A DNA stretch of 37,459 bases from Alphaproteobacteria bacterium (GTDB lineage Bacteria; Pseudomonadota; Alphaproteobacteria; Rhodospirillales; Rhodospirillaceae). A program made the translations under genes and the position numbers. Under the pieces are notes generated by a model that was not told the origin of the DNA, did no database searches, and saw only the letters and a program-made list of their open reading frames with translations. The stretch covers positions 1 to 37,459 of the forward strand of contig JAUIGX010000006.1 in NCBI GenBank assembly GCA_030432435.1, in the 5' to 3' direction. Below are positions 1-37,459 of the stretch, in pieces. Numbering within the stretch: position 1 is the first letter of the stretch; the number at the start of each line of letters is the position of its first letter.

Positions 1-183
1 CTCACCCGCCGTAACTTCATATCCTTCACGGCCGGCGATAACGTTAGACAGCGTGCTCTTGCCGGTCCCGTTCGGTCCCATAATGGCATGCACTTCGCCG
101 CCATCGAGGCTGAGGGTGATGCCTTTAAGAATTTCCTTACCGGCAACGGACGCATGTAAGTTTTTAATTTCGAGTAACGCCAT
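1..183 (-). CDS. sufC: SufC Fe-S assembly ATPase, N-terminal part (truncated by window edge)
   Basis: Minus-strand translation from 183 reads [61 protein letters not shown], with a Walker [10 protein letters not shown]; adjacent to sufB. Confidence 0.93.
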
Positions 184-206
184 AGAACGATCCTTCACTG
201 CGAGCT

Positions 207-1661
207 TTAGCCCACACTGCCTTCCAAACTAATTCCGACAAGTTTCTGCGCTTCCACGGCAAACTCCATGGGCAAGGTCTGTAGAACCTCTTTACAGAAA
301 CCGTTAACGATCAGCGACACGGCCTCTTCTTGCGTCATGCCGCGCTGCAAGCAATAGAACAGCTGATCTTCACTGATCTTCGAGGTGGTCGCCTCGTGTT
401 CCGTCGTTGCCGAAGGATTGCTCGTTTCGACATACGGCACGGTATGGGCACCGCAGGTGTCCCCGATCAGCAAACTGTCGCACTGGGTGTAATTCCGCGC
501 GCCGTCCGCTTTAGGGCCAACGCGTACCAGCCCTCGGTACGTGTTGTCGGCGTGTCCGGCCGAAATACCTTTGGAAATAATTTTGGAACGTGTGTTTTTC
601 CCCAGATGGATCATCTTGGTGCCAGTATCGGCCTGCTGGTAATTGTTGGTGATGGCGACCGAATAGAATTCACCGATAGAGCCTTCACCCTGCAAAATAC
701 AACTGGGATACTTCCAGGTGATCGCCGAGCCCGTTTCCACCTGTGTCCACATGATTTTGGAATTGCGGCCGCGGCAAGCCCCGCGCTTGGTCACGAAGTT
801 GTAAATGCCGCCCTTGCCGTTTTCGTCACCAGGGTACCAGTTCTGCACTGTTGAATATTTGATCTCGGCATCATCAAGCGCGATCAACTCCACCACAGCA
901 GCATGCAATTGGTTTTCATCGCGCTGAGGCGCGGTACAGCCCTCGAGGTAGCTGACGTATGACCCTTCGTCGGCGATGATCAGAGTGCGTTCAAACTGCC
1001 CGGTATTCTGCTCGTTGATGCGAAAATACGTGGACAATTCCATAGGGCAACGCAGCCCCTTGGGGATGTAGACAAACGAGCCATCGGTGAAGACCGCGCT
1101 ATTGAGCGTTGCAAAAAAGTTATCGCTGTACGGCACCACCGAGCCCAAATACTTCTGGACCAGTTCGGGACACTTTTGAATCGCCTCGGAAATCGGACAG
1201 AAAATAACGCCCAACTCTTCCAGCTTCTTTTTATAGGTGGTCGCGACCGAGACACTGTCGAACACGGCGTCCACCGCAACACCCGCCAGAATTTCCTGTT
1301 CCTTCAGCGGAATTCCGAGCTTCTTGTATGTTTCGAGCAGCTTGGGATCGACTTCATCCAGGCTTTCCAGCTTGGGCATATTCTTGGGCGCGGAGTAGTA
1401 ATAGGCATCCTGATAGTCGATCTTCGGATAGTGAAGTTTCGCCCAAGTCGGCTCTTCATCACCCAACTCAATCCAGTAGCGGTAAGCCTTCAGACGCCAC
1501 TCGGTCATCCATTCCGGTTCGTTCTTTTTCGCCGAAATAAAGCGTACGGTGTCTTCGCTAAGTCCCTTAGGGGCTTTGTCCGATTCAATATCTGTGATGA
1601 AGCCGTACTTGTACTGCTCTACATCACGAACGGCGGCTGTTGTTTCTTTGGTCGCGGCCAT
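207..1661 (-). CDS. sufB: Fe-S cluster assembly protein SufB
   Basis: 484 aa; SufB-typical segments [80 protein letters not shown]. Confidence 0.97.
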
Positions 1662-1670
1662 AACGTTTCC

Positions 1671-2129
1671 TTACTTCGCCGTTGCCTCGTTCGGACGGGC
1701 CGAAGGCACGGCTACTCCAAACGCGGAAACGTCTTCAACCATATCCGCCAGCGTTACCTCTGAAAGAGCTAACCGCACGGCGGTATTCGCCCGGTTCCAT
1801 TTTCCTTGGACCGGACATACGGACTCGATGCTGCACTGTTCATCTGATGTATCGGCACATGCAGTCAGGGCTATTGGCCCCTCAACCGCCTGGATCACAT
1901 CGGCCAGCGTAATTCCGACTGCTGCACGACCGAGAAAATAGCCCCCCCCGGCGCCGCGTCGCGAGGCCACAAGGCCCGCTTTATTGAGGCCCTTCATGAG
2001 CTTGGCCACCGTCGGAATCGGAATACCGGTCTGCTCGGCGATCTGCTGGCTGGAGCGCACCACGTGGCTCCTCGCGATCTCGATCAAAACGACCGTGGCG
2101 TAATCTGTTAACTTATTGACTTTAAACAT
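1671..2129 (-). CDS. Rrf2 family transcriptional regulator of the SUF operon
   Basis: MFKVNKLTDYATVVLIEIA...QTGIPIPTVAKLMKGLNKAGLVASRRGAGGGYFLGR wHTH typical of Rrf2/SUF regulators, with three Cys (CADTSDEQCSIESVC); immediately upstream of sufB. Confidence 0.92.
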   Translation of the reverse strand: MFKVNKLTDYATVVLIEIARSHVVRSSQQIAEQTGIPIPTVAKLMKGLNKAGLVASRRGAGGGYFLGRAAVGITLADVIQAVEGPIALTACADTSDEQCSIESVCPVQGKWNRANTAVRLALSEVTLADMVEDVSAFGVAVPSARPNEATAK

Positions 2130-2173
2130 TATCCATCTTCAGGCACGACCCCTCGCGCCTCATGTCCCCAATT

Positions 2174-2192
2174 CAGGACTAAAACAGTCCTG
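2174..2192. promoter_or_regulatory. Inverted repeat CAGGACT-N5-AGTCCTG, candidate operator of the Rrf2 regulator
   Basis: Perfect 7-bp arms (caggact aaaac agtcctg), about 45 bp upstream of the rrf2-type gene start. Confidence 0.45.
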
Positions 2193-2292
2193 TTTACGCC
2201 GGTGTAATAGGGCCTGTGCTATGAAGATTCAAGGGGGCAATTCGCTTTGGCACCGCCCAAAGCCCTTAAGGCGCTTCAAATAAGGACCATTC

Positions 2293-2991
2293 GTGCACCG
2301 TCTCATCCTCATAACCCAGCGAGAATTTGCCGAGATACTCGCCCAGCCACTCCAAGCTGCGGTCCCGGACCTCCGCATCGAGTTTGCCTGGTCCGCTGAC
2401 GAGCTGAGACAGGCCGTCATCCGCCAGCCCGAGGCCACCCGTCTAGTCTCCCTTGGCTCGGACATCATCGTCCCCGCCGATGTCCTCGGCCGACTGCCTG
2501 GCCCTGCGTATAATTTCCATCCGGGCCCACCGGCCTACCCCGGCATTTTTCCCTCTGTCTTTGCGCTCTATGATGGGGCTGAGCATTTCGGTGTCACTCT
2601 GCACGAGATGGCCCCAAAGGTGGATAGCGGCGCCATCGTCGCAGTGGATACATTTGCCGTCCCCGAGGACTGGGACCGTTTGGCGCTCGACACCGCCACT
2701 TTCGCTGCGTTGCAGAATTTGCTCGCACGAACTGCCCCGCACCTCGCCAATGTTGATGTGCCGTTGCCCACAATTTCGGAGGCGTGGACCGGCACTTCCC
2801 GCACGCGCAAAGACTTCAACGCCCTATGCCACATGCCGGAAGACGTAAGTGCGGATGAATTTGCGCGCCGCTACCGCGCCGTAGGCGAAGGACCAGAGCA
2901 CGCTCTTACCATCTCTCGGTTCGGTAGAATCTTCCGGTTAATGAGCAAACAGCACGATGGGGTAGTGCGCGGCGGACAAAGAGTACGATAA
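2293..2991 (+). CDS. Formyltransferase-like protein (Fmt/GART fold)
   Basis: GTG start; YNFHPGPPAYPGIFPSVFALYDGAEHFGVTLHEMAPKVDSGAIVAVDTF matches the formyl-transferase core (N-HP-LP-G...G-T-H-----D-G-I). Confidence 0.82.
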   Translation: MHRLILITQREFAEILAQPLQAAVPDLRIEFAWSADELRQAVIRQPEATRLVSLGSDIIVPADVLGRLPGPAYNFHPGPPAYPGIFPSVFALYDGAEHFGVTLHEMAPKVDSGAIVAVDTFAVPEDWDRLALDTATFAALQNLLARTAPHLANVDVPLPTISEAWTGTSRTRKDFNALCHMPEDVSADEFARRYRAVGEGPEHALTISRFGRIFRLMSKQHDGVVRGGQRVR

Positions 2992-3043
2992 GTCTGTTCT
3001 CACACCGTACCGCCCGCTTCATAAATTCCCGCGCTTAAACCAT

Positions 3044-4318
3044 TCAAGCGCGCAAAACCAATCCGGACGCTAAAGTCTTACGGAATGCCAACCACGCAGG
3101 AATAACACCTAGTAGGCATGAAGATACCGGCACAACGAAAACCACATACAAATCCGAAAGATTGGGCTTCAAGTCGTCTAGGGTCACACCATACTCATCC
3201 CCAATAATAGGGGTGGCTATAGCAATACCGCAGTACAGGAGGACTATAGCCAGTACAGTCCCCATAAGGGCTAGCAACCCGGATTCAGCAATCAGCAAAG
3301 TTGAAATTTGCCAGGGTCTTGCACCGATTGTTCGCAGTATCGCCATCTCACGGCTCCGCGCACTAAGGCTGGTTAGAATACTAGTCAGTATTGTCAGCAA
3401 GCCGATAAAAATCACGAATGCGGATACTGATGATAGGGTTCTTTCAACAATCGTCACGACACTCCAGAGCTGACCAAGCCCCACGCCGGGCATAACAGCT
3501 TGGAGAGGTTCAGGCCGATAGGTGTTAATCGCGCGCTGAAAGCCAAGGATCGCAATTTTAGATCGAAGCCCCATATAGAAGGCCGTGATTTGATCAGGTT
3601 CGAGATTCATCTTTCGGACTCGATCGGCATTGACCATTCGCGCCAGCGGTGTTGGCGCACCGCTTTCCCAACCGACGTGAATCGCTTTTATCGCTTCCAG
3701 GCTAACTATGACGGTCCGATCTAGCGGCGTTCCGGTCGGCGCAAGAACTCCCGCTATTCTGAAAGGTTTGTCGGTGTGATGGGAAAAGCTTACAGACCCC
3801 AAGCCATGCGAAAGTACTATTTCTTCGCCGATCTTATATTTTAGATCTTTCTCGACGCTTGCGCCGATTACCACATCAAAAAGATCTTCAAATGCTCGGC
3901 CCGATGCAAATGTTAGGCGCGAGTCTTTTCCATAGCGATAACGGCTGAAAAGATCGTCAGATGTCCCAACAACGCGAAAGCCCCGATGAGAATCTCCCAA
4001 TGAAATCGGTATGGTCCATTCAACTTCGGGACGCGCAGCTATGTCCTGATAACTTTGCCAAGTGATGTTGTTGGTTGCATCGCCGATATGAAAGACAGAA
4101 TAGAGCAATAGATTAAGCGGCCCGCTTCGCGCACCAACGATAAGGTCGGTTCCCGTTATGGTTCGCTCAAAGCTGGAGCGCGCACCAGCCTGGATTTTCT
4201 CAACTCCCAAAAACAAAGTGACGCTCAGAGCTACAGCAAAAATTGTTAGGCACGCTGTCAACTGCCTGTCCATTACGCTGCGGAAAGCCAGATTTAAAAT
4301 GGCCAGTCCTGTTTTTAT
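3044..4318 (-). CDS. ABC transporter permease, FtsX/MacB type (ZrgE-like by context)
   Basis: ORF track starts at the internal ATG 4273; the open frame continues upstream as (ATT AAC) ATA KTGLAILNLAFRSVMDRQLTACLTIFAVALSV, the usual permease N-terminus. C-terminus has the FtsX domain (SARSREMAILRTIGARPWQI). Confidence 0.85.
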   Translation of the reverse strand: MKTGLAILNLAFRSVMDRQLTACLTIFAVALSVTLFLGVEKIQAGARSSFERTITGTDLIVGARSGPLNLLLYSVFHIGDATNNITWQSYQDIAARPEVEWTIPISLGDSHRGFRVVGTSDDLFSRYRYGKDSRLTFASGRAFEDLFDVVIGASVEKDLKYKIGEEIVLSHGLGSVSFSHHTDKPFRIAGVLAPTGTPLDRTVIVSLEAIKAIHVGWESGAPTPLARMVNADRVRKMNLEPDQITAFYMGLRSKIAILGFQRAINTYRPEPLQAVMPGVGLGQLWSVVTIVERTLSSVSAFVIFIGLLTILTSILTSLSARSREMAILRTIGARPWQISTLLIAESGLLALMGTVLAIVLLYCGIAIATPIIGDEYGVTLDDLKPNLSDLYVVFVVPVSSCLLGVIPAWLAFRKTLASGLVLRA

Positions 4319-5046
4319 GTTAATTTTTCCAGGCGGCCAGAAACGTCTTCTACTTGGTTCAAAGAGGTTAAATCGACGACGCGGTCGAAATAATTGGCAA
4401 GCATCGGGTCGTGACTCGCAAAAATCATACTGGTCCGACTTTTCTCAGATTCCTCCATGATCAACCTCATGAACTCTTCTCGCGTGTCTGCATCGAGTGC
4501 TGAAGAAGGCTCATCGGCGACAATCAATTGCGGCATGCCGACAAGGGCCCTCGCGACAGCCACGCGCTGCTGCTGACCGACGCTCAAGAAGCGCGCGGGA
4601 CGATGCAACAACTCTCCGTCGATAAAAAGCCGTTCCAGGATATGACAGGCCGCGTCGTTGACATTGCCGTGACCCTTTGCAGCCATATCGGCACGAAACT
4701 TAGAAAAGCGGCACGCAAGCGCGACGTTGTCCAGCGCCGACAAATACGGCAACACATTCAGAGTCTGGAAAATCACCCCCAAATGAGCTGCCCGGAATTG
4801 ATCCCTCTGGGCTTCGCCCATGGTTACCAGACTCTGACCCAATACGTTCAGGGTGCCTGAACTCGGCTTGATTGTGCCGCAGATAAGATTCAACAGCGTG
4901 CTCTTACCGCTTCCGCTTGGTCCGACAATCAACACCCGCTCGCCGACTTCAAGATTAAACTCCGTCAGATCGAGCACATACGAACCTGTCGGCCAGCTGT
5001 ATTTAAGACGGGCGATTTCAACTGCCTTTGGGTCCGGCGCGATCAT
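4315..5046 (-). CDS. ABC transporter ATP-binding protein, LolD/MacB type (ZrgD-like by context)
   Basis: Walker A GPSGSGKST, signature LSVGQQQRVAVARAL, Walker B LIVADEPSSALD; end overlaps the downstream permease. Confidence 0.93.
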   Translation of the reverse strand: MIAPDPKAVEIARLKYSWPTGSYVLDLTEFNLEVGERVLIVGPSGSGKSTLLNLICGTIKPSSGTLNVLGQSLVTMGEAQRDQFRAAHLGVIFQTLNVLPYLSALDNVALACRFSKFRADMAAKGHGNVNDAACHILERLFIDGELLHRPARFLSVGQQQRVAVARALVGMPQLIVADEPSSALDADTREEFMRLIMEESEKSRTSMIFASHDPMLANYFDRVVDLTSLNQVEDVSGRLEKLT

Positions 5047-5661
5047 TTATTCGGCATATTCTTCTATAGACTGCAGCCGAAGCGTGTAGGCTGCACTGCC
5101 CAGGTCATTCACATTCTTCTGGGTTGTCAAAACGCCCTGCACATAGAACGGTTTCCAAAGCTCTTCTATTGCGACAGGTGCATTTGCCGTTACATATAAA
5201 ATCTGGTTTGGCGGCGGCGGGGGCACGTGAATACAAGCCCCAAAATATGGCACGAACAGGAATTCCGAATATTTATTCTCCTCGGAGAAATCAAACGGAA
5301 CAACATATCCTGGAATGCGAATATCTTTGCCGTTTAGCGCATCGACGGTCCGAAACGTACCTAGTTGAGGCATTACGTCAAACGAGCTGCCTTCTTCTAT
5401 TTCCACGTTCAAATCTGAACCGGACAAAGTATTCCGGCTCTGCATCAACTGCCTTTCTAGCTCTTCAACATAATCGTCATATTGCTCGATCAAACTTTCT
5501 AGTTCGCCTTCGGGCAACAAATCATCCCATTCCAGAAGAACAGTCTCCGCCGCTACAGCCGCTACATGTGCGCTGATCAGCAAGATAAAACTTAAGATCA
5601 AGCTTCCACCAACGGCAGCCGAGGTAGGTTTGCAGGGATGAATGGAACTCATCTGCCTCAC
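5047..5661 (-). CDS. DUF3299 family exported protein
   Basis: Signal peptide, then LNGKDIRIPGYVVPFDFSEENKYSEFLFVPYFGACIHVPPPPPNQILYV, characteristic of DUF3299; contiguous with the ABC ATPase and the ZrgA-like gene. Confidence 0.82.
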   Translation of the reverse strand: MRQMSSIHPCKPTSAAVGGSLILSFILLISAHVAAVAAETVLLEWDDLLPEGELESLIEQYDDYVEELERQLMQSRNTLSGSDLNVEIEEGSSFDVMPQLGTFRTVDALNGKDIRIPGYVVPFDFSEENKYSEFLFVPYFGACIHVPPPPPNQILYVTANAPVAIEELWKPFYVQGVLTTQKNVNDLGSAAYTLRLQSIEEYAE

Positions 5662-6258
5662 CTATTTCCTTACAACATCGAAAATTGCACGAGACCGCGT
5701 CAGTTCAGCGACGTGAGTCGACTCTCCAACAAATACAGCCTCAATTTTTTCGATGCCTTTGAATTTTTCGAAGAAACCAACTTCAATCGACTCAAGTTGA
5801 TTGAGATTTTCGCAGGCAAATTCGTACTGAACACTGAAGTCCAGATGACGCGCTTCGCTGTCGTGATGATCGGCATGCTCATCATGATGATGTTCATCGC
5901 CATGCACGTGGGGATGATTGGCTTCCTGGAATTCTGGTTCGTTGATGGAGGCCTTCTCTACAGAGCATTCGGTTTCGCCGAATTCAAACAGCGAAACGGC
6001 ATCGCCAAGTATTCGAACAGCCCCATTGTAGTCTTGCCACTGGGTATCTGTTTGTGGCGCATACTCAAATCCGACCAAGCTATACATCGGCGTTCGGAAC
6101 TCCGAGACAAGCCTGTCGCCGTCAACCGCGAAACCGATCTCGGCTTGACCGTGAACGTGAGCCTCCAGCTGCCTATATTCGCTGGAAACCGCAGCCTGAG
6201 GAGTAGGTGGAGCAACGAGTGCTACACCTACCCCAATCCCATAAACTATTCTTTGCAT
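5662..6258 (-). CDS. zrgA: DUF2796 / ZrgA-like periplasmic zinc protein
   Basis: EAHVHGQAEIGFAVDGDRLVSEFRTPMYSLVGFEYAP is DUF2796-like; internal His-rich stretch HPHVHGDEHHHDEHADHHDSEARH. Confidence 0.82.
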   Translation of the reverse strand: MQRIVYGIGVGVALVAPPTPQAAVSSEYRQLEAHVHGQAEIGFAVDGDRLVSEFRTPMYSLVGFEYAPQTDTQWQDYNGAVRILGDAVSLFEFGETECSVEKASINEPEFQEANHPHVHGDEHHHDEHADHHDSEARHLDFSVQYEFACENLNQLESIEVGFFEKFKGIEKIEAVFVGESTHVAELTRSRAIFDVVRK

Positions 6259-6321
6259 GAGCCATGATTCCGAATAACAGGATTGTGAAACTGCAATACC
6301 AGCTATCTCACATGGAAACTG

Positions 6322-8427
6322 TTAGAACGTGGCCTGCACATAGAACCGAACATCCCGACCCGGAAGCGGCGCGACGTCCTTAATGAAAGACGTGTGCGGA
6401 CGGGCCGAAGAGTCCGTCAGGTTCTGCCCTTGGACCACGAAACGCACGCCATCCAACGCGGCCGGCTGATACGCTAACTGCGCATTCAGGAAAGTATAGG
6501 CCCCGGTTGAAGTTTCGAGCAGCGCCGTACGGCTTTGTCCGACCGAACCTTCGATCTCTATGCGGCCTGACCACTCGCGCCATGCGGCATCCACGCCGAG
6601 CAGATATTCCAGCGGCGGGATACGCGGCAACGGCTGACCCGAGCCTGTGTCCGTCGCACGCACGTAGTCGAGCACGCCGTCTATGCTAAGCGCAAAGTCT
6701 TGCCGTGCGAGGATTTGCCAACTGGCTTCCAGTTCGAACCCTGTGAACTTCGCTTCGGATGCTCGATACTGGAAAATAGGCAACTCATCCTCTTCCGCAC
6801 CGGTCGCAAGAGAGTAAATGTAGTTGTCGTACCAGGTGGCATAGACGCCAACCGATCCCGAGAACGGCCCGCTACGGTGGCGCAGACTAGCCTCGACCGA
6901 CACCGCTTCTTCGATACCGAGCGACGGGTCACCCACTTCGAACTGGTTTGTAGCCAGATGCGGCCCGTTGGAGAAAAGCTCTTCCGCCGTGGGTGGACGC
7001 TCGGTCCAGGCCACAGAAACGCCGGCCCGCGTGCCTTCAGTAAATCCAAACGAGGCTGCGCCGGAAAGTGCATAGGTCGTGAAGGACTCGGAGGCAGCGG
7101 CGCTGGGCACACGAATACGCGTATGCTCAATACGCGCGCCCCCCTCGAAGCGCCAGGGCCCGATCTCCGCACCTTCTACCAGAAAGCCCGCCAGTTGGTC
7201 TGAGTCCGTCGGCGGTACGAAGGCTTCCTCGCCGACTGCGGAGAACTTCCGGTCCCGGTACTGCATACCGAAAGCGCCGGTCAGCACACCAAGCGGCGCA
7301 TGGATAAGCTCAAGCCGCCCTTCCCAACCTTCGTTAGAGAAGACCGTGCCGATTTCGTCGCCTTCGAGTTCGGTGTGCTCGTAGTCGGCGTAGGAGAACC
7401 GCACCTTGGCGCCCGAAATAAACCCACTTAGTTGCGTCAGTTCACCTTTGGCGTCCACGCGCGTTTGCTTCAGGTCAATTCTGACCGCTTCGCCTTCCTC
7501 GTCGTGATGCTCTTCTTCCTCCTCGTCGCCTTCATGTTCTTCTTCATGGTGATGCCCGTGCGGGGCCGGACTGCCGTAAAGGGAGTCGAAGCGGCTCACA
7601 GATGCGCCGAACAGGCCGCGATCCCAGATGTAAGAAAAGCCGCCGGTAACATCGCTCGTTTCACCGCCGGAGTTGGCTACGATGCCCTCCACTTGCTCTT
7701 CTTCGTGCTCATGTTCATGCGCCTCTTCGCCCTCGTGTTCCTCGTCCTCATGATCGTGTTCATCCTCGCCGGGTGCACTGGCAAAGCCCTTGATTCGATA
7801 ATCTTGGCTTTTGCGCCAGCCGCCATCGGCGTGGACGACGAAGTTATCGCCGATAGCAATGTCGGCCGAACCGTTTACAAAGCCTTCACGGGCGTTGGTC
7901 GCATAGCCCGCCGTGGCCGACCCGGCGTATCCGTTGTCGGGAACCTCACTCGGAATCCGCCCGTCGATAATGTTTACAACGCCGCCGACTGCCGAAGAGC
8001 CGTAAAGCAAAGTTGAAGGGCCGCGCAGAACCTCAATGCGCTCTGCTGTCGCCCCGTCGCCGCCCACTTGATGATCGGGGCTGACCGACGACGCGTCGAT
8101 GCTGCCGATGCCGTCAAACAATATGCGAATGCGGTCGCCGTCGAACCCCCGAATGATGGGGCGGCTGGAAAATGGGCCGAAAAATGTCGAGGTTATACCC
8201 GGCTGCTTTGCCAGCGTTTCACCGAGCGACCCTTTCAAGGCATCAGCTAAATCAGAGCCGGACAAAACACTAGTGCCCTGAACGATATCAAAGCGGTTTT
8301 GATTTATTGGCGAGGCTGAAACGATGATCTCATCGATTTGCACACTCGTCTGATCTGCCGCGAAGGTTGCGCTGCTAATAATTAAAGAGATCGGCGCAGC
8401 CCATAGGCTGCATTTGTAACGAAACAT
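6322..8427 (-). CDS. TonB-dependent outer membrane receptor, ZnuD-like (zinc)
   Basis: Signal peptide from MFRYKCSLWAAPISL; plug domain (PGITSTFFGPFSSRPIIRGFDGDRIRILFDGIGSIDASSVSPDH, VLRGPSTLLYGSSAVGGVVNIID); two His/Asp/Glu-rich loops; C-terminal RFYVQATF. Confidence 0.9.
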   Translation of the reverse strand: MFRYKCSLWAAPISLIISSATFAADQTSVQIDEIIVSASPINQNRFDIVQGTSVLSGSDLADALKGSLGETLAKQPGITSTFFGPFSSRPIIRGFDGDRIRILFDGIGSIDASSVSPDHQVGGDGATAERIEVLRGPSTLLYGSSAVGGVVNIIDGRIPSEVPDNGYAGSATAGYATNAREGFVNGSADIAIGDNFVVHADGGWRKSQDYRIKGFASAPGEDEHDHEDEEHEGEEAHEHEHEEEQVEGIVANSGGETSDVTGGFSYIWDRGLFGASVSRFDSLYGSPAPHGHHHEEEHEGDEEEEEHHDEEGEAVRIDLKQTRVDAKGELTQLSGFISGAKVRFSYADYEHTELEGDEIGTVFSNEGWEGRLELIHAPLGVLTGAFGMQYRDRKFSAVGEEAFVPPTDSDQLAGFLVEGAEIGPWRFEGGARIEHTRIRVPSAAASESFTTYALSGAASFGFTEGTRAGVSVAWTERPPTAEELFSNGPHLATNQFEVGDPSLGIEEAVSVEASLRHRSGPFSGSVGVYATWYDNYIYSLATGAEEDELPIFQYRASEAKFTGFELEASWQILARQDFALSIDGVLDYVRATDTGSGQPLPRIPPLEYLLGVDAAWREWSGRIEIEGSVGQSRTALLETSTGAYTFLNAQLAYQPAALDGVRFVVQGQNLTDSSARPHTSFIKDVAPLPGRDVRFYVQATF

Positions 8428-8502
8428 GAAAGTCTCCGTAGACTTGAGAATTGCACAGCGACGCGCACAGCCAGGCCGCACGAAAACGCTAGGATTAATG
8501 TA

Positions 8503-8835
8503 TTAGACGGAGACGGTGTATGGAGGGGCGCGAGAGTGAAACCCCGCAGGAGACTTTCGCAGGCCAAGCAATACGTGAGAGCCGGGAGCCAGCGTTCCAA
8601 GGTCAATCCCGATAGGCATGATGACGGCGTTTGCCGGCGGCCCGTCAGACAGCGCTGAAGAAAACTGACACGCCGTACAGTCATCCGCGATGGCGGCGAT
8701 GTCAGGGTGAAGGCGATGCTCAAGTTGGTGAACTGCAAGACCGATTTGCGCGGTCAGCAATACCGCTGCAATCGCCGCCCATATGCATGAGCGGCGTAAG
8801 GTCTTTAGGCTGAATATGTTCGCCTCAGCGTTCAT
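8503..8835 (-). CDS. Small membrane/secreted protein (DUF2946-like), Cys/His-containing
   Basis: MNAEANIFSLKTLRRSCIWAAIAAVLLTAQIGLAVHQLEHRLHPDIAAIADDCTACQF...HSRAPPYTVSV; next to the znuA 3' end and upstream of the TonB receptor. Confidence 0.65.
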   Translation of the reverse strand: MNAEANIFSLKTLRRSCIWAAIAAVLLTAQIGLAVHQLEHRLHPDIAAIADDCTACQFSSALSDGPPANAVIMPIGIDLGTLAPGSHVLLGLRKSPAGFHSRAPPYTVSV

Positions 8836-9757
8836 GGACTGCAGTTCCAGACAAGCAAGCAGTAAGATTGTCAACGAGACCGCGCATTAAGTCAAAATAG
8901 AATGTTGGCCCTGGACGCAATGCGGCTCCTTCGGGGTCAAGAGTTCCGCGCTTTAAGTGCGTCCCGTCCATGAGCGTTTCGACAAGATCCGGCCCAAACG
9001 ACGGTTCGGTAAAAATACAAACCGGGCGATGCTCCGCAATTTCCGCTGTAAGAGCCGCAACGTGCTTGGCGCCGCTCATCTGTTCCGGGGTAACGACGAC
9101 AAACCCGACAGCGTTCAAATGAAAGCGGGTTTCAAGATAGTGTAACGCATCATGAAACGTAATGAACGGCACCGCCCTCACCGGAGCGAGCCTACGCTCC
9201 AAATCTGCATCCAGCTTTTCCAGAGCGAGAATTGTTTTCGCGGCATTGCTCGCATAAAGGTCCGCGTTCGCCGCATCGGCGCGCCGCAAGGTTTGCGCAA
9301 TGGCGCGCACCATAACGATTGCGTTCGCGGGATCGAGCCAGACGTGCCCGTCGCGCGCGGATGATTTCCCGCCGTCGATAGTTCGCCCTGGCAAAAGGCG
9401 AGCGCCCGACTGCTCCATCCACGCAACGCGCACGGCCTTGGACGCCAAGGAGTCCAACGGTTTCTGCAGGAAGGTTTCAAATTCCGGGCCGATCCAAAAC
9501 ACGACATCAGCGCGTCCCAGCGCGCGGGCTTCGGACGGACGAAGGGCATGAGAATGCGGCGAGCCGGTGCCGCCGACGAGCAAATCTGGGACGCCGGCGC
9601 CATCCATCACCGCCGCGACCAGGGCGTGAACCGGCTTGATAGAAGCGGCCACACGGGGAGCCTCGGCCCAGGACGGTCCTGGAATTAATATAAATATCAG
9701 TAGGTTAAAGGCCCAGCTCCGGGCGGTCATGAGAAGTTCTCTACTCTGGCGCAGCAC
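8825..9757 (-). CDS. znuA: Zinc ABC transporter substrate-binding protein ZnuA
   Basis: RVAASIKPVHALVAAVMDGAGVPDLLVGGTGSPHSHALRPSEARAL, DGHVWLDPANAIVMV, FITFHDALHYLETRFHLNAVGF, CIFTEPSFGPDLVETLMDG; divergent from zur. Confidence 0.95.
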   Translation of the reverse strand: MLRQSRELLMTARSWAFNLLIFILIPGPSWAEAPRVAASIKPVHALVAAVMDGAGVPDLLVGGTGSPHSHALRPSEARALGRADVVFWIGPEFETFLQKPLDSLASKAVRVAWMEQSGARLLPGRTIDGGKSSARDGHVWLDPANAIVMVRAIAQTLRRADAANADLYASNAAKTILALEKLDADLERRLAPVRAVPFITFHDALHYLETRFHLNAVGFVVVTPEQMSGAKHVAALTAEIAEHRPVCIFTEPSFGPDLVETLMDGTHLKRGTLDPEGAALRPGPTFYFDLMRGLVDNLTACLSGTAVHER

Positions 9758-9770
9758 ATCATAATAATGT

Positions 9771-9784
9771 TATGTTATAACATA
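9771..9784. promoter_or_regulatory. Probable Zur box in the znuA/zur divergent promoter
   Basis: Perfect 14-bp palindrome TATGTTATAACATA within aatgttatgttataacatatttt; matches the general Zur-box pattern (ATGTTATA/TATAACAT half-sites). Confidence 0.82.
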
Positions 9785-9815
9785 TTTTCATACAGAGCCA
9801 GCGGTAAGAAACCCG

Positions 9816-10358
9816 ATGCCCACGCCCAAAATTCCAGCAAAATCAGCTTTCCCGGACCCTGAACACGACCATGGGCCGTGCGCGATGGCTGCGCTTATGA
9901 AAGCCGAAGTTTTATGCCGCGCAACCGGGAAAAAACTAACAAATATACGACGCAAGGTGCTTGAAGCGGTTTGGGACAGTCACGCCCCCATCGGCGCCTA
10001 CGACATTCTTGCCAAACTCAACTATGGCGGCGGACGCACTGCACCGATCATGGTGTACCGCGCGCTCGATTTTCTGATGGTCAACGGATTGGTCCACCGC
10101 ATCGCCAGCCTCAACGCATTTGTCGGGTGTGCGCATCCCGGCGACGAGCATGCCGCCGGGTTTCTGATTTGCCGGGAGTGCGGTAGCACCGCCGAGATGG
10201 ACAGCGAAACCTTGAACGAGGCGCTCGACACCGCCGTTGCGGCGCGGGGGTTTGTTGTGGACAGTCAGGTTGTGGAACTGCGCGGACTTTGCCCGCATTG
10301 CAATGAAGTGCTGGGCAAACTAGCGCCGGGCGGCAAAGGACACACTCATGCCCGATAA
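9816..10358 (+). CDS. zur: Zinc uptake regulator Zur (Fur family)
   Basis: LTNIRRKVLEAVWDSHAPIGAYDILAKLN...APIMVYRALDFLMVNGLVHRIASLNAFVGCAHP; metal-site CRECG and CPHC; adjacent to znuCB. Confidence 0.93.
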   Translation: MPTPKIPAKSAFPDPEHDHGPCAMAALMKAEVLCRATGKKLTNIRRKVLEAVWDSHAPIGAYDILAKLNYGGGRTAPIMVYRALDFLMVNGLVHRIASLNAFVGCAHPGDEHAAGFLICRECGSTAEMDSETLNEALDTAVAARGFVVDSQVVELRGLCPHCNEVLGKLAPGGKGHTHAR

Positions 10359-11133
10359 CCATACGCACGCGGTTTCCGCACCTGTCGTTACGGCGAACAC
10401 ACTTGTAAGCGTCGAAAACGCCGTATTATCGAAAGGCGGGCGGAATATCCTGGAAAACGTCAGCATATCGGTGGGGCGCGGCGAGATCGTCACGCTGATC
10501 GGCCCGAACGGTGCGGGCAAATCCATGATGATCCGCGTCGCCCTTGGCCTTGAAAAATTAAACAGCGGATATGTGCGCCGCGCTGCAGGACTGAAAATTG
10601 GGTATCAGCCGCAAAAAGTGACGCTGGATGAAACTTTGCCGATTTCAGTGCGGCGCTTTCTGACCCTCACCCAACCACAATCCGTTGAGGCGCTGGAGAA
10701 AAGTTTGGCCGATGTGCAAATTCCGCACCTTCTAAACGCGAGCATTCACACCCTGTCCGGCGGAGAATTTCAACGGGTGATGCTGGCGCGCGCCATGCTG
10801 CGCCGCCCCGATCTTCTGGTGCTGGACGAGCCCGAACAAAATGTCGACACCGCCGGGGCGGTCGAGATTTACCAGCTCATTGCGCGTCTGCGTGAAGACA
10901 CCGGCTGCGGCATCTTACTTGTCTCGCACGACCTCAATGTGGTCATGGCCGCAACCGACCGGGTGTATTGCCTGCACGGACATATCTGCTGCTCGGGTAC
11001 GCCCGACGAGATCAGCGGCCATGCAGAGTTCATGCGCCTGTTCGGCCCATCAGCGGCGCAGACCCTCGCGGTATACCCGCACCACCACGACCACGATCAT
11101 GCGCCCGATGGGTCCGTGACTCATACTCATTAA
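10348..11133 (+). CDS. znuC: Zinc ABC transporter ATP-binding protein ZnuC with His-rich C-terminal tail
   Basis: GPNGAGKSMMIRVALGLEKLNSGYVRR, LSGGEFQRVMLARAMLRRPDLLVLDEPEQNVD; tail HHHDHDHAPDGSVTHTH; overlaps the zur stop by about 11 bp. Confidence 0.95.
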   Translation: MPDNHTHAVSAPVVTANTLVSVENAVLSKGGRNILENVSISVGRGEIVTLIGPNGAGKSMMIRVALGLEKLNSGYVRRAAGLKIGYQPQKVTLDETLPISVRRFLTLTQPQSVEALEKSLADVQIPHLLNASIHTLSGGEFQRVMLARAMLRRPDLLVLDEPEQNVDTAGAVEIYQLIARLREDTGCGILLVSHDLNVVMAATDRVYCLHGHICCSGTPDEISGHAEFMRLFGPSAAQTLAVYPHHHDHDHAPDGSVTHTH

Positions 11134-11151
11134 GTTTGGACGGCGACCATC

Positions 11152-11955
11152 ATGTTCGACGACTTCATCATTCGAGCCGCCGTGGCCGGAATCGGCGTAG
11201 CGCTGATCGCCGGACCGCTGGGCTGTTTTGTGGTCTGGCGGCGCATGGCCTATTTCGGCGACACCCTGGCGCACGCGGGGCTGACCGGTGTCGCCCTTGG
11301 CCTGATCCTCGGCACCGATCCGACCATCGGCATCGTCATAACCGGCGTTGTCATCGGCTTGCTGTTGCTGGCACTGCAACGGCAACAGCGGGTGCCGACC
11401 GACACCTTACTCGGCATTCTATCTCACAGCGCACTGGCCATCGGCCTTATTGTCATCAGCTTCATGACCACAATGCGCGTCGATCTAATGGGCTATCTGT
11501 TTGGTGATATTCTATCCGTGACAGGCAAAGATATTGTCTGGATCTACGGCGGTGCGGCGGCGCTGCTCGCGGCTCTGGCCCGGATCTGGAAACCATTGAT
11601 CGCGGTGACGGTCAGTGAGGATATGGCAGAGGCCGAGGGCGTGAACAGTCTTCGCATCCAACTCATCTTCACCCTTTTGATTGCCCTTACCGTAGCACTG
11701 GCCATGAAAGTTGTCGGCGTCTTGCTGGTGACGGCGCTTTTGATTATTCCGGCAGCAGCAGCGCGGCGCTTTGCCCTCACTCCCGAGGGTATGGCGATCG
11801 GCGCGATAATCATCGGCGTGCTCGCGGTTCTGACTGGTCTGTTCGCCTCGCTGCAATGGGACACGCCCTCCGGCCCCTCTGTGGTTGCCGCCGCAGCAGG
11901 TTTATTCGCTCTTTCGCTGGCCGTGGGGGCAACCCTTAAGGATTCGGGCCGTTAG
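11152..11955 (+). CDS. znuB: Zinc ABC transporter permease ZnuB
   Basis: AGPLGCFVVWRRMAYFGDTLAHAGLTGVALG, GDILSVTGKDIVWIYG, KVVGVLLVTALLIIPAAAARRFA: ABC-3 family. Confidence 0.95.
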   Translation: MFDDFIIRAAVAGIGVALIAGPLGCFVVWRRMAYFGDTLAHAGLTGVALGLILGTDPTIGIVITGVVIGLLLLALQRQQRVPTDTLLGILSHSALAIGLIVISFMTTMRVDLMGYLFGDILSVTGKDIVWIYGGAAALLAALARIWKPLIAVTVSEDMAEAEGVNSLRIQLIFTLLIALTVALAMKVVGVLLVTALLIIPAAAARRFALTPEGMAIGAIIIGVLAVLTGLFASLQWDTPSGPSVVAAAAGLFALSLAVGATLKDSGR

Positions 11956-12030
11956 ATAAGCAGTCTCAACGTTTCACCCGCGCGATGAACCGTTCATAAT
12001 GCGCGACACGAGGCCTTAACGAAAACGAGA

Positions 12031-14073
12031 TTGCAGGGGTTTATGGACTCTCACGCACTGGCGCCGACCCCAAGAAAGACCCTGCCGCATTTACTTGCGG
12101 TCGCAAGCCCGACAACGGAACTTGGGCAGTTCGCGCGCGAGGCGCTGTGGATGGCGAATGAGCGCGACCTGGATTTAGTCCTGGCCGTGCGCGAAGTCCC
12201 GCGCCTGCACGCTAAGCTTTCAGGTATAGAAACAAACGACGACATCGCCGAGTTTGCTAAGCGCTGGAACATTACCCTGGTGCCGTGGCGCAGTGCGAAA
12301 GATTTAGAGGCCATTGTAAATGGCTGGACCACACGCCGTCCCGCACGAGTATTGCTGGGACCACGCGGCATACGGTTTGTCAAACCAGGTTTAACGCCTT
12401 CTCTGCACGCCAAGCTGCTCACCGCAGCTCGCAATCAGGGCATTGACGTCTCTGTCGATACATCCTCGGCGATTACAAACGCACCAACGTTTGGATTTAC
12501 CTGGCGCACGGATCGAAAAGGCCCTTGGTACCACGCCTATGTTCTCTCGGCGCTGGCAGTGAGTCTCGCCGCGGTGTTGGTGAACTGGCTGGACGGCATC
12601 ATTTCGGCCGAGACCTTGGGCATGACTTTTCTGACAGCCGTGGTGTACAGCGCCGTGACCTACGGCATGGCGGCAGCAATTTTCACGGTTGCTCTCAGCC
12701 TCGCCCCTTACAATTACTTTTTTATTGAGCCGAAGTTTGTCCTCGACCTATCCACGCCCGAGGACGTGCTGACGATTATCATTTTTCTGGTGGTCGCCGG
12801 GATCACCAGCAATCTGTCCGGTAATCTGCGCAGGCAAGCCGACCGCGCGAAACGTCAAGCGCAGGAATCACGCGCCTTATTTCAGCTGACCCGTGACATG
12901 GCGATTGCAGAAAATACCGAGGCGATTTTCCGCGCAATCGTCGAGCAATGCAACGATGTGTTCGAATGTGATGCAGTGCTGCTCACGCCGTTTACCGGCG
13001 GCGGACAAAGCGCACTCGCGATGGCGTCCGTACAAGCACGTACTGCCGCGCTGCAAACGGTGTACCCACCAGCGGCCTCGCTGACCCGGCAAGAAATTGA
13101 AGCCGCGCGCTGGTGTTACGCCAATGGCGAACCTGCCGGATTGGGCGCGGCGCAGTTCGCAGACATGCACTTTTTTATGCAGCCCATGCACACGTCGGAC
13201 GGCGTGGTCGCGGTGCTGGCGCTTAAAAATATTCCGGCCGAAATCGTAAGCCAGATCGGTTTCAGCCGCCTTATCAGTTCGATCTGCCGTCTTGCCGCGA
13301 TTGCGGTTGAGCGCACGCTGCGTATGCAGGAACTGGAAAACGCCCGGGTGGTTTCGCAGACCGAAGGCCTGCGCTCGGCCTTGCTTTCGGCAATTTCCCA
13401 CGACTTCGGCACACCCCTGGCATCGATCATCGGATCGGCCTCCAGCATGCTGTCCTACGGTGCGACGTATTCGCAGGAAGTGAACCAAGATTTACTTGAG
13501 ACTATTTTGGAAGAAGCCGAACGGCTGAGCCGTTTCGTCAAAAACGTTTTACAGATGACCCGGCTGGAAGCCGGCGCCCTGGTACCGCGCCTGCAATGGG
13601 CCGACGTTGAAGACCTCGTATCGACCTCGCTGGACTCAGCCCACCGGCGGCTGAACAACTACGAAATCTACGCCGATATCACCGACAAACTGCCGCTGGT
13701 GCACGTGGACTTCGTGCTGATGGAAAGCGTTATGGTGAACATATTGGATAACGCCGCCAAATACGCAGCCGAAGGTTCGCCCATTCAGATAACCGCAAAG
13801 CGCCTGGGGGACGATGTCATTATCGATATTACGGATCAGGGCAGAGGCATTGCCGGAGAAGACCTGGGCGCTGTGTTTGATAAATTTTACCGCGCCCGCG
13901 CGCGCGACCGTACCATTGCCGGCACCGGATTGGGGCTCGCCATTTGCAAGGGAATCATAGAGGCTCACGATGGCTCCATCGAAGCGTTGAGCGAAGGGCT
14001 AGACCACGGCACCACCATTCGCATTCGCCTGCCGGTGAAAACACCGCCAGAGATTGACGTGGCCGAAGTGTAA
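12031..14073 (+). CDS. KdpD-like sensor histidine kinase lacking the N-terminal KdpD (PF02702) domain
   Basis: Usp-like N-terminus, DUF4118-type TM region (AYVLSALAVSLAAVLVNWLDG...SLAPYNYFFIEPKFVLDLSTPEDVLTIIIFLVVAGITSNLSGNLRRQA), GAF, HisKA (LLSAISHDFGTPLASIIGSASSM), HATPase. Confidence 0.9.
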   Translation: MQGFMDSHALAPTPRKTLPHLLAVASPTTELGQFAREALWMANERDLDLVLAVREVPRLHAKLSGIETNDDIAEFAKRWNITLVPWRSAKDLEAIVNGWTTRRPARVLLGPRGIRFVKPGLTPSLHAKLLTAARNQGIDVSVDTSSAITNAPTFGFTWRTDRKGPWYHAYVLSALAVSLAAVLVNWLDGIISAETLGMTFLTAVVYSAVTYGMAAAIFTVALSLAPYNYFFIEPKFVLDLSTPEDVLTIIIFLVVAGITSNLSGNLRRQADRAKRQAQESRALFQLTRDMAIAENTEAIFRAIVEQCNDVFECDAVLLTPFTGGGQSALAMASVQARTAALQTVYPPAASLTRQEIEAARWCYANGEPAGLGAAQFADMHFFMQPMHTSDGVVAVLALKNIPAEIVSQIGFSRLISSICRLAAIAVERTLRMQELENARVVSQTEGLRSALLSAISHDFGTPLASIIGSASSMLSYGATYSQEVNQDLLETILEEAERLSRFVKNVLQMTRLEAGALVPRLQWADVEDLVSTSLDSAHRRLNNYEIYADITDKLPLVHVDFVLMESVMVNILDNAAKYAAEGSPIQITAKRLGDDVIIDITDQGRGIAGEDLGAVFDKFYRARARDRTIAGTGLGLAICKGIIEAHDGSIEALSEGLDHGTTIRIRLPVKTPPEIDVAEV

Positions 14074-14089
14074 GGAAACGAGCAGACGT

Positions 14090-14782
14090 ATGACCACCGG
14101 GCCAAAAGTCTTAATTGTTGATGACGAGCCGCAAATCCGCCGCTTCCTGCGCGCAAGTTTGCAGAGCCATGACTACGACCTGCTGGAAGCCGAAAACGGC
14201 AAGGAAGCAGTGAAGGCCTGTACCGTTCAAAAGCCCGACTTGATGATTCTGGATTTGGGCCTACCGGACATGGACGGCCTTGACGTTATTAAATCGGTCC
14301 GCGAGTGGAGCGCCGTGCCGATTATTGTCCTTTCGATCCGCTCGGACGATGCCGACAAAATCGAGGCTTTGGACCGGGGCGCAAACGACTACGTCACCAA
14401 GCCCTTCAGCATGGGAGAATTGCTGGCGCGGATGCGCGCCGCCCTGCGGCAAGGTCACGGCGCAAACGGCGAAGCCGAGCCGGTGCTAAACGCGGGTGAC
14501 CTTTCCATCGACATGAGCAAAAGGTTGGTGAGTCGCTCTGGAACGCCCGTGAAACTGTCGCGCAAGGAATATGATCTCCTGAAAATTCTCGCGACCCACC
14601 CGGACAAGGTGATTACCCATCAGCAGCTTTTGAAAGAAGTATGGGGGCCGGGCTATGTGGAAGAAACGCAGTACCTGCGCGTATACATCGGACAACTGCG
14701 TCAGAAACTGGAACGCGACCCGGCCGAGCCCGCGCACCTGATCACCGAACCGGGCGTGGGATACCGGTTGAGGGTGGGGTGA
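14090..14782 (+). CDS. KdpE-like OmpR-family response regulator
   Basis: ATG at 14090; KVLIVDDEPQIRRFLRASL, DLMILDLGLPDMDGLDVIKSVREWSAVPIIVLSIRSDDADKIEALDRGANDYVTKPF; C-terminal winged helix QHQLLKEVWGPGY-type. Confidence 0.93.
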   Translation: MTTGPKVLIVDDEPQIRRFLRASLQSHDYDLLEAENGKEAVKACTVQKPDLMILDLGLPDMDGLDVIKSVREWSAVPIIVLSIRSDDADKIEALDRGANDYVTKPFSMGELLARMRAALRQGHGANGEAEPVLNAGDLSIDMSKRLVSRSGTPVKLSRKEYDLLKILATHPDKVITHQQLLKEVWGPGYVEETQYLRVYIGQLRQKLERDPAEPAHLITEPGVGYRLRVG

Positions 14783-14992
14783 AAAAGTCTCTCTGAAAAA
14801 ACACCTGCGCCATCAGCGATACACAATTAAGCACACAATCTTTGGTGCAGTGCAGCCTGCCGCAATTTAGCCATCGTTACGCGTTGGAATGCATAAGCTA
14901 TATGGCCGTCGCGAACCCGAAGTGATTGGGTTGAACGGAAAAACCGCGGCCTACATTGCTATAGCTTTTTTACCTCTTGCAGGGAGGCATTG

Positions 14993-15451
14993 ATGCGCAC
15001 CCTCACCCGTACATTCACCGTCGCGCTTTTTGTAAGCGCACTGACTACGGTCGCGACCGGCACGACCGGATCGGTCGTCGGTTCGGCAGCCTATGCGGCC
15101 AGCAGCAACGCGCCAGCGCCAGAATTGCAGGCGTATCCGGGCGTAGTCGCCCTGTCCGAAGACAAGCCAGGCGAATGGACTTATAAGAAATTTCCCGGCA
15201 ATGGGCGTCTGTATGTTTCCGACCGCGACCCCCCGGGCAAATCACTATGTGTAGACGACTGTGCCCTCGCCTGGCCGCCGCTTCTGGCGGATGAAACCGA
15301 CGAGCCTATTGGTCATTGGACGGTCATCGAGAGAGACAGCGGAACGCGGCAATGGGCATATAAGGGTAAGCCTGCCTACACGAGGTTCCATAATTCGCCG
15401 GCCCAGCCCAGCGGCAACGACACTGGCGGATTCAGGTTTTTGGAACCCTAG
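14993..15451 (+). CDS. COG4315-type secreted protein
   Basis: Signal peptide; LYVSDRDPPGKSLCVDDCALAWPPLLADETDEPIGHWTVIERDSGTRQWAYKGKPAYTRFHNSPAQPSGNDTGGF fits the predicted-lipoprotein repeat family. Confidence 0.85.
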   Translation: MRTLTRTFTVALFVSALTTVATGTTGSVVGSAAYAASSNAPAPELQAYPGVVALSEDKPGEWTYKKFPGNGRLYVSDRDPPGKSLCVDDCALAWPPLLADETDEPIGHWTVIERDSGTRQWAYKGKPAYTRFHNSPAQPSGNDTGGFRFLEP

Positions 15452-15494
15452 CTTAGAGTTCGCGCCGAGCACCGTGCCGGAGATTGCCGCACGC

Positions 15495-15983
15495 CTACGG
15501 CGGCGCGGGCGGCGCAGCTGTGTGTGCAGATGATAAAGCTGCCGAGAGCTTGTTCTTAAAACCTTCGACGTTATCGACCAGCCGGAGCGAAACCGGCGAC
15601 CCCCCGGTGCCGATAAGTTCGAGAGTACCGTAGCCAAGCACGCGGCCAATTAACCCCTGCTGAAGTTTTATATTTTCGATTTTTCCGAGTAGCTGCTCGT
15701 GAGTATTGCGAACGATAAGTCCGGTTTTATAGATCACGCGGCGATTGGTGATGACCATCTCGGTGGTTCTGAGGCGTATCCAATCCCATATTAGCGCAAT
15801 CATGACGACCAGGCAGAGCGCCCCGGGAAGGATGATGCCGACAGCACTGCCGAAGACAGCCAACAAAACGGTGATGAGCAGAATAAGGGGCACTACATTG
15901 AAGAAGGTGATCCAGTGCAGCTGACCGGCGTGAACAATCTCCTCGCCGGGATTAAGCTGTGAACTGGCGTAGCCGTTTCGCAT
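15495..15983 (-). CDS. PH-domain (bPH2/YdbS-like) membrane protein
   Basis: Two TM helices then TTEMVITNRRVIYKTGLIVRNTHEQLLGKIENIKLQQGLIGRVLGYGTLELIGTGGSP. Confidence 0.88.
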   Translation of the reverse strand: MRNGYASSQLNPGEEIVHAGQLHWITFFNVVPLILLITVLLAVFGSAVGIILPGALCLVVMIALIWDWIRLRTTEMVITNRRVIYKTGLIVRNTHEQLLGKIENIKLQQGLIGRVLGYGTLELIGTGGSPVSLRLVDNVEGFKNKLSAALSSAHTAAPPAPP

Positions 15984-16104
15984 AGTACTCCCTTATTTTT
16001 TGCGCAGGTACGTTCGCCCGGCGCCTTTGCCCCCATTGCCCAAGGGGGGCGCCTCTTCGTACGCGCCTAGCGGCGCATCACAACGTGAAGTGACGGGCGG
16101 CGCA

Positions 16105-17286
16105 TCACGCTGCGGCATCGAGCGAGTCTAGATCGTCAATCGCCGTGCACATGCGTTCGATCATCGCCAGCGACGTCTCGTCCGTTTGCATGGCGGGGAG
16201 ATGCCCGGTGGGACACAAAGTCGGCGTCCAGTTCATAAGGCCATGCAACACCTGCTGGCGATACAGGGTCCAGCTATCCTCGGCGCCAAACGTCTGACCT
16301 GAGATGCTTTGAAGCTGATCGAGATACCCGGCGAGCAAATCACGCTCCCACGCTCGGCGATCCTCAACGCGAAGCGCCGTAGACAAGGTATAAGACACGT
16401 CACGCGCCCAGTGTCCGCGAGCGGCACATTGCCAATCGCACAATCCCATGCGCCCTGCGTTTGTTTTGTACCAGTTGCCGATATGCACATCGGAATGCAG
16501 GAATGTATGCGGCCGCTCATCGTGCACTTTGAGAGCGGCGATGGTCGCGGGCCAAATGTCTTTGCGACGAGCAATTAAGCGAGACGGTATAACGTCGGCG
16601 GCGCGGTCCAGAGTGTTTTTCGTAGACAACTCGACATTCAGCTTAGCGTTGCCGCCCAGGAACCACTTTGTATATGGCACCACCCATTTGTATTCGCCGG
16701 TAAAACGCGGGTCGTCATAAAAATGGCCGTGCACACCGGCAAGCAGGCTGAGCATACTCTCGGCCTCGGCGCGCGTGATCGACGTTCTGAAATCGCAAAA
16801 CGACGCGCCCTTGGTAGCGACCAAGTCTTCGAGCAGATGTAAACCAGCGTAGGTCTCGGTATCAAAAACCGTGTGGTAACTGTGCGGAATTTCCAAATCT
16901 AGCTGGGGGCGCAGCTGGGTATAGAAATTGCCCTCGGTGCGCACGTGCATGGTTGTGCCCGAAATCATGCGGATCTCGACCGTAGGCAATGATTTGGTGA
17001 ACAAAGTAGCAGGCAACCCTGCCCGAACGCCCACGTCATTATAGGTCAGGTGCAAACGGTGACGGGCGTGAGTCCCGGAACTGATGTGTTCGATGGTGAA
17101 ATCAGTAACCACCGCACCCTGGTGGTCCGCGCACACAACGTCTGTGAGCCATTCGGGCGTCAGCGCTTCTATATTGGACGGCACATCTCCCGCGCGCAGA
17201 GCCTTCGCGCCCGATTGCATGGCCTGATCAATATGGCGTGCGATTTGCTCTGCCTTAGTGTTTGTAAACTCGGTTCCCTCGGTCAT
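16105..17286 (-). CDS. Phosphotransferase family protein (APH/CHK kinase-like)
   Basis: HTFLHSDVHIGNWYKTNAGRMGLCDWQCAARGHWARDVSYTLSTAL kinase catalytic motifs (H-D-H-N, D-W); start MTEGTEFTNTKAEQ at 17286. Confidence 0.83.
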   Translation of the reverse strand: MTEGTEFTNTKAEQIARHIDQAMQSGAKALRAGDVPSNIEALTPEWLTDVVCADHQGAVVTDFTIEHISSGTHARHRLHLTYNDVGVRAGLPATLFTKSLPTVEIRMISGTTMHVRTEGNFYTQLRPQLDLEIPHSYHTVFDTETYAGLHLLEDLVATKGASFCDFRTSITRAEAESMLSLLAGVHGHFYDDPRFTGEYKWVVPYTKWFLGGNAKLNVELSTKNTLDRAADVIPSRLIARRKDIWPATIAALKVHDERPHTFLHSDVHIGNWYKTNAGRMGLCDWQCAARGHWARDVSYTLSTALRVEDRRAWERDLLAGYLDQLQSISGQTFGAEDSWTLYRQQVLHGLMNWTPTLCPTGHLPAMQTDETSLAMIERMCTAIDDLDSLDAAA

Positions 17287-17501
17287 TCGGCCCCTCCCCA
17301 TGGCACGGTCTGGCGATGCTTTATGTACGAGGTAATACACCCCCAGCTCGGATTGGCCAAAACAACGCTTATGTCACATTCCGTTACCAAAAAGTTGGGC
17401 GAAATGAGGTGTTTTTCACCCCTGGAGCAGTTGAATTCAGCAATAAAATCATTATGTTCTGCCATGTTCGCCGCTGCGATATTGCGGTGCGATGGTTTTT
17501 A

Positions 17502-17530
17502 TTGCACTGCGATATATCTGCATATATTAT
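17502..17530 (+). promoter_or_regulatory. Candidate sigma70-type promoter TTGCAC-N17-TATTAT
   Basis: -35-like ttgcac (17502-17507), 17-nt spacer, tattat (17525-17530), upstream of the small secreted protein gene at 17598. Confidence 0.35.
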
Positions 17531-17597
17531 GCGCATTATGGGGGAGCGAGTGAACTTCCCGGTCCAGCGCTCGGACCAAATTTACAGGAGTAATTTG

Positions 17598-17876
17598 ATG
17601 AAAACCGTTCCGATGATTGCGACCCTTTTTGCAGCTGTAGTGGCCGTTTCCGTACCCAGCCTCGCGGCAGCTTCCAACTACAAAGACATCTGCCGCAGCA
17701 CGCGCCTGAGCGCAACCGAGCGTAAAGAATGCCGCGCTTACATGAAAGCAGCAGAGAACGATGCCCAAGAAGCCGGCATCTTCCGTTATTTCGATCACAA
17801 GATCGCAGGCCTTGAAGCCGACCCCGCGTTGCTTCCGGGCGGCGCGGCTGTGCAAGCGGCTAAAGACGCCAAATAA
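17598..17876 (+). CDS. Small secreted protein of unknown function
   Basis: Shine-Dalgarno-like acaggag upstream; MKTVPMIATLFAAVVAVSVPSLAAASNYKDICRSTRLSATERKECRAYMKAAENDAQEAG has a clear signal peptide; followed by a strong terminator. Confidence 0.75.
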   Translation: MKTVPMIATLFAAVVAVSVPSLAAASNYKDICRSTRLSATERKECRAYMKAAENDAQEAGIFRYFDHKIAGLEADPALLPGGAAVQAAKDAK

Positions 17877-17906
17877 TCAGCCTATAGATTTATTTACGAT
17901 CTAGAT

Positions 17907-17940
17907 AAGCGCCGGTGGTTCATGCCACCGGCGCTTTTCG
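17907..17940 (+). terminator. Rho-independent terminator
   Basis: 12-bp perfect stem aagcgccggtgg-ttcatg-ccaccggcgctt followed by T-rich ttcgttt. Confidence 0.88.
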
Positions 17941-17981
17941 TTTGAGAGACCGATGCCTACGCTTTCGCCGGATCTCGCATG

Positions 17982-18015
17982 AAAAATGCCCCGCAGCGGT
18001 TTTCCGCTGCGGGGC
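17982..18015 (-). terminator. Rho-independent terminator for the ECF sigma gene (minus strand)
   Basis: 12-bp perfect stem gccccgcagcgg-tttt-ccgctgcggggc; the left-flanking aaaaat becomes a U-tract on the minus strand. Confidence 0.7.
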
Positions 18016-18144
18016 AAGTTCCACAGGCCTGCCGTTGGGGGGATGGGAGATGCAGACCCGTGGTATTGAGGGATATAAAAATATCCGCGAATACGTTGTC
18101 CTAGAAACTTTCCGGCAAGTGGCGTTCGTTTCGAGGCTGCAGCC

Positions 18145-18648
18145 CTAGGCTGCGGCCATTCCGCTCGCGTCCATCCCAAGCGCCGTCCGCAGATGAGCGC
18201 GTCCACGGCACAGACGGGACTTAACAGTTCCGACCGGCTCGCCTCGCGATTTCGCAAGGCTTTGCTGCGAGCCATCATACAATCCAAGAACCGTAATGGC
18301 CTGCCGTTCGCTCTTGGATAGCGTGCTCATTGCCGCAACGGTTTCCTTGAGAAAGATTGTATTGAGCTGGCCAGCCCGCTGCACATGAGACTGATCGCCG
18401 TCCATCATTGCCATTGAACGGCGGTCCAAAGCCTCTCGGCGTTTACCGCTGATGAAGATATTGCGCATCAACGTGAACAACCACGACTTGAGACTGGTCC
18501 CGGCTTGAAACAGCGCCTTCTTGCGCAGTGCGCGCTCGACACAATCCTGAACCAGATCGTGAGCATCATCTTCGTTCCGCGTCAGCGACCGAGCGAAGCG
18601 GGTCAAATCGGGGATCAGGTCTTGAAGATCGGTCTGAAAGGTGCTCAT
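18145..18648 (-). CDS. ECF (sigma70 family) RNA polymerase sigma factor
   Basis: Start at 18648 with SD ggaggttcc; LTRFARSLTRNEDDAHDLVQDCVERALRKKALFQAGTSLKSWLFTLMRNIF (sigma2) and LSKSERQAITVLGLYDGSQQSLAKSRGEPVGTVKSRLCRGRAHLR (sigma4). Confidence 0.92.
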   Translation of the reverse strand: MSTFQTDLQDLIPDLTRFARSLTRNEDDAHDLVQDCVERALRKKALFQAGTSLKSWLFTLMRNIFISGKRREALDRRSMAMMDGDQSHVQRAGQLNTIFLKETVAAMSTLSKSERQAITVLGLYDGSQQSLAKSRGEPVGTVKSRLCRGRAHLRTALGMDASGMAAA

Positions 18649-19006
18649 CGGAACCTCCTCTAAATTTCGGGACGCGGCGGGAGAACCGGGTATTGGCGGG
18701 GGGTTGCCTGGGACGCCGACCCTCCCGTCGCGTTTTCCGAGAAGAAGAATGGGCCGAAGGCGCGTAAAGGCGCGATGTGGAAAAGCCGCCGAACGCATAA
18801 AGAAAACATCAAGATTTCTGCGGCGGAAATGGGGCAAGAACACCCACGATTGACACGGAATCAGCAGCTATATGATTGAAATATATGCTGTTTGGCAAAA
18901 ATTAGGACGGGGTGCGTGGCCTTTTCAGCTTTGGATGCCGACGCATAAAAGCTTTGTAAGCAAATGGAGAACGGCCGACCTGGGAAAGCGTTTTAACGGT
19001 CCGCTT

Positions 19007-19234
19007 TTAGCGGCGACGGGCGCATTCCCTCCCCATAACGAGGCCTGCAAGGCCGCCAACCGCAAACAACACAGCCGTCATGTCTAGAATCAGGCGGGCA
19101 AACTGCCCCGCATTCGGGTTCGCGGCATAAAGATCGAGGAGAACAGCGCCGATAATGGCGAGATAACAGATGTATTTAAACTGCGGCATGACACGACGAC
19201 CCCTACCCCTAGGTTTCGGTTGGTGTTCTTTCAT
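19007..19234 (-). CDS. Small two-TM membrane protein, unknown
   Basis: MPQFKYICYLAIIGAVLLDLYAANPNAGQFARLILDMTAVLFAVGGLAGLVMGRECARRR; hydrophobic segments; no homology recognised. Confidence 0.4.
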   Translation of the reverse strand: MKEHQPKPRGRGRRVMPQFKYICYLAIIGAVLLDLYAANPNAGQFARLILDMTAVLFAVGGLAGLVMGRECARRR

Positions 19235-19368
19235 TTTGGTGTTCGGCTTCTTATCGCGAGCCGAATAAGAAACGCTGCGAACCTCGCCAGGGTTGCAGGA
19301 CCGTGGCGAAAATGTGGCGCTGGGGCGCGAAATAGTCCCGCCGGCAGACGTTTTACCCGTTATTTCAC

Positions 19369-20196
19369 TCAGGTAGATGCCGCCGCCTGCTTACGTTTTT
19401 CCCGTCCGCGTTTGGTCTGACGGCGAAACAACTCGTTCGGCCACAGCCGGGCAAGGCGCAGATACAGCAACGAGGCGGACTCGGCGACGACGATCTCGCG
19501 GCGGCGCTTGGCCAGCCCCTCAACCACTTTCGGGATGACGGCTTCCAACTGCAAACCGGATTGCATCAAGTTGTCGGCTTTTCCGTAAGGGGTGCCGTCG
19601 CCGGTCAAAGCGTTCTTGGACACATCAGTTTGAATGGCGCCGAAAATCAGGGTAGTCACGTCGATATTGTGACCGAATATTTCGATCCGCAAAGAATCGA
19701 AAAAGCCATGAACGGCGTGTTTGGCCGCGCAATACGCTGTGCGATTCCAGACCCCGTAGCGGCCGGAGACAGATGACGTAACCACAATATATCCGGATCG
19801 CTGTTCGATCATGGACGGCAAAACAATCTTCGTCAGAGCAACGGCCGCAAAGTAGTTCACCTCCATAACCTGACGGTCCACGGACAACGCCGTGTCCTTG
19901 CCGAGAGAGCGCTGACTGACACCAGCGTTATTGATGAGAACATCGACGCGACCGAACTTGGCCATGATCTGACCGAACGCCGCAGCGCGCGCAGTCTCGT
20001 TGGTCACATCAAAGGGAACGCTCAGAGTATCGCCCGGCCCGGCAGCGGCACAGGCGGCTTTAACCCGCTCCAATTCGTCGGCGCGGCGCGCGGACACCAC
20101 GAGGTGTGCGCCTTCGGCGGCCAGAGCCATCGCAAGGCCCTCGCCAATCCCGGCGGATGCCCCTGTGATCCAGATAACTTGGTCCTTAAACCGCAT
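19369..20196 (-). CDS. Short-chain dehydrogenase/reductase (SDR)
   Basis: VIWITGASAGIGEGLAMALAAEGAHLVVSAR, INNAGVSQRSL, YCAAKHAVHGFFDSLRIE. Confidence 0.95.
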   Translation of the reverse strand: MRFKDQVIWITGASAGIGEGLAMALAAEGAHLVVSARRADELERVKAACAAAGPGDTLSVPFDVTNETARAAAFGQIMAKFGRVDVLINNAGVSQRSLGKDTALSVDRQVMEVNYFAAVALTKIVLPSMIEQRSGYIVVTSSVSGRYGVWNRTAYCAAKHAVHGFFDSLRIEIFGHNIDVTTLIFGAIQTDVSKNALTGDGTPYGKADNLMQSGLQLEAVIPKVVEGLAKRRREIVVAESASLLYLRLARLWPNELFRRQTKRGREKRKQAAAST

Positions 20197-20267
20197 CGCG
20201 CATCTCCGCTTCTGTCAAATGCCCGCACGAGCATAACAGCTTTTGCAGCAAGGAGGATGCCGGGCGA

Positions 20268-21734
20268 CTAAGCCACCCCGGCTGCCGGCGATGCTTTAGA
20301 GGGGGCCGGGCCTGCACCCTGCGATTTCGCAGCCGGCTTCTTATCCTTATCGCCGGAAGCAACGGGGACCGGTGGAAACTTCAACGTGACGCGCAAACCG
20401 GGCGTGTTGTCTTCGAGCTTAAGGCCAAGAGCATGAGACTTTGCCACGGCCGCAACAAGACTGAGGCCAAGTCCGCTGCCGGGCGATGTGCGGCTTTCTT
20501 CCATGCGAAAGAGACGCTCGAGTACTTTGTCCTTGAAGCCGTCGGGAATCCCGGGCCCCGTGTCGGCGACAATAAATACAGGGCATCCGTCTTGCCGGGT
20601 CAGGACCGCGGTGACCGACCCCTTGTCCGTATACTTCACGGCATTGTCGATCAGGTTCGCCAGAGCCTGAGCGATCAGGTTAGGATCGCCGCGCGCGCTA
20701 AGGCCGGGCTCGAAGCGCGTGACAAAATTCACGTCCTTCTCCTCGGCAAGCGGGCCATAGAGGTCGGCAACATCCTCGGCGATTGCGTGCAGATCGACTT
20801 CCACGAAATTGCTTTTAGCCCCGGCTTCGGCCCGAGCGACCCGAAGTAGAGCAGCAAAAGTTGCGAGCAGGCTGTCGGCATCCGCGAGCGCGGCTTCGAT
20901 GAACTCCCGTTCAGATACGTCGGTGCTACGGCGCAGCGCGCTCTCCAGGCGTGAACGCAGCCGGGTCAGCGGCGTACGCAAATCATGCGCGACAGATTCG
21001 GAGACTTGCCGCATGCCTTTCATCAGACGTTCTATCTGATCAAGCATCGCGTTAATGCTGTCGGCCAGTTCTCCCATCTCGTCGTTATGACGACGGACGG
21101 GAACGCGCTGAGCAAGATCCCCCGACATGATCCGTCTGCAGGTACGGGTAATGGACTCAACACGTCCCATCACAGTCCGACTGAAAATAAACCCGCCGAA
21201 AACACCGAGAGCGAGCGTGGCAGCCAGACCTATGTTGAGTGAGTCCAGAAGCAGTTTGCGAAAGTCGCGGGCTTCACGCACATCGCGCCCCACAAGCAGG
21301 CGGATGCCCGTTTGCGGATCGAGCAACTGACGGGCACGCACGTCGGCCAAGGCGGGCTCTGCTCCGCGCAGATCGTTGATAGAGAAATTGATCCACAAAT
21401 CGTCGGTTTCGACCGGTTGCGGCCAATTGCGCAGATTCCCGGCGAGGGGCGTTCCAAGCGAGTCCACCAGCAAGTAAATGCCGTCACGGTTCACATTGGG
21501 ACTGGCCCGGCGATTAACGGCCAGGATCAAAGAGGACAGCCCACCGCTGCCGTAACTCTCACCGAGACTGGTAATCTCGGCGTTGATAGTTGCCTCCACC
21601 TGGCGCTCGGCAAACCCTGACGTCGTCCAGAACACAAAATAGAACAGGCCGCCGACGGACGCGCCAAAGACCAGCGTATAGGTCAGCGCAAGACGAAAGG
21701 TGAAACTACCGAAAATGCGCGCAAGGCGTTTCAT
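20268..21734 (-). CDS. HAMP-domain sensor histidine kinase
   Basis: Two TM, HAMP, HisKA (VSESVAHDLRTPLTRLRSRLESAL), HATPase (LIDNAVKYTDKG, DTGPGIP, GSGLGLSLV). Confidence 0.94.
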   Translation of the reverse strand: MKRLARIFGSFTFRLALTYTLVFGASVGGLFYFVFWTTSGFAERQVEATINAEITSLGESYGSGGLSSLILAVNRRASPNVNRDGIYLLVDSLGTPLAGNLRNWPQPVETDDLWINFSINDLRGAEPALADVRARQLLDPQTGIRLLVGRDVREARDFRKLLLDSLNIGLAATLALGVFGGFIFSRTVMGRVESITRTCRRIMSGDLAQRVPVRRHNDEMGELADSINAMLDQIERLMKGMRQVSESVAHDLRTPLTRLRSRLESALRRSTDVSEREFIEAALADADSLLATFAALLRVARAEAGAKSNFVEVDLHAIAEDVADLYGPLAEEKDVNFVTRFEPGLSARGDPNLIAQALANLIDNAVKYTDKGSVTAVLTRQDGCPVFIVADTGPGIPDGFKDKVLERLFRMEESRTSPGSGLGLSLVAAVAKSHALGLKLEDNTPGLRVTLKFPPVPVASGDKDKKPAAKSQGAGPAPSKASPAAGVA

Positions 21735-21763
21735 GGGCGGACTAACTTAAAGGGGCGCGACAA

Positions 21764-22447
21764 TCACGCACCGGCAGCAGGCTCCAGCTTGTAGCCTGCA
21801 CCGCGAACAGTCTGCAAAATGGGCGCGTCGAACGGTTTGTCTATTTTCTGACGCAAGCGACTGATGTGCACATCAATCACGTTGGTCTGCGGATCGAAAT
21901 GATACTCCCATACATTTTCGAGCAGCATCGTGCGCGTCACAACCTGGCCCGCATGGCGCATGAGATACTCCAGCAGGCGGAACTCGCGCGGGTGCAGATA
22001 CACGCGCTTGCCCTGACGGACGACCTTGCGCGCAAGAAGGTCCATTTCGAGATCCCCGACGCTCAAGTACGTGTTCTCTTGTGCGCCGCCCGAGCGGCGC
22101 AACAACGCCTCGATGCGCGCAAGCAATTCGGAGAATGAAAACGGTTTGACGAGATAATCGTCGCCTCCAGCCTTAAGGCCGGCGACTCGGTCATCCACCT
22201 CGCCAAGGGCGCTCAGAAACAGAACCGGCGTTGCGATATTGGATTTACGCACGGACTCAACAATTGATAACCCGTCGGGGCCCGGCAGCATGCGGTCCAC
22301 GACCATGACGTCGTAGGATTCCGATAGAGCGAGGAACAAGCCATCGCGACCATCGGCAGCGTGATCGACCGTGTAACCGCTCTCCCTCAACCCTTTAATC
22401 AGGTACTCAGCGGCTTCCTTGTCGTCCTCTATAATGAGCACGCGCAT
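21764..22447 (-). CDS. OmpR-family response regulator
   Basis: MRVLIIEDDKEAAEYLIKGLRESGYTVDHAADGRDGL...DVMVVDRMLPGPDGL...GGDDYLVKPFSFSELLARIEALLRR; C-terminal DNA-binding domain; upstream of the kinase. Confidence 0.94.
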   Translation of the reverse strand: MRVLIIEDDKEAAEYLIKGLRESGYTVDHAADGRDGLFLALSESYDVMVVDRMLPGPDGLSIVESVRKSNIATPVLFLSALGEVDDRVAGLKAGGDDYLVKPFSFSELLARIEALLRRSGGAQENTYLSVGDLEMDLLARKVVRQGKRVYLHPREFRLLEYLMRHAGQVVTRTMLLENVWEYHFDPQTNVIDVHISRLRQKIDKPFDAPILQTVRGAGYKLEPAAGA

Positions 22448-22751
22448 GGCTGTGTCTGTCCGTTCCGACTGGTGTTGAGACGCAGCCCCAGTAGCAGGGA
22501 CCGACATATCTGTCATCGTGAGGGTCATTATAACGAACCTATTGAAATGCTGATGAAAAAATTAAGCGGCAAGACCGCCTTCGTTCACCACATACTGTCT
22601 CTAAACCGCGTTAAATCTCTGTTGCCGCCACATTACAAGACTGTCAGGGCAAATTCGGCGATCACGCCGGTCTCTCTCCGCGTGATTGGCCTATAGGGCC
22701 TTGTGACTTATACTTGCGGAGAAACATGAACGCGGCGAAGGGAGTCTCTCC

Positions 22752-23426
22752 ATGAGGAGACGAGTCCGGACAGGTTTAAACCACCCCCCTCTTGGGGCGG
22801 CGATAGCTGCCGCGATGCTCCTCTGCACACACCTTGCCTCGACGCCAGCGGCGGCAGGCGGTATCACGACATCAGTTCAATTGAGCAAGACCGAGAGTTC
22901 AGCAGTCCCCGTCAGCCATGGGGCGGCCCAGATCGATCCGTGGGGCCATCACAGCGGACGGTACGACTGGAATCACTATTGGACCCTTATGCCGCCGGCA
23001 ATTTATTCCCCGCCTCGCCCGTGGAGGTGGACGCCCTTTACGATGCCGTTGCGACGGTTCCCTCACGCCGTACCGTTTCACCACATGGCCGGAATGTTCG
23101 GCGGCTGGAGTTATGACTATCGTGCCAATCCCACAATCCTCATTAACTTATTCCCGGATTACGTGATCCGCCGCGTCACGGAAAAAAATCGTGCCCTTCA
23201 TTTTACGGCCTATAAAAAGGCATTGAATGCAGAGATCGGCGATACGATTACCTGGGAGTCGGGCAACGTTAGGGGCGCGGTTACCACCACCCGTGTAGGG
23301 TGGTCGGGTCGACGCTATTGCCGAGAGTTCAGGCAAGACATCTTTATCGACGACCGGCCGCAACAAACGATCGGCACCGTGTGCCAGGAACGGGGCGGCG
23401 AGTGGCAGATTGCGCCAAATCAATAA
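22752..23426 (+). CDS. Secreted protein with 17-kDa surface-antigen-like C-terminal domain
   Basis: Signal peptide; C-terminus IGDTITWESGNVRGAVTTTRVGWSGRRYCREFRQDIFIDDRPQQTIGTVCQERGGEWQI. Confidence 0.7.
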   Translation: MRRRVRTGLNHPPLGAAIAAAMLLCTHLASTPAAAGGITTSVQLSKTESSAVPVSHGAAQIDPWGHHSGRYDWNHYWTLMPPAIYSPPRPWRWTPFTMPLRRFPHAVPFHHMAGMFGGWSYDYRANPTILINLFPDYVIRRVTEKNRALHFTAYKKALNAEIGDTITWESGNVRGAVTTTRVGWSGRRYCREFRQDIFIDDRPQQTIGTVCQERGGEWQIAPNQ

Positions 23427-23546
23427 GTCTCCAAATGGCGTTACCGTTTGAATCAGAATCTTTTTTCAAATTTTGGGCGCAAAGAGACTGAATCTTGGGC
23501 GATCACACCACTATACTGACCCGAATATAAAAGATTAGGGAACGGG

Positions 23547-24275
23547 ATGGCACGCCGACACTTCAGCAGGGCATATCGATCGAGCTTGGCTTTCAAGCTA
23601 TGCCTCGCATGCGCTATGGCCGTAGCCGTATCCGGCTGCGGCCTCGTGCCTGCGGTCGTCCAAAAAACAACGCAAGTAGCAATGTTACCGGCGAGAACGG
23701 TCGCCAGCGCAGTAAGCCGCGATGTGCGCCTTATGACCCGCACGTTCGAATACGGCGCCGCCCGGGTTGGGCGCGGCCTCGAAGTCGGCTCGTCCAGCCT
23801 CAGCCGCAGCGCCCGGACCCTATCTTATAACACCCAACGCGTCACAACCCCGCCGGTGCAGGTTCATACCAGCGCTGCCGCACGGCGGGCACCAAACCGC
23901 ACAACTCACGCAGCTCATACACAGGCTGCGGGTGCCCTAAGACCCGACGCCTCCCCCAATCCGGCGGAAACCGAGGTTCCTCCCCCCCCGCAAGTAGACG
24001 TGCTGCCCAGCACCGTCTTAGCCGAGCTCACCGAAGATCAGGCCGGACTGCAACGGGCGGCGCAAGCAGAAGCCTTTAGCGCTCCGGTCGGAGAAGAAAT
24101 TTACTGGGAAGTGGACGGGCGCACGGGTAGCGCCGTCGCGGAAAGCGAAAACGCCATGGGCAGCTTTACATGCCGTACGTTTGTGCAAACACTCACCATG
24201 GAAGACGATACTTTGGTCGAAGGCGAAACCATGATGTGCCGCACCGAGGGCGGCGCATGGTCGGCATCATTTTAG
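23547..24275 (+). CDS. Lipoprotein with 17-kDa surface-antigen-like C-terminal domain
   Basis: Lipobox-like VSGCG; C-terminus EIYWEVDGRTGSAVAESENAMGSFTCRTFVQTLTMEDDTLVEGETMMCRTEGGAWSASF parallels the preceding gene. Confidence 0.7.
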   Translation: MARRHFSRAYRSSLAFKLCLACAMAVAVSGCGLVPAVVQKTTQVAMLPARTVASAVSRDVRLMTRTFEYGAARVGRGLEVGSSSLSRSARTLSYNTQRVTTPPVQVHTSAAARRAPNRTTHAAHTQAAGALRPDASPNPAETEVPPPPQVDVLPSTVLAELTEDQAGLQRAAQAEAFSAPVGEEIYWEVDGRTGSAVAESENAMGSFTCRTFVQTLTMEDDTLVEGETMMCRTEGGAWSASF

Positions 24276-24302
24276 TTACAGAAAGACGGCTGGAGCACAC
24301 GC

Positions 24303-24899
24303 ATGAGCGACTTCGGCAGCGCCGCCGACCACGATCAGGTACAAGACGGCAAGAGCGCCAACATTCGTGGCAAACGCGGCGAGATTCTCGCGCGCGTTGC
24401 CTTTGAAAAAGAAAAGGTGATCTTCCGCGAAGGGCAAGACGGCACCGATGCCTACGTGCTGGAATCCGGCCGCATCGGCGTCTTCAAAACGGTAGAAGGA
24501 AAAAACATTCGCCTCGCCGTTCTAGAACCCGGTGCCATGTTTGGCGAAATGGCGGCCATCACCGGTGAACGCCGCGCAGCGACAACCATGGCAATAGAGC
24601 CATGTGTTGTTGTCCGCATTCCCAAGAGCACGATGCAAAACAAGATGGCGGCCTGCGATCCGTTTATCCGGGCCCTTTTGAATATTCTCATCAATAATCT
24701 GCGGCGGGTTAATGAACGCTACGTCACCACCGCCCAGACCGCAGAGAAACTGCTGGGTGACCTTAAAATCGCAACTGTTGAAAAAGCGGAAGCCAAAAAG
24801 TCGGCTTCCATGACATCCGCCCCCGTGAACGCAACCGAGGGTAACGCCGGCCCTCGCGGTGCCGACGGCAGCGCGCCGATTCCTAAACAACCCGCCTAA
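24303..24899 (+). CDS. Cyclic nucleotide-binding domain protein
   Basis: EKVIFREGQDGTDAYVLESGRIGVFKTVEGKNIRLAVLEPGAMFGEMAAITGERRAATTMAIEPCVVVRIPKSTM: cNMP beta-roll with GEM...RRAAT phosphate-binding cassette. Confidence 0.92.
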   Translation: MSDFGSAADHDQVQDGKSANIRGKRGEILARVAFEKEKVIFREGQDGTDAYVLESGRIGVFKTVEGKNIRLAVLEPGAMFGEMAAITGERRAATTMAIEPCVVVRIPKSTMQNKMAACDPFIRALLNILINNLRRVNERYVTTAQTAEKLLGDLKIATVEKAEAKKSASMTSAPVNATEGNAGPRGADGSAPIPKQPA

Positions 24900-24917
24900 A
24901 ACTCGCGCGCACTCAAC

Positions 24918-24958
24918 TAAAAGAAGCGCGAAAAGTACCCGTAAAAGAGGCGCGAAAA
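24918..24958. repeat. Two direct copies of TAAAAGARGCGCGAAAA, period 24 bp
   Basis: 24918-24934 taaaagaagcgcgaaaa and 24942-24958 taaaagaggcgcgaaaa (16/17 identical), intergenic upstream of csbD. Confidence 0.7.
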
Positions 24959-24994
24959 TCGCGCGCGTGAATATCGCGGCCCTTTTCATATGCC

Positions 24995-25019
24995 GGAACA
25001 AACGCACAACGTGCACGTT
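24995..25019 (+). promoter_or_regulatory. EcfG-type general stress promoter upstream of csbD
   Basis: GGAAC (24995-24999), 16-nt spacer, CGTT (25016-25019): exact match to the alphaproteobacterial GGAAC-N16/17-CGTT consensus. Confidence 0.7.
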
Positions 25020-25060
25020 ACCTACCAGCTTGAGTGATATTTTCAGAAAAGGAAGTCGCT

Positions 25061-25258
25061 ATGAACTGGGATCAAGTAGAAGGGAATTGGAAGCAAGTAA
25101 AAGGTAAGGTCCGCGAGCAATGGGGCGATCTGACCGACGACGATTTGGATCGCATTGCTGGCAAACGCGACCAGTTAATCGGCAAGGTGCAAGAACGCTA
25201 CGGCGTCGAAAAAGAAATTGCGGAAAAACAAGTCAAGGACTGGGAAAAACGGTTCTAG
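25061..25258 (+). CDS. CsbD family stress protein
   Basis: MNWDQVEGNWKQVKGKVREQWGDLTDDDLDRIAGKRDQLIGKVQERYGVEKEIAEKQVKDWEKRF; AAAGGAAG SD upstream. Confidence 0.96.
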   Translation: MNWDQVEGNWKQVKGKVREQWGDLTDDDLDRIAGKRDQLIGKVQERYGVEKEIAEKQVKDWEKRF

Positions 25259-25282
25259 CAACCCTTGATTCTCGCCGACCAG

Positions 25283-25323
25283 AATGCGGGCGCGGCCAGG
25301 CACCTCTTGCCGCCCCGCATTTT
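25283..25323 (+). terminator. Rho-independent terminator after csbD
   Basis: aatgcggg-(c)-gcggc ... gccgc-cccgcatt stem with one bulge, 12-nt loop, followed by TT. Confidence 0.65.
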
Positions 25324-25364
25324 GTCCGTGAGAGCACTCAACCCATGCCATCGGCTATAATCCC

Positions 25365-26447
25365 ATGCCCTCCATTGTAAAAAGTGTTAATGCGGCGCTC
25401 TGGATCGCCGCTGGGGTTCTAGCCATACTCATTTGGGTCGCCAGCGATGTGGTGATCCTATTCCTACTCGGGTTCATTTTCGCATATTTGCTTGATCCCA
25501 TCGTGAGCGTTGCTAGTCGTCGCAAAATCTCGCGAGCTTGGGCCGCCTTTATGGTGACCGGCGGCGTAGTCGTGTTGCTCTCCGCGACAGTAGCGGCCCT
25601 CAGCCCGACTCTTATCGAACAGCTTCAAGGCATGTTGTCGGTGTTGCAGGAGATATTTAAAGACCTTCTTGCGTACATTCGTCAGCTGCTTTTGCCTTAT
25701 GAACCGACGCTCAACGAAGTCGGCCTGAGCGGCATTGTCGAAGAGCCGCAAGTGAAAGAGGCAGCAAAAGAAGTTGCCATTCCCCTTGCGGCCTCGGTCC
25801 TTACGGGCGGCATGGCTTTCGCCAAGTTGCTCGGCTTCGCCTTCCTGTTGCCGGTCATCACATTCTATTTGCTGAAGGACTGGCCGCGCATGTGGCTATG
25901 GCTGTTCACCATAGTTCCCCCCCGGAAGAAAGAACGGCTTCTGGTTCTAGGACGTGAAACAGATCAAGTTTTGACCGCCTTTCTGCGCGGGCAGGCCTGG
26001 GTCTGCCTGTTCATGATGGGGGTCTACTCCGCCGGGTTGTTCGCCGCCGGACTCAATTACGCCCTGCTGGTCGGGATCGTCTCCGGAGCGTTGAAATTTC
26101 TACCCTATGTGGGGACGGCCATCGCCGTTGTCATTGCGACGGGGGTGGCCGTTGGACAAGGTGGAGATGCCTGGCTTTACGGCGGAATTTTTCTCACGTT
26201 TGCCGTCGGAGAGGTTATCGAGAGCGCGATCTTATCTCCCAAAATTATCGGCGAGCGCGTACAACTTCAGCCGGTACTGGTCATTCTCGCCGTCCTTGTC
26301 GGCAGCCAGGTTCTAGGCATTATCGGCGTCTTTCTCGCCATCCCCGCCTTCGCAGTAGGCCGTGTCTTTATTCAGACGTGGCTCAAGGAACGGGAGGAAC
26401 TTCACCAGCCCCGAAAACCGCGACCAGCCCCTCCCACCGCCGGATAG
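25365..26447 (+). CDS. AI-2E family transporter (PerM-like permease)
   Basis: FLLGFIFAYLLDPIVSVASRRKISRAWAAFMVTGG, LPVITFYLLKDWPRM, GIVSGALKFLPYVGTAIAVVIA, ILSPKIIGERVQLQPVLVILAVLVGSQVLGIIGVFLAIPAFAV. Confidence 0.94.
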   Translation: MPSIVKSVNAALWIAAGVLAILIWVASDVVILFLLGFIFAYLLDPIVSVASRRKISRAWAAFMVTGGVVVLLSATVAALSPTLIEQLQGMLSVLQEIFKDLLAYIRQLLLPYEPTLNEVGLSGIVEEPQVKEAAKEVAIPLAASVLTGGMAFAKLLGFAFLLPVITFYLLKDWPRMWLWLFTIVPPRKKERLLVLGRETDQVLTAFLRGQAWVCLFMMGVYSAGLFAAGLNYALLVGIVSGALKFLPYVGTAIAVVIATGVAVGQGGDAWLYGGIFLTFAVGEVIESAILSPKIIGERVQLQPVLVILAVLVGSQVLGIIGVFLAIPAFAVGRVFIQTWLKEREELHQPRKPRPAPPTAG

Positions 26448-26576
26448 TATCTCGTGCGAACAAGTCGCGCAGAATGCCCGTGATGCCGACCGTTTATTGT
26501 CCAGTGATGAAATGAAGGCGCTAGAGACGGTGCTACAGAAGGTGCTAGAGACGGTGCTAGTCGCAGCTTAGGGCCG

Positions 26577-27200
26577 CTACTTTCGCGCCATGCCCGCCAT
26601 CAAAAACGTATTTACGCCCGCCACCTGGGCCCGATCTTTCCGTAGTTGCGTATAGGATTGATCATTCCAAAGGACTGTCGCCGAGGGCTGCGTGGGGCAG
26701 GCAATAATGGAAATGCAAAAGCTGATGAGATCGCCTTCAAGGCGTTCGACATGCCTCTCGTCCGCCTGTGCGATATAATACATATCGCGGCCTTTAATTT
26801 TCTCGGCCTCGGCCTTGGCGAATGCCGCGTAGGCAGCAGCATCGAATGGGCGATAAATACTGATAAGAAAAGCCGGCTGTCCGTCCGGCGGCTCACGGTT
26901 TTCACCCTTTAAGGAAAAGACCTGGAACACGCCACCGCCTTTGCGCAATTCCCGAACCTTCGCGTATTCCGGCGAGTGCCAGAACTTTTCAACATCCTCC
27001 GATGATGGAAAACGAGCGAGGATGATAGAATGATCGAACCAAGCGCCTTCCAAAAGCTCGGTGCCTCGACCCGGCCCGCCAATGCCCGCATAGGTTCCGC
27101 CATACTGTTTGTAAACGGCAGACACTGCTGCGGAGTAGCGGCCCATTTTCTCCATATCGAGGGAATGGCCGAGAAACAGCAGATATCCGGGCTGCGACAT
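26577..27200 (-). CDS. DUF1330-like protein (two tandem ferredoxin-like/ABM domains)
   Basis: ELLEGAWFDHSIILARFPSSEDVEKFWHSPEYAKVRELRKGG is DUF1330-like; second half ERLEGDLISFCISIIACPTQPSATVLWNDQSYTQLRKDRA looks like a diverged copy. Confidence 0.75.
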   Translation of the reverse strand: MSQPGYLLFLGHSLDMEKMGRYSAAVSAVYKQYGGTYAGIGGPGRGTELLEGAWFDHSIILARFPSSEDVEKFWHSPEYAKVRELRKGGGVFQVFSLKGENREPPDGQPAFLISIYRPFDAAAYAAFAKAEAEKIKGRDMYYIAQADERHVERLEGDLISFCISIIACPTQPSATVLWNDQSYTQLRKDRAQVAGVNTFLMAGMARK

Positions 27201-27258
27201 GGAAGAGTGTCCCCTTGAGTAGACGGTCGTGACAAATACCGAAGGTATTTCGTGTGCG

Positions 27259-27427
27259 CTAGTGGTGCGATTCTAACATTCGTATCCCAGTTCGGCGAGC
27301 CGTTTTGCGAATGTTAGAATCAAAGGCCCGCCGGCAACTATATGAATCTAGTGGAGCTTTGGGTTATTACATTCGCGCCCCAATCCAGCGCCAAGATCAA
27401 AGGCGAATGTCAAATCCGGTCCACTAG
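27259..27427. repeat. Intergenic nested inverted-repeat element (REP/MITE-like)
   Basis: 14-bp perfect arms gattctaacattcg (27269-27282)/cgaatgttagaatc (27308-27321); acattcgc (27369-27376)/gcgaatgt (27403-27410); ctagtgga (27348-27355)/tccactag (27420-27427); ctagtgg also at 27259-27265. Confidence 0.75.
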
Positions 27428-27586
27428 CGACTAAATTTTGTCAATAACTGCCGGGCCTCTGCTGTACTCTGGGCGGGATGTAGAACGGTTGACCCCAACC
27501 GCAATTGACCATACGCACAGCCGCGTAAGGTGCCCGCACGGCGCTGATGCGTGCAATATAGATAAAGAATGGACTGAAGGATCGTC

Positions 27587-28378
27587 ATGCTGTTCGCCCT
27601 GCTCTCCCCCGCCAAGCGGCTGGACTTTGCACCGCCGCCGGATTTTGTAAAATCAACACAGCCTGCACTGATGGAAGATGCCGCCGCCCTGGCCGCGCGC
27701 GCGAAGAAATATAGCCGGCGCGACTTGCAGAAACTCATGGGAATCAGCGAAAAACTAGCTGAGTTGAATTTCGAACGGTTTCAAGCTTTCGACCCCGCCA
27801 ACAAAAGCGACACCAAACCGGCGATGTTTACTTTTGCCGGCGATGTGTACATCGGCCTCGATGCCATGACCCTTGGCAAGGACGATGTAGCGTTCGCGCA
27901 AAAACATATCGGGATGCTATCAGGGCTCTACGGCCTGCTGCGCCCGCTGGACGCCATCCAGCCCTATCGCCTGGAAATGGGCTCGGCGGTGAAGACCGAA
28001 CGTGGACGTGATCTATATGCGTTCTGGCAAGAATCGCTGACCACACATATCAATGCCGTGACCGCAAAGATGAAAAATCCAACCCTCGTTAACTTAGCCT
28101 CGAATGAATATTGGGGCGCGGTGGATACAGCCCGGCTGAAGGCACCCGTCATCCAGTGTTCATTCAAGGAAGTGAAGGACGGAAAAGCTAGAATTCTGAG
28201 CTTTTTCGCCAAAAAAGCACGGGGGCTCATGGCCCGAGCTATCATCGACAACCGCTGGACACAGCCCGACGACCTGAAAGCGTTTAAGTCCGACGGCTAC
28301 CGCTTTGATCCGAAGACCTCAACTGAGGACGTCTGGATCTTCAGCCGCAAAGCCAAACCACCTATGACCAAAGCATAA
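27587..28378 (+). CDS. yaaA: Peroxide stress protein YaaA (UPF0246/DUF328)
   Basis: MLFALLSPAKRLDF...YSRRDLQKLMGISEKLAELNFERFQAF...PAMFTFAGDVYIGLDA...HIGMLSGLYGLLRPLDAIQPYRLEMGS. Confidence 0.96.
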   Translation: MLFALLSPAKRLDFAPPPDFVKSTQPALMEDAAALAARAKKYSRRDLQKLMGISEKLAELNFERFQAFDPANKSDTKPAMFTFAGDVYIGLDAMTLGKDDVAFAQKHIGMLSGLYGLLRPLDAIQPYRLEMGSAVKTERGRDLYAFWQESLTTHINAVTAKMKNPTLVNLASNEYWGAVDTARLKAPVIQCSFKEVKDGKARILSFFAKKARGLMARAIIDNRWTQPDDLKAFKSDGYRFDPKTSTEDVWIFSRKAKPPMTKA

Positions 28379-28402
28379 CAGGCCGCAAATGATCGGCCCC
28401 AC

Positions 28403-29068
28403 ATGATAGAGCCTCGCGTGAATACCGACGCTGAGATCAAACGGCAGCTCGGCATATTACGCCGCCGCGATGAAAACGTTGCGCGCGCGCTAAAGTCAGC
28501 GGGAATGCCCGGCGCGCGCGTCATGAAACCCGGATTCGCAACGCTGATCCGCATCATTGTCGATCAGCAAGTCTCCGTAGCCGCGGGCGCCGCCATCTGG
28601 GCGAAGTTAAGCCGCGCTGCGGGCGGGTCCGTCACCGCACCACGCTTGCTCGCGCTGGGCGAGACCGGTCTGCGCGCTGCCGGACTCAGCGGCCAGAAAG
28701 CCCGCTATGCCCTGGGGCTGGCCGAAGGCGTTGCTGCCCGGCGGCTCAATTTTGCATCCCTCGGGCGCGCCCGCGACGAGGACGTCCGCGAAACACTTAT
28801 CGCTTACAAAGGTATCGGCCTGTGGACTGCGGATATTTACCTCATGTTTGGCATGGGCCGCCCCGATATCTGGCCGGTCGGCGACCTCGCCCTTCAAATC
28901 GGTGCGCAACTTCTGCACGGCCTAAAAGCAAAGCCCACGCCCAAGGAGATGGAACTCATAGCCGAACCCTGGCGCCCTTACCGCTCCAGCGCCTCAATTC
29001 TGCTATGGCGATACTACGCGGCCGAGCGCGAAAAAGCGAAAATGGCCATGAAATCCGCCAAAAAATAG
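28403..29068 (+). CDS. DNA-3-methyladenine glycosylase II (AlkA-type HhH-GPD)
   Basis: FATLIRIIVDQQVSVAAGAAIWAKL, LIAYKGIGLWTADIYLMFGMGRPDIWPVGDLALQ (HhH motif and catalytic Asp position). Confidence 0.92.
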   Translation: MIEPRVNTDAEIKRQLGILRRRDENVARALKSAGMPGARVMKPGFATLIRIIVDQQVSVAAGAAIWAKLSRAAGGSVTAPRLLALGETGLRAAGLSGQKARYALGLAEGVAARRLNFASLGRARDEDVRETLIAYKGIGLWTADIYLMFGMGRPDIWPVGDLALQIGAQLLHGLKAKPTPKEMELIAEPWRPYRSSASILLWRYYAAEREKAKMAMKSAKK

Positions 29069-29129
29069 CCCCAGCCCCGCCTGTGGCCGGGTATGCAAAA
29101 CACCCTTTGCCTTTGGCGGTCTGCGCCCT

Positions 29130-29990
29130 ATGCTCCCGGCGCGCTCCGGGCCGCTTTATCCCGGATCTGTTGAATTCGCATTGACCGAGGATGAGCCCAC
29201 CGTGACCGAAGACACGCCCCAAACCGACAATCAAAACCAGCAGAACCAGCAAACCCCGCCCCTGTTCTATACAGCGCCGGAGCCCCTAGTCCGGGGTGGG
29301 CACAAAGATTTGAAAATCCGCCCTGAGTGGGATTTCTCCTTTGCCGCCAAAACCAACACCATTCCAATTACTGCCCCCGAATTCTCGCTGGCCGCCCGTC
29401 ATTACCCCATTATCATGTTGGGTAAGGACTTGGTGCCGGTGATCGCCGTCGGGCTAAACTCGCAAAAAAACCTATTTGTCGGTGACGACGGTATGTGGGA
29501 GCCCGGCAGCTACATCCCGGCGTATGCGCGCCGCTATCCGTTTATTCTGATCGGACAACAAACTGACGAGCGTTTGCAAATGGGCGTCGATAGCAAAGCC
29601 CATTCGGACAAAGAGAACGCACGTCCTCTGTTTGAAAACGAGGAAGAAACCGAGACCGTCAAAAAAGCCTTAACAATGGCTGAGCAGTTCCACCAAGCTT
29701 ACATGTTCACGTCCGAGTTCGCGAAAGCGATCAACGAGGCTGGAATTGTCGAAGAGCGCGCGATTGAAGTGGAAGCCCAGAACGGCGAGAAAACCAACCT
29801 CGGGTCTTTCAAGGCAATCAACGAAGAGAAATTTAAGGAAGTTCCCGACGAAACCTTCCTTGATTGGCGCAAGAAGGGCTTCTTGCACAGCATCTACTTC
29901 CATCTGCAGTCCCTCAACAACTGGGACAATCTGATTGGCCGCGGGGCGATCAAGTCCGGCGCAAATGGCCAAGGCACCGTAAACTTCTAA
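29130..29990 (+). CDS. SapC family protein
   Basis: HYPIIMLGKDLVPVIAVGLNSQKNLFVGDDGMWEPGSYIPAYARRYPFILIGQQTDERLQMGVD; likely start GTG at 29202 (VTEDTPQTDNQNQQ). Confidence 0.92.
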   Translation: MLPARSGPLYPGSVEFALTEDEPTVTEDTPQTDNQNQQNQQTPPLFYTAPEPLVRGGHKDLKIRPEWDFSFAAKTNTIPITAPEFSLAARHYPIIMLGKDLVPVIAVGLNSQKNLFVGDDGMWEPGSYIPAYARRYPFILIGQQTDERLQMGVDSKAHSDKENARPLFENEEETETVKKALTMAEQFHQAYMFTSEFAKAINEAGIVEERAIEVEAQNGEKTNLGSFKAINEEKFKEVPDETFLDWRKKGFLHSIYFHLQSLNNWDNLIGRGAIKSGANGQGTVNF

Positions 29991-30002
29991 TCTACCTGCA
30001 AC

Positions 30003-30028
30003 ACCAGGGGAGCCATGTCTCCCCTGGT
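30003..30028 (+). terminator. Hairpin downstream of sapC-like gene (possible terminator)
   Basis: accaggggag-ccatgt-ctcccctggt, 10-bp perfect stem, but no T-tract. Confidence 0.5.
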
Positions 30029-30128
30029 CCGCCGCCCTCAAGGCTTGCGCCCACCCCCCACGGCACTACACTAGCGACCAACAACCACTACACAGACGGT
30101 GTAGGGATCATTCGATTGTTGGGGAAAT

Positions 30129-31832
30129 ATGCGGGCAATCACCCACATTGAGGTGTATGCCGCCAAGGGCGGGCGCTGGGCGCTGCACAGCCGCGTGCTG
30201 GAAAATGAGCGCGGCCTGGCGATGGACACAGCCAGAGAGCTGAGCAACGACACCGATACCCCGACCCTAGTTCTCGAAGAACGCCTCGAGATGGAAACCG
30301 GCAATGTGCAGGTGGAAATCATCTACCGGAGCGCTGGCGCCACATCCGATATACTAGGCCCGGCGTCCGGCATGGACGTAACTTCCCGCGTTATTATGGT
30401 CGCGCTCAATGCCTTCGGGATCGGAGCCATTGTGGCCGTGGTATCCGCCGTTTTATTTTCGGCCGCCCAATCATCGTCCAGTTACGGATTTTTTCTACTT
30501 CTCGTTTTCGGCGTCGCCACGCTTGGGTCGGGGCTTTTGTTGTTCAAATACTATGTCCCCATGGACTTCATTCTATGGCGGCGCAAAACACCGGACTCCC
30601 AGCAGCGCACCTTGCAGGCTCTTCAGCACGGCGTAGAAAACCCAACGGCAGAGTCTCCTCACTCCTACCGCAAGTCTGCTTATAAAAATGAACCGCGGCC
30701 TGCGCCGCCGCCGCGCAGCACAGAGTCAAACATGGAGCAGACCTCGTTTCATATCGGCGAGTCCCCGCAAGACGACGATGCACCGCCTGAACTTGACAAC
30801 TCTGACGCCGCTGAAAGCACGGAAGGCACCGTCGCTGACGATGCGGCTGCGATCGAAGACGACCGGCTCAAAGAGCCGCGCGATCGCCTTACGGCATTTG
30901 CGACAAACTCTTTTGCCGAAGTTCTGACTGCTCGACCCGAAATGCAGGCCTTCGAACGTTACGGTGTCAATTTGTATATCGCGGGAGCTGCGATACCACT
31001 GGCAGGACACTACCGCCTTGATGAGCCGGCAAAAATAAAGCTTCTGCAGCATGCGCTGGAGCAAGCCGGAACGAATTCTGAGGCAGCTAAATCATTTTGT
31101 GAACGGTTGGATAGCGCCGTACAACGACCTCGCTACCGCAAACTTATGGATGCCGGGCAAGCAGCCATGACCGCCTTGCTGAATGGAACCAAATCACGCC
31201 AAGCCCCGCTGCCAGAATTGATTCAACAGTGGGCCGAACGAACAGAGCAAACGACCGACACAAAACCCGTTACCTTCTTACTCACCGACATTGTCGGATC
31301 GACGGCGATGACCAGCAAACTTGGAAACTCCGGCGCACAAAAAGTGGTGCGAGCCCACAACACGCTCGTTCGGGCGGCAACAAAACGGCATAAAGGCACC
31401 GAGGTGAAGCACACTGGCGATGGCTTGCTGGTAACTTTTCCAAATCCAGTCGCGGCCGTGCGCGCCGCAAGCGAAATTCAGCAGGAAGCCCTGGCCTACA
31501 CACTCGACAACCCTGACGCACCGCTTGAACTGCGGGTAGGCTTAAATGCAGGCAGCGCCGGGTTTGAAGACGGCGAATACTTCGGCGAGCCGGTTTTGCT
31601 GTTGGGCGGCATTTGCGATGCGGCCAAAACCGGCCACATCGCTTGCTCTGTGCATATTCAATCGAAATGCGGTGGGGCGGGGTTTCACTTCACCGACCTC
31701 GGAGAAGTCGCCGTCAAGGGCACTCCACAGCCACAACATTTGTTCGATGTGGAATGGAAGCCGAAACCTCGCGCGCCGAAAGACGAACTCGAGTACCGGC
31801 AGATCGGAACGCAAAACCCACCGGCGAGTTGA
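30129..31832 (+). CDS. Class III adenylate/guanylate cyclase with novel N-terminal region and two TM helices
   Basis: FLLTDIVGSTAMTSKLGNSGAQKVVRAHNTLVRAATKRHKGTEVKHTGDGLLVTFPNPVAAVRAASEIQ...LRVGLNAGSAGFEDGEYFGEPVLLLGGICDAAKTGHIACS. Confidence 0.93.
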   Translation: MRAITHIEVYAAKGGRWALHSRVLENERGLAMDTARELSNDTDTPTLVLEERLEMETGNVQVEIIYRSAGATSDILGPASGMDVTSRVIMVALNAFGIGAIVAVVSAVLFSAAQSSSSYGFFLLLVFGVATLGSGLLLFKYYVPMDFILWRRKTPDSQQRTLQALQHGVENPTAESPHSYRKSAYKNEPRPAPPPRSTESNMEQTSFHIGESPQDDDAPPELDNSDAAESTEGTVADDAAAIEDDRLKEPRDRLTAFATNSFAEVLTARPEMQAFERYGVNLYIAGAAIPLAGHYRLDEPAKIKLLQHALEQAGTNSEAAKSFCERLDSAVQRPRYRKLMDAGQAAMTALLNGTKSRQAPLPELIQQWAERTEQTTDTKPVTFLLTDIVGSTAMTSKLGNSGAQKVVRAHNTLVRAATKRHKGTEVKHTGDGLLVTFPNPVAAVRAASEIQQEALAYTLDNPDAPLELRVGLNAGSAGFEDGEYFGEPVLLLGGICDAAKTGHIACSVHIQSKCGGAGFHFTDLGEVAVKGTPQPQHLFDVEWKPKPRAPKDELEYRQIGTQNPPAS

Positions 31833-31846
31833 ACCTTATTGAGACT

Positions 31847-33943
31847 CTAGAATCTCATACGCAACCCGCCCGCAACAACGCGCGGCAAGCCGACCGATAC
31901 TAAACCGTCGGCACTAAGCCCGGCTTCAATCGTGCGATCAAAAACGTTCTCTGCACTTATAAACAAAGTGGCATAGTCGGTGACCGCCATGTCCGCATAG
32001 AGATCAAGCACAGCGTAGCCGGACAAACGACGGACGTTTTGATCGTCGTCGAATTGACTGCTAACGCCCCGGCCTTCCACCTTAAGAGTCCAGCGGTCAT
32101 CGGGCCGCCAGACTGCCGAGACCGTGCCTTGATGGCTAGCGACCTGGGCGAGCCGATTGCCGACCAGCGCCGGTTCATCGGTGCTGCGTTTCACTTTCGG
32201 ATCAGTGTACAGATACCGCAAAGCCATCTCGAACTGACTGGACAGCGCCCATACGGCTTCCGCTTCGACACCGTTCACCTCTATGCGGTCCAAGTTGCGG
32301 CGATGGCGCAACGACCCGCCGCCGGGAACAAAGACTCCCAATTCAGCGTTAAATCCAGGCGTCGTGGTAATCGTGATATTACTCACAGCATCGTTGAGCC
32401 AAACATGGAAAAACGTCGCGTCCAGCTTCAGAACGGCTGACGGCGACCATTCAGCGCCGCCTTCCACGCCCCAAAGACGCTCAGGGTTCAGGTTAGGATT
32501 GGCTTCGGTAATGTCGTTCCCGACGCGAAACGGTCTGTAAAGTTCATTGATGGTGGGGACGCGATACCCGCTGTACGCAACTGCTTTTACGGCCAAGTCG
32601 TCCGCGACCGCGATGTGCGCTCCCGCTCGGAAATTGCCGACGGTACCGTCGCGCACAGGAAACGCATCGTTGCGCAACGAAGATCCATCTGCGATCTCAG
32701 TTTCCACGCGCGAGCCATTGGACTGACGCCAGTAGTCGACACGCCCTCCCGCCGTAAGGGTCACCCCCGGCAACGCCTCCCAGTTTAACTCGGCGAACGC
32801 ACCGGTAATAAGCTGCTCGCCCCCCGCGCTACGATTGCGAGAGAATTTGTCGTTAACGACAAAGAACCTTTCGTTGGCAGAGCCTTCGACATGGCGCAAG
32901 TCGGCCCCCATCTCGACGGAGATCGTCTCGGTCAGCGGCACTCGTACGATTCCGTTTGCCCCGACAGCTGTCGAGGGAACGCTGTACTGGTCCAGAGCCG
33001 GGCTTGCGGTTGTGCGCGCATTGTCGATAGACGCGAATAATGTGCTGAACTTCTGATCGCGGAGATAGACATTGGCTTCCCAGGAAACCTGATCATCGCC
33101 GAGGTAGTGAACAAGACTGGCGCTGCCGTTCGCAATTTGGGTCTGCGATGCCTGCACATCGATACCGTTGATATATCGGTCGTCCGAATATCCGGCACTG
33201 ACGGTCAAGAGCGTGCCGTTGCTAAGGTCGATGCGCGTCCCACCCTGGAACCACCCGCCGCGATTATTCGCCGGTCGGTCAATTGGTCCACGCTGGTCTT
33301 CGCGTAGAAGATATGGACCGTCACTGTCGTGGCCGTTTACCGTTCCAAAAAACTGCGCACGTCCCACGGTGAACTGACCGGAGACCGTGCCTTCCATGCT
33401 GTTCAGGCTATCGCCGCGAATTTCGCCCCAAAGTGTGTTCTCGTCATCTGCACGGGTGCGAACGCGTATAACACCGGCCAGCGCAGAATTGCCCCAAGAC
33501 CCGGCACCTCCGCCGCGGGTCACAATCGTGCTGTCCACGGCTGCAGCCTGCATGCGGCTCCAATCAATCCAGCCGCCAAACGGGTCGTTCTGCGGAATCC
33601 CATCCAAAAGAAGAAGCGTGCGTCCTGCACCGCTGGGGCCAAGGCCTCTAAGGGTAATGCCCTGAGTGGTCGGATGTGCCGCACGACTTGACTGGCGGCG
33701 AAACAGGCCGAATCCAGGAACCGTTTGCAGCACTCCATCAAGGCGAGATTCACCCGAAGTATCGAGTTCTAATCGACCTATGGTAGTGGTGGCGTATATC
33801 TGCTCGCTGGGAGAGGGTGGCAAGTGGCGGGCGGTGACTTCGATCTCTTCGAGCGTCGGCACATTGCTCTGTGCCATGGCTCCTGACGAAACGATGCCGG
33901 CGGCCAAAACACTCGCGCCCCAAATCCATTTCCGACCCGTCAT
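31847..33943 (-). CDS. TonB-dependent receptor, substrate unknown
   Basis: Start MTGRKWIWGASVLAAGIVSSGAMAQ; plug ITLRGLGPSGAGRTLLLLDGIPQNDPFGGWIDWSRM; C-terminal ARVVAGGLRMRF-type barrel end. Confidence 0.92.
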   Translation of the reverse strand: MTGRKWIWGASVLAAGIVSSGAMAQSNVPTLEEIEVTARHLPPSPSEQIYATTTIGRLELDTSGESRLDGVLQTVPGFGLFRRQSSRAAHPTTQGITLRGLGPSGAGRTLLLLDGIPQNDPFGGWIDWSRMQAAAVDSTIVTRGGGAGSWGNSALAGVIRVRTRADDENTLWGEIRGDSLNSMEGTVSGQFTVGRAQFFGTVNGHDSDGPYLLREDQRGPIDRPANNRGGWFQGGTRIDLSNGTLLTVSAGYSDDRYINGIDVQASQTQIANGSASLVHYLGDDQVSWEANVYLRDQKFSTLFASIDNARTTASPALDQYSVPSTAVGANGIVRVPLTETISVEMGADLRHVEGSANERFFVVNDKFSRNRSAGGEQLITGAFAELNWEALPGVTLTAGGRVDYWRQSNGSRVETEIADGSSLRNDAFPVRDGTVGNFRAGAHIAVADDLAVKAVAYSGYRVPTINELYRPFRVGNDITEANPNLNPERLWGVEGGAEWSPSAVLKLDATFFHVWLNDAVSNITITTTPGFNAELGVFVPGGGSLRHRRNLDRIEVNGVEAEAVWALSSQFEMALRYLYTDPKVKRSTDEPALVGNRLAQVASHQGTVSAVWRPDDRWTLKVEGRGVSSQFDDDQNVRRLSGYAVLDLYADMAVTDYATLFISAENVFDRTIEAGLSADGLVSVGLPRVVAGGLRMRF

Positions 33944-34063
33944 AGTCCCTCCCGAGAACAAAATATAAGGTGTTGAAGCGCCTACCCTTATCAAAAAAGC
34001 ATCTGAGGCAACAAGATAACCCTACTTCTTGCGGTTCGATGCTGGTATTCGCGCCGTGATCAG

Positions 34064-34759
34064 TTGATTATACTGAGTAAAACAGTGTTGGGGCGCATAC
34101 TCGTGTGTAACAAAGCGTGTCGATTGGCCTCATTGGTGGTGGGGCTGCTTTCTTTTAGTGAGCCAGGGTACGCAGGCAACATTAGTGCCGCGATCGTGCA
34201 GAACGACGGCACGCCCATTCAAAGTGCGGTCATCAGTGTAAGGGGCAAGGGGCAAGCTCCGGCAACCGCGGCGGCCGGCACACGAGCCACCATGACACAG
34301 AGCGGGCAGCAGTTCAGCCCTTACGTGCTTCCAGTCCAGGCCGGAACCACGGTTGAGTTTCCGAACCGAGACCCCTTTCGCCACCACGTCTATTCATTTG
34401 CGGCCGCAAAAGTCTTCGAGCTTAAACTTTATGACTCCTCCGAAGCCGAAACGATGCTCTTCGATAAAGAAGGCGTTATCCCGCTCGGGTGCAATATTCA
34501 CGACAACATGCTCGCGTACATCTATGTCGTGAGCACGCCGCATTTCGGACGGACGGATAAAAACGGCAAAGCTGCCATCGAGGGGCTGCCCGCCGGCGAT
34601 TACACAGTCGAAGCTTGGCATCCGGATCAGCGTTCAAGTCCGGAAACGGCAGAGATAACGGTCACCACCGATGGAACGGTCTCCGTTCAATTTGAGATGG
34701 ACCTCAAGCGGTCGCGGCGGCAGGAAAAGCCCGGCGCATTCGACGACACCGAATACTAA
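34064..34759 (+). CDS. Secreted cupredoxin-like protein (often annotated methylamine utilization protein)
   Basis: VEFPNRDPFRHHVYSFAAAKVFELKLY...VIPLGCNIHDNMLAYIYVVSTPHF: His, Cys, His, Met arranged as in type 1 copper sites; then a carboxypeptidase-regulatory-like segment. Start TTG at 34064 or GTG nearby. Confidence 0.85.
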   Translation: MIILSKTVLGRILVCNKACRLASLVVGLLSFSEPGYAGNISAAIVQNDGTPIQSAVISVRGKGQAPATAAAGTRATMTQSGQQFSPYVLPVQAGTTVEFPNRDPFRHHVYSFAAAKVFELKLYDSSEAETMLFDKEGVIPLGCNIHDNMLAYIYVVSTPHFGRTDKNGKAAIEGLPAGDYTVEAWHPDQRSSPETAEITVTTDGTVSVQFEMDLKRSRRQEKPGAFDDTEY

Positions 34760-34773
34760 ATCGGAGCCCCCAG

Positions 34774-37164
34774 GTGTTTCAGACCTTTCAAACGCGACTG
34801 GTTCTGTTTTTCGGACTGCTGTTCTTGGTTGTCGGCATCGCGACGCTGTTGCTGGTGCGCAACGCCATCCAAAACAACATCTTCGATCAAGCGCGCGCGC
34901 AATTGGTGACCACGAACGATATTTTCAATATTCAGGTCAAAACTACGGCTGAATCGCTCGAAGACGGCTCTGCCGTTGTCGCGCAGGACTTTGGATTCCG
35001 TCAGGCAGTTGCAACGGATGACCGCCCCACCATTTTGTCCGCGCTCAACAATCTTGCGGCACGCATCAACGCCGACCGTGCTTTTCTGGTGTCCCTGGAC
35101 AACATCGTTTTAGCCGACACCGCCATGGATGCCGACGCCGTCAACTCATCCGCGGCCGCCTTTGCGTTTCCAGACATGATCGAAACCGCCGACATCGAGG
35201 GCAGTACCACGGCCGCGGCCGTCTTGGATGAAGAAATTTATCAGCTGGTGGTCGTTCCGGTGCTCGCGCCGGTGCCCATTGCCTGGATTGTGGTCGGCGT
35301 GGAAATCGATGACGCATTCGCCATGAGCCTGCAGCAAGCGTCGACCGTGCCCGCCGAGGTCACGTTTGCCTATGAGAGCGGTCAGCATGGATGGCGAACT
35401 CCTGCGTCCACATTGAACACGGACTTACGGGCAATTCTTGCCGGCGCCCTTACAAACGATACGCGCTTCATGGGCGAGCCGGGAACTCTTGCCATGGGCA
35501 CCAGCGACTACGTGACGCTGGTCGAACCCTTGTCGGAGTCCGGCGAGGGTTCGCATGTAAATATCGTGCTTCAGTACTCACTGGATGTCGCCCTGCAGCC
35601 ATATCAGCCCCTATTCTTCTCGCTGCTGATCCTCGCCGCAGCGGCGCTGACGCTGACGCTGGTTGCCGCGGCTGTCATCGCCAACAGCATCGCGAAACCG
35701 ATCCGCCAGCTCGACACGGCGGCACGGCGTATTCAAGACGGTCGCTACGACGAAAAAATCACTATTTCGCAGAAAGATGAATTGGGCCGACTGTCAGAAA
35801 CCTTCAATCAGATGATGGACGGCATCGCCGAGCGCGAAGAACGGATAGCTTATCAAGCCCGCCACGACTCTCCGTCCGGTCTGCCCAACAGAATGTCGTT
35901 TGAAGGCCACGTGGCCGACATGATCGTAGCGCGCCAAGCCGGACCCAGCGTCTTCAGTGTTCTGCTTTTACAAATCGGCCGTTTCTCAGAAATCAACAGT
36001 ACGCTCGGCCATGAGACCGGCGAGCAACTGGTCCGTAGGATCGGCAAAAGTTTGCAGGAAATCGTACCGGGTTCCGGCACTGTCGCGCGTCACTCGAACA
36101 GCATCCTCGCCGTAGCGCTTGATGAACATGATACATCAAAAGTGAAAGCAATCGTTGATCGCATTTTACACTTTTTCGAAGATGCCATCAGCATTGGCGG
36201 CTTGAACATTGACGTCACCATAACCATTGGGGGAGCGCGCTATCCAGATCATGGCACGACCAGCCGCGTGCTGCTGCAACACGCCGACACCGCGATCTAT
36301 GAAGCGAAACGCGCCGGCAGCACGTACATGGTCTATGATCCGGATCTAGACCCTCACAAGCCCGAACGACTTTCGATGATGGGCGAATTGCGCCGCGGCC
36401 TCGATGAAGGGCAATTCAAATTTTACTATCAGCCCAAAGTGGACATCGCCACCGGCACAGTGACAGCCGTGGAAGCCTTGATCCGCTGGATTCACCCCGA
36501 GCGCGGGTTTATGCCGCCTGACTTATTCATTCCGATGGCCGAGCAGACCGGCAACATCAAGAAATTGACAAACTGGGCTCTAGATAACGTTGTGAAACAA
36601 TCTCGGGCGTGGAGCGACAAGGGCATTCATGTAAAAATCGGCGTGAATTTATCGGCCCACGACCTTACCAATCGGCATCTTCCCGCGCAGATCGGCAAAC
36701 TGCTCGCGGATCACAATGTCCGGGCTGAAAGCCTCATTCTCGAAATTACCGAAAGCGCGGTTATGGAGGATCCCACTCGCGCGATGGAAGTGCTCAAAGA
36801 ACTCAACGCCATGGATCTGACGCTGTCCATTGACGACTACGGGACCGGATATTCCTCCATGGCCTATCTGAAAAGCCTGCCGGTGCAAGAGATCAAAATC
36901 GACAAGTCCTTTGTTCTAAATCTGGCGGAGAATGCCGGTGATGAGATTTTGGTCCGCTCGACCATTGAATTGGGGCATAATCTGGGGCTGAAGGTCACTG
37001 CCGAGGGTATCGAAGACCAGGGATCTTTGGATATTCTAAAACGATACGGCTGCGAAACAGGCCAAGGGTATTTCATCAGCAAGCCCGTCCCGGTCCAGGA
37101 CTTTGAGGAGTTCTATGCCACATCCCGTTGGTCGCCCAACCGAACCTCACAAGAGCCGGCTTAA
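34774..37164 (+). CDS. Membrane sensor protein: periplasmic domain-HAMP-degenerate GGDEF-EAL (c-di-GMP phosphodiesterase)
   Basis: GTG start; HAMP SIAKPIRQLDTAARRIQDGRYDEKI; GGDEF position reads ARHSNSILAVAL; EAL motifs EALIRW, EITESAVMED, IDDYGTGYSSMAYL, KIDKSFV, TAEGIE intact. Confidence 0.93.
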   Translation: MFQTFQTRLVLFFGLLFLVVGIATLLLVRNAIQNNIFDQARAQLVTTNDIFNIQVKTTAESLEDGSAVVAQDFGFRQAVATDDRPTILSALNNLAARINADRAFLVSLDNIVLADTAMDADAVNSSAAAFAFPDMIETADIEGSTTAAAVLDEEIYQLVVVPVLAPVPIAWIVVGVEIDDAFAMSLQQASTVPAEVTFAYESGQHGWRTPASTLNTDLRAILAGALTNDTRFMGEPGTLAMGTSDYVTLVEPLSESGEGSHVNIVLQYSLDVALQPYQPLFFSLLILAAAALTLTLVAAAVIANSIAKPIRQLDTAARRIQDGRYDEKITISQKDELGRLSETFNQMMDGIAEREERIAYQARHDSPSGLPNRMSFEGHVADMIVARQAGPSVFSVLLLQIGRFSEINSTLGHETGEQLVRRIGKSLQEIVPGSGTVARHSNSILAVALDEHDTSKVKAIVDRILHFFEDAISIGGLNIDVTITIGGARYPDHGTTSRVLLQHADTAIYEAKRAGSTYMVYDPDLDPHKPERLSMMGELRRGLDEGQFKFYYQPKVDIATGTVTAVEALIRWIHPERGFMPPDLFIPMAEQTGNIKKLTNWALDNVVKQSRAWSDKGIHVKIGVNLSAHDLTNRHLPAQIGKLLADHNVRAESLILEITESAVMEDPTRAMEVLKELNAMDLTLSIDDYGTGYSSMAYLKSLPVQEIKIDKSFVLNLAENAGDEILVRSTIELGHNLGLKVTAEGIEDQGSLDILKRYGCETGQGYFISKPVPVQDFEEFYATSRWSPNRTSQEPA

Positions 37165-37459
37165 ACCGCTGCCCGTTAAAACGGCATACATGGGCGCGGC
37201 AACCGGTGTCCTTTTTCTCATTGCTTGTACCGCCGGGAGCTTATCCGGCGCCCATGCGCAAGACTCCGGCCTATTTCCGGACGGCATCGATATTGACGTG
37301 AAAGGTTATATTGAAGGCCGCGCCGTCGCCACGGGGCAAACCCGGAGCTGGGAAGACGGCGGCCTTGGAAAACTTCGCTTCGGAAGTTCACTCGGCGGAA
37401 ACCACCGTGCAATGGTCCGTCTGGAAGGAGCTGCCGTCGCCCGTGTCATGCTTGGCTTC
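37115..37459 (+). CDS. Secreted/outer-membrane protein, N-terminal part (truncated by window edge)
   Basis: Open frame to window end overlapping the EAL gene 3' end by about 50 bp: MPHPVGRPTEPHKSRLKPLPVKTAYMGAATGVLFLIACTAGSLSGAHAQDSGLFPDGIDIDVKGYIEGRAVATGQTRSWEDGGLGKLRFGSS. Confidence 0.65.
   Translation, partial: MPHPVGRPTEPHKSRLKPLPVKTAYMGAATGVLFLIACTAGSLSGAHAQDSGLFPDGIDIDVKGYIEGRAVATGQTRSWEDGGLGKLRFGSSLGGNHRAMVRLEGAAVARVMLGF

Follow-up and report, generated by a model that had tools for sequence, protein, structure and literature searches.

A gene for a secreted, cupredoxin-like protein and a gene for an inner-membrane sensor enzyme of the dCache_3 type form a pair that is tightly conserved across the Pseudomonadota and in other phyla. 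Together with a predicted porin, the two proteins would, on balance, make up a three-layer envelope signalling module, in which a nested cupredoxin lies between the porin and a dCache_3-HAMP enzyme and its copper or redox state sets the breakdown of c-di-GMP.

The window (the whole stretch of DNA analysed, 37,459 nucleotides) is the entire contig G000:C276 of a 3.3-Mb assembly of 312 contigs; the features of the locus are collected in Table 1. As described in the initial annotation of this DNA, reading of the ORFs placed the sensor enzyme gene 14 bp behind the cupredoxin gene (34759 to 34774), and Pfam recognized the plug and barrel of a TonB-dependent receptor on the other strand, divergent from the operon. 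The cupredoxin gene is without a nearby ATG, and its candidate starts are TTG at 34064, GTG at 34085, and GTG at 34103. For the third gene there are two candidates, ATG at 37115 (with GAGGAG upstream) and ATG at 37190; its reported overlap with the sensor enzyme gene is true with the first of these starts but not with the second. The region between the TonB receptor and the operon contained no Fur-type site, no promoter-like match, and no clearly conserved block. Immediately upstream of the TonB receptor, the window carries a gene of the nucleotide cyclase type (30129-31832), and at two other loci (L028 and L029) a cyclase-type ORF is found directly upstream of the cupredoxin.

Table 1. Features of the cupredoxin-sensor locus in the window and the basis on which each was assigned
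Feature	Position	Strand	Basis and remarks
TonB-dependent receptor	31847..33943	-	Pfam Plug and TonB_dep_Rec; ATG at 33943; divergent from the operon
Secreted cupredoxin-like protein	34064..34759	+	ORF, Pfam, AlphaFold2, Foldseek; start uncertain
Split transthyretin-like (CarboxypepD_reg) domain, part 1	34169..34252	+	PF13620 score gain on joining
Nested cupredoxin domain	34283..34531	+	Profile matches NirK cupredoxin 6hbe, 9cck, and 5fc9; AlphaFold2/Foldseek
Predicted copper ligand His	34382..34384	+	88/88 homologues; outside both search patterns
Ligand loop CNIHDNM	34490..34510	+	Predicted ligands Cys 34490, His 34499, Met 34508; 88/88
Split transthyretin-like domain, part 2, with conserved Trp-His	34532..34702	+	PF13620; mature-form residues 124-179
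dCache_3-HAMP-degenerate GGDEF-EAL inner-membrane sensor enzyme, 796 aa	34774..37164	+	Pfam
Periplasmic dCache_3 sensor domain	34897..35532	+	PF14827, E=1.2e-13
EAL domain, catalytic motifs intact	36385..37086	+	PF00563, E=1.8e-70
Predicted porin-type outer-membrane protein, N-terminal part, running off the contig end	37115..37459	+	G080 homologue

The likely type 1 copper site read earlier from the motif HH...GCNIHDNM holds, as a prediction, at the levels of both sequence and fold. The AlphaFold2 model of the protein, built on an alignment of 64 sequences from which three plasmid rows were left out, has a mean pLDDT of 92.7, and its best Foldseek match was to NirK (E 1.7e-07), followed by purple cupredoxin, amicyanin, pseudoazurin, and plastocyanin; a profile of 64 sequences also retrieved, at the sequence level, the cupredoxin domains of NirK from the PDB. 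Each residue of the type 1 ligand set (His, Cys, His, Met) was found in every one of the 88 aligned homologues. For the Cys/His/Met loop, this invariance follows in part from the search itself, GCNIHDxM having been one of two patterns used to find homologues, a limit from which the first His is exempt. Within the HH motif, it is the first His that is the conserved ligand (88/88), with the second position varying among H, Q, S, and D. Sequence and model together suggest that the protein would bind copper at this type 1 site. With support of that nature, the protein might instead serve as a structural or binding partner of the porin and the sensor, its copper-like site being kept for stability and not for the sensing of copper or redox state, but this is improbable given that the four ligands are invariant while the proteins are only ~40% identical overall.

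The cupredoxin is nested inside a split transthyretin-like domain, an unusual build that the initial annotation had not pointed out. When the inserted cupredoxin part was omitted, the match to PF13620 rose from 38 to 48 bits and came to cover profile positions 2-81, whereas before joining the first third of the profile had remained unmatched; one homologue likewise matched PF13620 along its entire length. The likeness to amicyanin, pseudoazurin, the NirK domains, and the purple cupredoxin of N. maritimus (5fc9) lies in the cupredoxin fold and the His/Cys/His/Met set, and the difference lies in the nesting and in the tie to a signalling gene. An electron-transfer protein of methylamine oxidation, that is, an amicyanin working with methylamine dehydrogenase, is very improbable: the conserved neighbours at the mapped loci are sensor enzymes and barrels, the genera are mostly non-methylotrophic, and the nested architecture is unlike that of amicyanin, even though the ligand spacing (Cys-x2-His-x2-Met) is amicyanin-like, Foldseek returned amicyanin among its matches, and several of the hosts are methylotrophs. 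A search for the heavy chain of methylamine dehydrogenase (PF06433) gave no match in the genome of the window, and the control genomes were likewise without one. RefSeq labels homologues as "methylamine utilization protein" (e.g., NZ_CP104280.1 and NZ_CP084262.1), a misleading annotation to which the gene context gives no support.

The second gene product had been described as a periplasmic-sensor phosphodiesterase, and Pfam found in it the dCache_3, HAMP, GGDEF, and EAL domains, the first of which (PF14827) was matched in 18 of 18 homologues scanned. In the window enzyme, the EAL motifs EALIRW and IDDYGTG are present and the GGDEF active site reads HSNSI, a loss of the motif that some relatives retain intact; from these residues, the enzyme is predicted to be a c-di-GMP phosphodiesterase. 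Sequence searches matched no solved structure to the sensor nor, at E 1e-10, to the TonB receptor. No residues peculiar to cupredoxin-paired receptors emerged from a comparison with "orphan" receptors, a set consisting largely of sensors whose genes are arranged differently.

A scan of GTDB genomes yielded at least 594 relatives of the cupredoxin, the best 80 of which were read with 8 kb flanks and the domains at their loci mapped with purpose-built profiles. Among these best 80 of at least 594, the same dCache_3-type sensor gene was found within ~4 kb in 80 of 80, lying directly downstream on the same strand at 64 loci, upstream on the same strand at 10, and on the other strand at 6. Chance adjacency was considered and rejected, the 3.3-Mb genome having six EAL genes above the cut-off against 80 of 80 loci paired. 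The titles of the 80 records name Alpha-, Beta-, and Gammaproteobacteria, Verrucomicrobiota, Nitrospirota, Methylomirabilota, Rokuibacteriota, and Thermodesulfobacteriota; the label Marinimicrobia, carried by four, is reproduced here as given.

Because the best 80 had been picked by similarity to the window protein, the test was repeated on evenly drawn genomes. With a draw by class, the sensor was present at 12 of 12 strong cupredoxin matches (L108-L119), and most weak matches, chiefly single-domain cupredoxins, were without it. Lower-scoring cupredoxins taken as a control (L006-L020 and L120-L137), mostly single-domain, were generally without the sensor as well; exceptions among such cupredoxins were L122 and, more weakly and farther off, L203 and L204, and one member of the low-score set, L017, is a contig-end fragment of the genuine G080 locus. 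Single-domain cupredoxins at L126-L129, L131, and L132 repeatedly adjoin DUF4394 genes, another uncharacterised pairing. With a draw by phylum, involving 399 evenly drawn Pseudomonadota genomes and a cupredoxin threshold of E 1e-20, the cupredoxin was found at 60 places in 55 genomes, and the sensor lay in the stretch read at 47 of the 60, directly downstream at 46. The reciprocal search with the sensor domain identified 47 of the 399 genomes, 46 of which also had the cupredoxin; G374 was the only genome with a sensor and no detectable cupredoxin. Over the 399 genomes, the co-occurrence corresponds to a Fisher p of ~5e-50, a value that overstates independence because the genomes are related. 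Both genes were also present in G587, G600, G615, and G815, where the sensor enzyme is unlinked to the cupredoxin (in G587, it is followed by DUF3034 and globin genes), and this retention without linkage therefore favours a functional partnership over operon hitch-hiking. The survey of three-gene co-occurrence proposed in the initial annotation showed that the first two genes stay together across genomes, with an outer-membrane barrel as a recurrent partner; a lack of neighbourhood conservation, which would have spoken against the initial reading, was not what emerged. No description of the cupredoxin-sensor system was found in the open-access literature searched, and what was first suspected, a genuine pairing without an explanation, now has support reaching far past the window.

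The usual output behind the sensor is GGDEF-EAL, its place being taken by a nucleotide cyclase at L026, L035, L036, L046, L064, L114, L118, L148, and L155 and by a histidine kinase, as read from sequence, at L039 and L094. At least seven output changes were counted on a cupredoxin tree (quick FastTree); the enzyme part changes while the pair of sensor and cupredoxin stays fixed. Distances on the cupredoxin and sensor trees were correlated (r=0.77, with 0 of 2000 permutations as high), but the value for the cupredoxin and EAL trees was 0.81, so that the correlation with the sensor is no higher and therefore speaks for shared descent or co-inheritance and says nothing on the interface.

Over the part present, the third gene is 56% identical to its complete homologue in G080. 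AlphaFold2 folded that homologue into an all-beta barrel, with a pLDDT of 77 that marks the model as one of intermediate confidence, and Foldseek returned for it the porins OprP/OprO, VhChiP, and Omp32. By its homologues, the outer-membrane partner expected earlier is therefore a predicted porin-type protein. In G080 itself (L025:3979-7701, minus strand), a single ORF of 1240 aa spans the EAL enzyme and the porin and has a porin signal-like sequence in its middle, which points to either a genuine fusion or a lost stop. Among the best 80 of at least 594 relatives, the porin family was found at 13 loci and DUF3034 with a truncated globin at 33, one locus having both; at several others an unclassified protein of ~290 aa occupies that place, and two of three such proteins gave weak barrel matches. 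The gene set includes a porin-like barrel and, often, an exported truncated globin. The globin, present in 36 of 88 mapped sequences, resembles the group 1 truncated haemoglobins in its Bac_globin match and in an invariant His of the proximal type, and it differs from them in being exported (lipobox-like signal in 27 of 36) and in having two nearly invariant Cys residues. Truncated globins with lipoprotein-type signals adjoin DUF3034 barrels at L042, L044, L072, L103, and other loci. The genome of the window has a second cupredoxin locus (L027, G000:C221, 6865-10560). The cupredoxin there has a single domain, and its gene converges on those for an exported truncated globin, DUF3034, and a 2Fe-2S/nucleotide cyclase protein; L027 also carries, at 2859-4370, a paralogue of the window porin. 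The TonB receptor fared differently: it stands next to the operon in no more than three cases, namely the window, G080 (L024), and L032, and on that count it was ruled out as a core part. It is a lineage-specific neighbour, confined to the closest relatives.

At five loci (L147, L170, L199, L200, and L201), a porin accompanies the cupredoxin and the locus showed no sensor gene, and a sensor of the same family is encoded elsewhere in the genome for four of them (G587, G787, G815, and G792). The cupredoxin may therefore have a porin-linked job of its own, its tie to the porin being perhaps no less fundamental than that to the sensor. By eye, L199 and L200 encode a TonB-receptor-like protein of 764-768 aa, then a 226-aa PiuC-type hydroxylase-like protein, the cupredoxin, and the porin, an arrangement that suggests an iron link. 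Such sensor-less pairs would agree with a co-regulated but separate set of proteins, in which the porin, cupredoxin, and globin handle copper, iron, or nitric oxide in the envelope while the sensor enzyme reads a small ligand of its own, and the TonB receptor of the window and the receptor-like protein of L199 and L200 suggest metal uptake nearby. P. aeruginosa provides a relevant comparison in PA2072 (IsmP) and PA14_37690, in which a periplasmic sensor of the CHASE4/dCache type is joined to GGDEF-EAL; copper binding was reported for the CHASE4 protein of strain PA14, the difference being that the metal there binds the sensor domain itself, and the text of that report (PMC13277305) uses none of the terms cupredoxin, methylamine, and hemoglobin. 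Copper is therefore a plausible cue, and the same observation also backs a sensor that needs no partner. A separate set is nonetheless rather unlikely, since both the retention of the pair when unlinked and the exchange of outputs on a constant sensor-cupredoxin pair fit a specific input partner better.

The layout of an envelope module with the cupredoxin as input partner, known here from its genes, has the outer-membrane, periplasmic, and inner-membrane HAMP enzyme layers of YfiBNR from P. aeruginosa and HmsCDE from Y. pestis, where YfiR/HmsC, the periplasmic partner, informs an inner-membrane cyclase of the redox state and is opposed by the outer-membrane part (PMC3375315; PMC4887326; PMC5550408). 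However, YfiR/HmsC is not a cupredoxin and works through disulphides, YfiN/HmsD is a cyclase, and YfiB is a lipoprotein and not a porin. The YfiR, YfiN, and YfiB families were absent from the Pfam and NCBIfam matches of the window, save for the HAMP-GGDEF part shared with YfiN (112 bits, cut-off 325). The resemblance would thus be one of working alike and not of membership, the parts coming from other families. In V. cholerae, NspS is a polyamine-binding partner and not a copper protein, and NspS-MbaA is not known to include a porin. Its likeness to the present system is that a separate periplasmic partner feeds a bifunctional c-di-GMP receptor (PMC8967002).

For the module proposed at the outset, the porin would admit the stimulus or help to sense it, the periplasmic cupredoxin would change state by copper loading or electron transfer, and the dCache_3 domain would read that state through direct contact, the signal then passing through HAMP to EAL and altering c-di-GMP breakdown. 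The exported truncated globin would join the module in many relatives, as would suit a signal in which oxygen, nitric oxide, or electron flow plays a part. Copper loading, the contact between cupredoxin and sensor, the direction of the effect, and the identity of the signal are inferred from the anatomy of the system. The idea of a periplasmic redox or copper signal feeding c-di-GMP turnover with an outer-membrane partner, as first put forward, is supported in part, by the conservation of the genes, the predicted site, the EAL domain, and the recurrent barrel; the TonB receptor is not supported as a general part. More tentatively, nested cupredoxins may be the input subunits of dCache_3 receptors in a widespread class of envelope sensors, porin-fed and often accompanied by an exported globin, whose interchangeable outputs (c-di-GMP, cyclic nucleotide, or phosphorelay) would convert a copper-linked or O2/NO-linked electron state into second messengers.

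Second-messenger enzymes with a periplasmic partner are a known kind of system, to which the present one belongs; what is new is the type of partner. To our knowledge, the input is known for only a minority of the c-di-GMP enzymes that have periplasmic sensors; the conserved cupredoxin names a testable input, copper or redox state, for a receptor group present in about one-eighth of the sampled Pseudomonadota genomes (47/399), Pseudomonas included. It also gives a first context to DUF3034 and the exported truncated globins, and the conservation points to an undescribed route by which copper or redox conditions on the outer side of the membrane would be signalled to the cell interior.
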